This document shows, in pieces, positions 1-63,414 of a stretch of 63,414 nucleotides of DNA. Within the stretch, counting starts at the first letter, position 1. Each line of letters opens with the position of its first letter. Source of the DNA: Candidatus Thermoflexus tengchongensis (GTDB lineage Bacteria; Chloroflexota; Anaerolineae; Thermoflexales; Thermoflexaceae); NCBI GenBank assembly GCA_016842085.1, contig JAEVEX010000022.1, positions 1 through 63,414 on the forward strand, given 5' to 3'. Under the pieces are notes generated by a model, which saw nothing but the letters and a program-made list of their open reading frames with translations, did not search any database and had not been told where the DNA came from. A program made the translations under genes and the position numbers.

Positions 1-172
1 CCGTAATCCGGACAATCTGGGTTCCAGCAGAAGGAACCGGGCGAAACTAATCGTGTGTGTTCCATTTTGCTCCCTCAACCGTCTTGATGCGGTAGATTAT
101 ATATCAACACGATTGAGGGAGACTACCCGACCACAGGATTTCCGTTTTGTCAATAGGCGGGCTGTGCACAGC
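1..172 (+). promoter_or_regulatory. Probable CRISPR leader with a large inverted repeat
   Basis: This stretch directly precedes the first intact CRISPR repeat and is visibly richer in A and T than the rest of the window, as leaders are. It contains a 13-bp inverted repeat with one mismatch, CTCCCTCAACCGT at 70-82 and ACGATTGAGGGAG at 109-121. The inner TTGAT/ATCAA segments can extend the hairpin around an AT-rich loop. Leader identity is inferred from array polarity: degenerate repeats lie at the opposite, right end. No gene is seen here; the reading frames that run on into the array are repeat read-through. Confidence 0.55.
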
Positions 173-846
173 CTTGCAGGAACGAGACCCGTTTTCAGGG
201 GATTGCGACCCAACGTGACTGCGACGGGCCAGTCGACCGGGGGAAGCCTGCTTGCAGGAACGAGACCCGTTTTCAGGGGATTGCGACCGACAGGGGTTCG
301 TCGGTGCAGTCATAATAGAGCACCAGCCGGCTTGCAGGAACGAGACCCGTTTTCAGGGGATTGCGACGTGAAGAAATCCGCAAGCGTCATGACACACCTC
401 CCCAAGCTTGCAGGAACGAGACCCGTTTTCAGGGGATTGCGACCCGATTAAAGTCCCCGTGAGGCCCCGGCGGGAACCTCCGGCTTGCAGGAACGAGACC
501 CGTTTTCAGGGGATTGCGACCTTCACATACTTCCTGGGCCTGATCCATATCTCGGCCACCTTGCAGGAACGAGACCCGTTTTCAGGGGATTGCGACGCCG
601 GGCGGGGCCCACCCGGACCGCGGCCCCCCTGCCCCCCTCTTGCAGGAACGAGACCCGTTTTCAGGGGATTGCGACGTATACTTACCCGGTGGGAGGTCCT
701 TCAGGTAGGCCTGGACCAGGGTGTAGATCGCTTGCAGGGGCGAGACCCGTTTTCAGGGGATGGCGATGCAAGGCAGTAAGCCTGGGATTCGGTGCTCCAG
801 CCGAGGAAAGCCTGGGGTGACGAGACCCGATTTCAGGGGATGGGGG
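173..846 (+). CRISPR. CRISPR array, 7 intact plus 2 degenerate 37-bp repeats
   Basis: The 37-bp repeat begins CTTGCAGGAACGAGACCC and ends TTTTCAGGGGATTGCGAC. Identical copies start at 173, 251, 331, 407, 484, 560 and 639. A copy with four changes starts at 731, and a strongly decayed one lies at about 811-846. Spacers are 41, 43, 39, 40, 39, 42, 55 and 43 bp, all different. The repeat end ATTGCGAC resembles the ATTGAAAC 5' handle of many type I and III repeats, which supports rightward transcription and a leader on the left. No cas gene is present in the window, so the subtype cannot be assigned. Decay at the right end marks the trailer. Confidence 0.97.
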
Positions 847-853
847 GGGGTGG

Positions 854-875
854 GGGGCACGGCATGCCGTGCCCC
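854..875. repeat. 22-bp perfect palindrome at the CRISPR trailer
   Basis: GGGGCACGGCA is followed without a loop by TGCCGTGCCCC, a perfect 22-bp palindrome. It lies 8 bp after the last decayed CRISPR repeat and about 55 bp before the start codon of the membrane-protein gene. It is of the same kind as the two palindromes at 1992-2087, which also sit beside decayed CRISPR repeats. It may be a small REP-like element or a transcription-blocking hairpin. Confidence 0.8.
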
Positions 876-929
876 TCCCTGTTCCCTGTCCTCCTTCCTG
901 GATGGGCGTCGGTTGGAAAGAGGCGGGAG

Positions 930-1880
930 ATGACGAGCCTGGCCATCGGTTCCTGCATTACGCTTCTGCTTTTCGCCTCTGTTGTTATCGGCGCCTTTTG
1001 GGGAAACCGACGGACTCGTCGGATCGCCCTATCCCCCGTGGCCCTCTTCCGCGCCCCCACGTCCATCACGCTCCAGGAGGCCTTCCATCGGTTTGATGAA
1101 GCGTCAACAACGCGGGAGAAAGGCGATTCCCTGGTCGGATGGAAGGCCAGGCCAGAAATGAGGATGGGGATCCTTGTAGACCCAAATATCACGAGCCTTG
1201 ACATTCAATATGACTACCCCGTCCAGAAGGCCAGCTACAACGGGCTGGCCTTCTTGTGGGAGGACTGGGACGGGGTCGGCCTGCTTTTCGTTTCCCACCA
1301 GCGGAAAAACCGGAGCGCATCATCGGCGCGGTCCTTTGTGGAAGAAATAAGCCGTCTCACCCGGATTCCCTTCGAGGAGGCAGGTGGGGAGGAGATCGCC
1401 TGGGAAAGACTTCAGCAAGCTTTTCCACGATGGTTCCCGAAAATGATAGAGGCATATCGGAGCACAAAGTCTTACATCCGATTCAAGCACATTGTTCGTT
1501 TTACGATCGGCTTTGTGTTTGCTTTTCTTTCCTCCATTCTTCTGGTAATGGCGTTGGGGCCAGATCGTTTTGGCCAAGTGCTAATCGTGGCGGTCCCGCT
1601 GGCCTCAGTTTCCGCCGTGGCAGGGATGGGGTCTCTTTCCGAATATCGCTTATCGGAGGCCAGGCGCTTGCTGTTGGAGGGGGTTCAGGATGTGGATGTG
1701 GATAAGGCTTCCGTTCCGCCGTGGGGTGCCGTTTTCGCTCTGATCCCAATCGTGTCGCTGGGCATGTGGCTTTGCTCCATAAACCCCATTTACGGGGTGG
1801 TCTACATGTTTTTCTATCCCTTCATCCTGATGCCCACGCTCGGGCATTGGCTCTGGGCTGTCAAACCCCAGTCCGCTTAG
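930..1880 (+). CDS. Membrane protein of unknown function inside the decayed CRISPR trailer
   Basis: A 316-residue protein with an N-terminal membrane segment (about 5-23), a soluble middle part, and about four hydrophobic segments in the C-terminal half (about 188-210, 216-235, 262-280, 285-305). I do not recognise the family and no catalytic motif is evident. The ATG at 930 was chosen because GAGGCGGGAG precedes it and the hydrophobic segment starts at once; the frame stays open upstream only through CRISPR-repeat-like sequence. Codon use is less GC-rich than in the neighbours. Decayed CRISPR repeats lie on both sides (811-846 and 2021-2146), so the gene sits inside the array relic, which suggests acquired DNA. 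Confidence 0.75.
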   Translation: MTSLAIGSCITLLLFASVVIGAFWGNRRTRRIALSPVALFRAPTSITLQEAFHRFDEASTTREKGDSLVGWKARPEMRMGILVDPNITSLDIQYDYPVQKASYNGLAFLWEDWDGVGLLFVSHQRKNRSASSARSFVEEISRLTRIPFEEAGGEEIAWERLQQAFPRWFPKMIEAYRSTKSYIRFKHIVRFTIGFVFAFLSSILLVMALGPDRFGQVLIVAVPLASVSAVAGMGSLSEYRLSEARRLLLEGVQDVDVDKASVPPWGAVFALIPIVSLGMWLCSINPIYGVVYMFFYPFILMPTLGHWLWAVKPQSA

Positions 1881-1991
1881 CAGGCGTTCGTGGGGATGAA
1901 GATATAGGGACGAGTGCAGGGCGTGCTCGCCGACGGCATACGCGCATGCCCTTCGCTCTGGAGCAGTGTTTTATGCCGAACACTCCCACAT

Positions 1992-2146
1992 GTAGGGCAA
2001 CTGCGAGCAGTTGCCCTACCCTGGCAGCCGGAACAAGACCCGTTTTCAGGGGATGGCGACCGTGGGGGCGACCCGTCGGGTCGCCCCTGCTTGCTCCGCA
2101 AAATGCTGCGTGTCCGTCTGGAGACCCGTTTCAGGGGATGGCCAAT
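1992..2146 (+). repeat. Decayed CRISPR repeats interleaved with two palindromes
   Basis: The order is: a 13-bp-stem palindrome (GTAGGGCAACTGC, GA, GCAGTTGCCCTAC; 1992-2019); a CRISPR-repeat relic at 2021-2060 that keeps AAGACCCGTTTTCAGGGGAT; a 10-bp-stem palindrome (GGGGCGACCC, GTC, GGGTCGCCCC; 2065-2087); and a second relic at about 2110-2146 that keeps GGAGACCCGTTTCAGGGGAT. Both relics share the GGATGG change seen in the degenerate repeats at 731 and 811, so they belong to the same decaying end of the array. The rest of 1881-2260 holds nothing I recognise. Confidence 0.85.
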
Positions 2147-2260
2147 GCCGGGCGGGACGATGCAGGGGAAGCATCCGGTGTCGCTTTCCCCCGTAGGAGG
2201 GATGAATCCCATAGGGGCTTCGCGCCTTCCGGGAAGGCTCAGAGGGAGAGGGGGAAACCG

Positions 2261-2797
2261 GTGGGCCCGATCCTGCTGATCACCGGACGGCCCGGTGTGG
2301 GCAAGACGACGCTGATCCGTCAGGTGGCCGAAGCCCTCGGCGACCGGGCCGGCGGATTCTATACCGAGGAGATCCGGGGGCCCCAGGGTCGCCTGGGCTT
2401 CCGCCTGGTCACGCTGGACGGGCGGTCGGCTCCTTTTGCGCACGTGGATTGGGCCGGGCGGGTTCCCTACCGCGTCGGGCGATACGGGGTGGATGTGGAT
2501 GCCCTGGACCGTCTGGGGGTGGCCGCGATCCGCGAGGCCATGCTGGAGAAGGAGGTGGTGCTGGTGGATGAGATCGGGAAGATGGAGCTGTTCAGCCGGG
2601 CCTTCCGCGAGGCCCTCGAGGATGTCGCCGCCAGCCCCCGCCCCCTGATCGCCACCATCACCCGCAGCCCCCATCCCTGGGCCGACGCCTTCAAACGCCG
2701 CCCCGGCGTGGACCTCTGGGAGCTCACCCCCGCCCATCGGGCGGCGCTCCTGGCCCGCACGCTCGCGTGGATTGAGCGGGTGCGATCGTCCGCATGA
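2261..2797 (+). CDS. THEP1-type nucleoside-triphosphatase
   Basis: A 178-residue P-loop NTPase of the THEP1/NTPase_1 family, which hydrolyses nucleoside triphosphates in vitro and is common in thermophiles; its cellular role is unclear. Walker A is GRPGVGKTT (about residues 9-17). The Walker B region VVLVDEIGKMEL carries the DEIGKME signature of the family. The length matches the family. GTG at 2261 is chosen because the P-loop strand starts directly after it and GAGAGGGGGAAA precedes it. Longer upstream frames run through CRISPR relics. The gene converges on the aminotransferase gene 29 bp away. Confidence 0.88.
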   Translation: MGPILLITGRPGVGKTTLIRQVAEALGDRAGGFYTEEIRGPQGRLGFRLVTLDGRSAPFAHVDWAGRVPYRVGRYGVDVDALDRLGVAAIREAMLEKEVVLVDEIGKMELFSRAFREALEDVAASPRPLIATITRSPHPWADAFKRRPGVDLWELTPAHRAALLARTLAWIERVRSSA

Positions 2798-2826
2798 GAA
2801 GGCGCGGCAAGCGGGAGGGGATGGCG

Positions 2827-3912
2827 CTACCCCCGGATCGCCTCCTCCAGGATGTCCATCCCTCGCCGCACCAGCTCCCGATCCGCCTGGGCGCCCATGT
2901 GGCCGATGCGGAACACCTTCCCGGCCAGCGGGCCCAGGCTCCCGCCCACGGCCATCCCCCGCGCCCGCAGGCGGCGATCCAGCTCCGGCCAGGGCAGATC
3001 CTCCGGGACGTAGACCGCGGTGACGGTGGGGGAAGACCATTCCTCCCGTCGGGGGAAGAGACGGAGCCCCATGGCCTTCAACCGCTCCCGGCAATAGGCG
3101 GCCACCTCCGCGTGGCGGCGGAAAACGTTCTCCAGGCCCTCCTCCAGCACCCGCTGGCATGCGACATTCAGGGCTGCCAGCGCGTGCCAGGACGGCGTGT
3201 AGGGGAACCAGTGGTCCTCCAGGGCGGTGCGGAAGGGGCCCAGGGCGTCGTAGCCGGCGTAATCCACCTCCCGCACGATCTCCCACGCCCGTTCGCTCAC
3301 CGTCACGATCCCCAGATCCGGCAGCGCCGAGAGGCACTTCTGCGTCCCCACCAGGCACAGATTGATGCGCCAGTCGTCCACCCGCAGGGGGACCCCTGCG
3401 GCGCTGGAGACCGCGTCGACGTAGAAAAGGGGGACATCATAGTGGGCGACCAGGGCGCCGACCTCGGCCACCGGGTTCAGGGTGCCCGAAGGCGTCTCAC
3501 AGTGGACCATGGTGACCATCTTCGGGCGGACCCGGCGGATGGCTTCTTCCACCCGCTCTGGATCGGCCGCCTCGTCGTAATCAAATCCCACCACCTCGAC
3601 CTCGGCGCCGATCCGGCGGGCCATGTCGGCGATGCCATAGCCGAAGACCCCTGTGGCCACCGCCACCACCCGATCCCCGGGGCGCAGCGTGCTCTTCAGC
3701 GCCCCCCAGAGCCCCACCATGGCCTCCCCGTTCATGAGGACAACGGTGTTTCGGGTCCCCAGGATCGCCCGGAGCATCTCCTGGGTCTCCGCGTAGAGCT
3801 CAACGTATTCCGGCTCCAGATCCGCGGAACCGTAATCCTCCTGATAAGCCGCCCGGATCTCGGGCGGCACCCTCGTCGGCCCCGGAACCAGAGGGATCGC
3901 GTAGGTGCGCAT
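2827..3912 (-). CDS. Class V aminotransferase (alanine-glyoxylate / serine-pyruvate type)
   Basis: A 361-residue PLP-dependent fold-type I enzyme. The N-terminal LVPGPTRVPPE is typical of alanine-glyoxylate/serine-pyruvate aminotransferases. The Schiff-base lysine is K192 in GTQKCLSALPDL, preceded by the PLP-binding Asp in YVDAVSSAAG (about D166). GGAGG lies 6 bp before the ATG. The likely reaction is transamination between glyoxylate or a hydroxy-keto acid and alanine or serine; the exact substrate cannot be read from sequence. The glycolate-oxidase-like pair at 7927-10697 would produce glyoxylate, so a joint glyoxylate role is possible but not shown by operon structure. Confidence 0.9.
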   Translation of the reverse strand: MRTYAIPLVPGPTRVPPEIRAAYQEDYGSADLEPEYVELYAETQEMLRAILGTRNTVVLMNGEAMVGLWGALKSTLRPGDRVVAVATGVFGYGIADMARRIGAEVEVVGFDYDEAADPERVEEAIRRVRPKMVTMVHCETPSGTLNPVAEVGALVAHYDVPLFYVDAVSSAAGVPLRVDDWRINLCLVGTQKCLSALPDLGIVTVSERAWEIVREVDYAGYDALGPFRTALEDHWFPYTPSWHALAALNVACQRVLEEGLENVFRRHAEVAAYCRERLKAMGLRLFPRREEWSSPTVTAVYVPEDLPWPELDRRLRARGMAVGGSLGPLAGKVFRIGHMGAQADRELVRRGMDILEEAIRG

Positions 3913-3930
3913 CGGGAGGCCTCCACGCCT

Positions 3931-4263
3931 TTACCGGCTCTCGATCCCAATACGCTGGATCCTCTCCCCGACCCGGCGAAGCAGAAAATTCACGAACCGC
4001 CCCGCCACAATGGCGGCGTGCTCCGGCTTTCGCGCCTTGCACTCAAAAGAAATGTTCGCCTTCTCGCTGCTCGGCACGCGCCATACGTCCCCTTGGACGT
4101 CTGAGCGAGGCGCCTGATAGCGGATGTGCACCCTTTTCTTCCGGCGCCAATCCGGCACCTCCCAGCCTCGTGCCCTCCGGATTTCCCGGAGAAGCTCCTC
4201 GATGAGGATCGCTTCATCCTCCGGCCTTTGCGTTTCAATCTGGATCAGGAGACGTGTGGCCAT
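3931..4263 (-). CDS. Small hypothetical protein, 110 residues
   Basis: I do not recognise the family. The protein is charged, with many Arg, Glu and Lys residues, no membrane segment and no signal peptide. It opens with the beta-like segment TRLLIQIET and a helical EDEAILIEELLREIRR stretch. It lies co-directionally 18 bp upstream of the class V aminotransferase and 35 bp downstream of the 442-residue protein, so the three probably share a transcript. Coding status rests on this spacing and on the start codon after a G-rich segment. Confidence 0.6.
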   Translation of the reverse strand: MATRLLIQIETQRPEDEAILIEELLREIRRARGWEVPDWRRKKRVHIRYQAPRSDVQGDVWRVPSSEKANISFECKARKPEHAAIVAGRFVNFLLRRVGERIQRIGIESR

Positions 4264-4298
4264 GGCCCACCCCCGCGGTTATCTTCACCTGCTTTTAC

Positions 4299-5627
4299 CT
4301 ACCACGTGCTCAGCTCTGACATCTCGTGCTTGTAGAACCACTCCCGGACGAAGTCCACCTCTTCCGGATCGGCAAGGGAGAGCAGCTTCTCCCAGATTCC
4401 GGCAGGCAGCTGGCGGAGCCAGCGGATCCGCTCCTGCTTGCGTGCCCCATCCTGAACCCGGGCCGCCTCCTGCTCCATCGCCTCCCAATCCCCCTGGAAC
4501 AACGCGGCGCAGGCGACCACCAGCCACAGATCGTTCATGGTGATCTGGTGCATGTTCCCTTCCGGGTCCCACACCCTCATGATCACCTCCCCGCCCATGG
4601 GCGGCGGCGGCAGGATCGGTTGCAGCTCCCGCGCCGGGGCGGTCATCTCCGCGACCGCCTGCTCGATCCGCTCCGCCGTGATGGCCATCACCCGCCCTCG
4701 CTCCGCCAGGAACCGGTAGAGCCGCGCCGTGGTCCGCAGCATCCGGCGCTTGCGGGCTATAGGTACTTCCCCCACATAGAGATAACGCAAAAGGTGCATC
4801 CAGCTGCTCAGATGATGGCCTGACAGATCGTCCGCGGATTTCAGCTCCAGCTCTTCCATCACCAGGAGGAGGTCTTCCACATCCTCCTCCGTTTCCAGGG
4901 CCTCGCGGGGGCGGACGCTCTGCAGGAACGCGGTCAGATCCTCCAGGGGAAGCAGGGGGGCCTTCAGGGTGGCGTAAAAGGCCGTCAGCCGTTCGATCGC
5001 CCGGGTCGTCGCGGTTCGCGATCGGGCTTCCGGTGGGAGCACGGTGGGATCCTGCAGCAAACGGGTCAGGGGTTCCCGGAGATCCATCGGGGTGACCGCC
5101 ACCGTCTGGTGCCTCCGGCCGGCCCGGGCCCGGCCGACGAAGAGCAGGCCCCGCACCCGCAACTGCCCCAGAAGGGATTTCGGCGGCCGATCCGCCCAGA
5201 ACCATCCGTCTCCCTCGATGGAGCCGAACTCCCGCTCCAGATCGGCGAGCGGCATCCAGCCGCCTCGCTCCAGGATCCGGGCCAGGGCCAGGCGGGCGTC
5301 CAGGGGCAGCCCCTCCACGATCTCCCGCAACCGATCCGGATCCCTCAGATGCGAGGCGATGCGAGCGATTTCATCCGGCTTTTTCGGTTGTTTCTTCCCG
5401 CCCACCTGCTGACCGATGGCGTGGATCCAGGGGGCCGGCAGGCTTTTCAGCAGATCGGTCAGGGAAGCGTTGACCCGAATGGGCCGGCGGTCCTGTCGCT
5501 CCCGCCGTTCTTCGCTCAATCGCCAGAGGAAATAGTCGGTGAGCTCCGGGCCAACGAAGCCGGTTTCCTCCAGCATGAGGATCGCCCGGCGTTCCTCCGG
5601 GCTGGCTCGTCGCGGGCGCAGCGTCAT
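4299..5627 (-). CDS. Hypothetical protein, 442 residues, helix-rich
   Basis: A soluble, charged, Leu/Arg/Glu-rich protein without transmembrane segments. Residues about 100-190 resemble a repeated winged-helix arrangement (ARILERGGWMPLADLEREFG, then SLLGQLRVRGLLFVG), a style seen in helicase-associated domains, but no ATPase motif is present and I cannot assign a family. An AGGAGC ribosome-binding site lies 9 bp before the ATG. It heads a minus-strand group with the 110-residue protein and the aminotransferase. Confidence 0.7.
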   Translation of the reverse strand: MTLRPRRASPEERRAILMLEETGFVGPELTDYFLWRLSEERRERQDRRPIRVNASLTDLLKSLPAPWIHAIGQQVGGKKQPKKPDEIARIASHLRDPDRLREIVEGLPLDARLALARILERGGWMPLADLEREFGSIEGDGWFWADRPPKSLLGQLRVRGLLFVGRARAGRRHQTVAVTPMDLREPLTRLLQDPTVLPPEARSRTATTRAIERLTAFYATLKAPLLPLEDLTAFLQSVRPREALETEEDVEDLLLVMEELELKSADDLSGHHLSSWMHLLRYLYVGEVPIARKRRMLRTTARLYRFLAERGRVMAITAERIEQAVAEMTAPARELQPILPPPPMGGEVIMRVWDPEGNMHQITMNDLWLVVACAALFQGDWEAMEQEAARVQDGARKQERIRWLRQLPAGIWEKLLSLADPEEVDFVREWFYKHEMSELSTW

Positions 5628-5795
5628 CTTTCATGCTCCTGACTCAGAATCTGCCCCGGATCCAGCGGGTTACAGGTTTTCCTTGCCGGGGGAGGAGGGA
5701 AAGGGTCTGGGAAACCCCTCGGGAACATCTTCCCTGCCATCCATTTTATCGCACCTATCCGCTTATCCGCTTTACGCCCCGCATGCCGTATCTCC

Positions 5796-5829
5796 AAAAA
5801 CAAAACGCCGCAGCCCTCCGGCTGCGGCG

Positions 5830-5830
<1 letters not shown>
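5796..5830 (-). terminator. Intrinsic terminator of tRNA-Val
   Basis: On the minus strand a 9-bp stem (ACGCCGCAG with CTGCGGCGT, 8-nt loop partly closed by GG/CC) is followed by TTTGTTTTT. The stem starts at the last base of the encoded CCA end of the tRNA, so the terminator abuts the tRNA. Confidence 0.85.
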
Positions 5831-5906
<76 letters not shown>

Positions 5907-5917
5907 CTTCGCTTCGC

Positions 5918-5946
5918 ATTATAGCAGGATCCCGGCTTTCCGGCAA
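5918..5946 (-). promoter_or_regulatory. Sigma-70-type promoter of tRNA-Val
   Basis: On the minus strand TTGCCG (5941-5946) and a perfect TATAAT (5918-5923) are separated by 17 bp. The -10 box ends 11 bp before the mature 5' end of the tRNA, as expected for a tRNA promoter. Confidence 0.8.
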
Positions 5947-6514
5947 CTGCCTTCCGGATCTGTCAAAAGCCGGGATCCATAGGGTGTAGCGGGCTCTCGC
6001 CCGCCAGCCCTTCCGGCGTGGCCGGCACCTCCCCCTGCGCCACCGCCGGATAGCGCTCCCCATTCCACACGGCCCAGCCAATCCGCTTCCGATGCCCATC
6101 CCCACCGGCCCCATACCCGACCATGGCTTCCCTGCTGGATGGGAAGTAGAATGGCCCAGGATGGTCCGGGGAACAGCCCCCCGATGGAGCGGCCGGGAAA
6201 CCCGGAAGGGGTTCGTTCGGCCTTATGCCTTCGAGCTCTTCGGCTCGCGCAACCCTTCGAACGGGGGGACCTGGAGGGGACGGAAACTCCTCTCGCGGTG
6301 GCCGGGGGCCCCGCTGGGTGAACCCGCGTTTCCTCCTCCCCTCGGGCCATCCCCTTCCCGCATACCCAAAGGGAGTGGGGGAGGGGAAGGGATCCGGCTC
6401 CTGCACGCGGTGGCCAGCGCCCCGTCTGGGGCTATCGATCTCCTTTCCCTTCCTCTAAGGGGCCTTTAGCCCCGACGGCTTCAGCTTCTCCTGGAGGCAG
6501 AACGGAGGATGGGC
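5947..6514. other. Intergenic region, no recognisable gene
   Basis: This stretch holds overlapping low-complexity Pro/Gly/Arg frames on both strands that look like GC-rich noise. Near its right end, GGGGCCTTTAGCCCC forms a 5-bp hairpin and continues into CGACGGCTTCAGC before the NIF3-like gene. A similar string occurs before the epimerase gene at about 18426-18451. Nothing else is recognisable. Confidence 0.5.
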
Positions 6515-7378
6515 ATGAGGGGTCTGACGACGGAAGATCTGGCGGCCATCGCGCTGGATCTGGTGGGATGGTCGGAGTTGCCGCCGGATTCGGCGATCTA
6601 TGTGCCCGGGCGGGGGATCCGACGGGTGCTGGTGGGCATCGATATCGGGACGGCGGAGCTGTTGCTGGCCCGGCAGCTGGGCTGCGACGCCGTGGTCGCT
6701 CATCATCCTGTCGGGATGCGTCACCGGATGGCGCCGGTCTATCGGCGCCACGTGGAGCTGATGATCGCCCACGGGATCCCGCGGGAGGCCGCCGAGGCGG
6801 CGGTTCGAGAGCGTATGGAGGATCTGGAGACCTCCGGTCATTCGGATAATTACGATCATGTGATCTCTGTGGCTCGCCTGTTAAACATCCCTTTTCTCAA
6901 CCTGCATGCCCCATGCGACGAGGCCGGCCGCCGGATTCTCCAGGGGGTTATCGATGAAACGCTTGCCCGCAACCCCCATGCCCGTCTCCAGGAAATCGTG
7001 GAGGCGCTGGGGCAGCTCTCGGAGTTCCAGAAGGCGGAGACACCGATCTGGATTGCCATGGGAGAGCCAGACGCTCCGGCGGGAAAGGTCGTAATGGTCC
7101 ACGGCGCCCTGACCAACGGAGGCTATGCCGTGGCCCGGACTTACTTTGAGCATGGGATCGATACCGTGGCTTATATTCACATCGCGCCGGGCGAGCTGTC
7201 GCGGTTGCGGCGGGAGGGGCGGGGACAGTTGCTGATCACCGGCCATATCGCCAGCGATAGTGTGGGGATCAACCCGTGGATCGCCGAGCTGGAGGCGCGG
7301 GGGATGGAGGTGATCCGCATCAGCGGGATCCTCGGGCATTTCGATCCCAGGAACCGCCGATTTCTCAAAAGGGCGTAG
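6515..7378 (+). CDS. NIF3 / DUF34 family protein
   Basis: A protein of the NIF3-like family (dinuclear-metal fold, annotated in places as GTP cyclohydrolase 1 type 2); the biochemical role is uncertain. Family marks are VLVGIDIGTAELLLARQLGCDAVVAHHP near residues 40-65, with the metal-binding HHP, and a C-terminal LLITGHIASDS segment with a His ligand. ATG at 6515 is preferred because GGAGG at 6504-6508 gives a 6-bp spacing; the in-frame ATG at 6509 directly abuts that site but could use GGAGG at 6493. The stop is 3 bp from that of the convergent HIT gene. Confidence 0.85.
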   Translation: MRGLTTEDLAAIALDLVGWSELPPDSAIYVPGRGIRRVLVGIDIGTAELLLARQLGCDAVVAHHPVGMRHRMAPVYRRHVELMIAHGIPREAAEAAVRERMEDLETSGHSDNYDHVISVARLLNIPFLNLHAPCDEAGRRILQGVIDETLARNPHARLQEIVEALGQLSEFQKAETPIWIAMGEPDAPAGKVVMVHGALTNGGYAVARTYFEHGIDTVAYIHIAPGELSRLRREGRGQLLITGHIASDSVGINPWIAELEARGMEVIRISGILGHFDPRNRRFLKRA

Positions 7379-7381
7379 TTC

Positions 7382-7813
7382 TCAGCGCCCGTTCTCTCGC
7401 AGCCGATCGATCGCCTCGCGGAGCTTCCGGGCGATCTCCGCCATCTCGGCCTCGCCCGCATAGCGCTGGCGGGGCCAGAAAAAGCCCCTCAGCCCATCCC
7501 CTTTCCGCCGGGGAACGACGTGAATGTGCAGATGGGGCACGCTCTGGCTCACCCGGTTGTTGATGGCCACGAAGGACCCCTCCGCTCCCAGCCCGACTTC
7601 CACCGCCCGGGCCAGGAGGCGTGCGTTCCGGAACAGCGGCCCCACCAGTTCCGGTGGCAAATCGATCAGGGTCTCATAGTGATCCCTCGGGATCAGAAGA
7701 CAGTGTCCCGGGAACAGGGGGCGATGATCCAGGAAGGCGATGGAGATTTCATCTTCCAGCACCATGAAGGCGGGGGTCTCGCCACGAAGGATACGGCAGA
7801 AGGCGCAGCTCAT
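7382..7813 (-). CDS. HIT family nucleotide hydrolase/transferase
   Basis: A 143-residue protein with the HIT triad motif PHLHIHVVPR in the C-terminal half. The N-terminal CAFCRILRGETPAF is the usual opening of bacterial HIT proteins, with a possible zinc CxxC. HIT proteins cleave or transfer nucleoside phosphoramidates and dinucleotides through the His nucleophile. The start at 7813 is chosen because homology starts there; the frame stays open upstream without family features. It follows the glcD/glcE pair on the same strand. Confidence 0.93.
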   Translation of the reverse strand: MSCAFCRILRGETPAFMVLEDEISIAFLDHRPLFPGHCLLIPRDHYETLIDLPPELVGPLFRNARLLARAVEVGLGAEGSFVAINNRVSQSVPHLHIHVVPRRKGDGLRGFFWPRQRYAGEAEMAEIARKLREAIDRLRENGR

Positions 7814-7926
7814 GGTTAACCCCCGTTGATCGCTGTCCCCGAGGTTTTCAGGGATTCGGGCAGGGCTTGCGCCGCCTGACTCCTGTCCGAGAGGCGAACG
7901 GCACCTGTGCGCGGGTCTCTTTGACG

Positions 7927-9180
7927 CTATGCCCAGCCCAGGCGCCCGGGGTTCAGCCGGCCCTCCGGGTCGAGCTGGGCTTTGATCCGGCGCATCACCT
8001 CCACTTCCGGCCGGAGCGGAGCCCACAGGCCCAGGGTCTGTTTCACCGATTCCGGACCGCCCAGGATCATGAAGTGCCCACCCCGGGTGAGGGCGAGGGA
8101 ACGAAGGTTCTCCGCCCATCGAAGGAGCGCCTCTATCGGCCCGCGGCCCTCGGCGTAGATCAGGCCCAGGGTTCCGTGGGCCCGCCAGAGGGCCGGGATC
8201 TCTTCTATGCCTTCCAGGGTCGTAGCGCCTTCCGTTAGCTGAGAGGGTAACAGCCCGAGGCGCACGCCCAGCGCTTCCACAGGTGCCGGGTTAGGGAGGA
8301 TGGCGACGGAGGGCACACGAGCCCACAGGATCGATGCGATTTCCTCCGGCAGGCGGTCCTTCACCCGGGCTCCGGATGCAGCGGCCACGGCGTCCCGCCC
8401 GATCCGCTCGACCTGCGCTGGCCATCCACCGGCCCGCACCAGCACCCAGACCCGCACTCCGGGATCCGCGGGGAGCTCCGTTTCTTCTCGCAGGATCTCC
8501 CACGCCCGGGCGTTCAGGACTTCCACCGCCATGGGGAAGCCTGGATGGCGGAGCATGCTCAGGGTCAGCGACAGCGCATCCTCGGCGCGGAGGAAGCCGA
8601 AAACCCACGTGGCCTCCGCCTTCGGGCGCGGCCACAGTTTGAAGGCCGCTTCCACGATCACCCCGAGGGTCCCCAGCGCGCCGTGGAACAGCTTCGGGAG
8701 ATCATATCCGGCCACATTCTTGACCACCTCGCCTCCACCCTGGATGAGCGTTCCATCAGCCAGGGCGACCCGGATCCCGATCAGCAGGTCCCGTGCCGAG
8801 CCGTAGCGGGCCCGCAACGGCCCGCTCAGGCCTGTTGCCAGGATCCCTCCGATCGTCGCCTGATCGCCAAAGGGGGGGTCGAGGGGAAGCCACTGGCCGT
8901 GTTCGGCCAGCAGCGCGTTCAGTTCGGCGAGGCGGATTCCGGCTTCCACCCGGATGGTGAGATTAGCCGGGCGATGGCGCAGGACGCGGGAGAGCCGGGT
9001 GAGATCCAGGGCGAGGTCGTAACGGGACGGGGCGTGACCGATGCCCTGATGGGTGCCGCTTCCCCAGGGGACCACCGCCCATCCGGAGTGAGCAGCCTCC
9101 CGGAGGGCCTCAGCGACCTCCTCCACGGTTTGCGGTTGCCGCACGATCTGAGGGATAGAACCGTTCAGGGAATAACGCAT
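7927..9180 (-). CDS. glcE: FAD-binding oxidase subunit, GlcE-like
   Basis: A protein of 417 residues with the PCMH-type FAD-binding fold: WAVVPWGSGTHQGIG, DPPFGDQATIGGILATGLSGPLRARYGSARD split across the FAD site, and a C-terminal FAD-linked oxidase domain ending in DPEGRLNPGR. The shorter, more divergent sequence compared with the upstream gene fits the GlcE role in the glycolate oxidase complex, which oxidises glycolate or a related 2-hydroxy acid at the membrane. The start at 9180 lies 2 bp after the glcD stop and has GGAGGAG upstream. No GlcF-type iron-sulfur subunit follows in the window. Confidence 0.85.
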   Translation of the reverse strand: MRYSLNGSIPQIVRQPQTVEEVAEALREAAHSGWAVVPWGSGTHQGIGHAPSRYDLALDLTRLSRVLRHRPANLTIRVEAGIRLAELNALLAEHGQWLPLDPPFGDQATIGGILATGLSGPLRARYGSARDLLIGIRVALADGTLIQGGGEVVKNVAGYDLPKLFHGALGTLGVIVEAAFKLWPRPKAEATWVFGFLRAEDALSLTLSMLRHPGFPMAVEVLNARAWEILREETELPADPGVRVWVLVRAGGWPAQVERIGRDAVAAASGARVKDRLPEEIASILWARVPSVAILPNPAPVEALGVRLGLLPSQLTEGATTLEGIEEIPALWRAHGTLGLIYAEGRGPIEALLRWAENLRSLALTRGGHFMILGGPESVKQTLGLWAPLRPEVEVMRRIKAQLDPEGRLNPGRLGWA

Positions 9181-9182
9181 GG

Positions 9183-10697
9183 TCAGATCCACAGCTCCTC
9201 CTCCATCTCCGCAGGAGGCGGCGCGACGCGATAACGAACGGGCTCTGCCATACGGGCTTTGCGGCGGCTCCATGTTTCCAGACACATCTTCGTGGAGGGA
9301 AACATCTTGCAGGGGTTGAGGCGATTCTCCGGATTGAAGGCCGCCTTAATGCGGGCCATCGCCTCCAGGTCCGCCGGTGAGAAGAGCAGGGGCATCAGAT
9401 CCCGCTTCTCCAGCCCGATTCCATGTTCGCCGGTCAGGGTGCCGCCGGCCTCCACACAGGCCCGGATGATCTCCGCTCCGGCCTCCACAGCCCGTCGGGT
9501 GAGCTCCGGGTCCCGCTCGTCGAAGAGGATCAGCGGGTGGAGGTTCCCATCGCCCGCGTGGAAGACGTTGGCGATGGTGAGGCCATAGCGCTGCCCGATT
9601 TCCTGGATCTGGCGGAGGACCCGTGGCAGCTGATCCCGTGGCACCACGCCATCCTGAACGTAGTAGCTGGGCGCCAGGCGGCCCATGGCCCCGAAGGCTC
9701 CCTTGCGGCCGGACCACAGGCGCTCGCGCTCAACCGGGTCCGTCGCGATGCGAACCTCCCGCGCATCGAAGTGCTCGCAGATGCGGGCGATGTGACGGGC
9801 GAGCTCCTCCAGACCTTCCGGAAGCCCCTCGACATCGATCAGTAACACCGCCCCCGCGTCCATTGGATAGCCGCAGCGCTTGGCGCTTTCCACGGCCTGG
9901 ATCGCCGTGTGGTCCATCATCTCGATGGCTCCCGGGATGGTGCCGTCGGCGATGATCGCAGAGACGGCCTCGCTGGCCTGGTCCACGGTGTCGAAGACCG
10001 CCAGCAGGGTCACCACCGCCTCGGGCGCAGGCATCAGGCGGAGAACCGCTTTGGTGACAATCCCTAAGGTGCCTTCTGAGCCGACGATCAGCCCGGTGAG
10101 ATCGTAGCCCGGCCAGTCGCAGGCAGCGCCGCCGACCTCCATCACCTCGCCATCGGGCAGCACCACCTCCAGGCCAAGGACATGGTTGGTCGTCACCCCG
10201 TAGGCCAGGCAATGGGGTCCCCCCGAGTTCTCCGCGATATTGCCGCCGATGGTGCATGCCTTCTGGCTGGAGGGATCCGGGGCGTAATACAGGCCGTGGG
10301 CGGCGGCGGCCTGGGAGACGGCGATGTTCACCACGCCGGGCTGCACCACGGCCCTCAGGTTCACCGGATCGATCTCCAGGATGCGGCGCATTCGCGTGGT
10401 GACGATCATCAGGCCGCCCTGGTCGGCCACCGCGCCACCGCTCAACCCGGTCCCGGCGCCCCGCACCACGATGGGCAGCCCGTAGCGGTTCGCGATCCGA
10501 ACAGCAGCCGCCACCTGCTCTGTGGAAGTGGGAAAGACCACGAAATCCGGGCGTCCCTTATCGATGGAGGCGTCGTATTCGTAGAGGAGGAGATGGTGAT
10601 CTTCCCAGAGCACCCCGCGAGGTCCGAAGATCTCCAGTAGCTCCTGCAATACCTGTGCCCGCTTCACCGCGCCCCCTTTCCCACCAAGCTTTCCCAT
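9183..10697 (-). CDS. glcD: FAD-linked glycolate/lactate oxidase, GlcD-like
   Basis: A 504-residue flavoprotein. The FAD-binding part has PIVVRGAGTGLSGGAV and the adenine-pocket segment TIGGNIAENSGGPHCLAYG; GSEGTLGIVT is typical of the GlcD/D-lactate dehydrogenase group. The catalytic C-terminal domain has NVFHAGDGNLHP and TGEHGIG. It oxidises a 2-hydroxy acid (glycolate or D-lactate) and passes electrons on via the partner subunits. The ATG at 10697 may be 10 codons too early: a GTG before KRAQVLQEL is preceded by GGGAAAGGGGG. It forms a tight operon with glcE; the HIT gene follows. Confidence 0.9.
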   Translation of the reverse strand: MGKLGGKGGAVKRAQVLQELLEIFGPRGVLWEDHHLLLYEYDASIDKGRPDFVVFPTSTEQVAAAVRIANRYGLPIVVRGAGTGLSGGAVADQGGLMIVTTRMRRILEIDPVNLRAVVQPGVVNIAVSQAAAAHGLYYAPDPSSQKACTIGGNIAENSGGPHCLAYGVTTNHVLGLEVVLPDGEVMEVGGAACDWPGYDLTGLIVGSEGTLGIVTKAVLRLMPAPEAVVTLLAVFDTVDQASEAVSAIIADGTIPGAIEMMDHTAIQAVESAKRCGYPMDAGAVLLIDVEGLPEGLEELARHIARICEHFDAREVRIATDPVERERLWSGRKGAFGAMGRLAPSYYVQDGVVPRDQLPRVLRQIQEIGQRYGLTIANVFHAGDGNLHPLILFDERDPELTRRAVEAGAEIIRACVEAGGTLTGEHGIGLEKRDLMPLLFSPADLEAMARIKAAFNPENRLNPCKMFPSTKMCLETWSRRKARMAEPVRYRVAPPPAEMEEELWI

Positions 10698-11014
10698 TCC
10701 AAAGGTTACACGGCTGGCCTCTTCCCCGGGAGCTTTTGGGGGCTATTCCGCTTTCCGACAGGAAGCCTGATGGAAAGCCCTGGCTCCACCCGCGAAGCTC
10801 CTTGGGAAGGCCCGCTGCGTCTCCCGCTCATATCTATCATAACGCAAGTGGCTCATGCGCTGCCCCGTGATATGCGGGCTTGATCCCCACCGGGAATTCC
10901 CCCGCCCGACCTCGAAAGCTCCCTGGGGCAGGATCTACCGCATAACTTCCGTATAGAATAAGGCCCAGGGGGCTACCCCTGGGGATTTATACGGAGCGGG
11001 GAGCGAGGACACGG
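10698..11014. other. Divergent intergenic region with a leader hairpin
   Basis: This region lies between divergent glcD and the ABC permease gene. The right part holds TATAGA (10952-10957), a possible plus-strand -10 without a clear -35, and a hairpin at 10964-10983 (CCCAGGGG, loop GCTA, CCCCTGGG) in the leader of the permease gene. No riboswitch that I know is recognisable, and no T-tract follows the hairpin. No gene is seen. Confidence 0.5.
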
Positions 11015-12742
11015 ATGTCCCGTCGGGATCTTCTGTTGATTCCCCCGTTGTTGTTTTTTGTGGCGTTCTATCTTTATCCGTTGCTTTCGATCCTGCGCTT
11101 GAGCCTGGCCCCGGAGGGGGTCATCCGCTGGGAGGCCATCCTTCAGACGCTTCGGGGAGCGGCCTTCTGGCGGGTGCTGGGGTTCACGGTGGGTCAGGCC
11201 GCCCTCTCCATGGGCGTCACCCTGGCTCTGGGTCTACCTCTGGCCGGCCTCTTCGCTCGCTATCCCTTTCCGGGCCGGGGCTGGTGGCAGGCGATGGCGA
11301 CCGTGCCCTTCGTCCTGCCGACCGTCGTGGTGGCGGCTGCCTTCACCGCGCTCCTGGGCCCCCGGGGCTGGGCGAACCAGATCCTGATGGCGGTGCTGGG
11401 TCTCCCGGAGCCGCCGATCTCTTTCCTCAACACCCTGACCGCCATCGTGGTCGCTCACGTGTTTTACAACCTCACGCTGGTGCTGCGCATTGTTGGGAAC
11501 GCCTGGGCCCATCTGGATCCGACGCTGGAGATGGCCGCTCACACGCTGGGGGCGGACCGCTGGCAAACCCTGCGACGGGTGACGCTTCCCCTTCTGATGC
11601 CGGCGATCCTGGCGGCGACCGCGCTGGTGTTTCTCTTCGACTTCACCAGTTTCGGCGTCGTGTTGCTACTGGGCGGTCCCCGATATGCTACGCTGGAGGT
11701 GGAAATCTACCGGCAGGCGGTGGGCCTCTTCAACCTCCCCGGTGCCGCCACCATGGCCCTGGCCCAGCTGGGACTGACCTTCGGGATCCTGGCGATCTAT
11801 ACTCGCCTTCAGGCCCGGCTCACCTTCCCTCTGGAATGGCGGCCGGCGGCGTCCACGATCCGCCCGCCGCGCGGGTGGGCGGGGCGCCTGGGGGTGGGTT
11901 TGGGGCTGGGGATGCTTTTCCTGTGGATCGGGTTGCCGCTGCTGGCGCTGATCTTCCGTTCGTTCACCCCGATGACCCTCCGGAAGCCGGGGGAGGCGGC
12001 GGTTTATACGGGGTGGATCACCCTGGGTTACTATCGGGAGCTGTGGATCAACCGGCGGGGGTCTGTCACGTATATTCCGCCGATCGAGGCGGTGCGCAAC
12101 TCGCTGGTCTTCGCCGTCGCGGTCATGATGCTCTCGCTCCTTCTGGGCGGGATGGTCGCCTACGGGCTGGCGGGCCGCCGCCGTCGCCGGTGGCTGGATC
12201 CCCTGCTGATGCTTCCGCTTTCGACCTCTGCGGTCACCCTGGGGTTTGGGTTCCTGGTGGGATTCAGCCGCCCTCCAGCGTTCCTGCAGGCATGGCCAGG
12301 GCTGGTGGAGGCCATCATGGCCCTGCGCACCTCGCCGCTTCTGGTGGTGATCGCGCACACGCTGATCGCTTATCCTTTCGTGGTGCGCATCCTCCTGCCG
12401 GCGATAGAAGGGATGAACCCTCGCTGGCGGGAGGCGGCGATGACCCTGGGGGCTTCCCCCTGGCGGGTCTGGTGGCATGTGGAAGCCCCCTTGCTGGGGC
12501 GGGCGTTGCTCACGGCCGCGGTCTTCGCCTTCTGTGTCTCCCTGGGGGAATTCGGCGCCACCGCTCTGATCGCCCGGCCGACGATGACCACCATGCCCCT
12601 GGCCATCGCCCGCTTCCTGAGCCAGCCCGGTGAGCTGAACCTGGGCCAGGCGATGGCCATGAGCACGCTGTTGCTCCTCCTCACTTTCTTCGGTATTCTT
12701 CTCATCGAGCGTTTTCGCTATCGAGGTATCGGGACGTTTTAA
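11015..12742 (+). CDS. Fused two-domain ABC transporter permease (ThiP/iron(III) type)
   Basis: A 575-residue integral membrane protein with two binding-protein-dependent permease domains in one chain. Each has an EAA loop that docks to the ATPase: EMAAHTLGADRWQTLRRVTLPLL (about 170-192) and EAAMTLGASPWRVWWHVEAPLL (about 470-491). Fused permeases of this layout serve thiamine (ThiP) or ferric iron (FbpB) uptake. No substrate-binding protein and no ATPase gene are nearby, so the substrate cannot be fixed and the partners must be elsewhere. The start at 11015 follows GGGGAGCGAGG and begins the first membrane segment directly. Confidence 0.88.
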   Translation: MSRRDLLLIPPLLFFVAFYLYPLLSILRLSLAPEGVIRWEAILQTLRGAAFWRVLGFTVGQAALSMGVTLALGLPLAGLFARYPFPGRGWWQAMATVPFVLPTVVVAAAFTALLGPRGWANQILMAVLGLPEPPISFLNTLTAIVVAHVFYNLTLVLRIVGNAWAHLDPTLEMAAHTLGADRWQTLRRVTLPLLMPAILAATALVFLFDFTSFGVVLLLGGPRYATLEVEIYRQAVGLFNLPGAATMALAQLGLTFGILAIYTRLQARLTFPLEWRPAASTIRPPRGWAGRLGVGLGLGMLFLWIGLPLLALIFRSFTPMTLRKPGEAAVYTGWITLGYYRELWINRRGSVTYIPPIEAVRNSLVFAVAVMMLSLLLGGMVAYGLAGRRRRRWLDPLLMLPLSTSAVTLGFGFLVGFSRPPAFLQAWPGLVEAIMALRTSPLLVVIAHTLIAYPFVVRILLPAIEGMNPRWREAAMTLGASPWRVWWHVEAPLLGRALLTAAVFAFCVSLGEFGATALIARPTMTTMPLAIARFLSQPGELNLGQAMAMSTLLLLLTFFGILLIERFRYRGIGTF

Positions 12743-12856
12743 CGCTTTGTTCGCTTCGGGATTTATGAGGAATTCCGGGATACAGGCTGCCCGGATCCTG
12801 AGGAGGATGGATGCCCTTCCTCACTTGTCTTTCTGAAGCCCGGGAGGGAAACCCGA

Positions 12857-13429
12857 ATGCGGCAGCGGATGATCTCGGTTTTCGGCAGCAGCGCTCCGAC
12901 GCCGGAATCCGCCGATTATGAGATCGCCCGGGAGCTCGGCCGCCGGCTGGCCCAGGCCGGGTTCGTGGTGGTGAGCGGCGGATATCGCGGGACGATGGAG
13001 GCGGTGAGCCGTGGGGCGAAGGAGGTCGGAGGGCGGACCATCGGGGTGACGGTGGATCGGTTCGATCGCTGGGGCCTGAAGGCCAATCCTTACCTCGATG
13101 TGGAGATCAAATTCCCCACGCTCTTTCAGCGCCTTCATTATCTGGTCACCGCTGGTGATGCGCTCATCGCCCTTCCCGGCGGTATCGGCACCTTAAGCGA
13201 GATGGCGCTGGCCTGGAGCCTCCTGCAAACCGGCGAGATCCCTCCCCGGCCGTTTCTGCTTCTGGGCCCCCGATGGCGACGCCTGCTGGAAGCATATCTG
13301 GACCCATTTTACATCCGGGAGGAGGACGCGGCGATCCTGCAGCTGGTGGAGACGCCGGAGGAAGCTATCGCAGCATTGGAGGCGCGGCTGGAACGCCCGG
13401 TGGAGCGGATCTCCCGTCCATGGGGTTGA
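12857..13429 (+). CDS. LOG family (lysine-decarboxylase-like) protein
   Basis: A 190-residue Rossmann-fold protein with the two LOG motifs: SGGYRGTMEAVSRGA near residues 40-54 and PGGIGTLSEM near 105-114. LOG proteins are nucleoside-5'-monophosphate phosphoribohydrolases (cytokinin-activating in plants); in bacteria the substrate is often unknown. GGAGGG lies 8 bp before the ATG. A DUF1786-type gene follows 41 bp downstream on the same strand. Confidence 0.9.
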   Translation: MRQRMISVFGSSAPTPESADYEIARELGRRLAQAGFVVVSGGYRGTMEAVSRGAKEVGGRTIGVTVDRFDRWGLKANPYLDVEIKFPTLFQRLHYLVTAGDALIALPGGIGTLSEMALAWSLLQTGEIPPRPFLLLGPRWRRLLEAYLDPFYIREEDAAILQLVETPEEAIAALEARLERPVERISRPWG

Positions 13430-13470
13430 CTTGGCGATTCACCTGTGTTTCCAGTGTAGAGGAGGTTCTC

Positions 13471-14610
13471 TTGAAGATCCTTTGTGTGGATATCGGGACG
13501 GGGACCCAGGACATCCTGCTCTATGATAGCCGGAGGGAGCTGGAGAACGCCTATCAGCTGATCCTGCCCTCACCCACCATCCGGGTCGCCCAGGCGATCC
13601 GCCGGGCGACCCGGGAGCGGCGGCCCATCCTTCTCACCGGCGTTACGATGGGGGGAGGCCCATGCCAGTGGGCCGTGGAGGACCACCTTCGGGCGGGCCT
13701 TCCGGTGTATGCGACGCCTGAGGCGGCGCGCACGTTCAACGACGACCTGGACGCGGTGCAGGCCATGGGGGTGCAGATTGTCGGGGAGGATGAGGCCGCC
13801 CGCATGGATGAGCGAGTGGTCCGCCTGGTGTTGCGGGATTTCGACTGGGATGCGCTGCGACAGGCTTTTGAGGCCTTCGATGTGCCCCTGCGGCCCGATG
13901 GGATCGCGGTGGCGGTCTTCGATCACGGCGCGGCGCCCCCTGGATATTCCGATCGGAAGTTCCGGTTCGATTACCTCGCCCGACAGCTTTCCGAGCATCG
14001 GGATCTCACGGTTTTCGCCCATCGAGGGGAGGAGATCCCTCCCGCCCTGACCCGGCTGCAGGCAGTGGTGCGCACCGTTCGGGAGGTCTTCGATGGGCCG
14101 GTGGTGGGGATGGATACCGCTCCCGCGGCCGTCCTGGGGGCTACTCTGGATCCCCAGGTGGCGGCCTGGCGGCAATGCCTCATCGTCAACGTGGGGAATT
14201 TCCATACCCTTGCCTTTCGCCTGCGGGAAGGTCGGGTGGAGGGGCTTTTCGAGCATCATACGGGCTTTTTAGATCGGGAAAAGCTGGATCGCCTGCTGGG
14301 CCGGCTGGCGGAAGGCGCGCTGGACTTTGAGGAAGTGTTCGGAGATATGGGTCACGGGGCATTGATGTTCGAGACGGCACCAATAGAGCTGGAAGGGGTG
14401 GCGGTCGTTGGACCTCGTCGGGGGCTATTGCGGGGGTCGCGCCATCCGGTTTACTTTGCGGTCCCCTATGGGGATATGATGCTGGCGGGATGCTTCGGGC
14501 TATTGCGGGCGTTCGCCGCCCTCTACCCGGAGTTCGCCCCGATGATTATAGAATCCCTCCAGGGCTTCCCCCGCCCCGCCCCGTGGGATGTGTGGGATGT
14601 GGAACAGTAG
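13471..14610 (+). CDS. DUF1786-type protein with ASKHA-like opening
   Basis: A 379-residue protein whose start reads LKILCVDIGTGTQDILLYD, the phosphate-loop style of sugar-kinase/actin-like proteins and the hallmark of DUF1786, a group sometimes labelled pyruvate-formate-lyase activating without proof. Further features are GVTMGGGPCQWA near residue 55 and VGMDTAPAAVLGA near 210. A TTG start at 13471 is proposed because GAGGAGG sits 5 bp upstream and homology begins there; the same frame is open for 198 bp upstream inside the LOG gene. No function is assigned. Confidence 0.72.
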   Translation: MKILCVDIGTGTQDILLYDSRRELENAYQLILPSPTIRVAQAIRRATRERRPILLTGVTMGGGPCQWAVEDHLRAGLPVYATPEAARTFNDDLDAVQAMGVQIVGEDEAARMDERVVRLVLRDFDWDALRQAFEAFDVPLRPDGIAVAVFDHGAAPPGYSDRKFRFDYLARQLSEHRDLTVFAHRGEEIPPALTRLQAVVRTVREVFDGPVVGMDTAPAAVLGATLDPQVAAWRQCLIVNVGNFHTLAFRLREGRVEGLFEHHTGFLDREKLDRLLGRLAEGALDFEEVFGDMGHGALMFETAPIELEGVAVVGPRRGLLRGSRHPVYFAVPYGDMMLAGCFGLLRAFAALYPEFAPMIIESLQGFPRPAPWDVWDVEQ

Positions 14611-14628
14611 GATGGATGAGGCACTGCC

Positions 14629-14704
14629 TTTTGGGAGTGCTTTTGGGAGTGCGGCGCCTTGGCGCCGCTTTTCCAAAGCGGTGCCGAGGCACCGCACTCC
14701 GAGA
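14629..14704. repeat. REP element copy 1, cloverleaf-forming
   Basis: A 64-bp unit (14641-14704) preceded by a 12-bp partial duplicate of its own start. Its 55-bp core (14646-14700) is fully self-complementary as a four-way junction: outer stem GGAGTGCGG/CCGCACTCC; arm CGCC-TT-GGCG; arm CCGCTTT-TCC-AAAGCGG; arm TGCC-GA-GGCA. No base is left over at the junction. It lies 38 bp upstream of the RAYT gene and is identical over 64 bp to copies 2 and 3. Confidence 0.93.
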
Positions 14705-14742
14705 TATAAGCTGCACCGCATACCGAATCAATGGAGGGAAAG

Positions 14743-15273
14743 ATGGATTTCTGGCCCCATGCTCCCCCCCATTGGCTGGTGCAACCGGGCACCTATATGG
14801 TCACTGCGGCCACCTACAGACGGGTTCCTTATTTGGCTTCTCCGGCCCGCAAAACATTCTTCCTGCGCACCCTCTGGGCTGTGGCAGAGGAGTTTGGCTG
14901 GCAATTGCATGCCTGGGTGGTGCTCAACGAGCATTACCATTTCATGGCCGCTTCCCCCCAGGACCCTACAACACTGCGTCGACTGATCAACAAACTCCAC
15001 ATGGTGACAGCTAAGGCTTTCAACCAGGAAGATGGCACACCGGGCCGCCGTGTGTGGTTCCAGTATTGGGATTCCCTGGTTACCTATCAGTCATCATATC
15101 TGGCTCGTTTGAAATACATTCACTTCAACCCGGTCAAACATGGCCTCGCTGAGGACCCCCTGTCCTATCCCTGGAGCTCAGCTCGCTGGTTTGCTGAACA
15201 TGCCGCTCCCGGGACGGTGCGAGCGGTGGAAGGGCTGAAGATTGACCGGGTCAACGTCTACGAGCCGATATAA
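14743..15273 (+). CDS. REP-associated tyrosine transposase (RAYT, Y1 family)
   Basis: A 176-residue IS200-like Y1 transposase of the RAYT group, a single-strand nuclease that mobilises REP palindromes. Evidence: the GTYMVTAATYRR opening; the HUH-type metal site in NEHYHFMA (HYH, about residues 64-71); and the C-terminal KYIHFNPVKHGLAEDPLSYPWSS, typical of RAYTs. The candidate nucleophile Tyr is in the YIHFNPVKHG region or just before (YQSSYLARLKY). The start at 14743 follows GGAGGGAAAG at ideal spacing; an in-frame ATG at 14731 overlaps that site. REP copies flank it on both sides. Confidence 0.93.
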   Translation: MDFWPHAPPHWLVQPGTYMVTAATYRRVPYLASPARKTFFLRTLWAVAEEFGWQLHAWVVLNEHYHFMAASPQDPTTLRRLINKLHMVTAKAFNQEDGTPGRRVWFQYWDSLVTYQSSYLARLKYIHFNPVKHGLAEDPLSYPWSSARWFAEHAAPGTVRAVEGLKIDRVNVYEPI

Positions 15274-15275
15274 CC

Positions 15276-15355
15276 TTTTGGGAGTGCGGCCTTTTGGGAG
15301 TGCGGCGCCTTGGCGCCGCTTTTCCAAAGCGGTGCCGAGGCACCGCACTCCGAGA
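15276..15355. repeat. REP element copy 2
   Basis: Identical to copy 1 over 64 bp (15292-15355; cloverleaf core 15297-15351). It begins right after the RAYT stop codon and is preceded by a 15-16 bp partial duplicate (TTTTGGGAGTGCGGC). A direct echo GAGATTCGAAAGC follows, as in copy 3. Confidence 0.93.
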
Positions 15356-15400
15356 TTCCGAGATTCGAAAGCGGTTCGCGACATTGGCCTCCTCCTCATA

Positions 15401-15491
15401 GTGCGGCGCCCTTGTGGCTTTTGGGAGTGCGGCGCCTTGGCGCCGCTTTTCCAAAGCGGTGCCGAGGCACCGCACTCCGAGATTCGAAAGC
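15401..15491. repeat. REP element copy 3
   Basis: The third identical 64-bp unit (15419-15482; core 15424-15478) lies 127 bp after copy 2. It is preceded by a truncated, altered unit GTGCGGCGCC (15401-15410) and followed by GATTCGAAAGC, shared with copy 2. Copies 2 and 3 together fill the otherwise empty 338 bp between RAYT and the glycosyltransferase gene. Confidence 0.92.
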
Positions 15492-15611
15492 AACCCTTAA
15501 CAGGGGGAACGCTCTGGCCCCCAAAAGGGAAGCGTGTCCTCCCGGGGAGGTCTCTGGCGACCCGGGTTAAAATATCGGGGCGGGAAATGTTGCCCTGGAG
15601 GCCTTCGCTCG

Positions 15612-16373
15612 ATGAACCGGTCCATACGGGTGGATGTGGTGATTCCGGTTTACAACGAGGAGCGGGACCTGGAGCCCAGCGTTCATAAATTGCGCGCTTT
15701 TCTGCGGGAGAACTGTCCGTATCGCTGGCGGATCGTGATCGCGGATAACGCTTCGGTGGATCGCACGCCGGAGATCGGGCAGCGGCTGGCCGCGCAGTGG
15801 CCCGATGAGGTGCACTATATCCGGCTGAGCCGCAAGGGACGGGGGCGGGCGCTGCGTAAGGCCTGGCTGGAGAGCGACGCCGATGTGATGGCCTATATGG
15901 ATGTCGATCTCTCCACCGACCTCAGCGCCTTCATGCCTCTGATCCAGCCTCTGGTCGAGGGGCGCTACCACATCGCCACCGGGAACCGCCTGCATCCCCA
16001 ATCCCGGATCACACGCTCCCTCAAGCGCGAGCTGATCTCCCGCATTTATAACTTCATCATCTGGTTGCTTTTCCCCCGCCGCCGTTTTCAGGATGCCCAG
16101 TGCGGGTTTAAGGCGATCACCCGTCAGGCGGCTCAGGAGCTGATCCCCCTGGTGGCCAATCAGTCATGGTTCTTCGATACGGAATTGCTGTTACGGGCGG
16201 AGCAGCGTGGCTACACAGTCTGGGAGGTTCCGGTGATCTGGCGGGAGGATCCGGACACCCGGGTGAAGATCTTGCGTACGGCTCTGGAGGATCTGCGAGG
16301 CCTGTGGCGGGTTCGGCGGACTCCCCATCCGCTTCCGGTCTATACAGATCCGGAAGCGGATTACCCGGATTGA
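15612..16373 (+). CDS. Family 2 glycosyltransferase (dolichyl-phosphate glucosyltransferase-like)
   Basis: A 253-residue GT-A fold enzyme. The nucleotide-sugar site opens with VDVVIPVYNEERDLEPS, the metal motif is YMDVDLSTDL (DVD), and QDAQCGFKAI plus SWFFDTELLLRA are typical of polyprenyl-phosphate glycosyltransferases. It transfers a sugar from an NDP-sugar, probably to a polyprenyl phosphate at the inner membrane face; a short hydrophobic stretch (FIIWLLF) may touch the membrane. GGAGG lies 10 bp before the ATG at 15612. The frame is open 78 bp further upstream without homology. Confidence 0.9.
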   Translation: MNRSIRVDVVIPVYNEERDLEPSVHKLRAFLRENCPYRWRIVIADNASVDRTPEIGQRLAAQWPDEVHYIRLSRKGRGRALRKAWLESDADVMAYMDVDLSTDLSAFMPLIQPLVEGRYHIATGNRLHPQSRITRSLKRELISRIYNFIIWLLFPRRRFQDAQCGFKAITRQAAQELIPLVANQSWFFDTELLLRAEQRGYTVWEVPVIWREDPDTRVKILRTALEDLRGLWRVRRTPHPLPVYTDPEADYPD

Positions 16374-16517
16374 GGGCTTCCGTATTGTTGATCTTTCTGA
16401 GGACTGATCGGGGCGTCGAAGGCGTTCTGATCAGCCTCCACAGGGATCATGACCTGTGCGGTCAGCCATGAATGAGGAGGGCAGGTGGATCAGGCCTTTC
16501 AGAGATGGAGGCACCCG

Positions 16518-18353
16518 ATGGAACGGTTTGGGCGCCTGTTGCGGGTGAATCTTTCCACGGGATCCATAGTCCAGGAGGAGATCCCTCCTTCCTGGGTCGA
16601 GGCGTTCATTGGAGGAAGCGCCCTGGCCGCTCGCCTGCTGTGGGAGCGCCTGGGGCCGGAGGTCGACCCCCTGGGTCCGGAGAACCCCATGCTGTTCATC
16701 ACTGGTCCTCTGACCGGGACCGCGGGGCCGGCGGTTGGGCGGTTCACGGTGTGCGCCCGTTCCCCCGCCACTGGCCTGTGGGGTGAATCCAACTGCGGTG
16801 GGTTCTGGGGGCCGGAGCTGCGGTTCGCGGGCTATGATGCGCTGCTGATCGAAGGACGTGCCCCGGAGCCAGTTTATCTGTGGATCGCTTCGGGACGGGC
16901 AGAGATCCGCCCCGCTTCCCATCTCTGGGGCCATGATCCCTATACCGTGCAGACGATCGTGCGGAAGGAGGTAGGGGACCCCCTCGCCCGGGTGGCGGCC
17001 ATCGGCCTTGCGGGGGAGAACCAGGTTCCCTTCGCCCTGATCCTGTGCGATCACGGGCGAGTCGCGGGCCGCACCGGGATGGGGGCGGTGATGGGTTCCA
17101 AGAACTTAAAGGCCATTGCGGTGCGGGGATCTCAACCCGTGCCCCTGGCCCGCCCGGAAGTCTTCCAGACGCTGCGAGCTCAGGTCAACCGGGCGCTGCG
17201 GGAGGATAACCTGACCCGGGTGTTCCGGGAGACCGGAACCGCGGGCGCGGCAGAGTATTTTGAGTTGCTGGGGAGCATGCCCAAGCGATATTACGGCCAG
17301 GGGGCCTGGGAGGGGGCATCCCGAATCAGTGGGGCGGCGATGGCCGAGACCATTCTTTCCGGCGTATCGGCCTGCCATGCCTGCGTGATCGCCTGCGGCC
17401 GGGTGGTGACCATTCCCGAAGGCCCCTACGCCCGGACGAAGGCGAAGGGTCCGGAATATGAAACCATTGCGGCCTTCGGCCCGAACCTTCTCCATGATGA
17501 TCTTCAAGCGATCACACATCTGGGGGATCTTTGCGATCGCTACGGCCTGGATTCAATTAGCATGGGGAACGTGCTGGGCCTAGCCTATTTGCTTTTCGAG
17601 GAGGGGCGGATCACGGAGCGGGAGACCGGTGGCCTGATCCTGCGCTGGGGAGACATCCGGCCTGTGGAGACCCTGATCGCTCAAACGGCCCGGCGGGAAG
17701 GGTTCGGCGCGCTCCTGGCCATGGGGGCGCGGGGGCTGGGACGGACGTTCGGGGCGGAGCATCTGGCCGTCGAGGTGAAAGGCCTGGAGGTCCCCTATCA
17801 CGATCCGCGGGGGGTGGCCGGGATGGCGTTGAGCTACGCGACTTCCCCGCGCGGGGCCTGTCATAATCAGAGCGATTTCTTTATGGTGGAATTGGGCCAG
17901 TCCATTGAGGAGCTGGGCATCCCGTATCTGGACCGGCATCAGATCGAGGGCAAGGCACGATATGTAGCGATCCACCAGAACTGGCGTACAGTGTGCAATA
18001 GCCTGGTGATGTGCTATTTCGCAAATGTCGCCCCCAGCACAGCCCTCGCTCTGCTCAACGCCGCGATGGGCTGGGATTGGGATCTGCCCACGATGCTGGA
18101 GGCGGGGGAGCGAGGCTGGCAACTGAAGCGAGCCATCAACGGCCGTCTTGGCGCCACGCGAGCGGATGACCGGTTGCCGGATCGGTTGCTGAAGCCCCTG
18201 GCCGATGGAGGAGCCGCGGGCTTCGTTCCGGATCTGGAGACGATGCTGCGGGAATATTATGAGGTGCGAGGATGGGATCCGGAGACGGGTCAGCCCACCC
18301 TGGAAACCCTTCAGCGTTTGGGGCTGGAATTTGTCGCTCAGGCAACTCCCTGA
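16518..18353 (+). CDS. Aldehyde ferredoxin oxidoreductase (AOR family)
   Basis: A 611-residue tungstopterin/molybdopterin enzyme of the AOR family, which oxidises aldehydes to acids with ferredoxin as acceptor. The N-terminal domain has the usual LLRVNLSTGSI and FIGGSALAARLL openings and GPLTGT, GRTGMGAVMGSKNLKAI for pterin binding. SACHACVIACGR provides three [4Fe-4S] cysteines (CxxCxxxC), with a further Cys in NSLVMCYF as the likely fourth. GGAGG sits 7 bp before the ATG at 16518. The specific aldehyde is unknown. No ferredoxin or MoaD gene is adjacent. Confidence 0.93.
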   Translation: MERFGRLLRVNLSTGSIVQEEIPPSWVEAFIGGSALAARLLWERLGPEVDPLGPENPMLFITGPLTGTAGPAVGRFTVCARSPATGLWGESNCGGFWGPELRFAGYDALLIEGRAPEPVYLWIASGRAEIRPASHLWGHDPYTVQTIVRKEVGDPLARVAAIGLAGENQVPFALILCDHGRVAGRTGMGAVMGSKNLKAIAVRGSQPVPLARPEVFQTLRAQVNRALREDNLTRVFRETGTAGAAEYFELLGSMPKRYYGQGAWEGASRISGAAMAETILSGVSACHACVIACGRVVTIPEGPYARTKAKGPEYETIAAFGPNLLHDDLQAITHLGDLCDRYGLDSISMGNVLGLAYLLFEEGRITERETGGLILRWGDIRPVETLIAQTARREGFGALLAMGARGLGRTFGAEHLAVEVKGLEVPYHDPRGVAGMALSYATSPRGACHNQSDFFMVELGQSIEELGIPYLDRHQIEGKARYVAIHQNWRTVCNSLVMCYFANVAPSTALALLNAAMGWDWDLPTMLEAGERGWQLKRAINGRLGATRADDRLPDRLLKPLADGGAAGFVPDLETMLREYYEVRGWDPETGQPTLETLQRLGLEFVAQATP

Positions 18354-18461
18354 GCGAGGCGCCGCTGGTTTCCTTCAGAGGACTTTGGGGGGACGATCCC
18401 GGAGGGGCCATTCCGCCGCTTTGAGTTTAAGCCCAACGGCGTAACTCCTGGGGAAGAAGCA

Positions 18462-19454
18462 ATGCGCGTGCTGGTCACCGGGGCGACCGGCTTTCTGGGC
18501 CGAAACCTTTGCCCTTATCTGGTGGAACAGGGACATCGCGTGCGCGCCCTGGTTCGACCGTCCTCGGACTGGGGGTTCCTGGTGGAGCGGGGGGTGGAGA
18601 TCGCGTTCGGGGATGTGCAGGACCTTATCTCCGTTCAGGCGGCCCTCGTCGGATGTGACGCGGTGATTCATGCGGCGGGCTACTTCCGGTTCTGGGGCCC
18701 CCAGGATCGCTACTGGGGGGTGAATGTGGTCGGTACCCGGAATGTGGTTCAGGCGGCGGAGCGGATGGGCGTTCAGCGATTCATACACATCTCGACGGTG
18801 GCGGTGATCGGGCGGCCGCGCCCGGGGACCGTGATCGATGAGACCTACCCGTGCCAGCCGGTGGATGAATACCAGCGGACGAAGCTGGAGGGAGAGCGGA
18901 TCGTTCAGGAGGCGGCCTGCAGAGGGCTTCCCGCACTCATCTTGCGCCCCGGGGCGTTTTATGGCCCGTGGGGACGTTACGCGTTCAACCGGCTCTTCTT
19001 CGAGGATTTCCTGAGGGGATTACGCCTTCAGGTGCATGGAGGCCGTCGCTATACATTTCCGATCTTTGTCCCGGATCTCTGCCGGGTCATCGAGGCTGCG
19101 CTGAGCCAGGGACGGGCAGGGGAGATCTACAACGTGGCGGATCGGAGCAGGTCGCATGGGGAGATCTACGAGATTGTGGCCCGCATCGCAGGGGTTCCCG
19201 CGTGGCGGATCAATGTCCCGGCTGCGCCCATGCTGGCGCTGGCATGGATCTGGACGAAGCTGGCGGATCTCATCGGGCGGGAGCCCTATTACCCGCTGAC
19301 CCTGGCCTCTTATGTGTTCTATGACTGGAAAGTCTCCTCCGAGAAGGCGAAACGGGAGCTGGGGTTCGAACCGACGCCTTTTGAAGAAGGGGTCAGGCGG
19401 ACCCTCGAGTGGTACTGGAGCCAGGGGATCCTGCCCCCGCCTCGAAGAGGATGA
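18462..19454 (+). CDS. NAD-dependent epimerase/dehydratase, extended SDR (HpnA/dihydroflavonol-reductase-like)
   Basis: A 330-residue extended short-chain dehydrogenase. GATGFLGRNL (residues 7-16) is the NAD(P) GxxGxxG loop, CDAVIHAAGYFRFWG follows the second half of the Rossmann fold, and STVAVIG with YQRTK gives the catalytic Ser and YxxxK. The overall layout resembles HpnA-type sugar or hopanoid-related reductases, but the substrate is not determined. It converges with cysS; the 444 bp between them is filled by tandem hairpin repeats. Confidence 0.88.
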   Translation: MRVLVTGATGFLGRNLCPYLVEQGHRVRALVRPSSDWGFLVERGVEIAFGDVQDLISVQAALVGCDAVIHAAGYFRFWGPQDRYWGVNVVGTRNVVQAAERMGVQRFIHISTVAVIGRPRPGTVIDETYPCQPVDEYQRTKLEGERIVQEAACRGLPALILRPGAFYGPWGRYAFNRLFFEDFLRGLRLQVHGGRRYTFPIFVPDLCRVIEAALSQGRAGEIYNVADRSRSHGEIYEIVARIAGVPAWRINVPAAPMLALAWIWTKLADLIGREPYYPLTLASYVFYDWKVSSEKAKRELGFEPTPFEEGVRRTLEWYWSQGILPPPRRG

Positions 19455-19478
19455 GACACCAGATCGACATGCTTAGCA

Positions 19479-19898
19479 CCGATTGAAATCGGCCTCCTGA
19501 GGCGCTGTGCGCCTTCCGTCGGCCTTCGCCGACGGGAAAGCCTTTTGGCTGGCGGAGGCCGGCCGTTGGCCGAAGGCCTCCGAGGTCGAATTCATTCGAC
19601 ACGCCTCGCGCGCCTTGCGTCGGCCTTTCGCGCCGATTGAAATCGGCCTCCTGAGCGCTGTGCGCCTTCCGTCGGCCTTCGCCGACGGGAAAGCCTTTTG
19701 GCCGGCGAAGGCCGGCCATTGGCCGAAGGCCTCCAAGGTCGAATTCATTCGACCCTCACGCCGGCCCATCGTGCCGATTGAAATCGGCCTCCTGAGGCGC
19801 TGTGCACCTTACATCGGCCTTCGCCGACGCGAAAGCCACCTTTTGGCCGGCGGCGGCCGGCCACTGGCCGAAGGCCTCTGAGGTCGAATTCATTCGAC
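19479..19898. repeat. Three tandem copies of a multi-hairpin repeat
   Basis: The copies occupy 19479-19600, 19633-19753 and 19774-19898, separated by 32 and 20 bp of different sequence. Each is a chain of palindromes in the same order: CCGATT-GA-AATCGG; GTCGGC-CTTC-GCCGAC (altered in copy 3); a GGCC-rich arm around TTGGCCGAAGGCC; and GTCGAAT-TC-ATTCGAC. Small changes are spread along copies, some in palindrome arms. The block lies between the convergent epimerase and cysS genes, and copy 3 ends exactly at the cysS stop codon. It probably serves as, or has settled at, a transcription-end region. The repeats are not CRISPR. Confidence 0.9.
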
Positions 19899-21353
19899 TC
19901 AAGAGCGAGCCATCCGCCATACGGTGCCATCTGGACGATCTTCCAGGATGATTCCCAGGGCCCGGAGGCGATCCCGGATCTGATCGGCGCGGGCGAAGTC
20001 GCGCTGGCGGCGGGCTTCCGCCCGGATCTCAACGAGCAATTGCACCAGACCGGCCACCAGATCCGATGGGATGTCCGGCCGGATGACGTCGGGGATCACC
20101 CCCAGGATCTGGCCGCCGAACTCCCGATAGACGGCGTCGATGGCCTCCAGGATGGGACGCCCCACCGTGGCTCCGCCGAAGAGCAGGCTGTTGACCGCTT
20201 TGGAGAACTCGAAGAGGACCGAAAGAGCCTCCGGCGTCCCGAAGTCGTCGTCCATCGCCTCGAGGAACGCGCGTCGTGCCCGCTGGATCTCCTCCATGAA
20301 CGTCTCCGGTTCAGTGGCTTCGGAGGCATCTCCTCGAGCGAGCCGTTCCCGTACCTCGATCACGGTGTTCCAGAGGCGGTCCAGGCCCTTCTCCGCCGCC
20401 TCCATGGTCTCTTCGCTGTAGTCGATGGGCGAGCGGTAATGGCTGGAGAGGACGAACAGGCGGATCGCCTGGGGTCGGTATTTCTGGAGGGCATCCTTAA
20501 TGCGCACCACGTTCCCCAGGCTTTTGCTCATCTTCACGCCGTTGACGGTGAGGGATCCCGTGAGCAGCCAGTAGCGGGCGAAGGGCACCCCGTTGGCGGC
20601 CTCTGCCTGGGCGATCTCGCTCTCGTTATGGGGGAAGAGATTATCGATGCCTCCCCCGTGGATATCGAACGGCTGCCCCAGGTATTTGGTGGCCATCACC
20701 GAGCATTCGATATGCCAGCCCGGATAGCCCCAGCCCCATGGACTGGGCCAGCGCAGGATGTGCTCCGGCTCTGCCCGCTTCCACAGGGCGAAATCGGCGG
20801 GATGACGTTTTTCCTCCCGCACCGGGACGCGGGCGCCTTCTTCCTGCTCCTCCAGGCGGCGTCCGGAGAGCTTCCCGTATTCCGGCCAGGATTCCACCGA
20901 GAAATAAACGGAGCCGTTCACCTCATAGGCATGGCCTTTTTCGATCAGGACCTTGATCATCTCGATCATCTCCGGGATATGGCAGGAGGCCCGGGGGGAG
21001 ATATCGGGCCGCACCACCCCCAGCGCATCCATGTCCTCAAAATAACTGCGCATATATTTCTCCACCAGCTCCATCGGCTCCAGGCGTTCCCGGGCAGCTC
21101 CCTTCAGGATGCGATCTTCCCCGGTATCCAGCAGGTGCCCCACGTCCGTGATGTTCTGGACATAGCGGACCTTATAGCCGCGATAGCGGAGGTAGCGGAC
21201 GATCACGTCCATGGAGACGTAAAGCTTGGCGTGGCCGAGGTGGGCGTGATCGTAGACGGTTGGCCCGCAGACATACATATGAACCCGTCCTTCGCGCAGC
21301 GGAACGAAGGGCTCCTTCTGGCGGGTCAGGAAGTTATAAACCACGAGGCTCAT
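19899..21353 (-). CDS. cysS: Cysteinyl-tRNA synthetase
   Basis: A class I synthetase that charges tRNA-Cys. The zinc-site Cys is in [17 protein letters not shown], with the HIGH-like [13 protein letters not shown] and [18 protein letters not shown] follow, then VKMSKSLGN carrying KMSKS. The length of 484 residues is normal. GGAGGT ends at 21363, directly before the ATG at 21362 but 10 bp before the ATG at 21353 (MSLVVYNF), so the latter is preferred. It is the last gene of a minus-strand run that starts with the dehydrogenase at 26306. Confidence 0.97.
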
Positions 21354-21506
21354 CGGTTTCATACCTCCAGAGATATGTAAGGGCGGAGCCGATCACCGGA
21401 AGAAAATGTTCTTCGGGGTCGAGCGAACGGTCGAAGGCGGCCCGCTCGACCCCAAATGCCCCGAGGAGAGCGCCGGCTGCGCAATTCCGGTTGTGACGCG
21501 GAGGCC

Positions 21507-22559
21507 TCAGGAGGAGCCCCCGCGGGTCAGTTCCTCGGGCCGGGCGAAGATCATCCGCCCGGCCGCGGTCTGGAGCACTTTGGTCACCACCACCGGGATC
21601 TCCCGGCCGATGTAGCGGCGCCCCTCTTCCACCACCACCATCGTCCCATCCTCCAGGTAACCCACGCCCTGTCCGGGTTCCTTCCCTTCCTGGATGATGG
21701 AGAGCGTGAACGTTTCCCCGGGCAGCAGAACCGTCCGCACGGCGTTGGCCAGTTCGTTGATGTTGAGAACACGGATGTTCTGAAGTTCGGCCACCCGATT
21801 CAGATTGTAGTCGTTGGTCATGATCGGGCAGCGCATGCGGCGGGCCAGGGCGATCAGTTTCTCATCCACCTCTCGACCCTCTACATCCATATCCACGATG
21901 CGGACCGGGACGTGGCCTTCTTTCTGCATCCGGTTGAGGATCTCCAGGCCCCGGCGGCCCCGATTGCGTCGCAGGGGATCCTGGGAATCGGCGATGTGCT
22001 GGAGCTCGTTCAGGACGAAGCGGGGCACCAGGAGGGTGGCCTGGAGGAACCCGGTGCGCGCGACATCGGCGATCCGGCCGTCGATGATCACGCTGGTATC
22101 CAGCAGGATGAAATGTTCGCCGTCCCGCCCCTCGCGCAGGTGGCGGGGAAGCATGGCCAGCAGGTCCTTATAACGGGTGCCTGCCACCGTGAGGCCCAGG
22201 TAGCCGAAGAACACGGCCCCCAGGGAGGGCATCACCCGGCCCAGGGGGTCGGGCAGGAGGGAGAGCGGGTAGGAAACCAGCCCGGCCATGATCAGCCCGA
22301 GGATCAATCCCAGCGTGCCGGCGATCAGCTGTTGTAACGGGATCGGCCGGATGATCTGACGGATCATGGCGGCCGGACGGATGGTGAGCCACGGCGTGAG
22401 GATGAGGCCGAGGATGGCGCCGACCAGGCTGAAGGCCAGGGCGAACTGCCAGGCCGGGCGCGAGTCCAGCCCCAGCCGGGCTGCGTCCATCCCCAGCCGC
22501 CACCCGGCAACCCCCAGCACCAGCATGCCGATCAGGCGAAGAAAGCGTTCGAAATCCAT
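21507..22559 (-). CDS. Membrane-anchored PIN-TRAM protein (YacL-like)
   Basis: A 350-residue protein. The N-terminal third has about four hydrophobic segments (residues 8-25, 36-55, 77-95, 108-127). A PIN domain follows, with ILLDTSVIIDGRIADV (first Asp), LNELQHIAD and TNDYNLNRVAELQ, and then a C-terminal TRAM-like domain (about 275-340). Such YacL-type proteins are putative membrane-bound RNases; the true substrate is unknown. GGAGG lies 4 bp before the ATG. It is co-directional with cysS, 153 bp upstream of it. Confidence 0.9.
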   Translation of the reverse strand: MDFERFLRLIGMLVLGVAGWRLGMDAARLGLDSRPAWQFALAFSLVGAILGLILTPWLTIRPAAMIRQIIRPIPLQQLIAGTLGLILGLIMAGLVSYPLSLLPDPLGRVMPSLGAVFFGYLGLTVAGTRYKDLLAMLPRHLREGRDGEHFILLDTSVIIDGRIADVARTGFLQATLLVPRFVLNELQHIADSQDPLRRNRGRRGLEILNRMQKEGHVPVRIVDMDVEGREVDEKLIALARRMRCPIMTNDYNLNRVAELQNIRVLNINELANAVRTVLLPGETFTLSIIQEGKEPGQGVGYLEDGTMVVVEEGRRYIGREIPVVVTKVLQTAAGRMIFARPEELTRGGSS

Positions 22560-22723
22560 AAATCCTCCGGATAAGGACGAAGTGCAACGTTCATCTTACA
22601 CCGGGGGCCATGAAGAGGGCAAGGAGCGGGGTCAATTATCCTTCCCTGGCTATTCCGCTGCCGGGTGTTCCCATCGGGGCTTTGGGGGCTACGTAACTGT
22701 CTGCTCTCCCATGGTCGGCGGGC

Positions 22724-23098
22724 CTATCCGCTTCCTTCTCCTCCGCCTGCGCGAGAGAAGGAGGTCAGGGATGGCTGTGGATCCTGGCTCTGACCCGAAG
22801 GTGGGCACTCTTCATACGTCACCGGTTGCAGGCTCATCCGGGGAGCCCAGAGCCAGAACCAGACATCCGTGCGCTGGCACAGGCGGCCTTCCGGGTTCCG
22901 GTAGGCCGTCGTTTGCGAGAGGGCCAGACCAGCGCCCTCCCGTTCCCGAATCAACCACAGGCGATACTGAGCGCCCCTTAAGGTCCAGGAAAGATCCCCG
23001 CGGATGGCCAGGGTCCCCAGCAAACAGATCCCGCATCCGACCCCGACCACCGCCAGCGCGAGGAAGAGAGAGATCGCGGTTTCGACGCGACGGCGCAT
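22724..23098 (-). CDS. Small single-pass membrane or secreted protein, 124 residues
   Basis: The N-terminus MRRRVETAISLFLALAVVGVG has a basic start and a long hydrophobic segment (about 8-33), consistent with a signal anchor. The rest is soluble, contains two Cys and a Gly/Pro-rich tail, and matches no family I know. The weak site GGAAAGGATGG precedes the ATG. Coding status is supported by the membrane segment and by position between co-directional genes. Confidence 0.55.
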   Translation of the reverse strand: MRRRVETAISLFLALAVVGVGCGICLLGTLAIRGDLSWTLRGAQYRLWLIREREGAGLALSQTTAYRNPEGRLCQRTDVWFWLWAPRMSLQPVTYEECPPSGQSQDPQPSLTSFSRAGGGEGSG

Positions 23099-23273
23099 CG
23101 CGGAACCATCCTTTCCAGACTGAGGACGAGGGGGCGCCAGCGGCGGCCCCCGAAGATATTTTCTCTCCCAAGATGAAAAGGGGAAGGGGCCCTTCTGTCT
23201 CCGCGATCTGTGCCCAGCCCTGTAAGTCCCTAAGCATGATGGGAGGGGTTATCCCATCTTCCCCGGCTCGCGC

Positions 23274-24518
23274 TCAACCCTGCAGATCCGGTGAGGGGGA
23301 AGTCCAGAGGCCTTCCGGTTCCTCCGGCTCATCGCTTTGCAGATGGATCAGCACGATCTCCGGCGGGCACATCAGGCGCATCCGCGGCATCCCGAGGCCC
23401 TCCATCCCCAGTCCCCGGCTCACATACATCGTGGTCGAACCGTGCCGATACAGGCCCATCTCGTAGCGCTTTCCGTAAATGGAGGCGGTGACCAGCGCGC
23501 CGATGAGCGGAAGGCGGATCTGCCCGCCGTGGGTATGGCCGCACAGATAGAGATCGATCCCCAGCGCGCTGGCCTCGGGGAAGAGATCCGGCGAGTGATA
23601 GAGCAGGATGGTGAGGGCGTGAGCGGGGATCTGGCGCATCAGCTCCCGCAGCCGCTCGCCATCACGCTCCGGATCGTGCGTGCAGGTCAGGCCGAGCAGG
23701 CAGATCTGAGGCCCCCGATGGCCCAGCTGCCCGAAGCGGGCCACCTGGTTATCCAGCCAGGTGATGTGGGTGAAGCCGAAGAGGATCCGCCGCACCACCT
23801 CCGGCGGATCCACCAGGGGCGTCCCGGTAACCAGATAAACCCCCAGGGGAGCGCGCAGCGCCTCCAGAAACCGGCTGCACTGGGCCTGGGCATGGGGATC
23901 ATGCACATAGCTCAGGTTGAGGAGATCCCCGGTGAAGACGATCAGATCGGGATCCAGCTCCTCAATCCATTGCAGGACCTGTTGCTCCCGTCGGGTCAGG
24001 CGCTCCAGATGGAGATCGGTGAGGTGCAGCATCCGAAGGGGAGGCATTCCCCGGAGCCGGGGCGAGGTCACCACCAGCTCCGTCAGGGTCAGCCGGAAGG
24101 GCTCTCGATAGAGCGCGTTGAGGAGGTTTCCGGTGAAGGCGAGGTGTCCGATCAGCGCCAGCCCGATCGCCCAGGAGAACGGCCGCAGGGGAAGGAGGCC
24201 CAGGCTCAGGAGCAGGCGGAAGAGGGTGAAGGCAACGAAGGGCGGCTTGGGCGGGCCGAAGGAATACCCGAGGCGAGGGAGCAGGACCAGCATCAGGGCA
24301 TCGCCCCCGGCAAAGGCGAGGAACGTCCCCGCGGCGCCCATACCGACCTCCGGGGATCCGGAGGCTTCCCCCCAGGCCAGCCCGATGATGATCCCCAGAG
24401 CCAGTGCCCACAGGCCCAGGAAGGCCCACGGAAGGCGTTCCAGGCGGTTCAGGGCCACCATAAACTGATGGAAAGGACTTGCCTCCGTTCCCGGCCGGAA
24501 CCGCCGTCGTCGCGACAT
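23274..24518 (-). CDS. Membrane metallophosphoesterase with altered metal motif
   Basis: A 414-residue protein with about four N-terminal membrane segments followed by a calcineurin-like phosphoesterase domain of the YkuE type. HLTDLHLERL gives the first D-x-H, VFTGDLLN the GD motif, LLYHSPD a His ligand and CGHTHGGQI the GHTH motif. The expected GNH(D/E) motif, where GVYLV should continue as LGNHD, reads TGTPLVD, so the conserved Asn and His are absent. The enzyme may be inactive or use a changed metal site. The start at 24518 is taken because it leaves a 40-bp gap to pgeF; ATG 24602 would overlap it. Confidence 0.85.
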   Translation of the reverse strand: MSRRRRFRPGTEASPFHQFMVALNRLERLPWAFLGLWALALGIIIGLAWGEASGSPEVGMGAAGTFLAFAGGDALMLVLLPRLGYSFGPPKPPFVAFTLFRLLLSLGLLPLRPFSWAIGLALIGHLAFTGNLLNALYREPFRLTLTELVVTSPRLRGMPPLRMLHLTDLHLERLTRREQQVLQWIEELDPDLIVFTGDLLNLSYVHDPHAQAQCSRFLEALRAPLGVYLVTGTPLVDPPEVVRRILFGFTHITWLDNQVARFGQLGHRGPQICLLGLTCTHDPERDGERLRELMRQIPAHALTILLYHSPDLFPEASALGIDLYLCGHTHGGQIRLPLIGALVTASIYGKRYEMGLYRHGSTTMYVSRGLGMEGLGMPRMRLMCPPEIVLIHLQSDEPEEPEGLWTSPSPDLQG

Positions 24519-24558
24519 CGTGGTGCGCTCACCCGCCGGAGCCGGAGGGGGAATCCCC

Positions 24559-25350
24559 TCACGGATTTCGGATCCAGGCCCCAAAGCGTCCCGTCCTTCC
24601 ATGTTCCGCCCGATGGGAATACCAGTCTTCGAGATGGCAGGCGGTGCACACCCCGGCGGCGATCACGGAGGCCACTCCCAGATGGCGCAGATGCCGTCGC
24701 ACGGTCTCCGGCAGATCGAGATGCCAGGCGCCGTTCAGCCGGTGTAGAGGAAGGGCTTTTCCTATACGAGGCTCCAGCGCCTCGATGACCTCCGGGCCCA
24801 CTGCGTAGCAGCACCCCCCGATCCCGGGACCGAGGGCCGCATGGAGGGCAGAGGGGCGGCATCCCAGGCGGCGCTGGAAGATTTCCAGGGCGGCCTCCAG
24901 AACCCCCGCCGCCAGCCCCCGCCAGCCGACATGCACGATGCCGACCGCCGGAAGCGCAGGATCCGTCAGCAGAACCGGGATACAATCGGCGAATCGCATG
25001 AACAGAGCCAGCTCTCGCTCCGCGGTGACTAACCCATCCACCCCTTCCAGGATCATGCCCCGGTGATGGGCATCAACCAGAGCCACCCGGTCCCCATGGA
25101 TCAGCCAGGCGGTGACGACCTCTTCGGACCGCAGTCCGATGGCGGCGAAGGCCCGACGCAGGTTCTCGGCCACCGCCGCCGGGTCATCGCCAACGGAGTA
25201 GCTCAGGTTCAGGGAAGCGAAAGGAGGGGCGCTCACCCCCCCTTTCCGCGTGAGGAAGCCGTGAGGGATGGCGCTCCACGGGGGATCCCGGAAGCGGTAA
25301 AAGACAATGGCATCTCTCTGCACAGCTTCCCAGTGTATGAACGCCGTCAT
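24559..25350 (-). CDS. pgeF: Purine nucleoside phosphorylase of the YfiH/LACC1 family
   Basis: A 263-residue single-domain zinc enzyme, formerly called polyphenol oxidase or laccase domain. Members act on adenosine and inosine, and PgeF also edits peptidoglycan precursors with a misplaced serine. Family marks are LIHGDRV, MRFADCIPVLLTDP, VGIVHVGWRGLAAGVL and ALGPGIGGCCYAVG, with the zinc ligands His and Cys in these motifs, and the C-terminal CTACHLEDWYSHRAEHGRTGR split over the last 40 residues. Its ATG overlaps the stop of the upstream dehydrogenase gene by 4 bp (ATGA). Confidence 0.93.
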   Translation of the reverse strand: MTAFIHWEAVQRDAIVFYRFRDPPWSAIPHGFLTRKGGVSAPPFASLNLSYSVGDDPAAVAENLRRAFAAIGLRSEEVVTAWLIHGDRVALVDAHHRGMILEGVDGLVTAERELALFMRFADCIPVLLTDPALPAVGIVHVGWRGLAAGVLEAALEIFQRRLGCRPSALHAALGPGIGGCCYAVGPEVIEALEPRIGKALPLHRLNGAWHLDLPETVRRHLRHLGVASVIAAGVCTACHLEDWYSHRAEHGRTGRFGAWIRNP

Positions 25351-26306
25351 GGGGAAACATCCAGCAGGACTTTCAACACGCCCTTGCGGGCGGCGTGCTC
25401 AAAGGCCTGAGCGGCCTCGCGCAACGGATAACGAGCGTGGATCAGAGGCAGCACATCCACGAGTCCCTGCTGGAGGAGCCGGAGGGCCGGTGGGAATGGC
25501 CCGCAGCGGGAGCCGATGACCGCCACCTCATCCACGGCGACCATAGTCAGGTTGGCTTCCACCGTGCCGTGATAGGTGCTCTTCAGGACCAGCGTGCCCC
25601 GTGGGCGCACCCACCGGCGGGCGAGATGGAAGCCTTCCGGGGAGCCGGTGCACTCCACCACCACGTCGGCGGAGAGCATACCCACCTCATCCACCCGCGC
25701 GGTGGGGATTCCCCGCCGGGCCAGGAGATCCAGCTTATTCCGGTTCCGCCCGATCACCAGGAGATCACACCCGGTGAGCTGCAGAACCTGCGCGACCAGC
25801 TGGCCGAGCTTGCCATCGCCCAGCACCACCACGCGATCCGTGGGATGGATATGGATCTGCTGGAGAATCTCCAGGGCCGCGGCCAGGGGCTCCACGAACA
25901 CCGCCGCCTCGTCCGGGACCTCCGGAGGAACTTCGTGGAGATTGGACACGGGCAGGAGGAGATATTCCGCGAACGCGCCATCGCGACCGGAGATCCCCAG
26001 CGTGGTCCGGTTCGGGCAGTGCGTGGGCCGCCCGGCCCGGCATGTAGGGCAGATCCCGCAGGCGGCATTGATCTCGCCCACCACCCGTTTGCCGATCCAT
26101 TCCGGGTGATCCGGGGCCTCTTCGACCACGCCCACGAACTCGTGGCCGGGGACCCCCCGGAAGTTCAGGTAGCCGCGCATCAGCTCCAGATCCGTTTTGC
26201 AGATCCCGGCGATCTTCACCCGAACACGGGCTTCCCCGGGCGGCGGTGAAGGCACCGGATAATCGGATCGGATCTCCAGACCCCGGTTCAGATAAACGGC
26301 CAGCAC
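25347..26306 (-). CDS. Zinc-type alcohol dehydrogenase-like oxidoreductase (MDR family)
   Basis: A 319-residue medium-chain dehydrogenase. GICKTDLELMRGYLNFRGVPGHEFVG holds the catalytic-zinc Cys, His and Glu (split over residues 37-62). CGICPTCRAGRPTHCPNR is the four-Cys structural-zinc loop, and VVVLGDGKLGQLVAQVL is the cofactor loop (GDGKLG). The substrate is unknown. GTG at 26306 is chosen: GGAGGAG lies 6-12 bp upstream and the MDR fold starts directly. A longer frame to ATG 26495 has no homology and lies upstream of the likely promoter. Confidence 0.87.
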   Translation of the reverse strand: MLAVYLNRGLEIRSDYPVPSPPPGEARVRVKIAGICKTDLELMRGYLNFRGVPGHEFVGVVEEAPDHPEWIGKRVVGEINAACGICPTCRAGRPTHCPNRTTLGISGRDGAFAEYLLLPVSNLHEVPPEVPDEAAVFVEPLAAALEILQQIHIHPTDRVVVLGDGKLGQLVAQVLQLTGCDLLVIGRNRNKLDLLARRGIPTARVDEVGMLSADVVVECTGSPEGFHLARRWVRPRGTLVLKSTYHGTVEANLTMVAVDEVAVIGSRCGPFPPALRLLQQGLVDVLPLIHARYPLREAAQAFEHAARKGVLKVLLDVSP

Positions 26307-26483
26307 GGAGCGCTCCTCCGCAGAGATGGGATGGTAAGCGAATCGCCCGATCAGGACCCGTGCTTCAGGGCAGAAGGGACAGGGTGGAACGGCCCTGCTT
26401 CCCCTCATCTCGAAAAATTCGTTTGGGTCAGATGGCCGCTTGATCCAAAAGCCTCCCGGGAGGAGGCCAGTTGCATAGCTCCT

Positions 26484-26489
26484 ATTATA
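26484..26489 (-). promoter_or_regulatory. Candidate -10 box for the dehydrogenase-pgeF-cysS run
   Basis: The minus strand reads a perfect TATAAT in CGTTATAATAGG. No good -35 is seen at 16-18 bp. It would give a leader of about 170 nt before the GTG at 26306, and it makes the region between 26307 and 26809 a divergent promoter region. A loose 7-bp inverted repeat (CTGTCTG at 26500-26506, CAGACAG at 26523-26529) lies just upstream of it. No other feature is visible in 26530-26680. Confidence 0.45.
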
Positions 26490-26681
26490 ACGCACCTCCC
26501 TGTCTGAAGGCCTGTCCTCTGCCAGACAGCGGGGCCTTTCAGCGAATCAAGCGGAACTTACGCCATCGAGAGGCAGCAGGGCCCCCGGTTGTCCCTCCGG
26601 CCTCCAGAGCCCCAGGGGCGATCAAACGGGTTGCGGTATCCCAAGATAACCCAAGCCTTGCGTTAAGATTTCCCAAACCTC

Positions 26682-26709
26682 TTGTGCAGGTGGAGGGAAT
26701 TCATATAAT
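26682..26709 (+). promoter_or_regulatory. Promoter of the dcw cluster
   Basis: TTGTGC (26682-26687) and a perfect TATAAT (26704-26709) are separated by 16 bp. Transcription would start near 26716, just before the first GTGG operator box and about 95 bp before the mraZ start codon. It is the only consensus-like promoter seen in front of the 17-kb division and cell-wall cluster. Confidence 0.75.
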
Positions 26710-26720
26710 GGAGGCGTAGG

Positions 26721-26744
26721 GTGGTGCAAAGTGGAGGGTTGTGG
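26721..26744 (+). promoter_or_regulatory. Probable MraZ operator: three GTGG boxes at 10-bp period
   Basis: GTGG occurs at 26721, 26731 and 26741, exactly one helical turn apart; the middle box reads AAAGTGGAGG. A related GGTGGAGGG lies at about 26689-26697 inside the promoter spacer. MraZ is known to bind direct repeats of this type (TGGGN in E. coli, AAAGTG-type boxes in Mollicutes) in front of its own operon and repress it. Here the boxes lie just downstream of the predicted start of transcription, a position suited to autorepression. Confidence 0.75.
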
Positions 26745-26809
26745 TGGGGCCGAGAGGGCGACGGAAGAACGAGCTGGGGCAACCGATGCTTCCCCCTGGG
26801 GAGCTCCCC

Positions 26810-27238
26810 ATGTTCCTGGGGGAGTATCGGCATGGGATCGATGCGAAGGGAAGGATGTTCCTCCCGGCGCGCTACCGGCCGTTTTTTGCAGCGGGAGCGG
26901 TGCTCACCAGAGGCCTGGAGCCCTGCCTCTATCTGTTCACGCTTCCCGAATGGCGGCGGGTGGCGGAGCGGATCAGCCAGTTGCCTCTCACGGCCCCGGA
27001 GGCCCGCGAATGGCGCCGGTTCTTCTTCGGCGGGGCCTTCGATGTGATCCCCGATGAGCAGGGTCGGATCCTCATCCCCGCCTCTCTCCGGGCCTATGCG
27101 GGCCTGGAGGGCCAGGCCGTGATTGTGGGCGTTCACACGTATCTGGAGATCTGGTCCCCTTCGGCCTGGCAGGAGATCCTGGATCGCTTTCAAAACGGCC
27201 GGATCCCGCCAGAGCACTGGATGAAGCTCGAGATTTAG
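26810..27238 (+). CDS. mraZ: Transcriptional regulator MraZ
   Basis: A 142-residue protein with two AbrB-like MraZ domains. The first opens MFLGEYRHGIDAKGRMFLPARYR, split across residues 1-23, with the DAKGR signature. The second repeats it as IPDEQGRILIPASLR near residues 79-93. MraZ binds repeats in its own promoter and controls the dcw operon. ATG 26810 gives the classic family start and length and has GGGGAG upstream. In-frame GTG codons at 26741/26744 right after GGAGGG could give a 22-23 residue extension. Confidence 0.93.
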   Translation: MFLGEYRHGIDAKGRMFLPARYRPFFAAGAVLTRGLEPCLYLFTLPEWRRVAERISQLPLTAPEAREWRRFFFGGAFDVIPDEQGRILIPASLRAYAGLEGQAVIVGVHTYLEIWSPSAWQEILDRFQNGRIPPEHWMKLEI

Positions 27239-27268
27239 CGCCTTGCCCGGTCGCCACGGCGATTCACG

Positions 27269-28183
27269 ATGCACATCCCGGTTCTGCTTCGCGAAGTGCT
27301 GGAGGGCCTGAAGGTTCGACCCGGCGGCGTGTATATCGATGCCACGGTCGGTGGGGGAGGGCATGCGGCAGCGATTCTGGAGCGCTCCGCCCCGGATGGC
27401 CGCCTTCTGGGGATCGATCGGGACCCGGAGGTGCTGGGGCGGGCGCGGGAGCGCCTGCAGCCCTTCGGGGAGCGGGCCATCCTGGTCCACGGCTCCTATG
27501 CCGAGTTGCGGCGGATCGCCGTGCGCTATGACTTCCTGGAGGTCGATGGGATCCTGTTCGATCTGGGGCTCTCCTCGTGGCAGCTGGCGGATCCCCATCG
27601 GGGGTTCAGCTTTCAGATCGAGGGCCCGCTGGACATGCGGTATGATCCCAGCCACGGGATCCCGGCGGCGGAGATTGTGAACCGGTGGCCGGAGAAGCAG
27701 CTGGCGGAGGTCATCCGCCGATACGGAGAGGAGCGGTTCGCCCGGCGGATTGCGCGGGCGATCGTGCGGAACCGGCCCATCCGAACCACGACGGAGCTGG
27801 CCGAACTGATTGCGCGGGTGGTGGGCCGGGGGCGAGAGGACCAGCATCCGGCCACGCGGACGTTCCTGGCCCTGCGCATTGCGGTGAACGAAGAGCTTCA
27901 GGCGCTGGAACAGGCCCTCCCCCAGGCGGTCTCGTTGTTGAAGCCGGGCGGCCGGCTGGCTGTGATCGCCTTTCATTCCCTGGAAGATCGAATTGTGAAG
28001 ACGTTCTTCCAGCGGGAATCGCGGGATTGCCTCTGTCCGCCGGAGGTTCCGGTTTGCACGTGCGGGCATCGCGCGAGCTTGCGCATGGTCACGCGCAAAC
28101 CGATCCGGCCTTCGGAGGAGGAAGTGCAGATCAACCCGCGGGCCCGCAGCGCTCGACTGCGTATCGCGGAGCGACTGGGATGA
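27269..28183 (+). CDS. rsmH: 16S rRNA m4C1402 methyltransferase RsmH
   Basis: A 304-residue SAM methyltransferase that N4-methylates C1402 of 16S rRNA. The sequence opens with [13 protein letters not shown], followed by the SAM loop [16 protein letters not shown], then [11 protein letters not shown] and [24 protein letters not shown] is diagnostic, and [23 protein letters not shown] closes the protein in two joined motifs. It is the standard second dcw gene. Its stop overlaps the ftsL-like start by 4 bp (ATGA). Confidence 0.96.
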
Positions 28184-28488
28184 GCGGACGGCAACGCCTC
28201 CTTCTGGCGGTGGCGGGAGCCTTGCTGTTCCTGGCTTCCTTCTCTCTGCTGTTCACATTTCTCTCCACCACAGCGGTGGAGCAGGGGCAGATCGTTCAGC
28301 ATCTGAGTGAGACCCGCGCCGCCCTGGAGCGAGGGAACGCCGCTATGGAAGAGGCCATCGCCCGGGAAAGCGCGATCCCGCGCCTGCAGGAGCGGGCCCG
28401 GTCGATGGGGTTCGTTCCCGGTGGGGAACATCCAGGCCTGCCGCTCTCATTGCCGGTGACGCTTCCACCGGAGAACGCGGGGCCATGA
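28180..28488 (+). CDS. ftsL: FtsL-like septum protein
   Basis: A 102-residue single-pass membrane protein: short cytoplasmic start, membrane segment at about residues 7-28, then an extracytoplasmic coiled-coil-like helix ([24 protein letters not shown]) and an [15 protein letters not shown] segment typical of FtsL/DivIC. Sequence conservation of FtsL is low, so the call rests on size, topology and position between rsmH and the penicillin-binding protein. It overlaps both neighbours by 4 bp. Confidence 0.78.
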
Positions 28489-30236
28489 AGGAAACTGGAT
28501 CGATGCTGCGGTTGCATCCAGTGGCGTTCCCGCCCGCCCTGTTCCTCGGGCTGGTGGTGATCCGCCTGATCTATTTGACCTTTTACGCGCCAGGGGAGCC
28601 GCTGGGCGTTCAGTCTCTGGAATTGCGGCTCGAGGCGCAGCGAGGCCGGATTCTGGATCGCCACGGCGCTGTGCTGGCGATGGATGCGCCGCGATATCAG
28701 GTGGTTCTGGAATACCCGCCCATCGCCTACGGAGGAGATCCGACCCGTCGGGCAAAGTGGTTGCAACAGGTGGATGAAGTCCTGAGCCCCCTGCTGGGTC
28801 TCTCCGCCCAGGAGGCCGCGCGGGGCTGGCCGGATACCGGGTGGCAGTTCCCGGTGGCCAGAGGGATCCCGGAGGATCTCGCCCGGGTGGTCAGCCGACG
28901 GGTGGAGGAGATCGGCCTCCGGGGGGTGCGGGTGCTGCCTTACTGGAAGCGGGTATATCCAGAGGGTCCCTTGCTGGCTCCGGTGGTCGGCTTCGTGTTC
29001 TTCGGGCCGGATGATCAGGGCATGGAAGGACGACGGGGCGCTGCCGGGGTGGAGAAGGCTTATGATGAGTTCCTGCGGGGCCGGCCGGTGATTCTCCGGG
29101 TCCCGGTGGACGCGGAAGGCCGTCCATTGCCGGTGAAGGAGGAGGCGCTGACCCAGCCCGAGCCCGGTGGAGAGGTGGTGCTGACCATCGATCGGACGAT
29201 CCAGGCGATTGTGGCGGAGGAGCTGGCGCGGGGTCTGCAGGAGAGCGGGGCTCAGCGGGGCGATGCGGTGGTGCTCCATCCCCGCACCGGCGAGATCCTG
29301 GCGATGGTAAGCCTGCCGGCCTTCGATCCCAATTCCCCGGAAACCTTAGATCGAAATGCCCGCAACCCGGTTGTTCAGGATCTCTATGAGCCGGGGTCTG
29401 TGTTCAAGATCCTCACCATGGCGGCGGCCCTGGAGGCCGGAGTGATCCGGCCGGAGGATCGTTATCCGGACCAGGGATGTGTGGAATTCGGCGGGGCACC
29501 GATCTGCAACTGGGACCGGGATCGCTATCCGGGCGGGCGAGGCTGGCTGGATATGACGGAGCTTCTGATCTACTCCCGGAACGTGGGCGCTGCCTACCTG
29601 GCCCGCCTCCTGGGTCCGGAGCGGTTCTACGCGGCGCTTCACGCTTTCGGGATCGGGGAGCCCACGGATGTGGATCTCCCCTATGAGGCGGTGATGCGGG
29701 TGCGGGCGTATGGGGATCCGGACTGGCGGGAGGCGGATCTGGGGCGTCAGTCTTTTGGACAAGCAGTCTCCGTGACGCCTTTGCAGATGGCCGTGGCGGT
29801 ATCCGCGGTGGCCAACGATGGGCTGATCATGCGGCCCTTCGTGGTGCAGGAGATCCACACCCCGGAAGGGGTGAAGCGGACGGAACCCCGGATACGCCGC
29901 CGGGCGATATCCGCCCAGACGGCGCGGACGCTCCGGGAGATGCTGGCCGCGGTGATCGAGCGGGAGGCGGTGAAGGCGCGGGTGCCGGGTTACCGGATGG
30001 CCGGCAAAACCGGGACGGCCCAGATCCCCACGCCGCTGGGTTACGATCCCCGGGATACGATCGCCTCCTTCGTCGGATTCGGCCCGGTAGAGGATCCGCA
30101 GGTGCTGATCCTGGTGAAGCTGGATCGGCCCCGGCGCTCGCCCTGGGGCTCCGAGGAGGCCGCCCCGGTGTTCGCCCGTATCGCCGCGAGGATCCTGCCG
30201 CTGCTGGGGATCCCGCCATCTTCGTCAGGGCCGTAA
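28485..30236 (+). CDS. ftsI: Division penicillin-binding protein (FtsI/PBP2 class B)
   Basis: A 583-residue class B transpeptidase with an N-terminal membrane anchor (about residues 12-31), a dimerisation domain (RGRILDRHGAVLA) and a transpeptidase domain. The catalytic motifs are SVFK (PGSVFKILT, about residue 305), SRN (IYSRNVGAAY) and KTGT (AGKTGTAQ, about 506). It cross-links peptidoglycan at the septum together with FtsW. It sits between ftsL and murF; murE, which usually follows, is absent. It shows no C-terminal PASTA domain, ending at the transpeptidase domain. Confidence 0.95.
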   Translation: MKETGSMLRLHPVAFPPALFLGLVVIRLIYLTFYAPGEPLGVQSLELRLEAQRGRILDRHGAVLAMDAPRYQVVLEYPPIAYGGDPTRRAKWLQQVDEVLSPLLGLSAQEAARGWPDTGWQFPVARGIPEDLARVVSRRVEEIGLRGVRVLPYWKRVYPEGPLLAPVVGFVFFGPDDQGMEGRRGAAGVEKAYDEFLRGRPVILRVPVDAEGRPLPVKEEALTQPEPGGEVVLTIDRTIQAIVAEELARGLQESGAQRGDAVVLHPRTGEILAMVSLPAFDPNSPETLDRNARNPVVQDLYEPGSVFKILTMAAALEAGVIRPEDRYPDQGCVEFGGAPICNWDRDRYPGGRGWLDMTELLIYSRNVGAAYLARLLGPERFYAALHAFGIGEPTDVDLPYEAVMRVRAYGDPDWREADLGRQSFGQAVSVTPLQMAVAVSAVANDGLIMRPFVVQEIHTPEGVKRTEPRIRRRAISAQTARTLREMLAAVIEREAVKARVPGYRMAGKTGTAQIPTPLGYDPRDTIASFVGFGPVEDPQVLILVKLDRPRRSPWGSEEAAPVFARIAARILPLLGIPPSSSGP

Positions 30237-30301
30237 GAGATCGTCCGCGAATCCACGGTTTGCCAACGCATCCAGCGATCCTGGAATGGGGTGAAGGAGC
30301 C

Positions 30302-31741
30302 ATGGCGGGGGAGATCGGGACTCGGGTCGCGGTGGAGGGGATGACGCTGGCGGATCTGGCGGAGGCGTTGAGCGGGCGCCGTCCGCCCTGGGAGACGCCC
30401 ATCCGGCATGTGGCCATCGATTCGCGGACATGCGAGGCGGGGGATCTGTTCATCGCACTGCCCGGGGAGCGGGCCGATGGTCATCAGTATGTGGGCGATG
30501 CCTTCCGGCGCGGGGCGATCGCCGCCCTGGTCCATCAGGATGTTTCGGAAGGCGCGATGATGGTGGATCTTGAGCGGGGTCCATGGCCGGAATCCCTGGC
30601 TTTCCCGGTCTGCTTCCGGGTCTCCCGAACGCTGGATGCGCTTCACCGCTGGGCCGGATGGTGGCGGGATCGCTTCCCGGTGCGGGTGATCGGGATCACC
30701 GGAAGCGTGGGGAAGACCAGCACCAAGGAGCTGACCTGGGCGATCCTCTCCCGGCGGTATGAGACGCTCAAGACGGAGGGGAACCTGAACAGCGAGATCG
30801 GGCTGCCCCTGATGCTGCTCCGGCTCACCCCGCGCCATCAGCGGGCGGTGCTGGAGATGGGGATGTATGCGCGGGGGGAGATCGCCGCCCTCTGCGCCAT
30901 CGCCCGCCCGGTGATCGGCGTGGTCACCATGGTCGGCCCGGTCCATCTGGAACGCCTGGGGAGCATGGAGGCCATCGCGGCGGCGAAAGCGGAGCTGGTG
31001 GAGGCGCTGCCTGAAGATGGCGTGGCGGTGCTGAACCGGGATGATCCGTATGTTCGAGCGATGGCGGAACGGACCCGAGCCCGGGTCTTCTTCTACGGCC
31101 TGGATCCGGAGGCCGATCTGTGGGCGGATGAGATCGTGAGCGAAGGGCTGGAGGGGGTGCGTTTCGATCTGCACTATCGGGGCGAGACCTTCCGGCGGGT
31201 TCGGGTTTCGTTGTTGGGACGCCATAGCGTCCACACCGCCCTGCGGGCGATCGCCGTGGGCATCCTGGAGGGGTTAACCTGGGAAGAGATCTTCGCGGGC
31301 CTGCGGGACCGACGGGCCCAGCTGCGCCTGGTGGCGGTGCCGGGCCTTCGGGGCTCCATCATCCTGGATGATACCTACAATGCCAGCCCGCCCTCGATGC
31401 TGGCCGCGCTGAACCTGCTGGCGGAGCTGGATGGCCGGAAGATCGCGGTGCTGGGAGATATGCTGGAGCTGGGCGCTTACGAGATCGAGGGGCATCGGCT
31501 GGTGGGGGGGCGGGCCGGGGCGGTGGTGGATCTCCTGGTCACCGTGGGGCCGCGAGCCCGCATCATCGCCCAGGAGGCGATGGCCGTGGGCCTGCCGCCC
31601 CATCGGGTGTGGACCTGTGATTCCAACCAGGAGGCCATCGAGGTCCTCCGGCAGATCCTGGAGCCCGGAGATGTGGTGCTGGTGAAGGGCTCGCGGGGCC
31701 TGCATATGGAGGAAATCGTGAGCGCTCTGTGCGAGGGGTGA
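30302..31741 (+). CDS. murF: UDP-MurNAc-tripeptide D-Ala-D-Ala ligase MurF
   Basis: A 479-residue Mur ligase that adds D-Ala-D-Ala to the UDP-MurNAc-tripeptide. DSRTCEAGDLFIALPGERADGHQYV (two motifs) opens the substrate domain, GITGSVGKTSTKELTW is the ATP loop, KTEGNLNSEIGLPL is typical of MurF rather than MurE, and DDTYNASPPSMLAAL carries the MurF DxYNA(N/S)P motif. ATG 30302 follows AAGGAG. It is the only Mur ligase between the PBP and mraY, so the MurE step is not encoded here. Confidence 0.94.
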   Translation: MAGEIGTRVAVEGMTLADLAEALSGRRPPWETPIRHVAIDSRTCEAGDLFIALPGERADGHQYVGDAFRRGAIAALVHQDVSEGAMMVDLERGPWPESLAFPVCFRVSRTLDALHRWAGWWRDRFPVRVIGITGSVGKTSTKELTWAILSRRYETLKTEGNLNSEIGLPLMLLRLTPRHQRAVLEMGMYARGEIAALCAIARPVIGVVTMVGPVHLERLGSMEAIAAAKAELVEALPEDGVAVLNRDDPYVRAMAERTRARVFFYGLDPEADLWADEIVSEGLEGVRFDLHYRGETFRRVRVSLLGRHSVHTALRAIAVGILEGLTWEEIFAGLRDRRAQLRLVAVPGLRGSIILDDTYNASPPSMLAALNLLAELDGRKIAVLGDMLELGAYEIEGHRLVGGRAGAVVDLLVTVGPRARIIAQEAMAVGLPPHRVWTCDSNQEAIEVLRQILEPGDVVLVKGSRGLHMEEIVSALCEG

Positions 31742-31809
31742 TCGGATTCAGGACTTACACGGTTGGGCTCCCGTTCGGGGAGGAGGCGGGATGGTTCCCT
31801 TGCTTCCCC

Positions 31810-31838
31810 CTCCCTGAGGCCTGAAAGGCCTCGGGGGG
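31810..31838 (+). promoter_or_regulatory. Strong hairpin in the murF-mraY gap
   Basis: CCCTGAGGCCT and AGGCCTCGGGG pair through 11 bp (one G-T) around a GAA triloop, and can extend two more pairs. GAGAGAAAAACCC follows, not a T-tract, so it is not an intrinsic terminator on the plus strand. It occupies the largest gap in the 5' half of the cluster (129 bp) and ends 32 bp before the mraY start. It may act as an mRNA stability or translation element. Confidence 0.55.
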
Positions 31839-31870
31839 AGAGAAAAACCCTTTGCCGATGAGGTGCCTCT

Positions 31871-32893
31871 GTGGCGCAGGCGTTGTTCATGGGAGGCCTT
31901 TCCTTCCTGCTTGCGGTTGTGTGGGGTCCACCTCTGATCCGCTGGCTGCGGGCGAACGGGATCGGGAAGAAGATCCGGATCGAGGGGCCGCGAACTCACC
32001 TGGTGAAGATGGGGACGCCCACGATGGGCGGCCTGATGATTGTGGTGCCGGTTGTGGTCCTGACGCTGATCCTGAACATCGGTAACCTGATCGCCAACAC
32101 CGAGGCGGGGCGGGTGTTTCTGAAACAGATGGGATGGCCGGGGGATCAGCTGATCGGACGCTCGATCCTGGTGCCGGTGGCAGCGATGCTGGCTTTCGGA
32201 GCGCTGGGCGCAGTGGATGACTGGATGGGCGTGCGGGGGAACGGGGGGCTCCTGGCCCGCCATAAATTTCCGATCCAGATCGCTCTCGGGGCCGCCCTGG
32301 CGCTGGTATTGCATTTCGGGATGGGCCTGCGCAGCGTGGCCATCCCGACGGTGCCGCAGAAGATCGACATCGGGCTCTTCTATCTCCCGATCGCGGTGTT
32401 CATCATCGTGGGCTCGGCGAACGCCGTGAACTTCACCGATGGCCTGGACGGCCTGGCCGGGATTATCACCGCGACGAGTTTCATCGCCTATGGTGTGATC
32501 GCCTATCTCCAGGGGCAGATCTATCTGGCGACGTTCGCCTTCATCGTGGTGGGGGCGTGCCTCGCTTTCCTGTGGTTCAACGCCCATCCGGCGCAGCTGA
32601 TCATGGGCGATATCGGCTCCCAGGCCCTGGGGGCGACCCTGGGGGTGGTGGCGCTGATGACCGGCCAGTGGCTCCTGCTGCCCATCGTGGCGCTGATCCC
32701 GGTGGTGGAAACGCTCTCCGTGATTTTGCAGGTGGCCTATTTCAAATGGACCCGGGGGAAGCGGCTGTTCCGGATGAGCCCGATCCATCATCATTTCGAG
32801 CTGCTGGGATGGTCCGAAACCCAGGTGGTGCAGCGGTTCTGGTTGATTGCGATCTGGTCCGCCATGATCGGCGTGGCGCTGGCGTTGTTGTGA
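31871..32893 (+). CDS. mraY: Phospho-MurNAc-pentapeptide transferase MraY
   Basis: A 340-residue membrane enzyme with about ten membrane segments that transfers phospho-MurNAc-pentapeptide to undecaprenyl phosphate (lipid I). Hallmarks are GPRTHLVKMGTPTMGG, FGALGAVDDWMGV (Mg-binding DD), NAVNFTDGLDGLAG, LIMGDIGSQALG (usually MGDTGSLALG) and MSPIHHHFEL. The start is GTG at 31871, following the murF-mraY hairpin; no strong Shine-Dalgarno site is visible. Confidence 0.96.
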   Translation: MAQALFMGGLSFLLAVVWGPPLIRWLRANGIGKKIRIEGPRTHLVKMGTPTMGGLMIVVPVVVLTLILNIGNLIANTEAGRVFLKQMGWPGDQLIGRSILVPVAAMLAFGALGAVDDWMGVRGNGGLLARHKFPIQIALGAALALVLHFGMGLRSVAIPTVPQKIDIGLFYLPIAVFIIVGSANAVNFTDGLDGLAGIITATSFIAYGVIAYLQGQIYLATFAFIVVGACLAFLWFNAHPAQLIMGDIGSQALGATLGVVALMTGQWLLLPIVALIPVVETLSVILQVAYFKWTRGKRLFRMSPIHHHFELLGWSETQVVQRFWLIAIWSAMIGVALALL

Positions 32894-32923
32894 GGATCGA
32901 TTCCCCGTGTCAGGGATACGGAC

Positions 32924-34300
32924 ATGCGGGATCTCGCCGGTGCTCGTGTGGTGATTCTGGGGCTGGGCCGGCAGGGATCGGCGCTGGCCCGCTGGCTGAT
33001 CCGGCAGGGCGCTGAGGTCACCGTCAGCGATCGACAGCCGGCCGAACGCCTTCAGGGCTTCCTGCAAACCCTGGAAGGCCTGCCGATCCGGTATGTGCTC
33101 GGAGATCATCCCCTCTCGCTGCTGGAGCATTGCGATCTCCTCTGTGTGAGTGGGGGTGTCCCCCTGGACATCCCGGTGGTCCAGGAGGCGATCCGGCGGG
33201 GGATCCCTTTGGCCAACGATGCGCAGCTGTTCCTGGAGCGCTGCCGGGGGTGGACGGCGGGGATCACGGGCTCCTCCGGGAAGACGACCACGACGGCGCT
33301 GGTGGGGGCGATGTGCCGGGCGGCGGGCTTTCGAACGTGGGTGGGCGGGAACATCGGCAACCCGCTGATCGAATCCGTGGAGGAGATCGGCCCGGAGGAT
33401 CGGGTGGTGCTGGAGCTTTCCAGCTTCCAGCTGGAGATCATGACGGTCAGCCCGCGGGTGGCCGCGGTGCTGAATATCACCCCGAACCATCTCGATCGGC
33501 ATAAGACGATGGAAGCCTATATCGCCGCCAAACAGCGGATCCTGGATTTCCAGGATGTCGAGGACATCGCGGTGCTGGGCTACGATGATCCCAACGCCCG
33601 ATCCCTGGCGGCGGCGGTGCGGGGGCGGCTGCGGTTCTTCAGCCGGGAGCGGGAGGTGGCCCGGGGGGCCTTCCTGCGGGGAGAGACCCTTTTCCTGCGC
33701 CTGGGGGCGGATGCCTGGCCGATTTGCCGGGTGGAAGAGGTGCGCCTGCGGGGCCGGCATAATTGGTGGAACATCCTGGCCGCGGCGGTGATCGCCGGCA
33801 GCCTGGGGGTGGATCTCGGGTCTATCCGGGAGGTGGCGACCACTTTCTCGGGTGTGCCTCACCGCCTGGAGCTGGTGCGGGAGGTGCGCGGGGTGCGCTA
33901 CGTGAACGACTCCATCGCCACGACTCCGGAGCGGGTGCGAGTGGCTCTCGAAGCCTTCGACGATCCCCTGGTGCTGCTGGCTGGGGGGCGGGACAAACAG
34001 CTCCCCTGGGATGAGGCCGCCCGGGATATCGTCCGACGGGTGCGGATCCTGATCTGCTTTGGGGAGATGGGGGATCGGATCGCGAAGGCGGTACAGGCCG
34101 CCCGGGCTGGCCTGGGGGAGGCCGTTCTGGAGCGGGTGGAGCGCGTGGGCACGCTGGAGGAAGCGGTGGCGCTGGCTGCCCGGCTGGCCCGACCGGGGGA
34201 GGTGGTGCTGCTGTCGCCGGGGGGGACCAGCTACGATGCCTATCGGGATTTCGAAGAGCGGGGGGCCCATTTCCGTCAGCTGGTGGAGGCCCTGGGATGA
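32924..34300 (+). CDS. murD: UDP-MurNAc-L-Ala D-Glu ligase MurD
   Basis: A 458-residue cytoplasmic ligase that adds D-glutamate to UDP-MurNAc-L-Ala. GLGRQGSALARWLI is the N-terminal nucleotide-sugar loop, ITGSSGKTTTTALVG the ATP loop, VLELSSFQLE and ITPNHLDRH are MurD signatures, and VNDSIATTPERV is typical of the C-terminal region. It starts 30 bp after mraY and overlaps ftsW by 4 bp. Confidence 0.95.
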   Translation: MRDLAGARVVILGLGRQGSALARWLIRQGAEVTVSDRQPAERLQGFLQTLEGLPIRYVLGDHPLSLLEHCDLLCVSGGVPLDIPVVQEAIRRGIPLANDAQLFLERCRGWTAGITGSSGKTTTTALVGAMCRAAGFRTWVGGNIGNPLIESVEEIGPEDRVVLELSSFQLEIMTVSPRVAAVLNITPNHLDRHKTMEAYIAAKQRILDFQDVEDIAVLGYDDPNARSLAAAVRGRLRFFSREREVARGAFLRGETLFLRLGADAWPICRVEEVRLRGRHNWWNILAAAVIAGSLGVDLGSIREVATTFSGVPHRLELVREVRGVRYVNDSIATTPERVRVALEAFDDPLVLLAGGRDKQLPWDEAARDIVRRVRILICFGEMGDRIAKAVQAARAGLGEAVLERVERVGTLEEAVALAARLARPGEVVLLSPGGTSYDAYRDFEERGAHFRQLVEALG

Positions 34301-35526
34301 CCACGGCGCGAAGAAGGTGGTATGAGCGGTCGGTCGCACAAAGCAGGTCGCTGACGCTGCTGCCCGGGATCACTTCCCTGGAGCTGGAGTTGCTGATCCT
34401 GCTGGTCGTTCTGGTGCTCTCCGGCCTGCTGCTGGTTTACAGCGCCACTTACTATCTGGCACGGCAGGTCTTCGGGGATCCATTTTATTTCGTGCGACGT
34501 CAGGCCGGGGCCGCGCTGGCGGGAGCCCTCGCCCTTCTATGGCTGTGGCGGGTGGATTACCGACGCCTCCAGCGATTTTCCATCCCCCTGATGCTGCTGG
34601 GGGTGGCGTCTCTCATCGCTGTGCTTGCGGTAGGGGAGGAGCGCCTGGGCGCTCGACGGGCCTTCTCGGATGGCTCCTTCCAGCCTTCGGAATTCGTCAA
34701 GCCGATCATCATCCTGTATCTGGCCACATGGTTGCCCACCAAGGGCGAGCGTCTGCGGGAGTTCAGCCGGGGGTTTCTCCCATTCCTGATGGTGCTCAGC
34801 ACGGTGGTCATCCCCATCTTCCTGCAGCCCGATCTGGGGACCGGGCTGCTGATCGGAACGGTCGCCGCCTGGATGTTCGTGGCCTCAGGTGCCACCTGGA
34901 TTCAGGTGCTTCTGGGGCTGGCGCTGGGAGCTGGAGTGTTCGGCGCACTGGTGCAGGTGCATCCCCACGCGATGGCGCGACTGCTGGATTACCTGGAGAC
35001 TCTGAGAGATCCGGAGGGCGCTCAGGGACATCTCGGTGTGGTCCAGGCGGCGATCCGTTCCGGGGGCCTCTTCGGGAAGGGGCCGGGGGCAAGCCTCTAC
35101 GTCCTCAGCGGCCAGGTTCCCCTTCCCCATTCGGACAGCGCCTTTGCGGTGGTGGGGGAGGCTTTCGGTTTTGTGGGTGTGATCGGGCTGATCAGCCTGC
35201 TGAGCATCTGGGTGTTCCTGGGGTTCCGCACGGCCCGCCATGCCCGCGATGCCTTCGGCGGCCTGCTGGCGCTGGGGGTGACACTGTGGATTGCATGGCA
35301 GGGCCTGATCAATCTGGGCGGGCTGACCGGCGTGATCCCTTTCTCCGGGATCCCTTTCCCCTTTATCAGTTACGGCGGCTCCGCGCTGCTCAGCGAGCTG
35401 ATCGGGGCGGGGATGTTGCTCAGCGTGGCCAGGAGGCGGGAGGATGAGGATCTGGATCGCCGCGGGCGGGACCGGCGGGCATATCTACCCGGCGCTGGCC
35501 GTCGCGGAGGCGCTTCAGGCCGTTGA
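34297..35526 (+). CDS. ftsW: Lipid II polymerase FtsW (SEDS family)
   Basis: A 409-residue SEDS glycosyltransferase with about ten membrane segments that polymerises lipid II at the septum with the class B PBP. Hallmarks are YSATYYLARQ, FQPSEFVKPIIILYLA, QPDLGTGLLI (catalytic Asp), LPHSDSAFAVVGEAFGFVG and PFPFISYGGSALL. The last 28 or so residues (EDEDLDRRGRDRR and on) are encoded in an 83-bp overlap with murG and look like a frame-constrained tail without family features. Confidence 0.94.
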   Translation: MTTARRRWYERSVAQSRSLTLLPGITSLELELLILLVVLVLSGLLLVYSATYYLARQVFGDPFYFVRRQAGAALAGALALLWLWRVDYRRLQRFSIPLMLLGVASLIAVLAVGEERLGARRAFSDGSFQPSEFVKPIIILYLATWLPTKGERLREFSRGFLPFLMVLSTVVIPIFLQPDLGTGLLIGTVAAWMFVASGATWIQVLLGLALGAGVFGALVQVHPHAMARLLDYLETLRDPEGAQGHLGVVQAAIRSGGLFGKGPGASLYVLSGQVPLPHSDSAFAVVGEAFGFVGVIGLISLLSIWVFLGFRTARHARDAFGGLLALGVTLWIAWQGLINLGGLTGVIPFSGIPFPFISYGGSALLSELIGAGMLLSVARRREDEDLDRRGRDRRAYLPGAGRRGGASGR

Positions 35527-36598
35527 TCCGAACCTGGAGCTGATCTGGGTGGGCACGCGGGACGGGATGGAAGCCCGTCTCATCCCATCCCGCGGTTATG
35601 CCTTCCTTCCCGTGGAAGCGGGCGGGGTGTATGGGATGGGATGGCGTCGGGGATTGCAGGGGATCTGGCGGACGGTTCGGGGAGCGGTTCAGGCCTGGTG
35701 GGAGATGCGTCGGCGACGCCCCCAGGCGGTGTTCACTACGGGAGGATTTGTATCGATCCCGGCCGCCCTCGCCGCGGCATGGTGGGGGATCCCGATTCTG
35801 GTTTACCTGCCGGATATCGAGCCCGGCCTGGCTGTCCGCGTCCTGGCCCGTCTGGCGGCCTGGGTGGCGGTGACCGCGCCTGAAGCGGAGAAGGCCTTTC
35901 CGCGACGATCGGTGGTGGTGACCGGATACCCGGTGCGCCGGGCGCTGGTGGAGGCGGCCCGAGCTCGAGAGGACGCCCGACGGCGGGGGCTCGCCCGGTG
36001 GAGGTTTCACCCGGAGGTTCCGGTCGTGCTGGTGTTTGGGGGAAGCCGGGGCGCCCGCCGGCTGAATCAGGCGGTCGCCCGTCACCTGGAAGCGCTGACG
36101 GCGGAGGCCCAGGTGCTCCACCTGACCGGACCTGCCGATCTGGAAGCGATGCGGCGACGGCGAATGGCGTTACCTCCTGAACGCCAGGCCCGTTACCAGC
36201 CGGTGGCGTATCTGGAGGAAGAGATGGGGGAAGCGCTGGCCATGGCAGATCTGGCCGTGTGCCGGGCCGGAGCCTCCACGCTGGGGGAGCTCCCCCTGTT
36301 CGGGCTGCCGGCGGTGCTGGTGCCTTACCCGTACGTGCGGCGCCATCAGGAGCGCAATGCCGCTTACCTGGTCCAGCATGGGGGTGCCGTCATGATCCCG
36401 GATGAGGAGGTGGAGGGGCGTCTGGGCGAGGTGGTTCGGGATCTCCTCCGAAGCCCGGGCCGCTTAAGCGAGATGCGCCATCGGATCGCGGCGCTGGCCC
36501 GGCCGGAGGCGGCGGATTGCCTGGCGGCCCTGGTGATGGAGTGGATCAAAGGCCATGGCTCCATTCCGGCAGGATTCCGGGTCGGGAGGGGGGAATGA
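35444..36598 (+). CDS. murG: UDP-GlcNAc transferase MurG
   Basis: A 384-residue GT28 enzyme that adds GlcNAc to lipid I to form lipid II at the inner membrane face. AAGGTGGHIYPALAVAEAL is the acceptor-site loop, FTTGGFVSIPAALAA follows, and CRAGASTLGELPLFGLPAVLVPYP contains the UDP-GlcNAc motif in two joined parts. AGGAGG 7 bp before the ATG lies within ftsW, so this start is real and the genes truly overlap by 83 bp. Its stop overlaps the next gene by 4 bp. Confidence 0.95.
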   Translation: MRIWIAAGGTGGHIYPALAVAEALQAVDPNLELIWVGTRDGMEARLIPSRGYAFLPVEAGGVYGMGWRRGLQGIWRTVRGAVQAWWEMRRRRPQAVFTTGGFVSIPAALAAAWWGIPILVYLPDIEPGLAVRVLARLAAWVAVTAPEAEKAFPRRSVVVTGYPVRRALVEAARAREDARRRGLARWRFHPEVPVVLVFGGSRGARRLNQAVARHLEALTAEAQVLHLTGPADLEAMRRRRMALPPERQARYQPVAYLEEEMGEALAMADLAVCRAGASTLGELPLFGLPAVLVPYPYVRRHQERNAAYLVQHGGAVMIPDEEVEGRLGEVVRDLLRSPGRLSEMRHRIAALARPEAADCLAALVMEWIKGHGSIPAGFRVGRGE

Positions 36599-37119
36599 TC
36601 GCGTTGCACGCGGTCTTCTGGGCCCTTGTGGCGCTGTTCGCCCTGATCGGGGCGTTGCGAGGGGTGGCCAAGGAGATCCTGGTCGGCGCTTCGATCGTGG
36701 GGGTCATGTTCTTCTTCAGCCTGTTGCAGCAGTTCGCGCCGGCGATATGGGAATCGTTCACCCGGGATCCGGCCACCGGGTTTTTCATCGAAACGGCTGC
36801 GATCAGTCTGGCGGCGATCTTCGGATACGCCGGCCCGGCGCTCTCCGTCCAGCTGGCCGGTCGGGCGAAGCGGGAGAAGGGCACCGAGATTATCGCGGGG
36901 TTCGCTGCGGGGGCGATCAACGGGTGGCTGATCATCGGCTCGATCCTGTTCTTCCTGCATCGGGCTGGATATCCCTTTCCGGAGATCCTTCAGCCCCCCG
37001 GCCCGAACAGCCCGATCATGGACCTGCTGCCCTGGATGCCTCCGGCGGTGATGAAGCCGCCGCTGCTTTACTTCATGGTGGTGGCCGTGCTGTTTATGTT
37101 GCTGATCTTTTATCTGTGA
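36595..37119 (+). CDS. CvpA-like membrane protein in the dcw cluster
   Basis: A 174-residue protein with four hydrophobic segments (about residues 1-17, 25-45, 57-77, 98-118) and a fifth at the C-terminus (155-173). Its opening ALVALFALIGALRGVAKEILV resembles CvpA/colicin-V-production family proteins, which is a weak call. It starts on ATGA with murG and precedes murC by 54 bp. It is not a standard dcw member; its insertion between murG and murC suggests an envelope or division role. Confidence 0.65.
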   Translation: MIALHAVFWALVALFALIGALRGVAKEILVGASIVGVMFFFSLLQQFAPAIWESFTRDPATGFFIETAAISLAAIFGYAGPALSVQLAGRAKREKGTEIIAGFAAGAINGWLIIGSILFFLHRAGYPFPEILQPPGPNSPIMDLLPWMPPAVMKPPLLYFMVVAVLFMLLIFYL

Positions 37120-37173
37120 TCCAGGGTTCCCCTGGAGCGCCATAGATCTTATGGGCTCTGGAAGAGGGAGGCG

Positions 37174-38553
37174 ATGGAGCTGCGGCCCGGGATGGCGTTT
37201 CATCTGATCGGCATCGGCGGCGCGGGGCTCTCGGCCCTGGCGACGGTGCTGCATGAGCTCGGGTATGCCGTGAGCGGGTGCGATCGCTCCCCCTCGCCGT
37301 TCGTGGATGCCCTTCGCGCTCTGGGCGTTCCGGTGCATCTGGGCCATGATCCCGCCCATGTTCAGCACGCGGAAGTGGTTGTGCGATCCTCCGCCATTCC
37401 GCCGGATCATCCCGAGGTCCGCGCGGCGGAGGCACAGGGCCGGCCGGTGGTCAAGCGGGAGGCGGTGATCGGGGCGTTGATGGCCGAACGGAGGGGGATT
37501 GCGGTGGCCGGGACGCATGGGAAAACCACCACCACCGCCATGCTCGCCTGGGCGGCCATGTCCGCCGGCCGCGATCCCACCTTTATCGTCGGCGGTCTGA
37601 TCCGGGGTCTGAACCGGAACGCGCGGGCGGGCAGGGGGGATCTCATGATCGTGGAAGCCGATGAGTATGACCGGATGTTCCTGGGGCTGCGGCCGGAGAT
37701 CGCCGTGGTGACGACGATCGAACACGATCATCCCGATTGTTACCCGACGCCCGAGGCGTTCTTCGAGGCATTTGTGGCGTTTGCGGAGCGAGTGCCGCCC
37801 CATGGAGTTCTTGTGGTGTGCGACGCGGATCCCGGGGCACGTCGTCTGGCGGATCTTCTGGAAACTCGAGGACGATCGGTGGTGCGATATGGGTGGGGAC
37901 CTCCCGCCCGATGGTGGACCCGTCCCCTGACGGTGGACCGCTTTGAGATCCATCGGGGGGATCGCCGGATCGGCGAGCTATCCCTTCCGGTTCCCGGGCA
38001 CCACCATGGCCTGAACGCCCTGGCGGCGCTGGCCGCAGCGGAGGCCGCAGGGATCTCTCCGGCGATCGCCCTGGAGGCGCTGAGCCGGTTTCCGGGCACG
38101 GCGCGGCGGTTTGAAATCAAGGGGGAAGCGCGCGGGGTACTGGTCATCGACGATTACGCCCATCACCCGGGGGAGATCCGGGCCACGCTCCGGGCGGCCC
38201 GCGACCGCTACCCGGGCCGTTCCATCTGGGTGGTGTTCCAGCCCCACACCTACAGCCGGACGCGTGCGCTGCTCAAGGAGTTCGCGCGGGCTTTCGAAGA
38301 CGCCGACCATGTGATCCTCACCCCTATCTACGCGGCTCGCGAGACGGATACCCTGGGGGTGAGCAGCGAGGACATCGTGAGGCGGATGATCCATCCGGAT
38401 GCTCGCTGTCTTCCGGATTTCGACGCCGCGGTCGCTTATCTGCGAGAACACGTTCAATCAGGAGATGTGGTGCTGACCATGGGCGCAGGGGATGGATACC
38501 GGATTGGAGAGCGGCTGCTGGAGCTCCTGAGCCATCCGGCGGAGGGAAGGTGA
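37174..38553 (+). CDS. murC: UDP-MurNAc L-Ala ligase MurC
   Basis: A 459-residue cytoplasmic ligase that adds L-alanine to UDP-MurNAc. FHLIGIGGAGLSALA is the nucleotide-sugar loop, AVAGTHGKTTTTAMLAW the ATP loop, EADEYDRMFL and TTIEHDHPDCYP are MurC signatures, and VIDDYAHHPGEIRATL is diagnostic. GGAGGCG lies just before the ATG. The stop overlaps the murB start by one base (TGATG). Confidence 0.96.
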   Translation: MELRPGMAFHLIGIGGAGLSALATVLHELGYAVSGCDRSPSPFVDALRALGVPVHLGHDPAHVQHAEVVVRSSAIPPDHPEVRAAEAQGRPVVKREAVIGALMAERRGIAVAGTHGKTTTTAMLAWAAMSAGRDPTFIVGGLIRGLNRNARAGRGDLMIVEADEYDRMFLGLRPEIAVVTTIEHDHPDCYPTPEAFFEAFVAFAERVPPHGVLVVCDADPGARRLADLLETRGRSVVRYGWGPPARWWTRPLTVDRFEIHRGDRRIGELSLPVPGHHHGLNALAALAAAEAAGISPAIALEALSRFPGTARRFEIKGEARGVLVIDDYAHHPGEIRATLRAARDRYPGRSIWVVFQPHTYSRTRALLKEFARAFEDADHVILTPIYAARETDTLGVSSEDIVRRMIHPDARCLPDFDAAVAYLREHVQSGDVVLTMGAGDGYRIGERLLELLSHPAEGR

Positions 38554-39542
38554 TGTCGGATTCCAGGGCCATCCCCGGCAAGGCTCTGGCCGCAGCGCTC
38601 CAGCGATGGGGGCTGCCTCTATATCGGGATGTCCCGCTGGCCCGGTTCACCACATCCCGGATCGGTGGGCCTGCGGAGGCCCTGGTGATGGTGGAGGATG
38701 TGCAGGCCCTGGCGGATGTCGTTCAGGGAGCCTGGGCCGATGGGATTCCCGTCACCCTGCTGGGCGGGGGCTCGAACGTCCTGATCGCTGACCGCGGGGT
38801 GCGGGGGCTGGTGGTGCTCAACCGGGCGCGGGCGTTACGCTTTGAAGCCGATGGACGGGTGTGGGCGGCTTCCGGCGTCCTTTTGCCGACCCTGGCCCGG
38901 CTGTGCGCCGAACGGGGATGGTCCGGCCTGGAGTGGGCCATCGGGGTTCCGGGCACCGTGGGCGGAGCGGTGGTGGGCAACGCCGGGGCCCATGGGGGGG
39001 ACATCGCAAGCTGTCTGGAGTCGGTGGAATTGCTGGTGCCGGAAGAGGGCATCGTGATCTGGGGGGTCGGGCAGCTGGCGCTGGGTTATCGAACCAGCCG
39101 GCTGAAGACATGGCCGGCTGCGCCGCGACCGGTGGTCCTCGCCGCCCGTTTCCTCCTTCGGCCGGAGGATCCGGAGGCGATTCTGGAGCGGATGGCGGCC
39201 TTCAACGCTTACCGCCGGCGCACTCAGCCGGGCGGAGCCAGCATCGGGTCGATGTTCCGAAACCCGCCCGGAGATTACGCCGGCCGCCTGATCGAGGCCG
39301 CTGGCCTTAAGGGGGCCCGACGGGGCGGGATCGTGATCTCTACGTTGCATGCGAACTTCTTCATTAACGAAGGAAACGGCACGGCCGCGGATGTGCGGGC
39401 CCTGATGATGGAAGTTCAGCGCTGTGTCCAGGAACGGTTCGGCGTGCTCCTGGAGCCGGAGATCGAGTTCGTTGGAGAGTGGGAGGATGAAGCGGCGGAT
39501 TCGGGTGGGTGTGCTGTTCGGGGGGAAATCCGGGGAGCATGA
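38553..39542 (+). CDS. murB: UDP-N-acetylenolpyruvoylglucosamine reductase MurB
   Basis: A 329-residue FAD enzyme that reduces the enolpyruvyl group to give UDP-MurNAc. FTTSRIGGPAEALV opens the FAD domain, PVTLLGGGSNVLIAD is the pyrophosphate loop, GVPGTVGGAVVGNAGAHGG and GYRTSRLK follow, and GGASIGSMFRNP carries the proton-donating Ser. GGAGGG lies 7 bp before ATG 38553; a GTG at 38550 is also in frame. The 3' end overlaps ddl by 56 bp, and the tail beyond FVGEWE is probably non-essential. Confidence 0.95.
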   Translation: MSDSRAIPGKALAAALQRWGLPLYRDVPLARFTTSRIGGPAEALVMVEDVQALADVVQGAWADGIPVTLLGGGSNVLIADRGVRGLVVLNRARALRFEADGRVWAASGVLLPTLARLCAERGWSGLEWAIGVPGTVGGAVVGNAGAHGGDIASCLESVELLVPEEGIVIWGVGQLALGYRTSRLKTWPAAPRPVVLAARFLLRPEDPEAILERMAAFNAYRRRTQPGGASIGSMFRNPPGDYAGRLIEAAGLKGARRGGIVISTLHANFFINEGNGTAADVRALMMEVQRCVQERFGVLLEPEIEFVGEWEDEAADSGGCAVRGEIRGA

Positions 39543-40686
39543 AGTGAGCCTGCTGTCGGCGCAATCGGTGATCCGGGCGCTGGACAAGACGAAATACGAG
39601 GTGATCCCCATCGGGATCACCAAGGAGGGCCGCTGGCTCACCCGGGGGGATCCGATGAAGGCCCTGACCGGCGGGGCGGTGACGATGGCGGATTTGCTGG
39701 GGGCGCCATCCGTCGTGGAGCCGGAAACGACCACCTCCCTGGCGATCCCCCAGCGGCGGGAGCTGATCCCGGGGGTCCAGGCGGATGGGATCCCGGAGGT
39801 GGATGTGATCTTCCCGGTGCTCCACGGCCCCTTCGGGGAGGATGGGACGATCCAGGGGTTGCTGGAGCTGGCGGACATCCCCTACGTGGGGGCGGGGGTG
39901 CTGGCCTCAGCGGTGGGGATGGATAAGGCGGTGATGAAGGATGTGTTCCGGGCCCACGGCCTCCCGGTCGCCCGGTATATCGTGATCTTTCGACGGGAGT
40001 GGGAGCGGGATCCAGAGGGCGTGATGGATCGGATCGAGCGGGAGATCGGGTTCCCATGCTTTGTTAAGCCGGCCAACCTGGGGTCCAGCGTGGGCGTTTC
40101 TAAAGTGAAGCGGCGGGAGGAGCTCCCGGCCGCCCTGGCGGAGGCAGCCCGTTACGGCCGCAAGATGCTGGCGGAACGGGCGATCCCGGCAGCCCGGGAG
40201 ATCGAAGTCAGCGTGCTGGGGAATGAGGAGCCCATCGCCTCCGTGCCCGGGGAGGTGATCCCGGCGGGGGAGTTTTACGACTACGCGGCGAAGTATCTGG
40301 ATGATCGAACCCGGCTGGTGATCCCGGCCCCACTGGATGAGGCGCTGGCGGAGCGCATTCGCTCCCTGGCCCTGGAGGCGTTCCGGGCGATCGACGCATG
40401 CGGGATGGCGCGGGTGGATTTCCTGCTCTCCCGGGAGACGGGGGAGCTGGTGGTCAACGAGATCAATACCATTCCAGGGTTCACGGCGGTCAGCATGTAT
40501 CCGCGCCTGTGGGAGGCCAGCGGCCTATCGTATCCGGCGTTGCTGGATCGTCTGATTGAGCTGGCGCTGGAGCGCTATCGGGACCGTCAGCGGGATGCGA
40601 TCGCTTACGAGGGGTTGACATGGCTTTCCTCAATTCACGCCGACGGCGCGCCGCAAGAAGACGACCGCGAACCTTCCGCTCAGTGA
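39487..40686 (+). CDS. ddl: D-alanine--D-alanine ligase
   Basis: An ATP-grasp enzyme of 399 residues that makes the D-Ala-D-Ala used by MurF. VLFGGKSGEHEVSLLSA is the N-terminal motif, FPVLHGPFGEDGTIQGLLE and PYVGAGVLASAVGMDK follow, PCFVKPANLGSSVGVSK binds ATP, and ARVDFLLS with VNEINTIPGFTAVSMYP binds metal and substrate. The start at 39487 lies within the murB end after GTGGGAGG. Its own 3' end overlaps ftsQ by 67 bp. Confidence 0.96.
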   Translation: MKRRIRVGVLFGGKSGEHEVSLLSAQSVIRALDKTKYEVIPIGITKEGRWLTRGDPMKALTGGAVTMADLLGAPSVVEPETTTSLAIPQRRELIPGVQADGIPEVDVIFPVLHGPFGEDGTIQGLLELADIPYVGAGVLASAVGMDKAVMKDVFRAHGLPVARYIVIFRREWERDPEGVMDRIEREIGFPCFVKPANLGSSVGVSKVKRREELPAALAEAARYGRKMLAERAIPAAREIEVSVLGNEEPIASVPGEVIPAGEFYDYAAKYLDDRTRLVIPAPLDEALAERIRSLALEAFRAIDACGMARVDFLLSRETGELVVNEINTIPGFTAVSMYPRLWEASGLSYPALLDRLIELALERYRDRQRDAIAYEGLTWLSSIHADGAPQEDDREPSAQ

Positions 40687-41405
40687 GCCCGGTCGGGATG
40701 GCCGTGGCGGTCTGGTCCCTCCGTCCTGCGGGCTCCCGACTGGTGGCCGGAGGGCTGCTGCTGCTCTGGGCCATCGCGGGAGGGGTCCTGCTGCTTCATG
40801 ATGCTTTCTACACCCGGCTGGATGTGGCGGGCGCCCGCAGGCTCTCCCCGGAGGCGCTGGCGGCCGCCAGCGGGATCGACGGGTTGCATATCTTCTGGGT
40901 GAACCCGGCGGAAGCCGCCGCCGCCGTCCGCCGTCAGTTCCCCACCCTGAAGGCGGCAACCGTGCGCTGCCGATGGCCGGCGTTCTGCACCCTTTTCGCT
41001 GTGGAAGGACAGGCCCCATGGGAGTGGGTGAGCGGGGATCTGCGACTGCTTCTGGATGACAGCGGACAGGTCGTGGAAGGGGAGGCCGTGGAGGCCCGGC
41101 GCCGGCTGGAGGTTCATGGCCTGCCGCCCCCTGCCCCGGGCCAGCGCGTGGACCCGTGGTTATGGGCGCGCATGCAGGATCTGAGTCAGGCCTTCCCGGA
41201 GATCGGGACGTTCCGATATGAAACGGGCCGGGGGTTCTCGTTCATCGATCCCTATGGCTGGCCGGTGCTGCTGGGGGAATTCGGCTCGATGGCGGCGCGC
41301 GCGGCGGTCTGGCGGGCGCTGCGCGATCGGCTCGCCGCTCAGGGCCAGCGCCCCGCATACCTGGATCTGCGGGTCCCGGAGGCGCCAGCGGTGGGGTTCC
41401 CATAG
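40620..41405 (+). CDS. ftsQ: FtsQ-like division protein with POTRA domain
   Basis: A 261-residue type II membrane protein: a very basic cytoplasmic start (RRRRAARRRPR), one membrane segment at about residues 39-60, then a POTRA-like domain (TRLDVAGARRLSPEALAAASGIDG, where the Gly-rich strand and helix pattern fits) and an FtsQ-like beta domain. FtsQ links early and late division proteins. Position before ftsA supports the call. GAGGGG precedes the ATG, which lies 67 bp inside ddl. Confidence 0.88.
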   Translation: MAFLNSRRRRAARRRPRTFRSVSPVGMAVAVWSLRPAGSRLVAGGLLLLWAIAGGVLLLHDAFYTRLDVAGARRLSPEALAAASGIDGLHIFWVNPAEAAAAVRRQFPTLKAATVRCRWPAFCTLFAVEGQAPWEWVSGDLRLLLDDSGQVVEGEAVEARRRLEVHGLPPPAPGQRVDPWLWARMQDLSQAFPEIGTFRYETGRGFSFIDPYGWPVLLGEFGSMAARAAVWRALRDRLAAQGQRPAYLDLRVPEAPAVGFP

Positions 41406-41471
41406 CGGGACTCCATGGAAGTCCAGATGGGTGAGCTCGGATTCTGAAGTGCCCATGCGAGGGTGTAACTC

Positions 41472-42698
41472 ATGACGCTGGTCGCGATGGATATTGGAAC
41501 CAGCAAGATCTGCACGCTGGTAGGCGAGGCGGATGAGGCCGGGATGCTCCGCATCCTGGGCGTAGGCGTCGTCCCGGCCCGGGGGATCCGGAGGGGGGTG
41601 GTGGTGAACATCGCGGAGGCCACGGAGGCGATCGCCGCCTCGGTCGAGAAGGCCGAGCGGACCAGCGGCTATCAGATCCGCCGGGCCATTGTGGGCATCG
41701 CCGGGCCTTATGTGGCCTCAGTGAACAGCAAGGGCACCGCTTCGGTGATGCGAGGGGATCGGGGGATCAGCCCGGCGGATGTGCAGCGGGCGGTGGAGAA
41801 CGCCCGGACCATCGCGATCCCGCATTCCCATGAAATCCTCCATGTGCTCCCGCGCGCTTTCATCGTCGACGGCCAGGAGGGAATCCGGGATCCCCTGGGG
41901 ATGTATGGGTTCCGGCTGGAGGCGGAGGTCCACATTGTGACCGCCCAGGTGGGCCCGCTGACCAACCTGCGACGGTGCATTGAGGCGGCCCAGATCGCGG
42001 TGGAGGAGTTCGTCCTCTCGCCGCTGGCTTCGGCCGAGGCGGTGATCACCGAGGGCGAGCGGGAGATCGGGGTGGCCTTGGTGGATATCGGGGCGGGGAC
42101 GACGGACCTGGCGGTCTTTGTGGAAGGGAGCGTCGCGCACACGGCGGTGATCCCGGTGGGAGGGCAGCATATCACCAATGACCTGGCTTACGGCCTGCAC
42201 GTTCCGGCGACCGTGGCGGAGGAGATCAAGATCAAATACGGCCATGCGACGGTTCAGGCCATCGCGCCGGAAGAGCAGATCACGGTTCAGGGCTTTGGGG
42301 AGAACGGCACGCTGACGTTTTCGCGCCGGGAGATGGCCGAGATCATCGAGGCGCGGGTCCAGGAGATCTTCCAGCTGATCCTGAAAGATCTGCGCGCTTC
42401 GGGTTACGAGCGGTTGCTCCCGGCAGGGCTGGTCCTCTGCGGAGGGACCGCTCTGCTGCCGGGGATCCGGGAGGTGGCCCGTGAGGTCACCGGGATGCCC
42501 GTCCGGGTCGGGCTGCCGTGGGATCTGGGAGGGCTGGCGGAGACGCTCCGTTCGCCGATGTTCGCGGCGGCCGTGGGCCTGCTCCGCTGGGGCCTCCGGA
42601 TGGATGGGGGCTCCAGCTATTCCCCATCCGGGGATTCATGGTGGGGGCGCCTCTGGCAGACCCTGCGAGGGATCTTCCGGGAGATGTTGCCCGGCTAA
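41472..42698 (+). CDS. ftsA: Cell division protein FtsA
   Basis: A 408-residue actin-like ATPase that tethers FtsZ to the membrane. VAMDIGTSKICTLVGE is phosphate loop 1, the 1C domain carries the HVLPRAFIVDGQEGIRDPLGM segment typical of FtsA, ALVDIGAGTTDLAVF is phosphate loop 2 and VLCGGTALLPGIREVA the adenosine loop. The C-terminal WWGRLWQTLRGIFREMLPG is a good amphipathic membrane-targeting helix. Confidence 0.95.
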   Translation: MTLVAMDIGTSKICTLVGEADEAGMLRILGVGVVPARGIRRGVVVNIAEATEAIAASVEKAERTSGYQIRRAIVGIAGPYVASVNSKGTASVMRGDRGISPADVQRAVENARTIAIPHSHEILHVLPRAFIVDGQEGIRDPLGMYGFRLEAEVHIVTAQVGPLTNLRRCIEAAQIAVEEFVLSPLASAEAVITEGEREIGVALVDIGAGTTDLAVFVEGSVAHTAVIPVGGQHITNDLAYGLHVPATVAEEIKIKYGHATVQAIAPEEQITVQGFGENGTLTFSRREMAEIIEARVQEIFQLILKDLRASGYERLLPAGLVLCGGTALLPGIREVAREVTGMPVRVGLPWDLGGLAETLRSPMFAAAVGLLRWGLRMDGGSSYSPSGDSWWGRLWQTLRGIFREMLPG

Positions 42699-42804
42699 CG
42701 CACGCCCTCACTTACGGATCGGGTTTTAAGGGATCGGGAATTCGGCCTGAGGCCTTCTTTCTCCGGCCCGGGCTGCTCGGGAACCCTGCAGGAGGAGGTG
42801 GACG

Positions 42805-43911
42805 ATGGATGCGATGGCGACCGGTCAGACCCCAGCCAAAATCCGGGTGGTGGGCGTGGGCGGCGGGGGCAGCAACGCCGTAAACCGCATGATCGAGGAA
42901 GGGCTCCGGGGGGTGGAGTTCATCGCCGTCAACACCGATGTGCAGGCTCTCTCCCTGGCCAAAGCCGATCGCCGGATCCACATCGGGGAGAAGATCACCC
43001 GCGGGCTGGGCGCGGGGGGGAACCCGGAGATCGGCTACAAGGCCGCGGAGGAGTCGGCGGATCTCATCTACGAGGCGCTCCGCGGTTCGGATATGGTGTT
43101 CATCACAGCGGGCATGGGGGGCGGAACCGGGACGGGCGCCAGCCCGGTGATCGCCCGGATCGCCCGGGAGGTGGGCGCGCTCACCATCGGGGTCGTCACC
43201 CGGCCCTTTTCTTTCGAGGGGCCCCGGCGCGCCAAGGCCGCCGAAGAGGGGATCGCCCGCCTGAAGGAGAACGTCGATACCCTGATCGTGATCCCCAACG
43301 ATCGCCTCCTGGAGATCACCGATAAAAAGGTGACCCTGGTGCAGGCCTTCCGGATGGCCGATGAGGTGCTCCGCCAGGGCATCCAGGGGATCAGTGAACT
43401 GATCACGGTCCCCGGCCTGATCAATCTGGATTTCGCCGATGTGCGCACCATCATGGCCGAGGGCGGCGCGGCGCTGATGGCCATCGGAGAGGCTTCCGGG
43501 GAAAACCGGGCGGTGGAGGCGGCCCAGCAGGCCATCTCCAGCCGGCTCCTCGAGGTCACCATCGATGGGGCGCGGGGCATCCTGTTCAACGTCACCGGCG
43601 GCTCCGATCTCACCCTTCACGAGGTCCATCAGGCGGCGGAGATCATCCGCCAGGCGGCCCATCCGGAGGCCAACATCATCTTCGGCGCGGTCATCGATGA
43701 GGCGATGCAGGATCGGGTGCGGATCACCGTGATCGCCACCGGGTTCGAGCGTCCTCCGATTCCGGGCCGCCGCCCGGCCCAGGCGGCGACGCCCGCCCGG
43801 CCCGAATCGGGCGCCCAGCGCCCGGAGGATGTCCGGCGCCCCGCTCCCTCTGAGCGCAGCTTCAACGAGGGCGATCTGGATATCCCGGCCTTCCTGCGGC
43901 GACGCGGATGA
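42805..43911 (+). CDS. ftsZ: Cell division GTPase FtsZ
   Basis: A 368-residue tubulin-like GTPase that forms the Z-ring. [15 protein letters not shown] begins the nucleotide site, [14 protein letters not shown] is the tubulin signature, and [13 protein letters not shown] with GEN near residue 235 forms the T7 region. A short Pro/Arg-rich linker (about 320-352) leads to a C-terminal peptide [10 protein letters not shown] that binds FtsA and other partners. AGGAGGTGGACG lies directly before the ATG. Confidence 0.97.
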
Positions 43912-43925
43912 AATCCGCCAGGGAC

Positions 43926-43972
43926 TCTGGTGGCCGGGCGGGTCATCGAAGGTCACCCGCCTGGCCACCAGA
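43926..43972. terminator. Long hairpin closing the dcw cluster
   Basis: An 18-bp stem with one G-T pair: TCTGGTGGCCGGGCGGGT (43926-43943), an 11-nt loop, and ACCCGCCTGGCCACCAGA (43955-43972). It starts 15 bp after the ftsZ stop. No T-tract follows on either strand, so it is not a textbook intrinsic terminator; it may protect the mRNA end, stop transcription with help, or be a dispersed palindrome. It lies between ftsZ and the convergent RNase HI gene. Confidence 0.6.
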
Positions 43973-44054
43973 CCGGCGCCGCCCCGTCTTCCCAATTCGA
44001 GCCCGGCGACATCATCCCTCGCTCCGATCAGATTGTGGGAGGAGCCGGCATGCC

Positions 44055-44471
44055 TCAATGCCCCAGTTCGGAGGCGGAGGCTTCACGAGGTTGCCAGACC
44101 AGCCGGACCCGTCGAAACCGGCTCAGGCGCTCACGGGCCGCCTGCTGGAGAGGGCGCAGATGAGGGGCGCGCACCCGGAAGGTCCCCTGAAGCTGGGCCA
44201 GGACCAGCTGGCTATCCCCCCGGATCTCCAGGGTGAAGGCGGAAGGATCCTTCCCGGTCTTCTGGATCCGGCCGATCAGGTCCTCCAGCGCGGCGATCAG
44301 CGTCCGGTATTCCGCCTCATTGTTGGTCATGGTTTCCTCGAAATTCAGATGGCATCGGTCCTCCCGCCCATCCCGGGTTCGGATGATGTAGGATCCGTAA
44401 CCAGGGCCCGGGTTGCCCCGGCTTCCTCCGTCGAAAATGATCACGTAATCCGGAGCTGCGGCTCGCGGCAT
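44055..44471 (-). CDS. Ribonuclease HI family protein
   Basis: A 138-residue RNase H fold protein. DGGSRGNPGPG carries the first Asp, TNNEAEYRTLIAAL the Glu, and EIRGDSQLVLAQLQG the second Asp. The fourth residue, an Asp in the usual AD-x-L end motif, appears as Glu in PREASASELGH. Proteins of this group cleave RNA in RNA-DNA hybrids; with the changed end motif, activity should be checked. The start at 44471 has GGAGG 7 bp upstream; the frame is open further upstream without homology. It is divergent from the NYN gene. Confidence 0.88.
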   Translation of the reverse strand: MPRAAAPDYVIIFDGGSRGNPGPGYGSYIIRTRDGREDRCHLNFEETMTNNEAEYRTLIAALEDLIGRIQKTGKDPSAFTLEIRGDSQLVLAQLQGTFRVRAPHLRPLQQAARERLSRFRRVRLVWQPREASASELGH

Positions 44472-44659
44472 GGCCAGGCCTCCGCAGGGGAAGAATGGCG
44501 GACCTCTGCTTTTCGTGCCTCCGGCTGGGGCCTCCCGGGCTGCTTTTCGCGTACCCTCCGGGCAATCCGCCGGGATCGGGGTTATGATGAATAGCGCGAT
44601 ATGCTTATCGCTGGTTAGCCCGGCAGGGACCCATAAAACCCATGCTTTCGGGAACACCT

Positions 44660-46345
44660 ATGGCACGTCGCGAACGGTCTGAAATGGCGGTCTTCATCGA
44701 TTTTGAGAACATCGCCACCGCGGCGGAAAGCCGTTATTACACCCTGGACCTCCATCGCCTGTTTGCGGAACTGGGGCGACGGGGGCGGCTGGTCCTGAAG
44801 CGCGCCTACGCCGACTGGTCCCGTTTCACCAAGTATCGAGATGAGCTGCTCCGGCACGGAGTGGATCTGGTTCAGATTTACTCCTACGGCCATAAGCTCG
44901 CCCGCAACCGGGCGGATGTCCGCATGGCCATCGATGCCATCGAGACCGTGTTCACCCATCCCGAGGTCCAGATATTTGCGATCATCTCCGGGGATAGCGA
45001 TTTCTCCAGTTTGATCACCCGCCTCCGGGAGCATGGCCGGTTTGTGATCGGCGTGGGTGTGCAGGGGGCTACCAGCGAGCTGATCCCCGCGTTGTGTGAT
45101 GAATTCATCTATTATGACACGCTGATTGCGCCGGAAGTGGAAGAGGGGCCGCCCCCTTCCCCATCTGCCCCCGAGCCGTCGCCTCCCGCTCCAGCCCCGG
45201 AGATCGTGGGGACCGCGGAGCGTTACCGCCGGTATCTTCAGGATTGGGGCTTCGTGTTGCTGGAGCCTACCATCCGTCGGATGGGGTTGACCCGCCTCTT
45301 CGAGACCCTGCGGGCAGGGGTGGCCGAGCTCACCCTGGCCCGGTGGCTGGACCGAACGAACTGGGAGGGTCTGGAGATCGAGGCGGGCGGCCGCCAGGAG
45401 CTGGGATGGTTGCTGCTCCTAAGTTCCGGGCTCTCCTTCGGGTCGCTTCCTCCCTCGTTCTTCACCCCGATTCAGGGGGTGCGGGTGGCTGGCCTGAAGC
45501 GGTTTATCGAAGCGGCGGAGAGCGGATGGATCCGATTTCTGGGCATGGCGAACTGGCCGCTGGAGCCGGAAGCGCTGGCTTTTCTTCTCGGGCTTCCCGT
45601 GGTCGAAGTGGAAACCATGCTTCGCGGGATGGTTCGGGAGGGCCTGCTGGCGGCCGAGGATGGGACCTTCCGCTGGATCCCGCATGAGGATCCGTTGCGG
45701 GGCCCGGTGTTTGAGGCCCTGCGGGCGGATCTGGCCGGAGCCACCTATCCCTCGGGGCTTACCCCTTCGCTGGGGGATGCCCGGGCGCTGTTTGAGGAAG
45801 GGATGAGCTACCGGCGGGATCGGAACTTCCCGATGGCGCTGGATCGTTTCCGGCTGGCCCTGCGGATGACCCTGGACCTGTGGCAAATGCGCACCCCGGG
45901 AGTGGGACCTTATGAGATCCGCTGGCGGGCGGCCAGTTACTGCTCGGTGCGGGCGGGGGAGCTGTTCAACAACCGTCGGGACTTCGCCGGTTCCCTGCCT
46001 TATTATCACGCCTTTATCGCCCTGATGATCCCGGGGGATCCGGTCTGGGAGAAGCTCCGCGGGCTGGTGGATTTCATGCTCCATTACGCGCTGTCGGCTT
46101 TCTTCGACAATCAGGTCCCCGTGACCTCCGGGCCTTTCGCCCGACGTTTGCTGGAGCTTTTCCATGATCCAGATCCCAACCGGGCCGGGCGGGTCCGGGA
46201 GTGGGTGGCTCAGGTGGCCCGGTTGAACCCGGCGATCCTCGGGTGGTTGCTGGAGCAGCTGAGCGGGGTGGAGGCGGGGGAGGCGCAGAAGGAGGCCCTG
46301 GCGGTGTTCCTGCGGGGGCAGCTCCAGGAGGGCCTTTCGGCGTAA
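44660..46345 (+). CDS. NYN (PIN-like) domain protein, LabA/DUF88 family
   Basis: A protein of 561 residues. The N-terminal 130 residues are a NYN domain, a PIN-like RNase fold: AVFIDFENIATAA (D14, N17), KRAYADW, ARNRADVRMAIDAI (D86) and FAIISGDSDFSSLITRLREHGRFVIGVG (D112, D114). A Pro-rich linker (about 165-185) leads to a long C-terminal part with no catalytic motif that I recognise; YRRYLQDWGFVLLEPTIRRMG may form an OST-HTH-like module. ATG 44642 is also possible. It is divergent from the RNase HI gene, so two RNA-acting proteins share one 188-bp promoter region. Confidence 0.85.
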   Translation: MARRERSEMAVFIDFENIATAAESRYYTLDLHRLFAELGRRGRLVLKRAYADWSRFTKYRDELLRHGVDLVQIYSYGHKLARNRADVRMAIDAIETVFTHPEVQIFAIISGDSDFSSLITRLREHGRFVIGVGVQGATSELIPALCDEFIYYDTLIAPEVEEGPPPSPSAPEPSPPAPAPEIVGTAERYRRYLQDWGFVLLEPTIRRMGLTRLFETLRAGVAELTLARWLDRTNWEGLEIEAGGRQELGWLLLLSSGLSFGSLPPSFFTPIQGVRVAGLKRFIEAAESGWIRFLGMANWPLEPEALAFLLGLPVVEVETMLRGMVREGLLAAEDGTFRWIPHEDPLRGPVFEALRADLAGATYPSGLTPSLGDARALFEEGMSYRRDRNFPMALDRFRLALRMTLDLWQMRTPGVGPYEIRWRAASYCSVRAGELFNNRRDFAGSLPYYHAFIALMIPGDPVWEKLRGLVDFMLHYALSAFFDNQVPVTSGPFARRLLELFHDPDPNRAGRVREWVAQVARLNPAILGWLLEQLSGVEAGEAQKEALAVFLRGQLQEGLSA

Positions 46346-46415
46346 GTCCTGAGGATCTTAAGGGAGGCCTTCGAGGGGAGCCCTGGCACCGAAAAACTTC
46401 CCTGAGGCGATCGCG

Positions 46416-47888
46416 ATGTTCATCCGCTGGTTTGGAAGGGCGCTCGCGCTCATCGGGCTGATGATGATCATCCAGAGTTTGATCTGGATGGGCTATGGGG
46501 CTGCGACGAACCAGCAGTCTGGAAACCCCGCGCGGGGGCTCAATGGGGGTGAGGGGCCTGCGCCCGCCCCATCTTCATGGCCCACGCCCACTCTTCAACC
46601 CACGGGAACGCCGACTCCCACCCCCACGTCTGCGCCCACGTTCACCCCCTTGCCGCCCCCATCGACGCCCACCCCAGCCTTCCCGGCCAGATGGGCGGTC
46701 ACCCCCACCCCTCGCCCCGAGGCCTCTGGGGAAAGCCCGGCGGGGATCCCGGAGCCCCATCCGCCTCTGGCCTTCCCGCCCAGGCGGGTGAACCTGCTGT
46801 TGCTGGGGAGCGATCGACGGCCGGGGGAGCGGATCGGGCGAACAGATACGATCATCTTCGCCTCGATCGATCCGGATGAGCCCTCGGTGCGGTTGCTCAG
46901 CATCCCGCGGGATCTGTGGGTCTACATCCCGGGCTGGGGGTTCAACAAGATCAACACGGCCTATGTCCATGGGGAGCTGGCCCGTTATCCGGGCGGAGGC
47001 TATGGCCTGCTGCAGGACACGCTTCGCTACAATCTGGGGCTGACCGCTCACGGCTATGCCCTGGTGGATTTTGGAGGGATGCGGACGATCATCGACACCC
47101 TGGGGGGTGTGGACGTGAACGTGCGGTGCCCGCTGTATGATGTGTTTCCCGATCCCGACAACCCGGCGATCACCGGGACGCTCTCTTTGCCTGCGCCGGG
47201 CCGCTACCATCTGGATGGCCAGCAGGCCCTGTGGTATATGCGATCCCGGCATTCGACCGGCGATTTCGACCGCTCGCGCCGGCAGCAACAGGTGCTGGAA
47301 GGGTTACTGGATCGGCTGAAGGAGGGGGGATGGCTTTTGCGCATCCCGTCCCTCTGGTCCGGGATCCGTCAGATGGTGCAGACGGATCTGGGGCTGGAGG
47401 AAGTGCTCTGGCTGGCCTCCATCGGGGTGCGTCTGGATCGGAGCCGCATCGCCCGGGGGTGGCTGCATCCGGTTCTGGCCTCGGGGACGATCTCCACCAC
47501 CGCGGAGAACGGGCTGTTTGTTTACCGGCTGACGGAGCAGGCGGATTCCTACCTGGAGCGGTTCCTGCTGGGTCCGTTGCCATCAGAGGCTTCGCCCATT
47601 GCGCGGGTGGAGGTCATCAACGCCAGCGGGAATCCCTTTTATGGGGAGATGGCGGTGGAGCTCCTGCGGGAGGCCGGGTTTCAGGCCGTCCGGATGGTGG
47701 AGGCGGCGCCGGATGGCCGGCCCACGCGGGTGATCGCCACGGACTCGGCTGGATCCTCCGCGGCCGCTTCGGCGCTCCTGCGGGCCTTCCGGCTGCCGGG
47801 GTCTCGCCTCGAGGTTTCCCCCGAGCCGGGCGCGGAAGCCCCCTATCGGGTCTGGCTGGGGGCCGACTTCAACCCGTGCGTCCGATAG
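46416..47888 (+). CDS. LytR-CpsA-Psr (LCP) cell-wall ligase
   Basis: A 490-residue envelope protein. It has an N-terminal membrane anchor (about 8-27), then an extracellular Pro/Thr-rich linker with repeated TPT units (about 55-105), an LCP domain and a C-terminal LytR_C domain. LCP marks are LLLLGSDRRPGERIGRTDTIIFASID (two motifs), LLSIPRDLWVYIPG, NKINTAYVHG and MRSRHSTGDFDRSRRQQQ. LCP proteins transfer polyprenyl-linked glycopolymers to peptidoglycan, so it complements the preceding wall-synthesis cluster. LytR_C begins near IARVEVINASGNP. Confidence 0.92.
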   Translation: MFIRWFGRALALIGLMMIIQSLIWMGYGAATNQQSGNPARGLNGGEGPAPAPSSWPTPTLQPTGTPTPTPTSAPTFTPLPPPSTPTPAFPARWAVTPTPRPEASGESPAGIPEPHPPLAFPPRRVNLLLLGSDRRPGERIGRTDTIIFASIDPDEPSVRLLSIPRDLWVYIPGWGFNKINTAYVHGELARYPGGGYGLLQDTLRYNLGLTAHGYALVDFGGMRTIIDTLGGVDVNVRCPLYDVFPDPDNPAITGTLSLPAPGRYHLDGQQALWYMRSRHSTGDFDRSRRQQQVLEGLLDRLKEGGWLLRIPSLWSGIRQMVQTDLGLEEVLWLASIGVRLDRSRIARGWLHPVLASGTISTTAENGLFVYRLTEQADSYLERFLLGPLPSEASPIARVEVINASGNPFYGEMAVELLREAGFQAVRMVEAAPDGRPTRVIATDSAGSSAAASALLRAFRLPGSRLEVSPEPGAEAPYRVWLGADFNPCVR

Positions 47889-48029
47889 GCCCGCCGGCGC
47901 TCCGGGATCGATCCAGCGATATCTGCGCGAATTCTCCGGTGGGCAAACTCCTTTCAGTCAGGGGTCTTGCCAATCGGGGTCCCTCCATGGTGCCTGGAGC
48001 GCTTTGCAACGCCTCCTCGCCGGTCCTCC

Positions 48030-49343
48030 TCACCGGGCAGGATGTTTTTGTCTGCTTTGGGAAAGCGGATGATCAAGCACCCCCTCACTCCCTACGCCCT
48101 CGACTCGAAGACGTTGGATATGGAGTTTCGTCGCCAGTAACAATGGTGGCCTCGTCATGGCGGCGATCCGGCCAGATGGAGAACGGCCTCCATGGAGTCG
48201 AGATGGAAGAAGGGAGCTGATCAGAGATTCACAAGCCCATGCCCGGACCGACAGGGCTTCGATCCGGACCGGGATTTCTTGAATGATCCGGAAGTCGATC
48301 CGCATCCGCAGCTTCCCGTCCTGAGGACCGTCTCCCTCCCACCCCAGGGCCAGATCGGCATCCGTCGCCAGCAGCTCCGGAAATCCCAGATTTCGCAAGG
48401 CCTCGAAGAAGCGGGCCTCCAGCGCCTTTCGACGCCGGAAGGCCTCCATAACCCGCTCTTCACCGCACTGCGGACAGCTTTGCACGAAGACGCGATCGCG
48501 ACCCCCCAGGGCCGTACGCGCCCGCCGGATGGCGTCCATGGTCAGCCCCCGCGACGGCTCGACGGAACCCAGGGCCTTCAGGCAGATGGCCTGACGGAAT
48601 TTTTTCTTTTCCGGGCTATTCATTCCCTCCGTCCGCAGGAAGGAGCGGATCTCCCCGGCCAGCCGCTCCAGGGCGCTCTCGCCGGCCGGAAGGCGAATGG
48701 GCTCGATCCAGAACCGCGGGGAGCTTCCGCAGCGGCACCATGGCTGATCCCAGATCGTCAGGCGGAAATCCACACCTTCCGGGAGGGGATGCCAGGGGCC
48801 TGGACAAGGGAGGCCCATGAGCTCCGAGAGGGGAAGAGCATGGCGCCATCCTCGGAGATCCTCAATGGATGCCAGGCGAAGGATCCCAACCGGGATCTCT
48901 CTTTTCAGAAGATCCTGGATCTTCCTTTCCTCCGGGGAGTGGCGGACCACGATCTCCAGCGCCAAAAAGGGGCGAGAGGCAACATGGAGCAGGAGATCGG
49001 CCCGCCATGGCCCGATAGCCGCCTCCTCCTTCGGATCCGGGAAGCCGGAGGGCCATCGGATAATGCATCGGCACACGGGGCATATGGAGCTTAGGGAACA
49101 TCCGCGGCGAATGACGTCCGCCGCCGCCGTTTTGGCTATTCGGTGCAGGACGGTTTCACCACTACAGGCCGGGTTTTCAGCTTGATGGGCAAAATGTGGG
49201 CGTCGAACGGATCCGACCCGGAGAAGCATGGGGGCGCCGCACCCCAGGCAGGTGTAGCGCTCCGTTTTATCCCGCTCCTCAGCCCAGCGCAGCCGTCCTT
49301 GAGAATCCAGGGCCACCGGGTACCGGATCCCCGCACGGATCAT
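48030..49343 (-). CDS. CoiA-like predicted nuclease
   Basis: A protein of about 437 residues. The opening resembles CoiA competence proteins: YTCLGCGAPMLLRVGSVRRPHFAH (CxxC at 32-35, PHFAH at 49-53), ETVLHRIAK, then an RADLLL and LALEIVVRHSPEERK pair (D116, E130) like a restriction-type nuclease core. A second Cys pair (CPVCRC) and a third (CPQCGEER) suggest zinc binding. The final 70 or so residues look unlike a folded domain. The start at 49343 is a choice among ATGs at 49343, 49361 and 49442. CoiA acts on DNA during transformation; here the context is a run of nuclease genes. Confidence 0.7.
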   Translation of the reverse strand: MIRAGIRYPVALDSQGRLRWAEERDKTERYTCLGCGAPMLLRVGSVRRPHFAHQAENPACSGETVLHRIAKTAAADVIRRGCSLSSICPVCRCIIRWPSGFPDPKEEAAIGPWRADLLLHVASRPFLALEIVVRHSPEERKIQDLLKREIPVGILRLASIEDLRGWRHALPLSELMGLPCPGPWHPLPEGVDFRLTIWDQPWCRCGSSPRFWIEPIRLPAGESALERLAGEIRSFLRTEGMNSPEKKKFRQAICLKALGSVEPSRGLTMDAIRRARTALGGRDRVFVQSCPQCGEERVMEAFRRRKALEARFFEALRNLGFPELLATDADLALGWEGDGPQDGKLRMRIDFRIIQEIPVRIEALSVRAWACESLISSLLPSRLHGGRSPSGRIAAMTRPPLLLATKLHIQRLRVEGVGSEGVLDHPLSQSRQKHPAR

Positions 49344-49532
49344 TCGCGATCCTGTCTCCATCGAATGCAAGCTCGCATGGCGCAAGGCGAAGCCACCCCC
49401 TCCCTGTTCTGACAAGAGCCGCTTCCTGCCTTCAATATCCATCTTTTATCGCTGAGGATTTCCCTCAGGAATTCGCTGGGGAATTCCTGCCATGCAGCTT
49501 CAGCCAGCCCAAGGGTCTGGACAGTTTCTGAT

Positions 49533-50570
49533 TTACATGCCAGGGAGAGCGGGGAGCTCCTCTCGGGAAAGGGGCGGGAAAGCCCTCCGGGATGGATGGA
49601 GGTCCCCGATCAGGAGGCCTTCTATCCGCCCCAGCATTTGATTTATGTCCTCGTGGATTTGCCAGTAGGCTTCCTTGCGCTCCCTCCATATTCGAACATG
49701 ACTTTTCATTTCATCGCCCAGCATTCGCCACAGATTTCTCATTCGCCGATCTACATGTTGTGCCAGATTGCGAAAATCTGGACTCTGAAGATATTCGTAA
49801 AGACGCGCCAGCGCTTCTTCACGCCGCTGACCACGCATCTGGAGGATGGCCATGCGAATCAGCATGTCGCGGAGCAGGATAACCACAATCTGAACCGAGT
49901 GAGGCTGAACGACGATCACTTCATTCTCAACGATGAAAGGTTGACGGCGGGGCATGGTTCGGGAAACCAGAACAGCGAAATCCGCCTTCCGTTGGCGCTT
50001 GGCCTCCATGGTCTGGCGGATATAATCTTGCTTGAACTCCCGAGTATCCTTACACTCGTATACAATCCGCCCGATCACAGCCCCATCCCGGCAAACCTCA
50101 TGAAATATATCACCACCTTTCCCGGTATGCGTGATGCGATCGTCTGGGAACCATGTCCGCAGCGCTTCGAATAGCTTCTTCTCTTCTATGAGTCCTTGCT
50201 CCTGAGGTAAGGCAATCCGGAGTCTTCGATTTTCCTCCCGGAGCCTTTGGATTTCCTCCTGCAGGCGCTGGAGCTGCTGCTCTCGGCGTTCCCGCTCGCG
50301 CTTCTTTGCCTCCCGGAGCAGGGCACGCGCTTGGCGACGTGCTTCCTCCTCGATTTTTCGTTCCCACCTCTTGCGCTCCTCTTGAAGGCGCTGCTGCCAC
50401 TGCTGTTCCAGCTGTTTCTTCTCAGTGCGTAGCTTTTGAGCCTCCTCGCGCAGACGCTGCAAATGCCTCCGATGCTCCTGCCAGAGCCCGAGCGCTCTCA
50501 GATAACGTTCCCGGGAAAGAGGGGAGCGGCAAACTGGACACCGATAGCGTTCCTTATTAACAATTCTCAT
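49533..50570 (-). CDS. DUF2130 protein: CxxC, coiled coil, nuclease-like core
   Basis: A 345-residue protein. Residues 9-16 hold a single CPVC pair. Residues about 30-120 form a long, very charged coiled coil (Glu/Arg/Gln heptads). A DUF2130 domain follows with FPDDRITHTGKGGD (D154) and VYECKDTREFKQDY (E172-x-K174), matching a PD-(D/E)XK arrangement, then ADFAVLVS. AAGGAGG lies right before the ATG. The third base is less often G or C than in nearby genes, suggesting transfer. It is transcribed with the EVE-nuclease gene, 152 bp upstream. Confidence 0.85.
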   Translation of the reverse strand: MRIVNKERYRCPVCRSPLSRERYLRALGLWQEHRRHLQRLREEAQKLRTEKKQLEQQWQQRLQEERKRWERKIEEEARRQARALLREAKKRERERREQQLQRLQEEIQRLREENRRLRIALPQEQGLIEEKKLFEALRTWFPDDRITHTGKGGDIFHEVCRDGAVIGRIVYECKDTREFKQDYIRQTMEAKRQRKADFAVLVSRTMPRRQPFIVENEVIVVQPHSVQIVVILLRDMLIRMAILQMRGQRREEALARLYEYLQSPDFRNLAQHVDRRMRNLWRMLGDEMKSHVRIWRERKEAYWQIHEDINQMLGRIEGLLIGDLHPSRRAFPPLSREELPALPGM

Positions 50571-50722
50571 GGGATCCTCCTTAGGCTGTATTTAATGGTG
50601 GTTGATCCTATTAAATTAGCACAGAGAGCAGGACAACTCCACAGCATAATGCATACTCGTGGGATGCCTACTTCAGGCATGCTTGGACAGCGATCTTGAG
50701 CCCGACTATGTCACTGCCTATC

Positions 50723-51736
50723 TTAGGTAACCCGCTCGAAGTGGGGTCTTCTCCCCTCGGGACGCCAGATCCAGATCTCAAGCGCCTCACATTTCTCCTC
50801 CCTCACAACGGCTTCCATGGCAGCCCTTGCTTCACGGGAGATTTTCCGAACTACCCAGACAGGCCGGATGAAATCGTGGGGAGTAGCCACATAGTCCCGG
50901 AGCCACCAGATGTAACGACGCATTTGCTCTGCGTCCCTAGCCTCCCCAGGTCGAGCCTTCAATTCCACCACACGGAAGCGCCGCTGCCCTTCCATCTCCT
51001 CAAGAATTAGCAGATCCATCCGCTGCATCCCCATCCCGGCATACACCTCATTGGCGAACCAGATGGGATCGCCTGTCAGCTCCCGCAGAGACGGATCCCG
51101 TCCAATATGCCAAGCCATCCAGGCCTGAAGATGCTTTTCTCCACGCCGGATATCAATCTGATCCAGTGGGGAGTTCAAATTCCCTGTATAAGGGCGCGCT
51201 GGGACTCCCTGTTCCCACCGGATCTCTCCTTCCTGCCAGGTCAAGCGACCGGTCCCTATCAGTTTGAGGGGGCCATTTGGGTTGGCAGCCCTCAATAGCT
51301 GCCGCATACTCTCGAACTCATAAGGAAAAAGGTAGGAGCATCCGCGCTCTCCCTTCAGCTTCCGGTAAACCAGGCTCCAAAGGATATCCCGGCTATAGAG
51401 AGGGAGGCGATCAATGGCTTCCCATTCAGTGACCGGCCGAGGATAAATTTCATCGGGCTCGATGCGGACTCGATAGATGAGAGGGAGCCCCAGCTCTGCC
51501 TGCAGCCATCCATTTGGAGGCTCCACAAAGGGCTCGGATGCAATGCGGAAAATCCCATAGAATCCATAATCCTGCAGATAAAACAGCACCGGATCTCCTG
51601 GACGCGTCCGGGCGATGTCAGCCAGCAGACCGATGTGCTGGGCCTGTAGCTTTCCAGGCGTGGTTCCGGCGAATTGAAATTCCAGATGGAGCGGGAAAGT
51701 TTTCGTGTTGACAATGAACACATGGGGAGTAGACAT
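50723..51736 (-). CDS. EVE-like domain fused to a PD-(D/E)XK nuclease
   Basis: A 337-residue protein. The N-terminal part (about 1-110) resembles an EVE/PUA-like modified-base reader: HVFIVNTKTFPLHLEF, then RPGDPVLFYLQDYGFYGIFRI (46-64), then YRVRIEPDEIYP. The C-terminal part (about 195-285) is a NucS-like PD-(D/E)XK core: E200, E230, RMDLLILEE (D241), VVELK (E258-x-K260) and EQMRRYIWWL (Q271, Y275). It begins 21 bp after the methyltransferase stop, so the two form a likely operon. A restriction or modified-DNA-sensing enzyme is inferred. Domain calls are by pattern, not by search. Confidence 0.75.
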   Translation of the reverse strand: MSTPHVFIVNTKTFPLHLEFQFAGTTPGKLQAQHIGLLADIARTRPGDPVLFYLQDYGFYGIFRIASEPFVEPPNGWLQAELGLPLIYRVRIEPDEIYPRPVTEWEAIDRLPLYSRDILWSLVYRKLKGERGCSYLFPYEFESMRQLLRAANPNGPLKLIGTGRLTWQEGEIRWEQGVPARPYTGNLNSPLDQIDIRRGEKHLQAWMAWHIGRDPSLRELTGDPIWFANEVYAGMGMQRMDLLILEEMEGQRRFRVVELKARPGEARDAEQMRRYIWWLRDYVATPHDFIRPVWVVRKISREARAAMEAVVREEKCEALEIWIWRPEGRRPHFERVT

Positions 51737-51757
51737 TGGGTTTCACCTTTCCGATTT

Positions 51758-52564
51758 CTACTTTCGTTCAAAAAACATAACATATTCATGCTTGAAGATG
51801 TAAAAATTCCCCTTGAGGGCACGATACCGCCACAGGTGATACTGGCCCCGTTTGCCCCGGTTCTCCTGGATGTCTTTGACGCAGATGCTCTTGAGGCGGA
51901 ACCCGTGCCGCAGCACCCGTTCCATGGTCCGGAAGCCCAGGGGCACCCATTCCCCCCGCGTGTATTTATCCCCGATCACCAGCACCAGAAACCGTCCCCG
52001 ATCCAGGAGAGGGGCGAAATTTTCCACCACCCGCTCAAAGGCCTCGTAGAAGGCCTCCTCCGTGGGTGCGTTAGAGAGATCGCGGGGGTCGGCGCTGAAC
52101 CGGATGATGTCGTGATAGGGGGGATGGAGGATCAGCAGCTGGGCGCCGGAGAATCCCCAGCGGGCCATCGTCTCCCGGACGCGCTCGACGGTGGCGGGAT
52201 CGGTGCTATCTCCGATCTGGAGCTCCGTCTGAACCCCATAGGGGTTCTCCTCCAGGCCGATGAGCCAGCGGGCCCGCTCGGCCACCCCGGGGACCAGCTC
52301 GATGCCGATGGCGAAGCGGCCCAGCCGTTTCGCCTCGATGAGGGTGGTGCCCAGCCCGGCGAAGGGATCGAGGACCAGCTCCCCGCGACGGGTGAAACGC
52401 CGCATGGCCTGGTAGGGGATCTGGGGGACGAAGTTCCCCCAGTATTCCGGGGTGTGCATCCCGTGGTTGGCCCGGGGGCCCAGCAGCCACAGACTGTCGG
52501 TGAGGATGTCCTCGTATTCCTCCCAGCGCTCCAGGTCCAGATCGTGGATCGCCATCGTTTTCAT
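51758..52564 (-). CDS. Site-specific DNA methyltransferase (N4/N6 type)
   Basis: A 268-residue SAM-dependent amino-methyltransferase. The SAM site VLDPFAGLGTTLIEAKRLGRFAIGIE (66-90, two motifs) comes before the catalytic loop LLILHPPYHDIIRFS (147-152), where His takes the place of the usual D/N/S of (D/N/S)PPY. LLDRGRFLVLVIGDKYTRGEWVPLG follows. The recognition sequence is unknown. GAGGAAAG lies just before the ATG. It is followed directly by the EVE-nuclease gene; the pair fits a restriction-modification layout. Base composition is more GC-rich than in the two downstream genes. Confidence 0.88.
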   Translation of the reverse strand: MKTMAIHDLDLERWEEYEDILTDSLWLLGPRANHGMHTPEYWGNFVPQIPYQAMRRFTRRGELVLDPFAGLGTTLIEAKRLGRFAIGIELVPGVAERARWLIGLEENPYGVQTELQIGDSTDPATVERVRETMARWGFSGAQLLILHPPYHDIIRFSADPRDLSNAPTEEAFYEAFERVVENFAPLLDRGRFLVLVIGDKYTRGEWVPLGFRTMERVLRHGFRLKSICVKDIQENRGKRGQYHLWRYRALKGNFYIFKHEYVMFFERK

Positions 52565-52798
52565 GGTCTTTCCTCGGTCTGCTCAATTTCATTTTATGGA
52601 TTTTCCTGATTGCCGTCTCCAGGTCCCGCTCGGAGAGCCGGGATGACCGGTATCTACCCTCCACAGCGCGCGGTCCGGAAGCCATGTCCTGGCGACCCCG
52701 GTCTCTTAATTATGGTAAATTCATACTCATGCGGGGGCAAGACCTGAGAAATTCTGTTCGCTCCCCGCGTGGCTCCCGTCGGAGGGACAGACTCTTCC

Positions 52799-53530
52799 TC
52801 ATGGGCTGAGCCGCAAGGTTCCTTCCTCGCCGATCCGTTCCCCACATTCCCGCACATGCACACGGAACGTGATCCCATGGCGGTTTTCCTCCTGATCGAT
52901 CTCTCGCTCCAGCCTGGCGGTCCACCACCTCACCTGCACCCGACCTTCCTGCACCGCCTGGCGCAGCCGCCGCTGCCGATCGTTCAGACCGGATCTTCCG
53001 GTTTTGGCCTCCACCAGCAGGATTTCCACTGCTTCTCCCCCCGGGTCCCGCAGACCGCGGAACACGATCCAGTCCACCGGGCTGCCCAGATAGCGCACAT
53101 CCTCCGGCTCCAGGCCCATGAGGAAGGGGAACGCATGCTCCATGACCTGGCCGCGCTGGACGGCGCCGCTTTGCTTCACCGCCTCGTTCCGAATCTGCTC
53201 CTCTTTCTTCTGAAGCTCCGCGTGGAGTTCCGCTTCCTTCCTCTGGAATTCAGCATAGAGTTCCGCCTCTTTCTTCTGGAACGCCGCATGGAGCTCCGCC
53301 TCTTTCTTCTGGATCTCCGCCTGTGCTTTCTCCCACATACTCCTCTCGATTTCTGCATTATGTTGCGCCTTCCATTGCTCGAATAGCGTCTGAGCCCGGT
53401 CCTGGGCACGGCGTTCCACTTCGCCGCGCAGGTGATGGTAACGGGCATAGAAATAAGCCGCGGTGGCCAGGGCCAGGACGAAGGCAATCAGCACAAGGAA
53501 AATTGCAAAATACAGAATCCCGCTCTCCAT
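52799..53530 (-). CDS. Membrane-anchored Holliday-junction-resolvase-like nuclease
   Basis: A 243-residue protein: a membrane segment (about 5-28), a coiled coil (about 33-118), then a nuclease domain of the archaeal-resolvase-related type with MEHAFPFLMGLEPEDVRYLGSPVDWIVF (D153), LLVEAKTG (E174-x-K176) and LNDRQRRLRQAV. The coiled coil includes three near-perfect 11-residue repeats of the form QKKEAELHAAF at residues 74-106. Membrane tethering of a DNA nuclease is unusual. It sits 38 bp downstream of the beta-CASP gene on the same strand. Confidence 0.87.
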   Translation of the reverse strand: MESGILYFAIFLVLIAFVLALATAAYFYARYHHLRGEVERRAQDRAQTLFEQWKAQHNAEIERSMWEKAQAEIQKKEAELHAAFQKKEAELYAEFQRKEAELHAELQKKEEQIRNEAVKQSGAVQRGQVMEHAFPFLMGLEPEDVRYLGSPVDWIVFRGLRDPGGEAVEILLVEAKTGRSGLNDRQRRLRQAVQEGRVQVRWWTARLEREIDQEENRHGITFRVHVRECGERIGEEGTLRLSP

Positions 53531-53568
53531 CTCTCACCTCCTGTCTGTTTTTCGCTCTCCGGGTCCCA

Positions 53569-55176
53569 TCAGCCTCCGACGGTCCGGAGGGAAGGCTCAA
53601 GGAGGACGAGGGTCTTTTCCCCTTTGAGGAGCGCTCTCCATCGCTCCGGATGCTCCGTGTGCACCGGGAGCAGATAGCGGGGGCGAAGACGGCGGACCAG
53701 CCGGGCCAGATCTTCCTCCGGGGCATGGCCCGAGGTGTGATAGGGATTGTCCACAGCCGCGGGATCCCGGGGAAGCTGCGCCAGATCCTCCGGCAGGAGA
53801 CGGAAGCGGAGGGCTTTCAGCCAGTTGAGGAGCACCCGGAGATCCAGGATCTGCTCTTCATCCGCCCAGTAGCTGTTGCTGAAGATGTAGAGACCCTCCG
53901 GATCCAGACCGCTGTGAAGCCTCAGATCCAGAAGGCGAGGGAGTTCATAGAACCCGAAGGCCAGGAGGAAACTCCCCGGATCCCGGGCCACCTGCTCCAT
54001 CGTCACGTCCTGGGGGCGGAGATGGCTCCAGAGGATCTCCTCCCATCCGGCCATCCGGGCCTTCGGCTCCTGGATCACGCGGATCGCTTTCAGGATCTTC
54101 CGGTATCGGGGGTTTACCTCGGAGAGGCCCCAGAGAAGATAGGCATCCTTCGGCGTTACCACCAGCTCCCGTCCCAGGTCCCGGGCCACCTCGAGACAGG
54201 ATTCCAGACGCTCCAGGTTCCGGGGGGCGAAGTCGACCACGATCGGGACGTGAGGGTGCCGTCGGAGCTCGTCGTGCAGCGCTTCTTTCACCTGGGCCTC
54301 CGTTCGGGTCCTCCCTCTCTGCCCCAGGCGCGTGCCCTCTGCGATCAGGAGGAACACATCCTCTCGCTCCATGGCCTGGAGAAAGGCCCCGGTCCTCTGG
54401 CCATCCCGTCCGTGGAATCGCAGATCCCCGGTGTAAACCACCAGGCCCTCCGGGGTCTCCACTGCGAAGGCCACCGCCCCGGGGACCGAATGATCCACCG
54501 GAAACGCTCGCACCCGGAAACCGCCCACCGTAAAGGGAGGATCCACCGGCTCCCACGGATGGCCTTCCAGCTGCTTTGTCTTCGCGGGGGAGAGCTCGTG
54601 GAACCCTGCGATCTTTCCCCCCAGCGGGCGATAAGGTCGCCGGTGATAGGGGATTCGACCCCCCGTTTCCAGGATGCCTTCCCCTTCCTTTACCTTCCGG
54701 GGGTTGCAATACGTGAGCTCTCCGTCCAGCCCCGCATGGGAGGTGTCCTGCATCGCTTTCAGGATCGCCGATGTCTCGGATGTGGTATAAATGGGTAGAT
54801 CCGTTCGCAGGTAGGCGATCGCCCCGGCGTGATCCAGATGGGCGTGGGAGAGAAGCAGGCCCTGGACATGCCCGGCGTCCGGCGCCTCGTCCAGAAGCCT
54901 TCGCTCCAGCGCCGTGGGGAAGAGCGTATCCTCCGAACCGTCCCGGTAGAGGCCTCTCAGACGGGGGAGAAGGCCCAGGGCGAGCAGATCTCGCAGGCCG
55001 AGGGTGCTCCGGGGGGCGAGGAATTCGGTGAAGTGGGCGTTCCAGCGGGCGAAGGGGCGCCCGAAATCCAGGAGGATCGCCTCTCGCCCGGCCTCCAGGA
55101 GCAGCTGGTTGCCCCCGATCTCTCTCCAGCCGCCGAATACGTGGATGCGCAGGCTCCCGATCCTGAAGGATCTCAT
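53569..55176 (-). CDS. Beta-CASP metallo-beta-lactamase fold nuclease, RNase J-like
   Basis: A 535-residue MBL-fold hydrolase. GGWREIGGNQLLLE starts the fold, LLSHAHLDHAGA gives the HxHxDH zinc site (H111, H113, D115, H116), FPVDHSVPGAVAF and YTGDLRFHG give further ligands, and the beta-CASP part shows VVDFAPRNLERL, SNSYWADEEQ, HTSGHA and LPVHTEHPERW, the last two in the RNase J manner. It probably processes RNA. GAGGAGG 5 bp before the ATG at 55176 fixes the start. It is divergent from smc, with about 200 bp between. Confidence 0.88.
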   Translation of the reverse strand: MRSFRIGSLRIHVFGGWREIGGNQLLLEAGREAILLDFGRPFARWNAHFTEFLAPRSTLGLRDLLALGLLPRLRGLYRDGSEDTLFPTALERRLLDEAPDAGHVQGLLLSHAHLDHAGAIAYLRTDLPIYTTSETSAILKAMQDTSHAGLDGELTYCNPRKVKEGEGILETGGRIPYHRRPYRPLGGKIAGFHELSPAKTKQLEGHPWEPVDPPFTVGGFRVRAFPVDHSVPGAVAFAVETPEGLVVYTGDLRFHGRDGQRTGAFLQAMEREDVFLLIAEGTRLGQRGRTRTEAQVKEALHDELRRHPHVPIVVDFAPRNLERLESCLEVARDLGRELVVTPKDAYLLWGLSEVNPRYRKILKAIRVIQEPKARMAGWEEILWSHLRPQDVTMEQVARDPGSFLLAFGFYELPRLLDLRLHSGLDPEGLYIFSNSYWADEEQILDLRVLLNWLKALRFRLLPEDLAQLPRDPAAVDNPYHTSGHAPEEDLARLVRRLRPRYLLPVHTEHPERWRALLKGEKTLVLLEPSLRTVGG

Positions 55177-55340
55177 CCGGACCTCCTCGCATCGGCTTCC
55201 ACGGGCCTGTCCGACGATTCCCTGGCCTCTTTCTTTCCCATGGCCCCTGGAGCCACCGGGCAAGGGCGGAAAATGCGCTTTGGGCTGGGCCCGTCTGGCC
55301 CTGCAAGCCCGGATAGGCGGTCAACGGCGCAATTCTTCAC

Positions 55341-55346
55341 TATAAT
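55341..55346 (+). promoter_or_regulatory. Consensus -10 box of the smc promoter
   Basis: A perfect TATAAT lies in CACTATAATTAAAAC within an AT-rich patch, 32 bp before the smc start codon. No convincing -35 is seen 16-18 bp upstream. Transcription would start near 55353, giving a short leader. Confidence 0.65.
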
Positions 55347-55378
55347 TAAAACTCGTTTCAGGACTTGCAAGTTGCGGG

Positions 55379-58300
55379 GTGAGCGTTCCGGTGCGACTGA
55401 AGGCGATTGAGCTTCACGGCTTCAAGAGCTTCGCCGATCCCACCCGCCTCGAGTTCCCGGGGCCGGTGACGGCGATCGTGGGCCCCAACGGGAGCGGCAA
55501 AAGCAACATCGCGGAGGCCATCCGCTGGGTCCTCGGGGAACAGAGCCTCTCCACCCTCCGGGTCCGCCGCGGGGAGGATCTGATTTTCGCAGGCAGCGAT
55601 CAGCGACCCCGCGCCGGGATGGCGGAGGTCACCCTGATCTTTGATAACACCGACGGCGAGCTCCCGCTGGAATTCGCGGAGATCGCCCTCACCCGCCGGG
55701 TCTACCGGGATGGGGAAGGCGAATACCTTCTGAATGGGAACCGGGTGCGCCTGCGCGACATCCAGGAGCTCCTGGGGTCCACCCCCCTGGCCCGACGGAC
55801 TTACGCGGTGATCGGGCAGGGGGTGGTGGATGAGGTGCTCCGGATGCGGCCGGAGGAGCGCCGGGCGCTGTTCGAAGAGGCGGCGGGGATCGCCCTCTAC
55901 CGGATGAAGCGGGAGGAGGCGCTGCGACGCCTGGAGGCCACCCGGCAGAACCTGGCCCGGATCCGCGATCTGCTGGCGGAGATCACGCCGCGGATGAACA
56001 GCCTCCGCCGCCAGGCGGAACGAGCCCGCCAGTATGAGGCGCTCCGGTCCGAATTAAAAGCGCAATGGCGCCGCTGGGCGGCCCGCCGGATGGCTCAGCT
56101 CCGGGAGAGCCTGGAGGCTGCCCGCCGGGCTCTTGCAGAGGCGGAGGCTGAACGGGCCCAGCATCAGGCCCGTCAGGCCATCGCCGAACAGCACGCCCTG
56201 GCGATCCGGGAGCGGATCCGCCGTCAGCAGGCGACCCTGGCCGAGCTGGAGGCCGCCCGGGAAAAGCTCCAGCAGGAAGCCGCTGCGATCCGGGAGCAGT
56301 TGCAGGCTGTGGAGGGGGCGCTTCAGGCGCTCGCGGAACAGGAGAAAGCTCGCCGGGAGCGACAGGAGGCCCTCCATGCTCGTCGGAGCGCCCTGGCCTC
56401 CATGCGGGAGGCGCTGGAGGCGGAGCGGGAGGCCCTCGACAGCCAGCTCCAGGCCCTCCGGGAGCGCCGGCAGGAGCTGGAGGCCCTTTACGAGGAGCGG
56501 CGCGCGCGCGCGGAAGACCTGGGCCGGCAGCGGGTGGAGCTTCAGGAAGCCCTGCGCCGGCTGGAGGAAGAGATGGCCCGGATCGCTCGCCGCCAGGCCG
56601 CACTTCAGGAATCCCTTGCGGAACTGGAAACACAAGCTGCCCGGCAAAGCGCGTTGCGAGCCCGCAAGATCCAGGAGCAGATAGATCGGCTGCAGGAGCG
56701 GGAACAGATCCGCGAAGAGCTGCACGCCGTAGCGTCCGCCCTGGAGGAGCTGGAGCGCGAGCGCGCCCGGGTCCGCCCCCAGCTGGACGAAGTCGAGGCC
56801 GAAGTGGCCCGGGCCCGGGCGGCGGCGGCTCAGGCCCGCGCCCAGCTGGATTACTGGCAGGCTTACGCGGAGAACTTCCTTCGTCATTGGGAGGCCCGGG
56901 AAGGCTGGGACGAGGATCTGCAGGCTTTGCTTTCGGCGGGCCTCCCCGGGGTGATGGGTCGATTGATCGACTTCCTGGAGATCGAGCCCGGCTGGGAGAC
57001 GGCCGCGGCCGCGGTGCTGGGGCCATTCCTTCAGGCCCTGGTGGTCCGGGATCCAGCGGCCCTGGAGCGGATCCGCCCCCGGGTTCACCGCAGCCTCCCG
57101 GTGGTGGTCCTGGAGGCCCTGCGCTTCGAGCGAGGGCTTCGAATTCGGGGACGCGCCGGGAAAGGGATTGCGCTCCCGGCTGGAAAACCGGCCATTCCGG
57201 CCCGCCCGGCGATAACGATCCTGCGGGCGCGGGAGCCCCGCCTGCAGGCCTGGCTGGAGCGCCAGCTGGAAGGGATCTGGCTGACGGACACATGGGAGCA
57301 GGCGATCGCGCTCTGGCCCCGGCTGCCCCGCACGGCTCAGGTCCTCACCCGGGAGGGCGAGCGAATCGGCGGGGAGGGGATCCTGTGGATCGGCCGTTAC
57401 ACCGCCCCGGAGGTGGTGTGGCTGGCCCAGGAGCAGGTGTGGCGGTCGCTTCCGGAACAGCTTGAAGCGGCCCGGCAGGCCTCCCGTCAGGCCGAAGAGG
57501 TCCTCCAGGCGAGCCTGGCCCGCTGGAAGCAGGTCCATGAGGAGTGGACGGCCCTGGAGGAAGCGTATCGGGCCGCCGTGGCCCGTCGGGAGGAGCTGCA
57601 GCGTCGAATCCACGGGCTGGAAGAGGAGCTTCAGGACATCGCCCGATCGTTGCAATCGCTGGAGCGCGAGATCGCGGATGGGGATCCGCAACGGGCGCAG
57701 ATGGAGGCGGAACACGAGGAGCTGGAGCGCCGCCTGGGATCCCTTCATGAGGAGCAGCGGGCCCTGGAGGCCGCACGGGAGGAGATCGACCGGGCGATCG
57801 CCGCGCTGGGTCTCGAGCGGATCGAGGCGGATCTGACCCGCCTGCGGACGGAGGAACGGTTACTGGAGGAGCAGCGCCGTCGGGTGGAGGAGATGATCGC
57901 CCAGCACGAGGAAGCCCTTCGGGCGCTGGAAACCGAGGAGGCGATGTTCTCGCTGGAAGCCGATGATTCCCTGCGCGCGGCCCTGGAGGCCGAGCAGGAG
58001 CCGTTGCAGCGTCTGCACCATGAGCTCACGGCCCATCTGCAGGAGACGGAAGCCCGACGGGCTCAGGAGATGGCGGCGCTTCTGGCAGCCGAATCGGAAT
58101 TTGAAGAGGCATGGAAACAGGTGGAGCAGCTCCGGGAAGCCGGCAGGTCGCTGGAGGAGCGGGTTCACGCCGCCCGGCTGGAGGTGGTGCGATGGGAGGG
58201 AGAGGTCCACGCCTTCGAACAGGCTCTCCGGGAGGAGTGGCGTCACCTGGATGATGGGGAGATGGATCTGGAGGCGTGGATCCGGGAGGCCGGGGCGGTG

Positions 58301-58975
58301 GAGCCTCTGGAGGCCCTGGAAGCCCGGGTGGAATCCCTCCGTCAGGCGCTGCGACGCCTGGGGCCGATCAACCCGGAGGCGGCGTCCGAATACGCCGCGT
58401 TGCAGGAACGCCATGCGTTCCTGACGTCCCAGATCGCGGATCTGGAGGCGGCGGCGGCTTCCTTCCAGCAGACGGTCGCGGCGCTGGATCAGCAGATGCA
58501 GCGGGCGTTTATGGAGACCTTCCGGGCGGCGGGCCGCGCCTTCAAGGAGACGTTCGTCGAGCTGTTCGGAGGGGGCAACGCCCGCCTGACGCTCACCGAG
58601 GCGGAAAGCTGGGATCAGGCCGGGGTGGAGATCTTCGTGCGGGTTCCCGGGAAGCGGACCCAGAGCCTGATGATGCTCTCCGGAGGGGAGAAGGCCCTGA
58701 CCGCTACGGCCCTGATCTTTGCCCTGCTGAAAGTCCGCCCTTCGCCCTTTGTGGTCCTGGACGAGGCGGACGCGGCGCTGGATGAGGCGAACATCGGGCG
58801 GTTTCGGGAGATGATCCGCCGGCTTTCCGGGCGAACCCAGTTCATCCTCATCACCCACAACCGGGGCACCGTGGAGGCCGCCGATGTCCTGTATGGGGTC
58901 ACCCTGCGGCCGGATGGCACCTCCCAGGTCCTCAGCCTGCGGCTGGAGGAGGCGGAGCGGATGATGGCGAAATGA
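55379..58975 (+). CDS. smc: Chromosome segregation protein SMC
   Basis: A 1198-residue condensin ATPase that compacts and aligns chromosomes with ScpA and ScpB. The N-terminal head has FKSFADPTRLEF and GPNGSGKSN (Walker A, 35-43). Long Glu/Arg/Ala-rich coiled coils (about 165-500 and 690-1010) flank a hinge (about 505-660, with GVMGRLIDFLEIEPGWETAAAAVLG in two parts). The C-terminal head has MMLSGGEKALTATA (signature) and FVVLDEADAALDEANI (Walker B), then ILITHNRGT. The start is GTG at 55379; the Shine-Dalgarno site is weak. scpA and scpB are not in the window. Confidence 0.97.
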   Translation: MSVPVRLKAIELHGFKSFADPTRLEFPGPVTAIVGPNGSGKSNIAEAIRWVLGEQSLSTLRVRRGEDLIFAGSDQRPRAGMAEVTLIFDNTDGELPLEFAEIALTRRVYRDGEGEYLLNGNRVRLRDIQELLGSTPLARRTYAVIGQGVVDEVLRMRPEERRALFEEAAGIALYRMKREEALRRLEATRQNLARIRDLLAEITPRMNSLRRQAERARQYEALRSELKAQWRRWAARRMAQLRESLEAARRALAEAEAERAQHQARQAIAEQHALAIRERIRRQQATLAELEAAREKLQQEAAAIREQLQAVEGALQALAEQEKARRERQEALHARRSALASMREALEAEREALDSQLQALRERRQELEALYEERRARAEDLGRQRVELQEALRRLEEEMARIARRQAALQESLAELETQAARQSALRARKIQEQIDRLQEREQIREELHAVASALEELERERARVRPQLDEVEAEVARARAAAAQARAQLDYWQAYAENFLRHWEAREGWDEDLQALLSAGLPGVMGRLIDFLEIEPGWETAAAAVLGPFLQALVVRDPAALERIRPRVHRSLPVVVLEALRFERGLRIRGRAGKGIALPAGKPAIPARPAITILRAREPRLQAWLERQLEGIWLTDTWEQAIALWPRLPRTAQVLTREGERIGGEGILWIGRYTAPEVVWLAQEQVWRSLPEQLEAARQASRQAEEVLQASLARWKQVHEEWTALEEAYRAAVARREELQRRIHGLEEELQDIARSLQSLEREIADGDPQRAQMEAEHEELERRLGSLHEEQRALEAAREEIDRAIAALGLERIEADLTRLRTEERLLEEQRRRVEEMIAQHEEALRALETEEAMFSLEADDSLRAALEAEQEPLQRLHHELTAHLQETEARRAQEMAALLAAESEFEEAWKQVEQLREAGRSLEERVHAARLEVVRWEGEVHAFEQALREEWRHLDDGEMDLEAWIREAGAVEPLEALEARVESLRQALRRLGPINPEAASEYAALQERHAFLTSQIADLEAAAASFQQTVAALDQQMQRAFMETFRAAGRAFKETFVELFGGGNARLTLTEAESWDQAGVEIFVRVPGKRTQSLMMLSGGEKALTATALIFALLKVRPSPFVVLDEADAALDEANIGRFREMIRRLSGRTQFILITHNRGTVEAADVLYGVTLRPDGTSQVLSLRLEEAERMMAK

Positions 58976-59066
58976 GGGCGGTTTTCCCTCGGGGGCCGGG
59001 CGAGGCGCCTTTCGTGCCCTGCTCAGCCCCCCTAAGATCTTCCCATTGGCCCAAAAGGCTCCAGGG

Positions 59067-59207
59067 AAAGATAAGACCCTCGATCAGGGCCTGAGCAGCC
59101 AGCATTCGGTCAAAAGGATCCCGGTGAGAGGCAGGCAATTGTCCTGCCATCAAACCATGCTCAACTATAGCCTGTATAGCCTGCGCGACTCCCCGCGGGT
59201 GGATCAT
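59067..59207 (-). pseudogene. Relic of a VapC-type PIN toxin gene (3' part)
   Basis: The minus-strand frame reads AIVEHGLMAGQLPASHRD followed by PFDRMLAAQALIEGL, matching the conserved C-terminal PIN-toxin pattern (H-x-DPFDRxLxAQA-xxEG). The N-terminal half with the first catalytic Asp is missing, and the part that should hold the last Asp (T-x-D) is replaced by unrelated sequence. No vapB is adjacent. The relic lies between smc and the tnpB element, whose arrival may have destroyed the gene. Confidence 0.65.
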
Positions 59208-59268
59208 CCAGAGAAAGCTCGCACTTTCTATTGCTGGAAATCTACACCGCCCGGCCTGGATCCAGGGG

Positions 59269-59297
59269 TTGACAACAGCTGCCCATTTTGTTATCTT
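59269..59297 (+). promoter_or_regulatory. Promoter of tnpB
   Basis: A perfect TTGACA (59269-59274) is followed after 17 bp by TATCTT (59292-59297; TTATCT one base earlier is an alternative). It lies in an AT-rich patch 70 bp upstream of the tnpB start codon. Confidence 0.65.
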
Positions 59298-59366
59298 ACA
59301 TTACAACTCTTGATCATCCCCCACGGCCATGAAATCCAGCGGGCTCTGGAGGTCAGAGGTCATCGG

Positions 59367-60629
59367 ATGCGAGTCGTCCAGGCCTTCCGATTCGAGCTGG
59401 ATCCGAACGTAGCGCAGCGCGTGTCGCTGGCCCGGCACGTGGGGGCCGCTCGCTTTGCCTACAATTGGGGTCTGTCCCGCTGCCTGGAGGCGCTGGAGCA
59501 AGGCCTGCCCCTTCCCTCCGCCGCCCAGCTCCACAAGGCGTGGAACGTCTGGAAGCGAGAGAACGCTCCCTGGTGGGTGGAGGTGTCCAAGTGCGCCCCT
59601 CAGGAAGCTTTCCGGGATCTGGAGCGGGCTTTTCGCAACTGGCGGCAGGGCCGGGCGGGAAGGCCTCGCTTCAAGCGCAAGAAAAGCCTGGAGGACAACA
59701 AGGCCCGCCTGACGGGCTCCATTCGGGTCACTCCCCGCCACGTGCAGCTTCCCCGCATTGGGAAAGTGCGCACGAAAGAGCGGACAGACAAGCTGCTGGA
59801 GCTTCTTCAGGCCAGGAAAGCTCGTATCCTCTCTGCAACGATCGCCCGGGAGGCCGATCGCTGGTTTGTCAGCCTCACCTGTGAGGTGGAGCGGCCTGAT
59901 CCCATTCCCCGTGTTCCCCAGGACGACGACGTGGTAGGCGTGGATCTGGGGCTGATGTCCTTCCTGGTGCTGTCCGATGGAACGTGCATCGAAGCCCCGA
60001 AGCCGCTGTCCCGGGGGCTGCGCTTATTGCGCCGTCGTTCCCGACAGCTCTCCCGCAAGCGGAAGGGATCGAGGAACCATCGTAAGGCCTCTCTTCGCCT
60101 GGCCAAACTTCACCGACGGATCAAGAACATCCGGCGGGACTTCCTTCACCAGGTCACCACGGCGCTGGCGAAAACCAAGTCGGTGATCGTGGTGGAGGAT
60201 CTTTCCGTGAAGGCTTTGGCTCGTGGACGTCTTTCCCGTTCTGTTGCGGATGCGGGCTGGGGGATGTTCCGCCGGATGCTGGAATACAAGGGCCGCTGGT
60301 ATGGCGCACGGCTTATGATCGCGCCGCGGGATTTTCCGTCCACCCGGCTTTGCTCTCGATGCGGGCATCGGAACGGGAGACTCCCCTTAAGCCAGCGGGT
60401 TTTTCGTTGTGCGGCCTGCGGGCTGGAGATGGATCGGGATCTCAACTCCGCCATCAATCTGCGAAACTATGGGTTGGCCGCTCTCAAAGGCCCTACCGGG
60501 AGTTCCCCGGGAAGTGACGCCTGTGGAGATCCCTCTGGCGGCGGAACGGCCTTCGGGTCGGTCTACGAGCCACGGGTCGATGAAGCAGGAAGTGGCCGGT
60601 CATTCGTTTCACCCCGTGAGGTGAAATAA
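59367..60629 (+). CDS. tnpB: TnpB RNA-guided nuclease of an IS200/IS605-type element
   Basis: A 420-residue TnpB. The N-terminal MRVVQAFRFELDPNVAQR and RHVGAARFAYNWGL are typical. The RuvC residues are D193 (VVGVDLGL), E277 (VIVVEDLS) and D358 (DRDLNSAINL). A zinc knuckle uses C329, C332, C348 and C351. All catalytic residues are intact, so the protein may be active. TnpB proteins cut DNA guided by an RNA made from the element's right end. No tnpA is next to it, so it is an IS1341-like arrangement. The start at 59367 matches the family. Confidence 0.95.
   Translation: MRVVQAFRFELDPNVAQRVSLARHVGAARFAYNWGLSRCLEALEQGLPLPSAAQLHKAWNVWKRENAPWWVEVSKCAPQEAFRDLERAFRNWRQGRAGRPRFKRKKSLEDNKARLTGSIRVTPRHVQLPRIGKVRTKERTDKLLELLQARKARILSATIAREADRWFVSLTCEVERPDPIPRVPQDDDVVGVDLGLMSFLVLSDGTCIEAPKPLSRGLRLLRRRSRQLSRKRKGSRNHRKASLRLAKLHRRIKNIRRDFLHQVTTALAKTKSVIVVEDLSVKALARGRLSRSVADAGWGMFRRMLEYKGRWYGARLMIAPRDFPSTRLCSRCGHRNGRLPLSQRVFRCAACGLEMDRDLNSAINLRNYGLAALKGPTGSSPGSDACGDPSGGGTAFGSVYEPRVDEAGSGRSFVSPREVK
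60607..60626 (+). other. Hairpin at the right end of the tnpB element
   Basis: TTTCACC and GGTGAAA (7-bp stem, loop CCGTGA) overlap the last codons of tnpB. In IS605-type elements such a terminal hairpin marks the right end and belongs to the guide RNA scaffold (omega/re RNA), whose guide lies just beyond. The precise end is not visible from sequence alone. The guide would fall at about 60630-60660, just before the convergent PLD gene. Confidence 0.5.
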
Positions 60630-60661
60630 ATGACTATGAGCCACAGAACGGTTTTCTTCCT

Positions 60662-63112
60662 TCAGCGCGGGACCATGCCGGGCGATGGGAACGCCTGGAT
60701 CCGCCAGTCGGCGCATGTGTCCGTATCCCGGTTCGCCGGGAAGCGCTCCAGGCTCTGGCCCCGGGGTGGGGCGGGGCAGCGAGGGGCGCTCCCCCATTCC
60801 ACCCGATCGACCTCCCCCTCCGGACCGATCAGCACCACTTCATCCTGCGTGTTGTTCAGATTCCACGAGCCGCGTCCCCAGCCTGGATCCGGGATCAGAT
60901 CGGGCACCAGGGGATCTGTCGCCGCCAGCTCGAAATCCGGGCGGACCCCGTAGCGGGCGGAGAACGCCTGGGCCGACACGGCCACCACGATGACCTGCCC
61001 GGGCCCGAGGACCGTGCCGGCGGGAAAGCGATACATCCCCTCGTAATCCCCTGGGGTCGCGGCATCGCCGATCCGGTAACCCGAGAGGTCCAGCGGGGCG
61101 CCGCCCGGATGATACAGTTCCACCCACTCCTCGTTCGGATCGATGCCGGGGGCGTTGACCAGCCCTTCGCTGATCAGCAGGTGCGGCGGGCGGTGATCCC
61201 GAAAGATCAGGGGAAGATAAACCTTTGGCCGGGAGAGCTCCCAGTCGAAGCGGAACAGCTCGCTCAGGGCGGCGAACCCCTCCTCGGATCGAAAGAGAAG
61301 CGTTAGCTCCCGGTTCAGCTTGTGAGAGGTCTCCGTGCCGTTGGCCGAGCTCAGGAGGATATAAGGCTCTCCCCGAAGGCGGATGAGGGTCATCTTGTTA
61401 TGCAGGCCCCGCCCGCCCGGATTCCCCAGACGCGCCTGGAGGGTGTCGGAAAGGGTCGGGCGGAGGGTTCGCAGGGTTTCGAGCCATGAGACCGTTGCCG
61501 CGTTGCTGCGGGGCGCTGCGGGATCATCGTAAAACCGATCCAGCAGCAGGCGCACCGATGCGCCGCGATCCGCTGCCTCGATCAGCGCGGTGAGGTAGAG
61601 ATTGGGGGAGATGATGGGCGCGCTGGCCGGGTCGGCGGCACCCGGTCCCCACCACGCCGGCATGGTCAGCTGCTGGGCTTCGATCCGATCCCCCGCGCCC
61701 GCTTCCCGGAGCAGCGGCCACAGGCCGGCATCCAGGTTCAGCATCCCTTCCGGCCCGACGATGAGGGTGAGATCCATCGCGGTGATCGGGATCGGTTCCG
61801 GGAAGCGGACCGGATAGGTGCTCCCGCCCAGGGTGATCGGCGGGGTGTAAGTCGGCGGGGGATCTTCCGTCAGCGGCGCCACATCCCGGAAGATCGGATC
61901 CGTGTCCCGGTGGAACAGTTCGTTCAGGAAGGCGGCGACCTCCGGCGATTCGAAAGCGGCCAGAACGCCCCGCTGGCCCTCCGTTCCATCCTCCTTCGGA
62001 TCATCCGGCATCGCCCGGGGGCTCAGGTTTTCCGTTCCGATCAGCACCCCCTGATCGTCTCGAACCAGGAACTTGGCGTGGGCGTAAGCGTAGCGGCGCA
62101 TCGCGGGTGGGATCGCCGCCGGCGCGTTCCGCATGATCAGGCACTGCCCCCCCGCTTCGCGCAGGAGCCGGCAGGCATAGCGCTCATCGTCCGTGATCCC
62201 GCCGGGGGGCGTCCCTTCCAGGAGCAGGGTGACGGAGACGCCCCGCCGCGCGGCCGCGGCCAGCTGCTCAGCCAGCCGGGGATGCTCAAAGGTGAACATC
62301 TCCCCGCGGATGGAAACCCGGGCGCCGTCGATCCAGGCGGCGACGGCATCGAAGGCGTGATCAGGGGCCACGATGAGCGTCATCGGGATCATCCCGGTGA
62401 TCCGCAGCGGCTGTTCATAGCGTTCCGGCGCCCATCCCGGGAAGCGAACCCGGCGCCCCTGCCATGGATCCCGGGCATCGCTGGCCCAGTCGTCCGCGGT
62501 GTCCGTGTCGATGGGAAGCCCTGTAGAAGGATCGAAGCGACGGAACAGGATCCGGCCCTCGCTCCGGGCGCCCGGGATGTCGTAAACTCGAACCAGAGGA
62601 CCGTGCCATCCGATGGTCTCCGTGTATCCTTCGCCATAAAGCACCGCGTCGACCAGCATCCCGGCGGAATCCCGAAGCACCACTTCATCGCCGGAATTGG
62701 CGAAGCCGGGCCATACCCCACTTACCGGGCGCACCGTCTCCAGGCCATCGGTGAAGACCGCTGCGTCCGGCGGATGCCCGAAGGCCAGCGTGAAGGAAAG
62801 GGCGTGGTAAGCCACCCAGACCGACGTCCCCGGGGCGACCGTGAACCCCGAGGGGAACCGTAGCCCTCCGGTCCCGGTCATGCGGTCGCGCAGGCTCCAT
62901 CCGCTCAGATCGACCGGCGCGGGGCCGAAGGCGGTCAGCTGGACGGCTTCATCAGGCTCGCCGGAAAATACGCCATCGGGATGGACCGCTGTGATCCATA
63001 CCCCGCGGGTTTCCGCCCGGGAGCGCTCGATGACCTGGGGGAGCAGGGAGAGCAACGCCATCCCGCTGAGGCCCAGAAGCGCTGTCAGGATCAGACGCGG
63101 GACTCGATGCAT
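60662..63112 (-). CDS. Secreted phospholipase D-like protein with two lamin-tail domains
   Basis: An 816-residue exported protein with a signal peptide (about residues 1-33: basic start, then LILTALLGLSGMALLSLL). A lamin-tail-like domain follows (about 38-150: DEAVQLTAFGPAPVDLSGWSLRD), then two PLD modules and a second lamin-tail domain at the C-terminus (about 640-810: EEWVELYHPGGAPLDLSGYRIGD). The first HKD motif is AHAKFLVRDDQGVLIGTEN; the second is LHNKMTLIRLRGEPYILLSSANG, with HxK present but the Asp unclear. GGAGGGG precedes the ATG at 63112. The substrate, phospholipid or DNA outside the cell, is unknown. Confidence 0.88.
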   Translation of the reverse strand: MHRVPRLILTALLGLSGMALLSLLPQVIERSRAETRGVWITAVHPDGVFSGEPDEAVQLTAFGPAPVDLSGWSLRDRMTGTGGLRFPSGFTVAPGTSVWVAYHALSFTLAFGHPPDAAVFTDGLETVRPVSGVWPGFANSGDEVVLRDSAGMLVDAVLYGEGYTETIGWHGPLVRVYDIPGARSEGRILFRRFDPSTGLPIDTDTADDWASDARDPWQGRRVRFPGWAPERYEQPLRITGMIPMTLIVAPDHAFDAVAAWIDGARVSIRGEMFTFEHPRLAEQLAAAARRGVSVTLLLEGTPPGGITDDERYACRLLREAGGQCLIMRNAPAAIPPAMRRYAYAHAKFLVRDDQGVLIGTENLSPRAMPDDPKEDGTEGQRGVLAAFESPEVAAFLNELFHRDTDPIFRDVAPLTEDPPPTYTPPITLGGSTYPVRFPEPIPITAMDLTLIVGPEGMLNLDAGLWPLLREAGAGDRIEAQQLTMPAWWGPGAADPASAPIISPNLYLTALIEAADRGASVRLLLDRFYDDPAAPRSNAATVSWLETLRTLRPTLSDTLQARLGNPGGRGLHNKMTLIRLRGEPYILLSSANGTETSHKLNRELTLLFRSEEGFAALSELFRFDWELSRPKVYLPLIFRDHRPPHLLISEGLVNAPGIDPNEEWVELYHPGGAPLDLSGYRIGDAATPGDYEGMYRFPAGTVLGPGQVIVVAVSAQAFSARYGVRPDFELAATDPLVPDLIPDPGWGRGSWNLNNTQDEVVLIGPEGEVDRVEWGSAPRCPAPPRGQSLERFPANRDTDTCADWRIQAFPSPGMVPR

Positions 63113-63414
63113 GACCCCTCCGGGTTCCCTTCGATCGGGTTGCGGGGATGTCCCATAAAGATGATAGCGACCGGTTTTCCCCTGGGGCTTTGAAGGCCGG
63201 GGAGGGCACCCCAGGATCCCACGCGCCCCCACAGGCATGCCCCATCCACCGGGGAAAAGTTAGAAATTTTCATATTGACGGATCTCAGGTAGTCTCCCTA
63301 TTTTGTGTTGATGACTTCAGGAGCCACAACGGTCATCAGTAGCTCTTTAACAGTCCAAATATGGTCGGTCAAGCCGGCGACCATCGCTGGCGAGCGAGGC
63401 CGCCAGCGGCGTCG
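63113..63414. other. Window-end region with a possible outward promoter
   Basis: No gene is seen. TTGACG (63275-63280), an 18-bp spacer and TATTTT (63299-63304) form a possible plus-strand promoter pointing out of the window. The stretch from about 63255 to 63355 is AT-rich compared with the rest. Near the end, GGTCG and CGACC in AATATGGTCGGTCAAGCC and GGCGACCATC could pair as a hairpin. The downstream product lies outside. Confidence 0.4.

Follow-up and report, generated by a model that had tools for sequence, protein, structure and literature searches.

The window, i.e., the whole stretch of 63,414 nucleotides of the hot-spring bacterium Candidatus Thermoflexus tengchongensis that was analysed, contains six consecutive minus-strand genes lying between those encoding an LCP and an SMC protein (Table 1). 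All six open reading frames of the original prediction are present at the coordinates it gave, and profile matches bore out the families proposed for four of their products, namely the beta-CASP MBL, Endonuc_Holl, N6_N4_Mtase and DUF2130 proteins. The protein proposed to be of EVE-PD-(D/E)XK type gave only sub-threshold sequence matches, and both of its domains were backed by the predicted structure. Of the proposed CoiA-like nuclease, the CoiA N-terminal domain was recovered; the nuclease part was not, since the match is confined to the N-terminal domain.

Table 1. Features of the six-gene run and of its surroundings in the window
Feature	Position	Strand	Evidence
LCP, flanking gene	46416-47888	+	
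Lineage-specific insertion between LCP and SMC	47889..55378	.	LCP-SMC adjacency in G001-G006
CoiA-N-domain protein	48030..49442	-	Pfam CoiA_N 3.6e-10
DUF2130 coiled-coil protein	49533..50570	-	Pfam 3.9e-24
EVE-PD(D/E)XK nuclease, 337 aa, putative restriction half of core pair	50723..51736	-	Predicted structure, conserved residues
HPPY-motif amino-methyltransferase (m6A or m4C), 268 aa, putative modification half	51758..52564	-	Pfam N6_N4_Mtase 1.2e-14
Endonuc_Holl (PF10107), Holliday-resolvase-like protein, N-terminal hydrophobic helix	52799..53530	-	Pfam 1e-32, domain preceded by hydrophobic stretch
RNase J-like beta-CASP MBL protein	53569..55176	-	RMMBL 1.3e-7
SMC, flanking gene	55379-58975	+	
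IS605 OrfB/TnpB-type gene, immediately following SMC	59046-60629		

The MBL protein also matched an RNase J subfamily model (2.9e-33), yet far under the cut-off of that model, and the methyltransferase (MTase) matched the PADLOC type II MTase model (MTase_II) at 1.3e-105. The intergenic gaps, read from the sequence, are of 38 bp between the MBL and Endonuc_Holl genes, 234 bp between the latter and the MTase, 21 bp between the MTase and the nuclease, 152 bp between the nuclease and DUF2130, and 90 bp between DUF2130 and the CoiA-N gene. GC3 is uneven across the run (0.60 in DUF2130, 0.61 in the nuclease and 0.83 in the MTase), and a promoter and terminator scan for signals of a single operon yielded nothing clearly exceeding shuffled sequences. 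A NYN gene is also found among the flanks.

The LCP-SMC site and the distribution of the six genes

In six other Thermoflexus genomes (G001-G006) LCP and SMC are separated by ~25-320 bp with no gene between them, and the six-gene run is an insertion specific to the lineage of the window. Homology to the sister genome, 'Ca. T. japonica' HRbin22 (G008), stops at 47923 on the left side and resumes at 55375 on the right. There, LCP is followed by the MTase gene up to the contig end and, on a separate contig, an Endonuc_Holl gene and a GmrSD-type gene precede SMC; these MTase and Endonuc_Holl genes are the only two of the six window genes occupying the site in G008, where they lie beside other genes. 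As the restriction-type genes found at this position differ between the window and G008, the site is variable in the lineage. The G008 site falls where contigs L031 and L178 end; the GmrSD-type gene lies at L178:512-2203, and pieces of a thermonuclease-like gene, judged by eye, span the gap between the two contigs. The ends of the insertion share no direct or inverted repeat longer than 9 bp, and a search for a mobile vehicle among the PLSDB plasmids, the INPHARED phages and IMG/VR detected no relative of the nuclease.

Comparison with the eight other Thermoflexus genomes gave six different distributions for the six genes. The MTase is present in six of the eight with 89-94% identity, and hence in 7 of 9 when that of the window is counted, while the nuclease was found in only one of them (G005), where it is broken. 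No convincing copy of DUF2130 was detected among these congeners, a partial match (9e-4) lying in a long open frame, and the CoiA-N protein is represented by a 61-aa fragment in a single congener. For the Endonuc_Holl gene, G008 has a close copy (G008:C2, beside SMC, ~70-77% identity) and G003 a partial and more divergent one; beyond its presence at the same site in G008, this gene is not tied to the MTase-nuclease pair. Orthologues of the MBL protein with 73-75% identity are encoded elsewhere in the genome in three congeners, that of G004 being ~104 kb from the MTase.

The original prediction regarded the six genes as a candidate defence island. As a unit, this island is rejected on the gene distribution, relatives carrying the genes singly, elsewhere or not at all, and on the empty site, no gene separating LCP from SMC in six congeners. 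That all six genes work jointly as one undescribed defence system is extremely improbable: they are co-directional, nuclease-rich and inserted at a single site, but no relative with the full set was found, their distributions are six different ones and their composition is uneven, with GC3 ranging from 0.60 to 0.83. Since the genes are scattered among relatives, which the prediction itself had named as the mark of a coincidence of order, the six-gene order is considered coincidental. The island thus reduces to one lineage-specific insertion site whose restriction-type genes differ between the window and its sister genome, and the window illustrates how separately inserted single genes can add up to a run rich in nucleases. 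A catalogued PADLOC system was also considered and rejected, as a convincing match was obtained for the MTase only and none for the nuclease; weak matches to LmuB, ZorA and DruB resemble coiled-coil or short-domain matches. A literature search on DUF2130 yielded nothing useful.

The nuclease and its pairing with methyltransferases

At the sequence level, the nuclease matched the EVE (0.038) and NucS_C (0.0052) profiles below threshold. An AlphaFold model built from three sequences reached a pLDDT of 77.7 in the best of five models, the remaining four giving 45-51. In this predicted structure, residues 2-149 resemble the EVE protein PH1033 (Z 13.8) and the EVE domain also aligned with VcaM4I (Z 12.7 over 137 residues), whereas residues 199-327 resemble EndoMS/NucS (Z 10.4). 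A profile made from five nuclease sequences concurred (PH1033 6e-5, NucS 0.021). The agreement of sequence and structure on both domains supports a protein with a predicted N-terminal domain of EVE/YTH fold and a predicted C-terminal domain of NucS/EndoMS fold. In addition, the catalytic residues are kept, with E200, D241, E258, K260 and Y275 invariant in 20 of 20 relatives and Q271 conserved in 19, so the active site appears intact.

Relatives of the nuclease were searched for in Chloroflexota and Armatimonadota genomes with the nuclease as query, and the resulting sample is therefore not biased toward the MTase. These searches found relatives beside MTases of the SPPY, DIPY and D12 classes; a further SPPY pair, in G551, comes from genomes selected via the MTase. 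In the tree of 20 nucleases, 11 have an adjacent MTase and 9 do not, and four kinds of amino-methyltransferase are involved. The paired and unpaired states cluster by clade, with 3 changes against 6.9 in shuffles, although near-copies aid this clustering. In the nuclease's own clade all five copies adjoin the MTase, counting the broken copy of G005; in another three clades the partner is an MTase of a different class. Two Armatimonadota genomes and G337 likewise have the MTase gene first, at a distance of -1 to 21 bp from the nuclease. The pair that the original prediction had singled out as a tight core is consequently kept in Armatimonadota and in another Chloroflexota genome, an adjacent and recurrent MTase and nuclease being what is looked for in a type II pair.

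Several of these loci deserve individual description. EVE-PD(D/E)XK relatives adjoin a D12-class adenine methyltransferase at L123:1139-3282 and L125:1345-3388, and an MTase with DIPY replacing the usual motif IV at L185:198-2025 and L183:234-2367. Genome G531 (KatS3mg016) carries both a DIPY pair and an HPPY pair. At the G337 locus (L141:3444-7143), an HPPY MTase, an EVE-PD(D/E)XK nuclease and a protein of 88 aa are accompanied by an HNH protein with a match to a type II nuclease model of PADLOC, which gives two different nucleases at one MTase locus.

The MTase behaves differently from the nuclease. Its HPPY motif is the same in all 49 relatives, which come from Chloroflexota, Armatimonadota, Acidobacteriota and archaea; only five of these relatives have the nuclease beside them, one of the five nucleases being broken, and 26 of 31 MTase-bearing genomes lack any match to the nuclease profile. 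An HNH gene matching the PADLOC type II nuclease model adjoins this MTase family in three genomes, two of Dehalococcoidia and G337. Within Thermoflexus, the dS of the MTase (0.34-0.93) falls within the range of SMC and LCP (0.23-1.04) and its dN/dS is ~0.07-0.10, indicating an old and strongly constrained gene; a recent spread of the MTase within the genus is unsupported by these dS values. Across the genus the MTase gene lies in several different gene contexts, contig ends limiting some of these comparisons, and an intact nuclease adjoins it only in the genome of the window. Its presence in most Thermoflexus genomes, under purifying selection and mostly without a nuclease, is that of a persistent orphan methyltransferase.

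In G005 the MTase is intact and the neighbouring nuclease is interrupted by a 176-bp element (L032:12714-12889) with 13-bp inverted ends, GAGTTACGCAGTT, and shows further lesions, some of which could be assembly errors. The end sequence also occurs once in L040, and a second, degraded copy of an HPPY MTase is found in G005 at L040:9879-10511. No methylome information for Thermoflexus was found.

Probable restriction-modification and competing interpretations

The MTase and the EVE nuclease probably constitute a type II-like restriction-modification pair, in which the amino-methyltransferase with its HPPY motif would mark the host DNA at its own site, and the nuclease would bind DNA through its EVE-fold domain and cleave DNA lacking the mark of the MTase. 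The nuclease would also be a frequently gained and lost component, the MTase persisting as a solitary gene. The cleavage of unmethylated DNA is favoured by an asymmetry, the nuclease of this clade always being beside the MTase and the MTase often being without the nuclease, which is expected from a restriction-modification pair and not from a type IV enzyme. The MTase may protect against this nuclease, which would prefer unmodified DNA, and the pair may serve as an anti-phage defence. Taken as a whole, an insertion of unrelated single genes together with a core type II-like pair whose nuclease cuts unmarked DNA is a rather probable account of the run. It draws on the empty LCP-SMC site and the six distributions, on the recurrent MTase-first order and the conserved catalytic residues, and on the HNH gene beside this MTase family and the broken nuclease next to an intact MTase in G005.

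Several observations argue against this account. Those EVE-fold nucleases that have been characterised cleave modified DNA, as VcaM4I does (PMC7897488), the section on EVE-PD(D/E)XK proteins in PMC7641849 presents them as predicted type IV enzymes, 9 of the 20 nuclease relatives have no adjacent MTase, and the structure derives from three sequences with one good model of five. The first three of these points, together with the closeness of the predicted EVE fold to that of VcaM4I and the joining of predicted reader and nuclease domains in one protein, as type IV enzymes have it, would suit a nuclease that reads a foreign modified base via its EVE domain, the MTase being an independent orphan or a shield of host sites from that reading. 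Such an enzyme requires no MTase, yet an MTase gene immediately precedes the nuclease throughout its own clade, and MTases of other classes accompany its relatives in three more clades; we regard this reading as unlikely. It could also be imagined that the EVE domain reads the mark of the neighbouring MTase, taking it as a signal that turns cleavage off or, as in phage growth limitation, as one that turns it on. The fusion of an EVE-type base-reader fold to a nuclease beside an MTase agrees with this, but none of the results points to binding of the mark in the EVE pocket, and cleavage switched on by the mark would put the methylated host chromosome at risk, making this idea very unlikely. A broader proposal, which we also judge doubtful, is a class of restriction-modification systems with self/non-self discrimination by a base reader, in which the EVE domain would inspect the base modified by the MTase, its occupancy would switch the nuclease, and several shifts would have occurred between paired (restriction-modification) and unpaired (type IV) states with different MTase classes.

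Returning to the favoured type II-like pair, its closest known counterparts each share only part of its features. The EVE-PD(D/E)XK proteins treated by Bell, Wolf and Koonin (2020, PMC7641849) are predicted to be type IV restriction enzymes, and like them the window nuclease has a predicted EVE fold followed by a PD-(D/E)XK nuclease; unlike them, its gene directly adjoins that of an amino-methyltransferase, the section in that paper describing a modification-dependent fusion and making no mention of such pairs. VcaM4I, an EVE-HNH modification-dependent endonuclease cutting 5mC/5hmC DNA (PMC7897488), has a similar N-terminal EVE-fold domain, but its nuclease domain is HNH instead of PD-(D/E)XK. 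With NucS/EndoMS the window protein shares the predicted C-terminal fold and an aligned E-L-K ... Q ... RY stretch, differing in its EVE-like N-terminal domain and in its methyltransferase context. Type II systems with an amino-methyltransferase are likewise small two-gene units whose MTase is often left solitary; unusually for such a probable pair, the nuclease here has a predicted domain of a modified-base-reading fold. Finally, the window MTase resembles the persistent orphan methyltransferases of an archaeal survey (PMC10609329) in being lineage-wide, constrained and mostly without a nuclease, and departs from them in its HPPY motif and in its occasional pairing with two types of nuclease. 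We favour considering the core pair as a variant of restriction-modification, the EVE-PD(D/E)XK architecture being already published and no report of such nucleases paired with MTases, let alone repeatedly, having been found in the open-licence papers searched.

EVE-domain nucleases are currently filed as attackers of modified DNA. That one EVE nuclease family is repeatedly paired with amino-methyltransferases of four kinds suggests that restriction-modification nucleases are among them and, if so, annotation by architecture alone may misassign whether the enzyme cuts modified or unmodified DNA. The clades with and without an MTase offer a natural comparison in which a base-reader fold may serve either logic. 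As a further observation, the window's own genome encodes at L151:3564-10421 (G000:C84) a PD-(D/E)XK protein weakly resembling the C-terminal domain of the nuclease, which sits within an apparent type I restriction locus.
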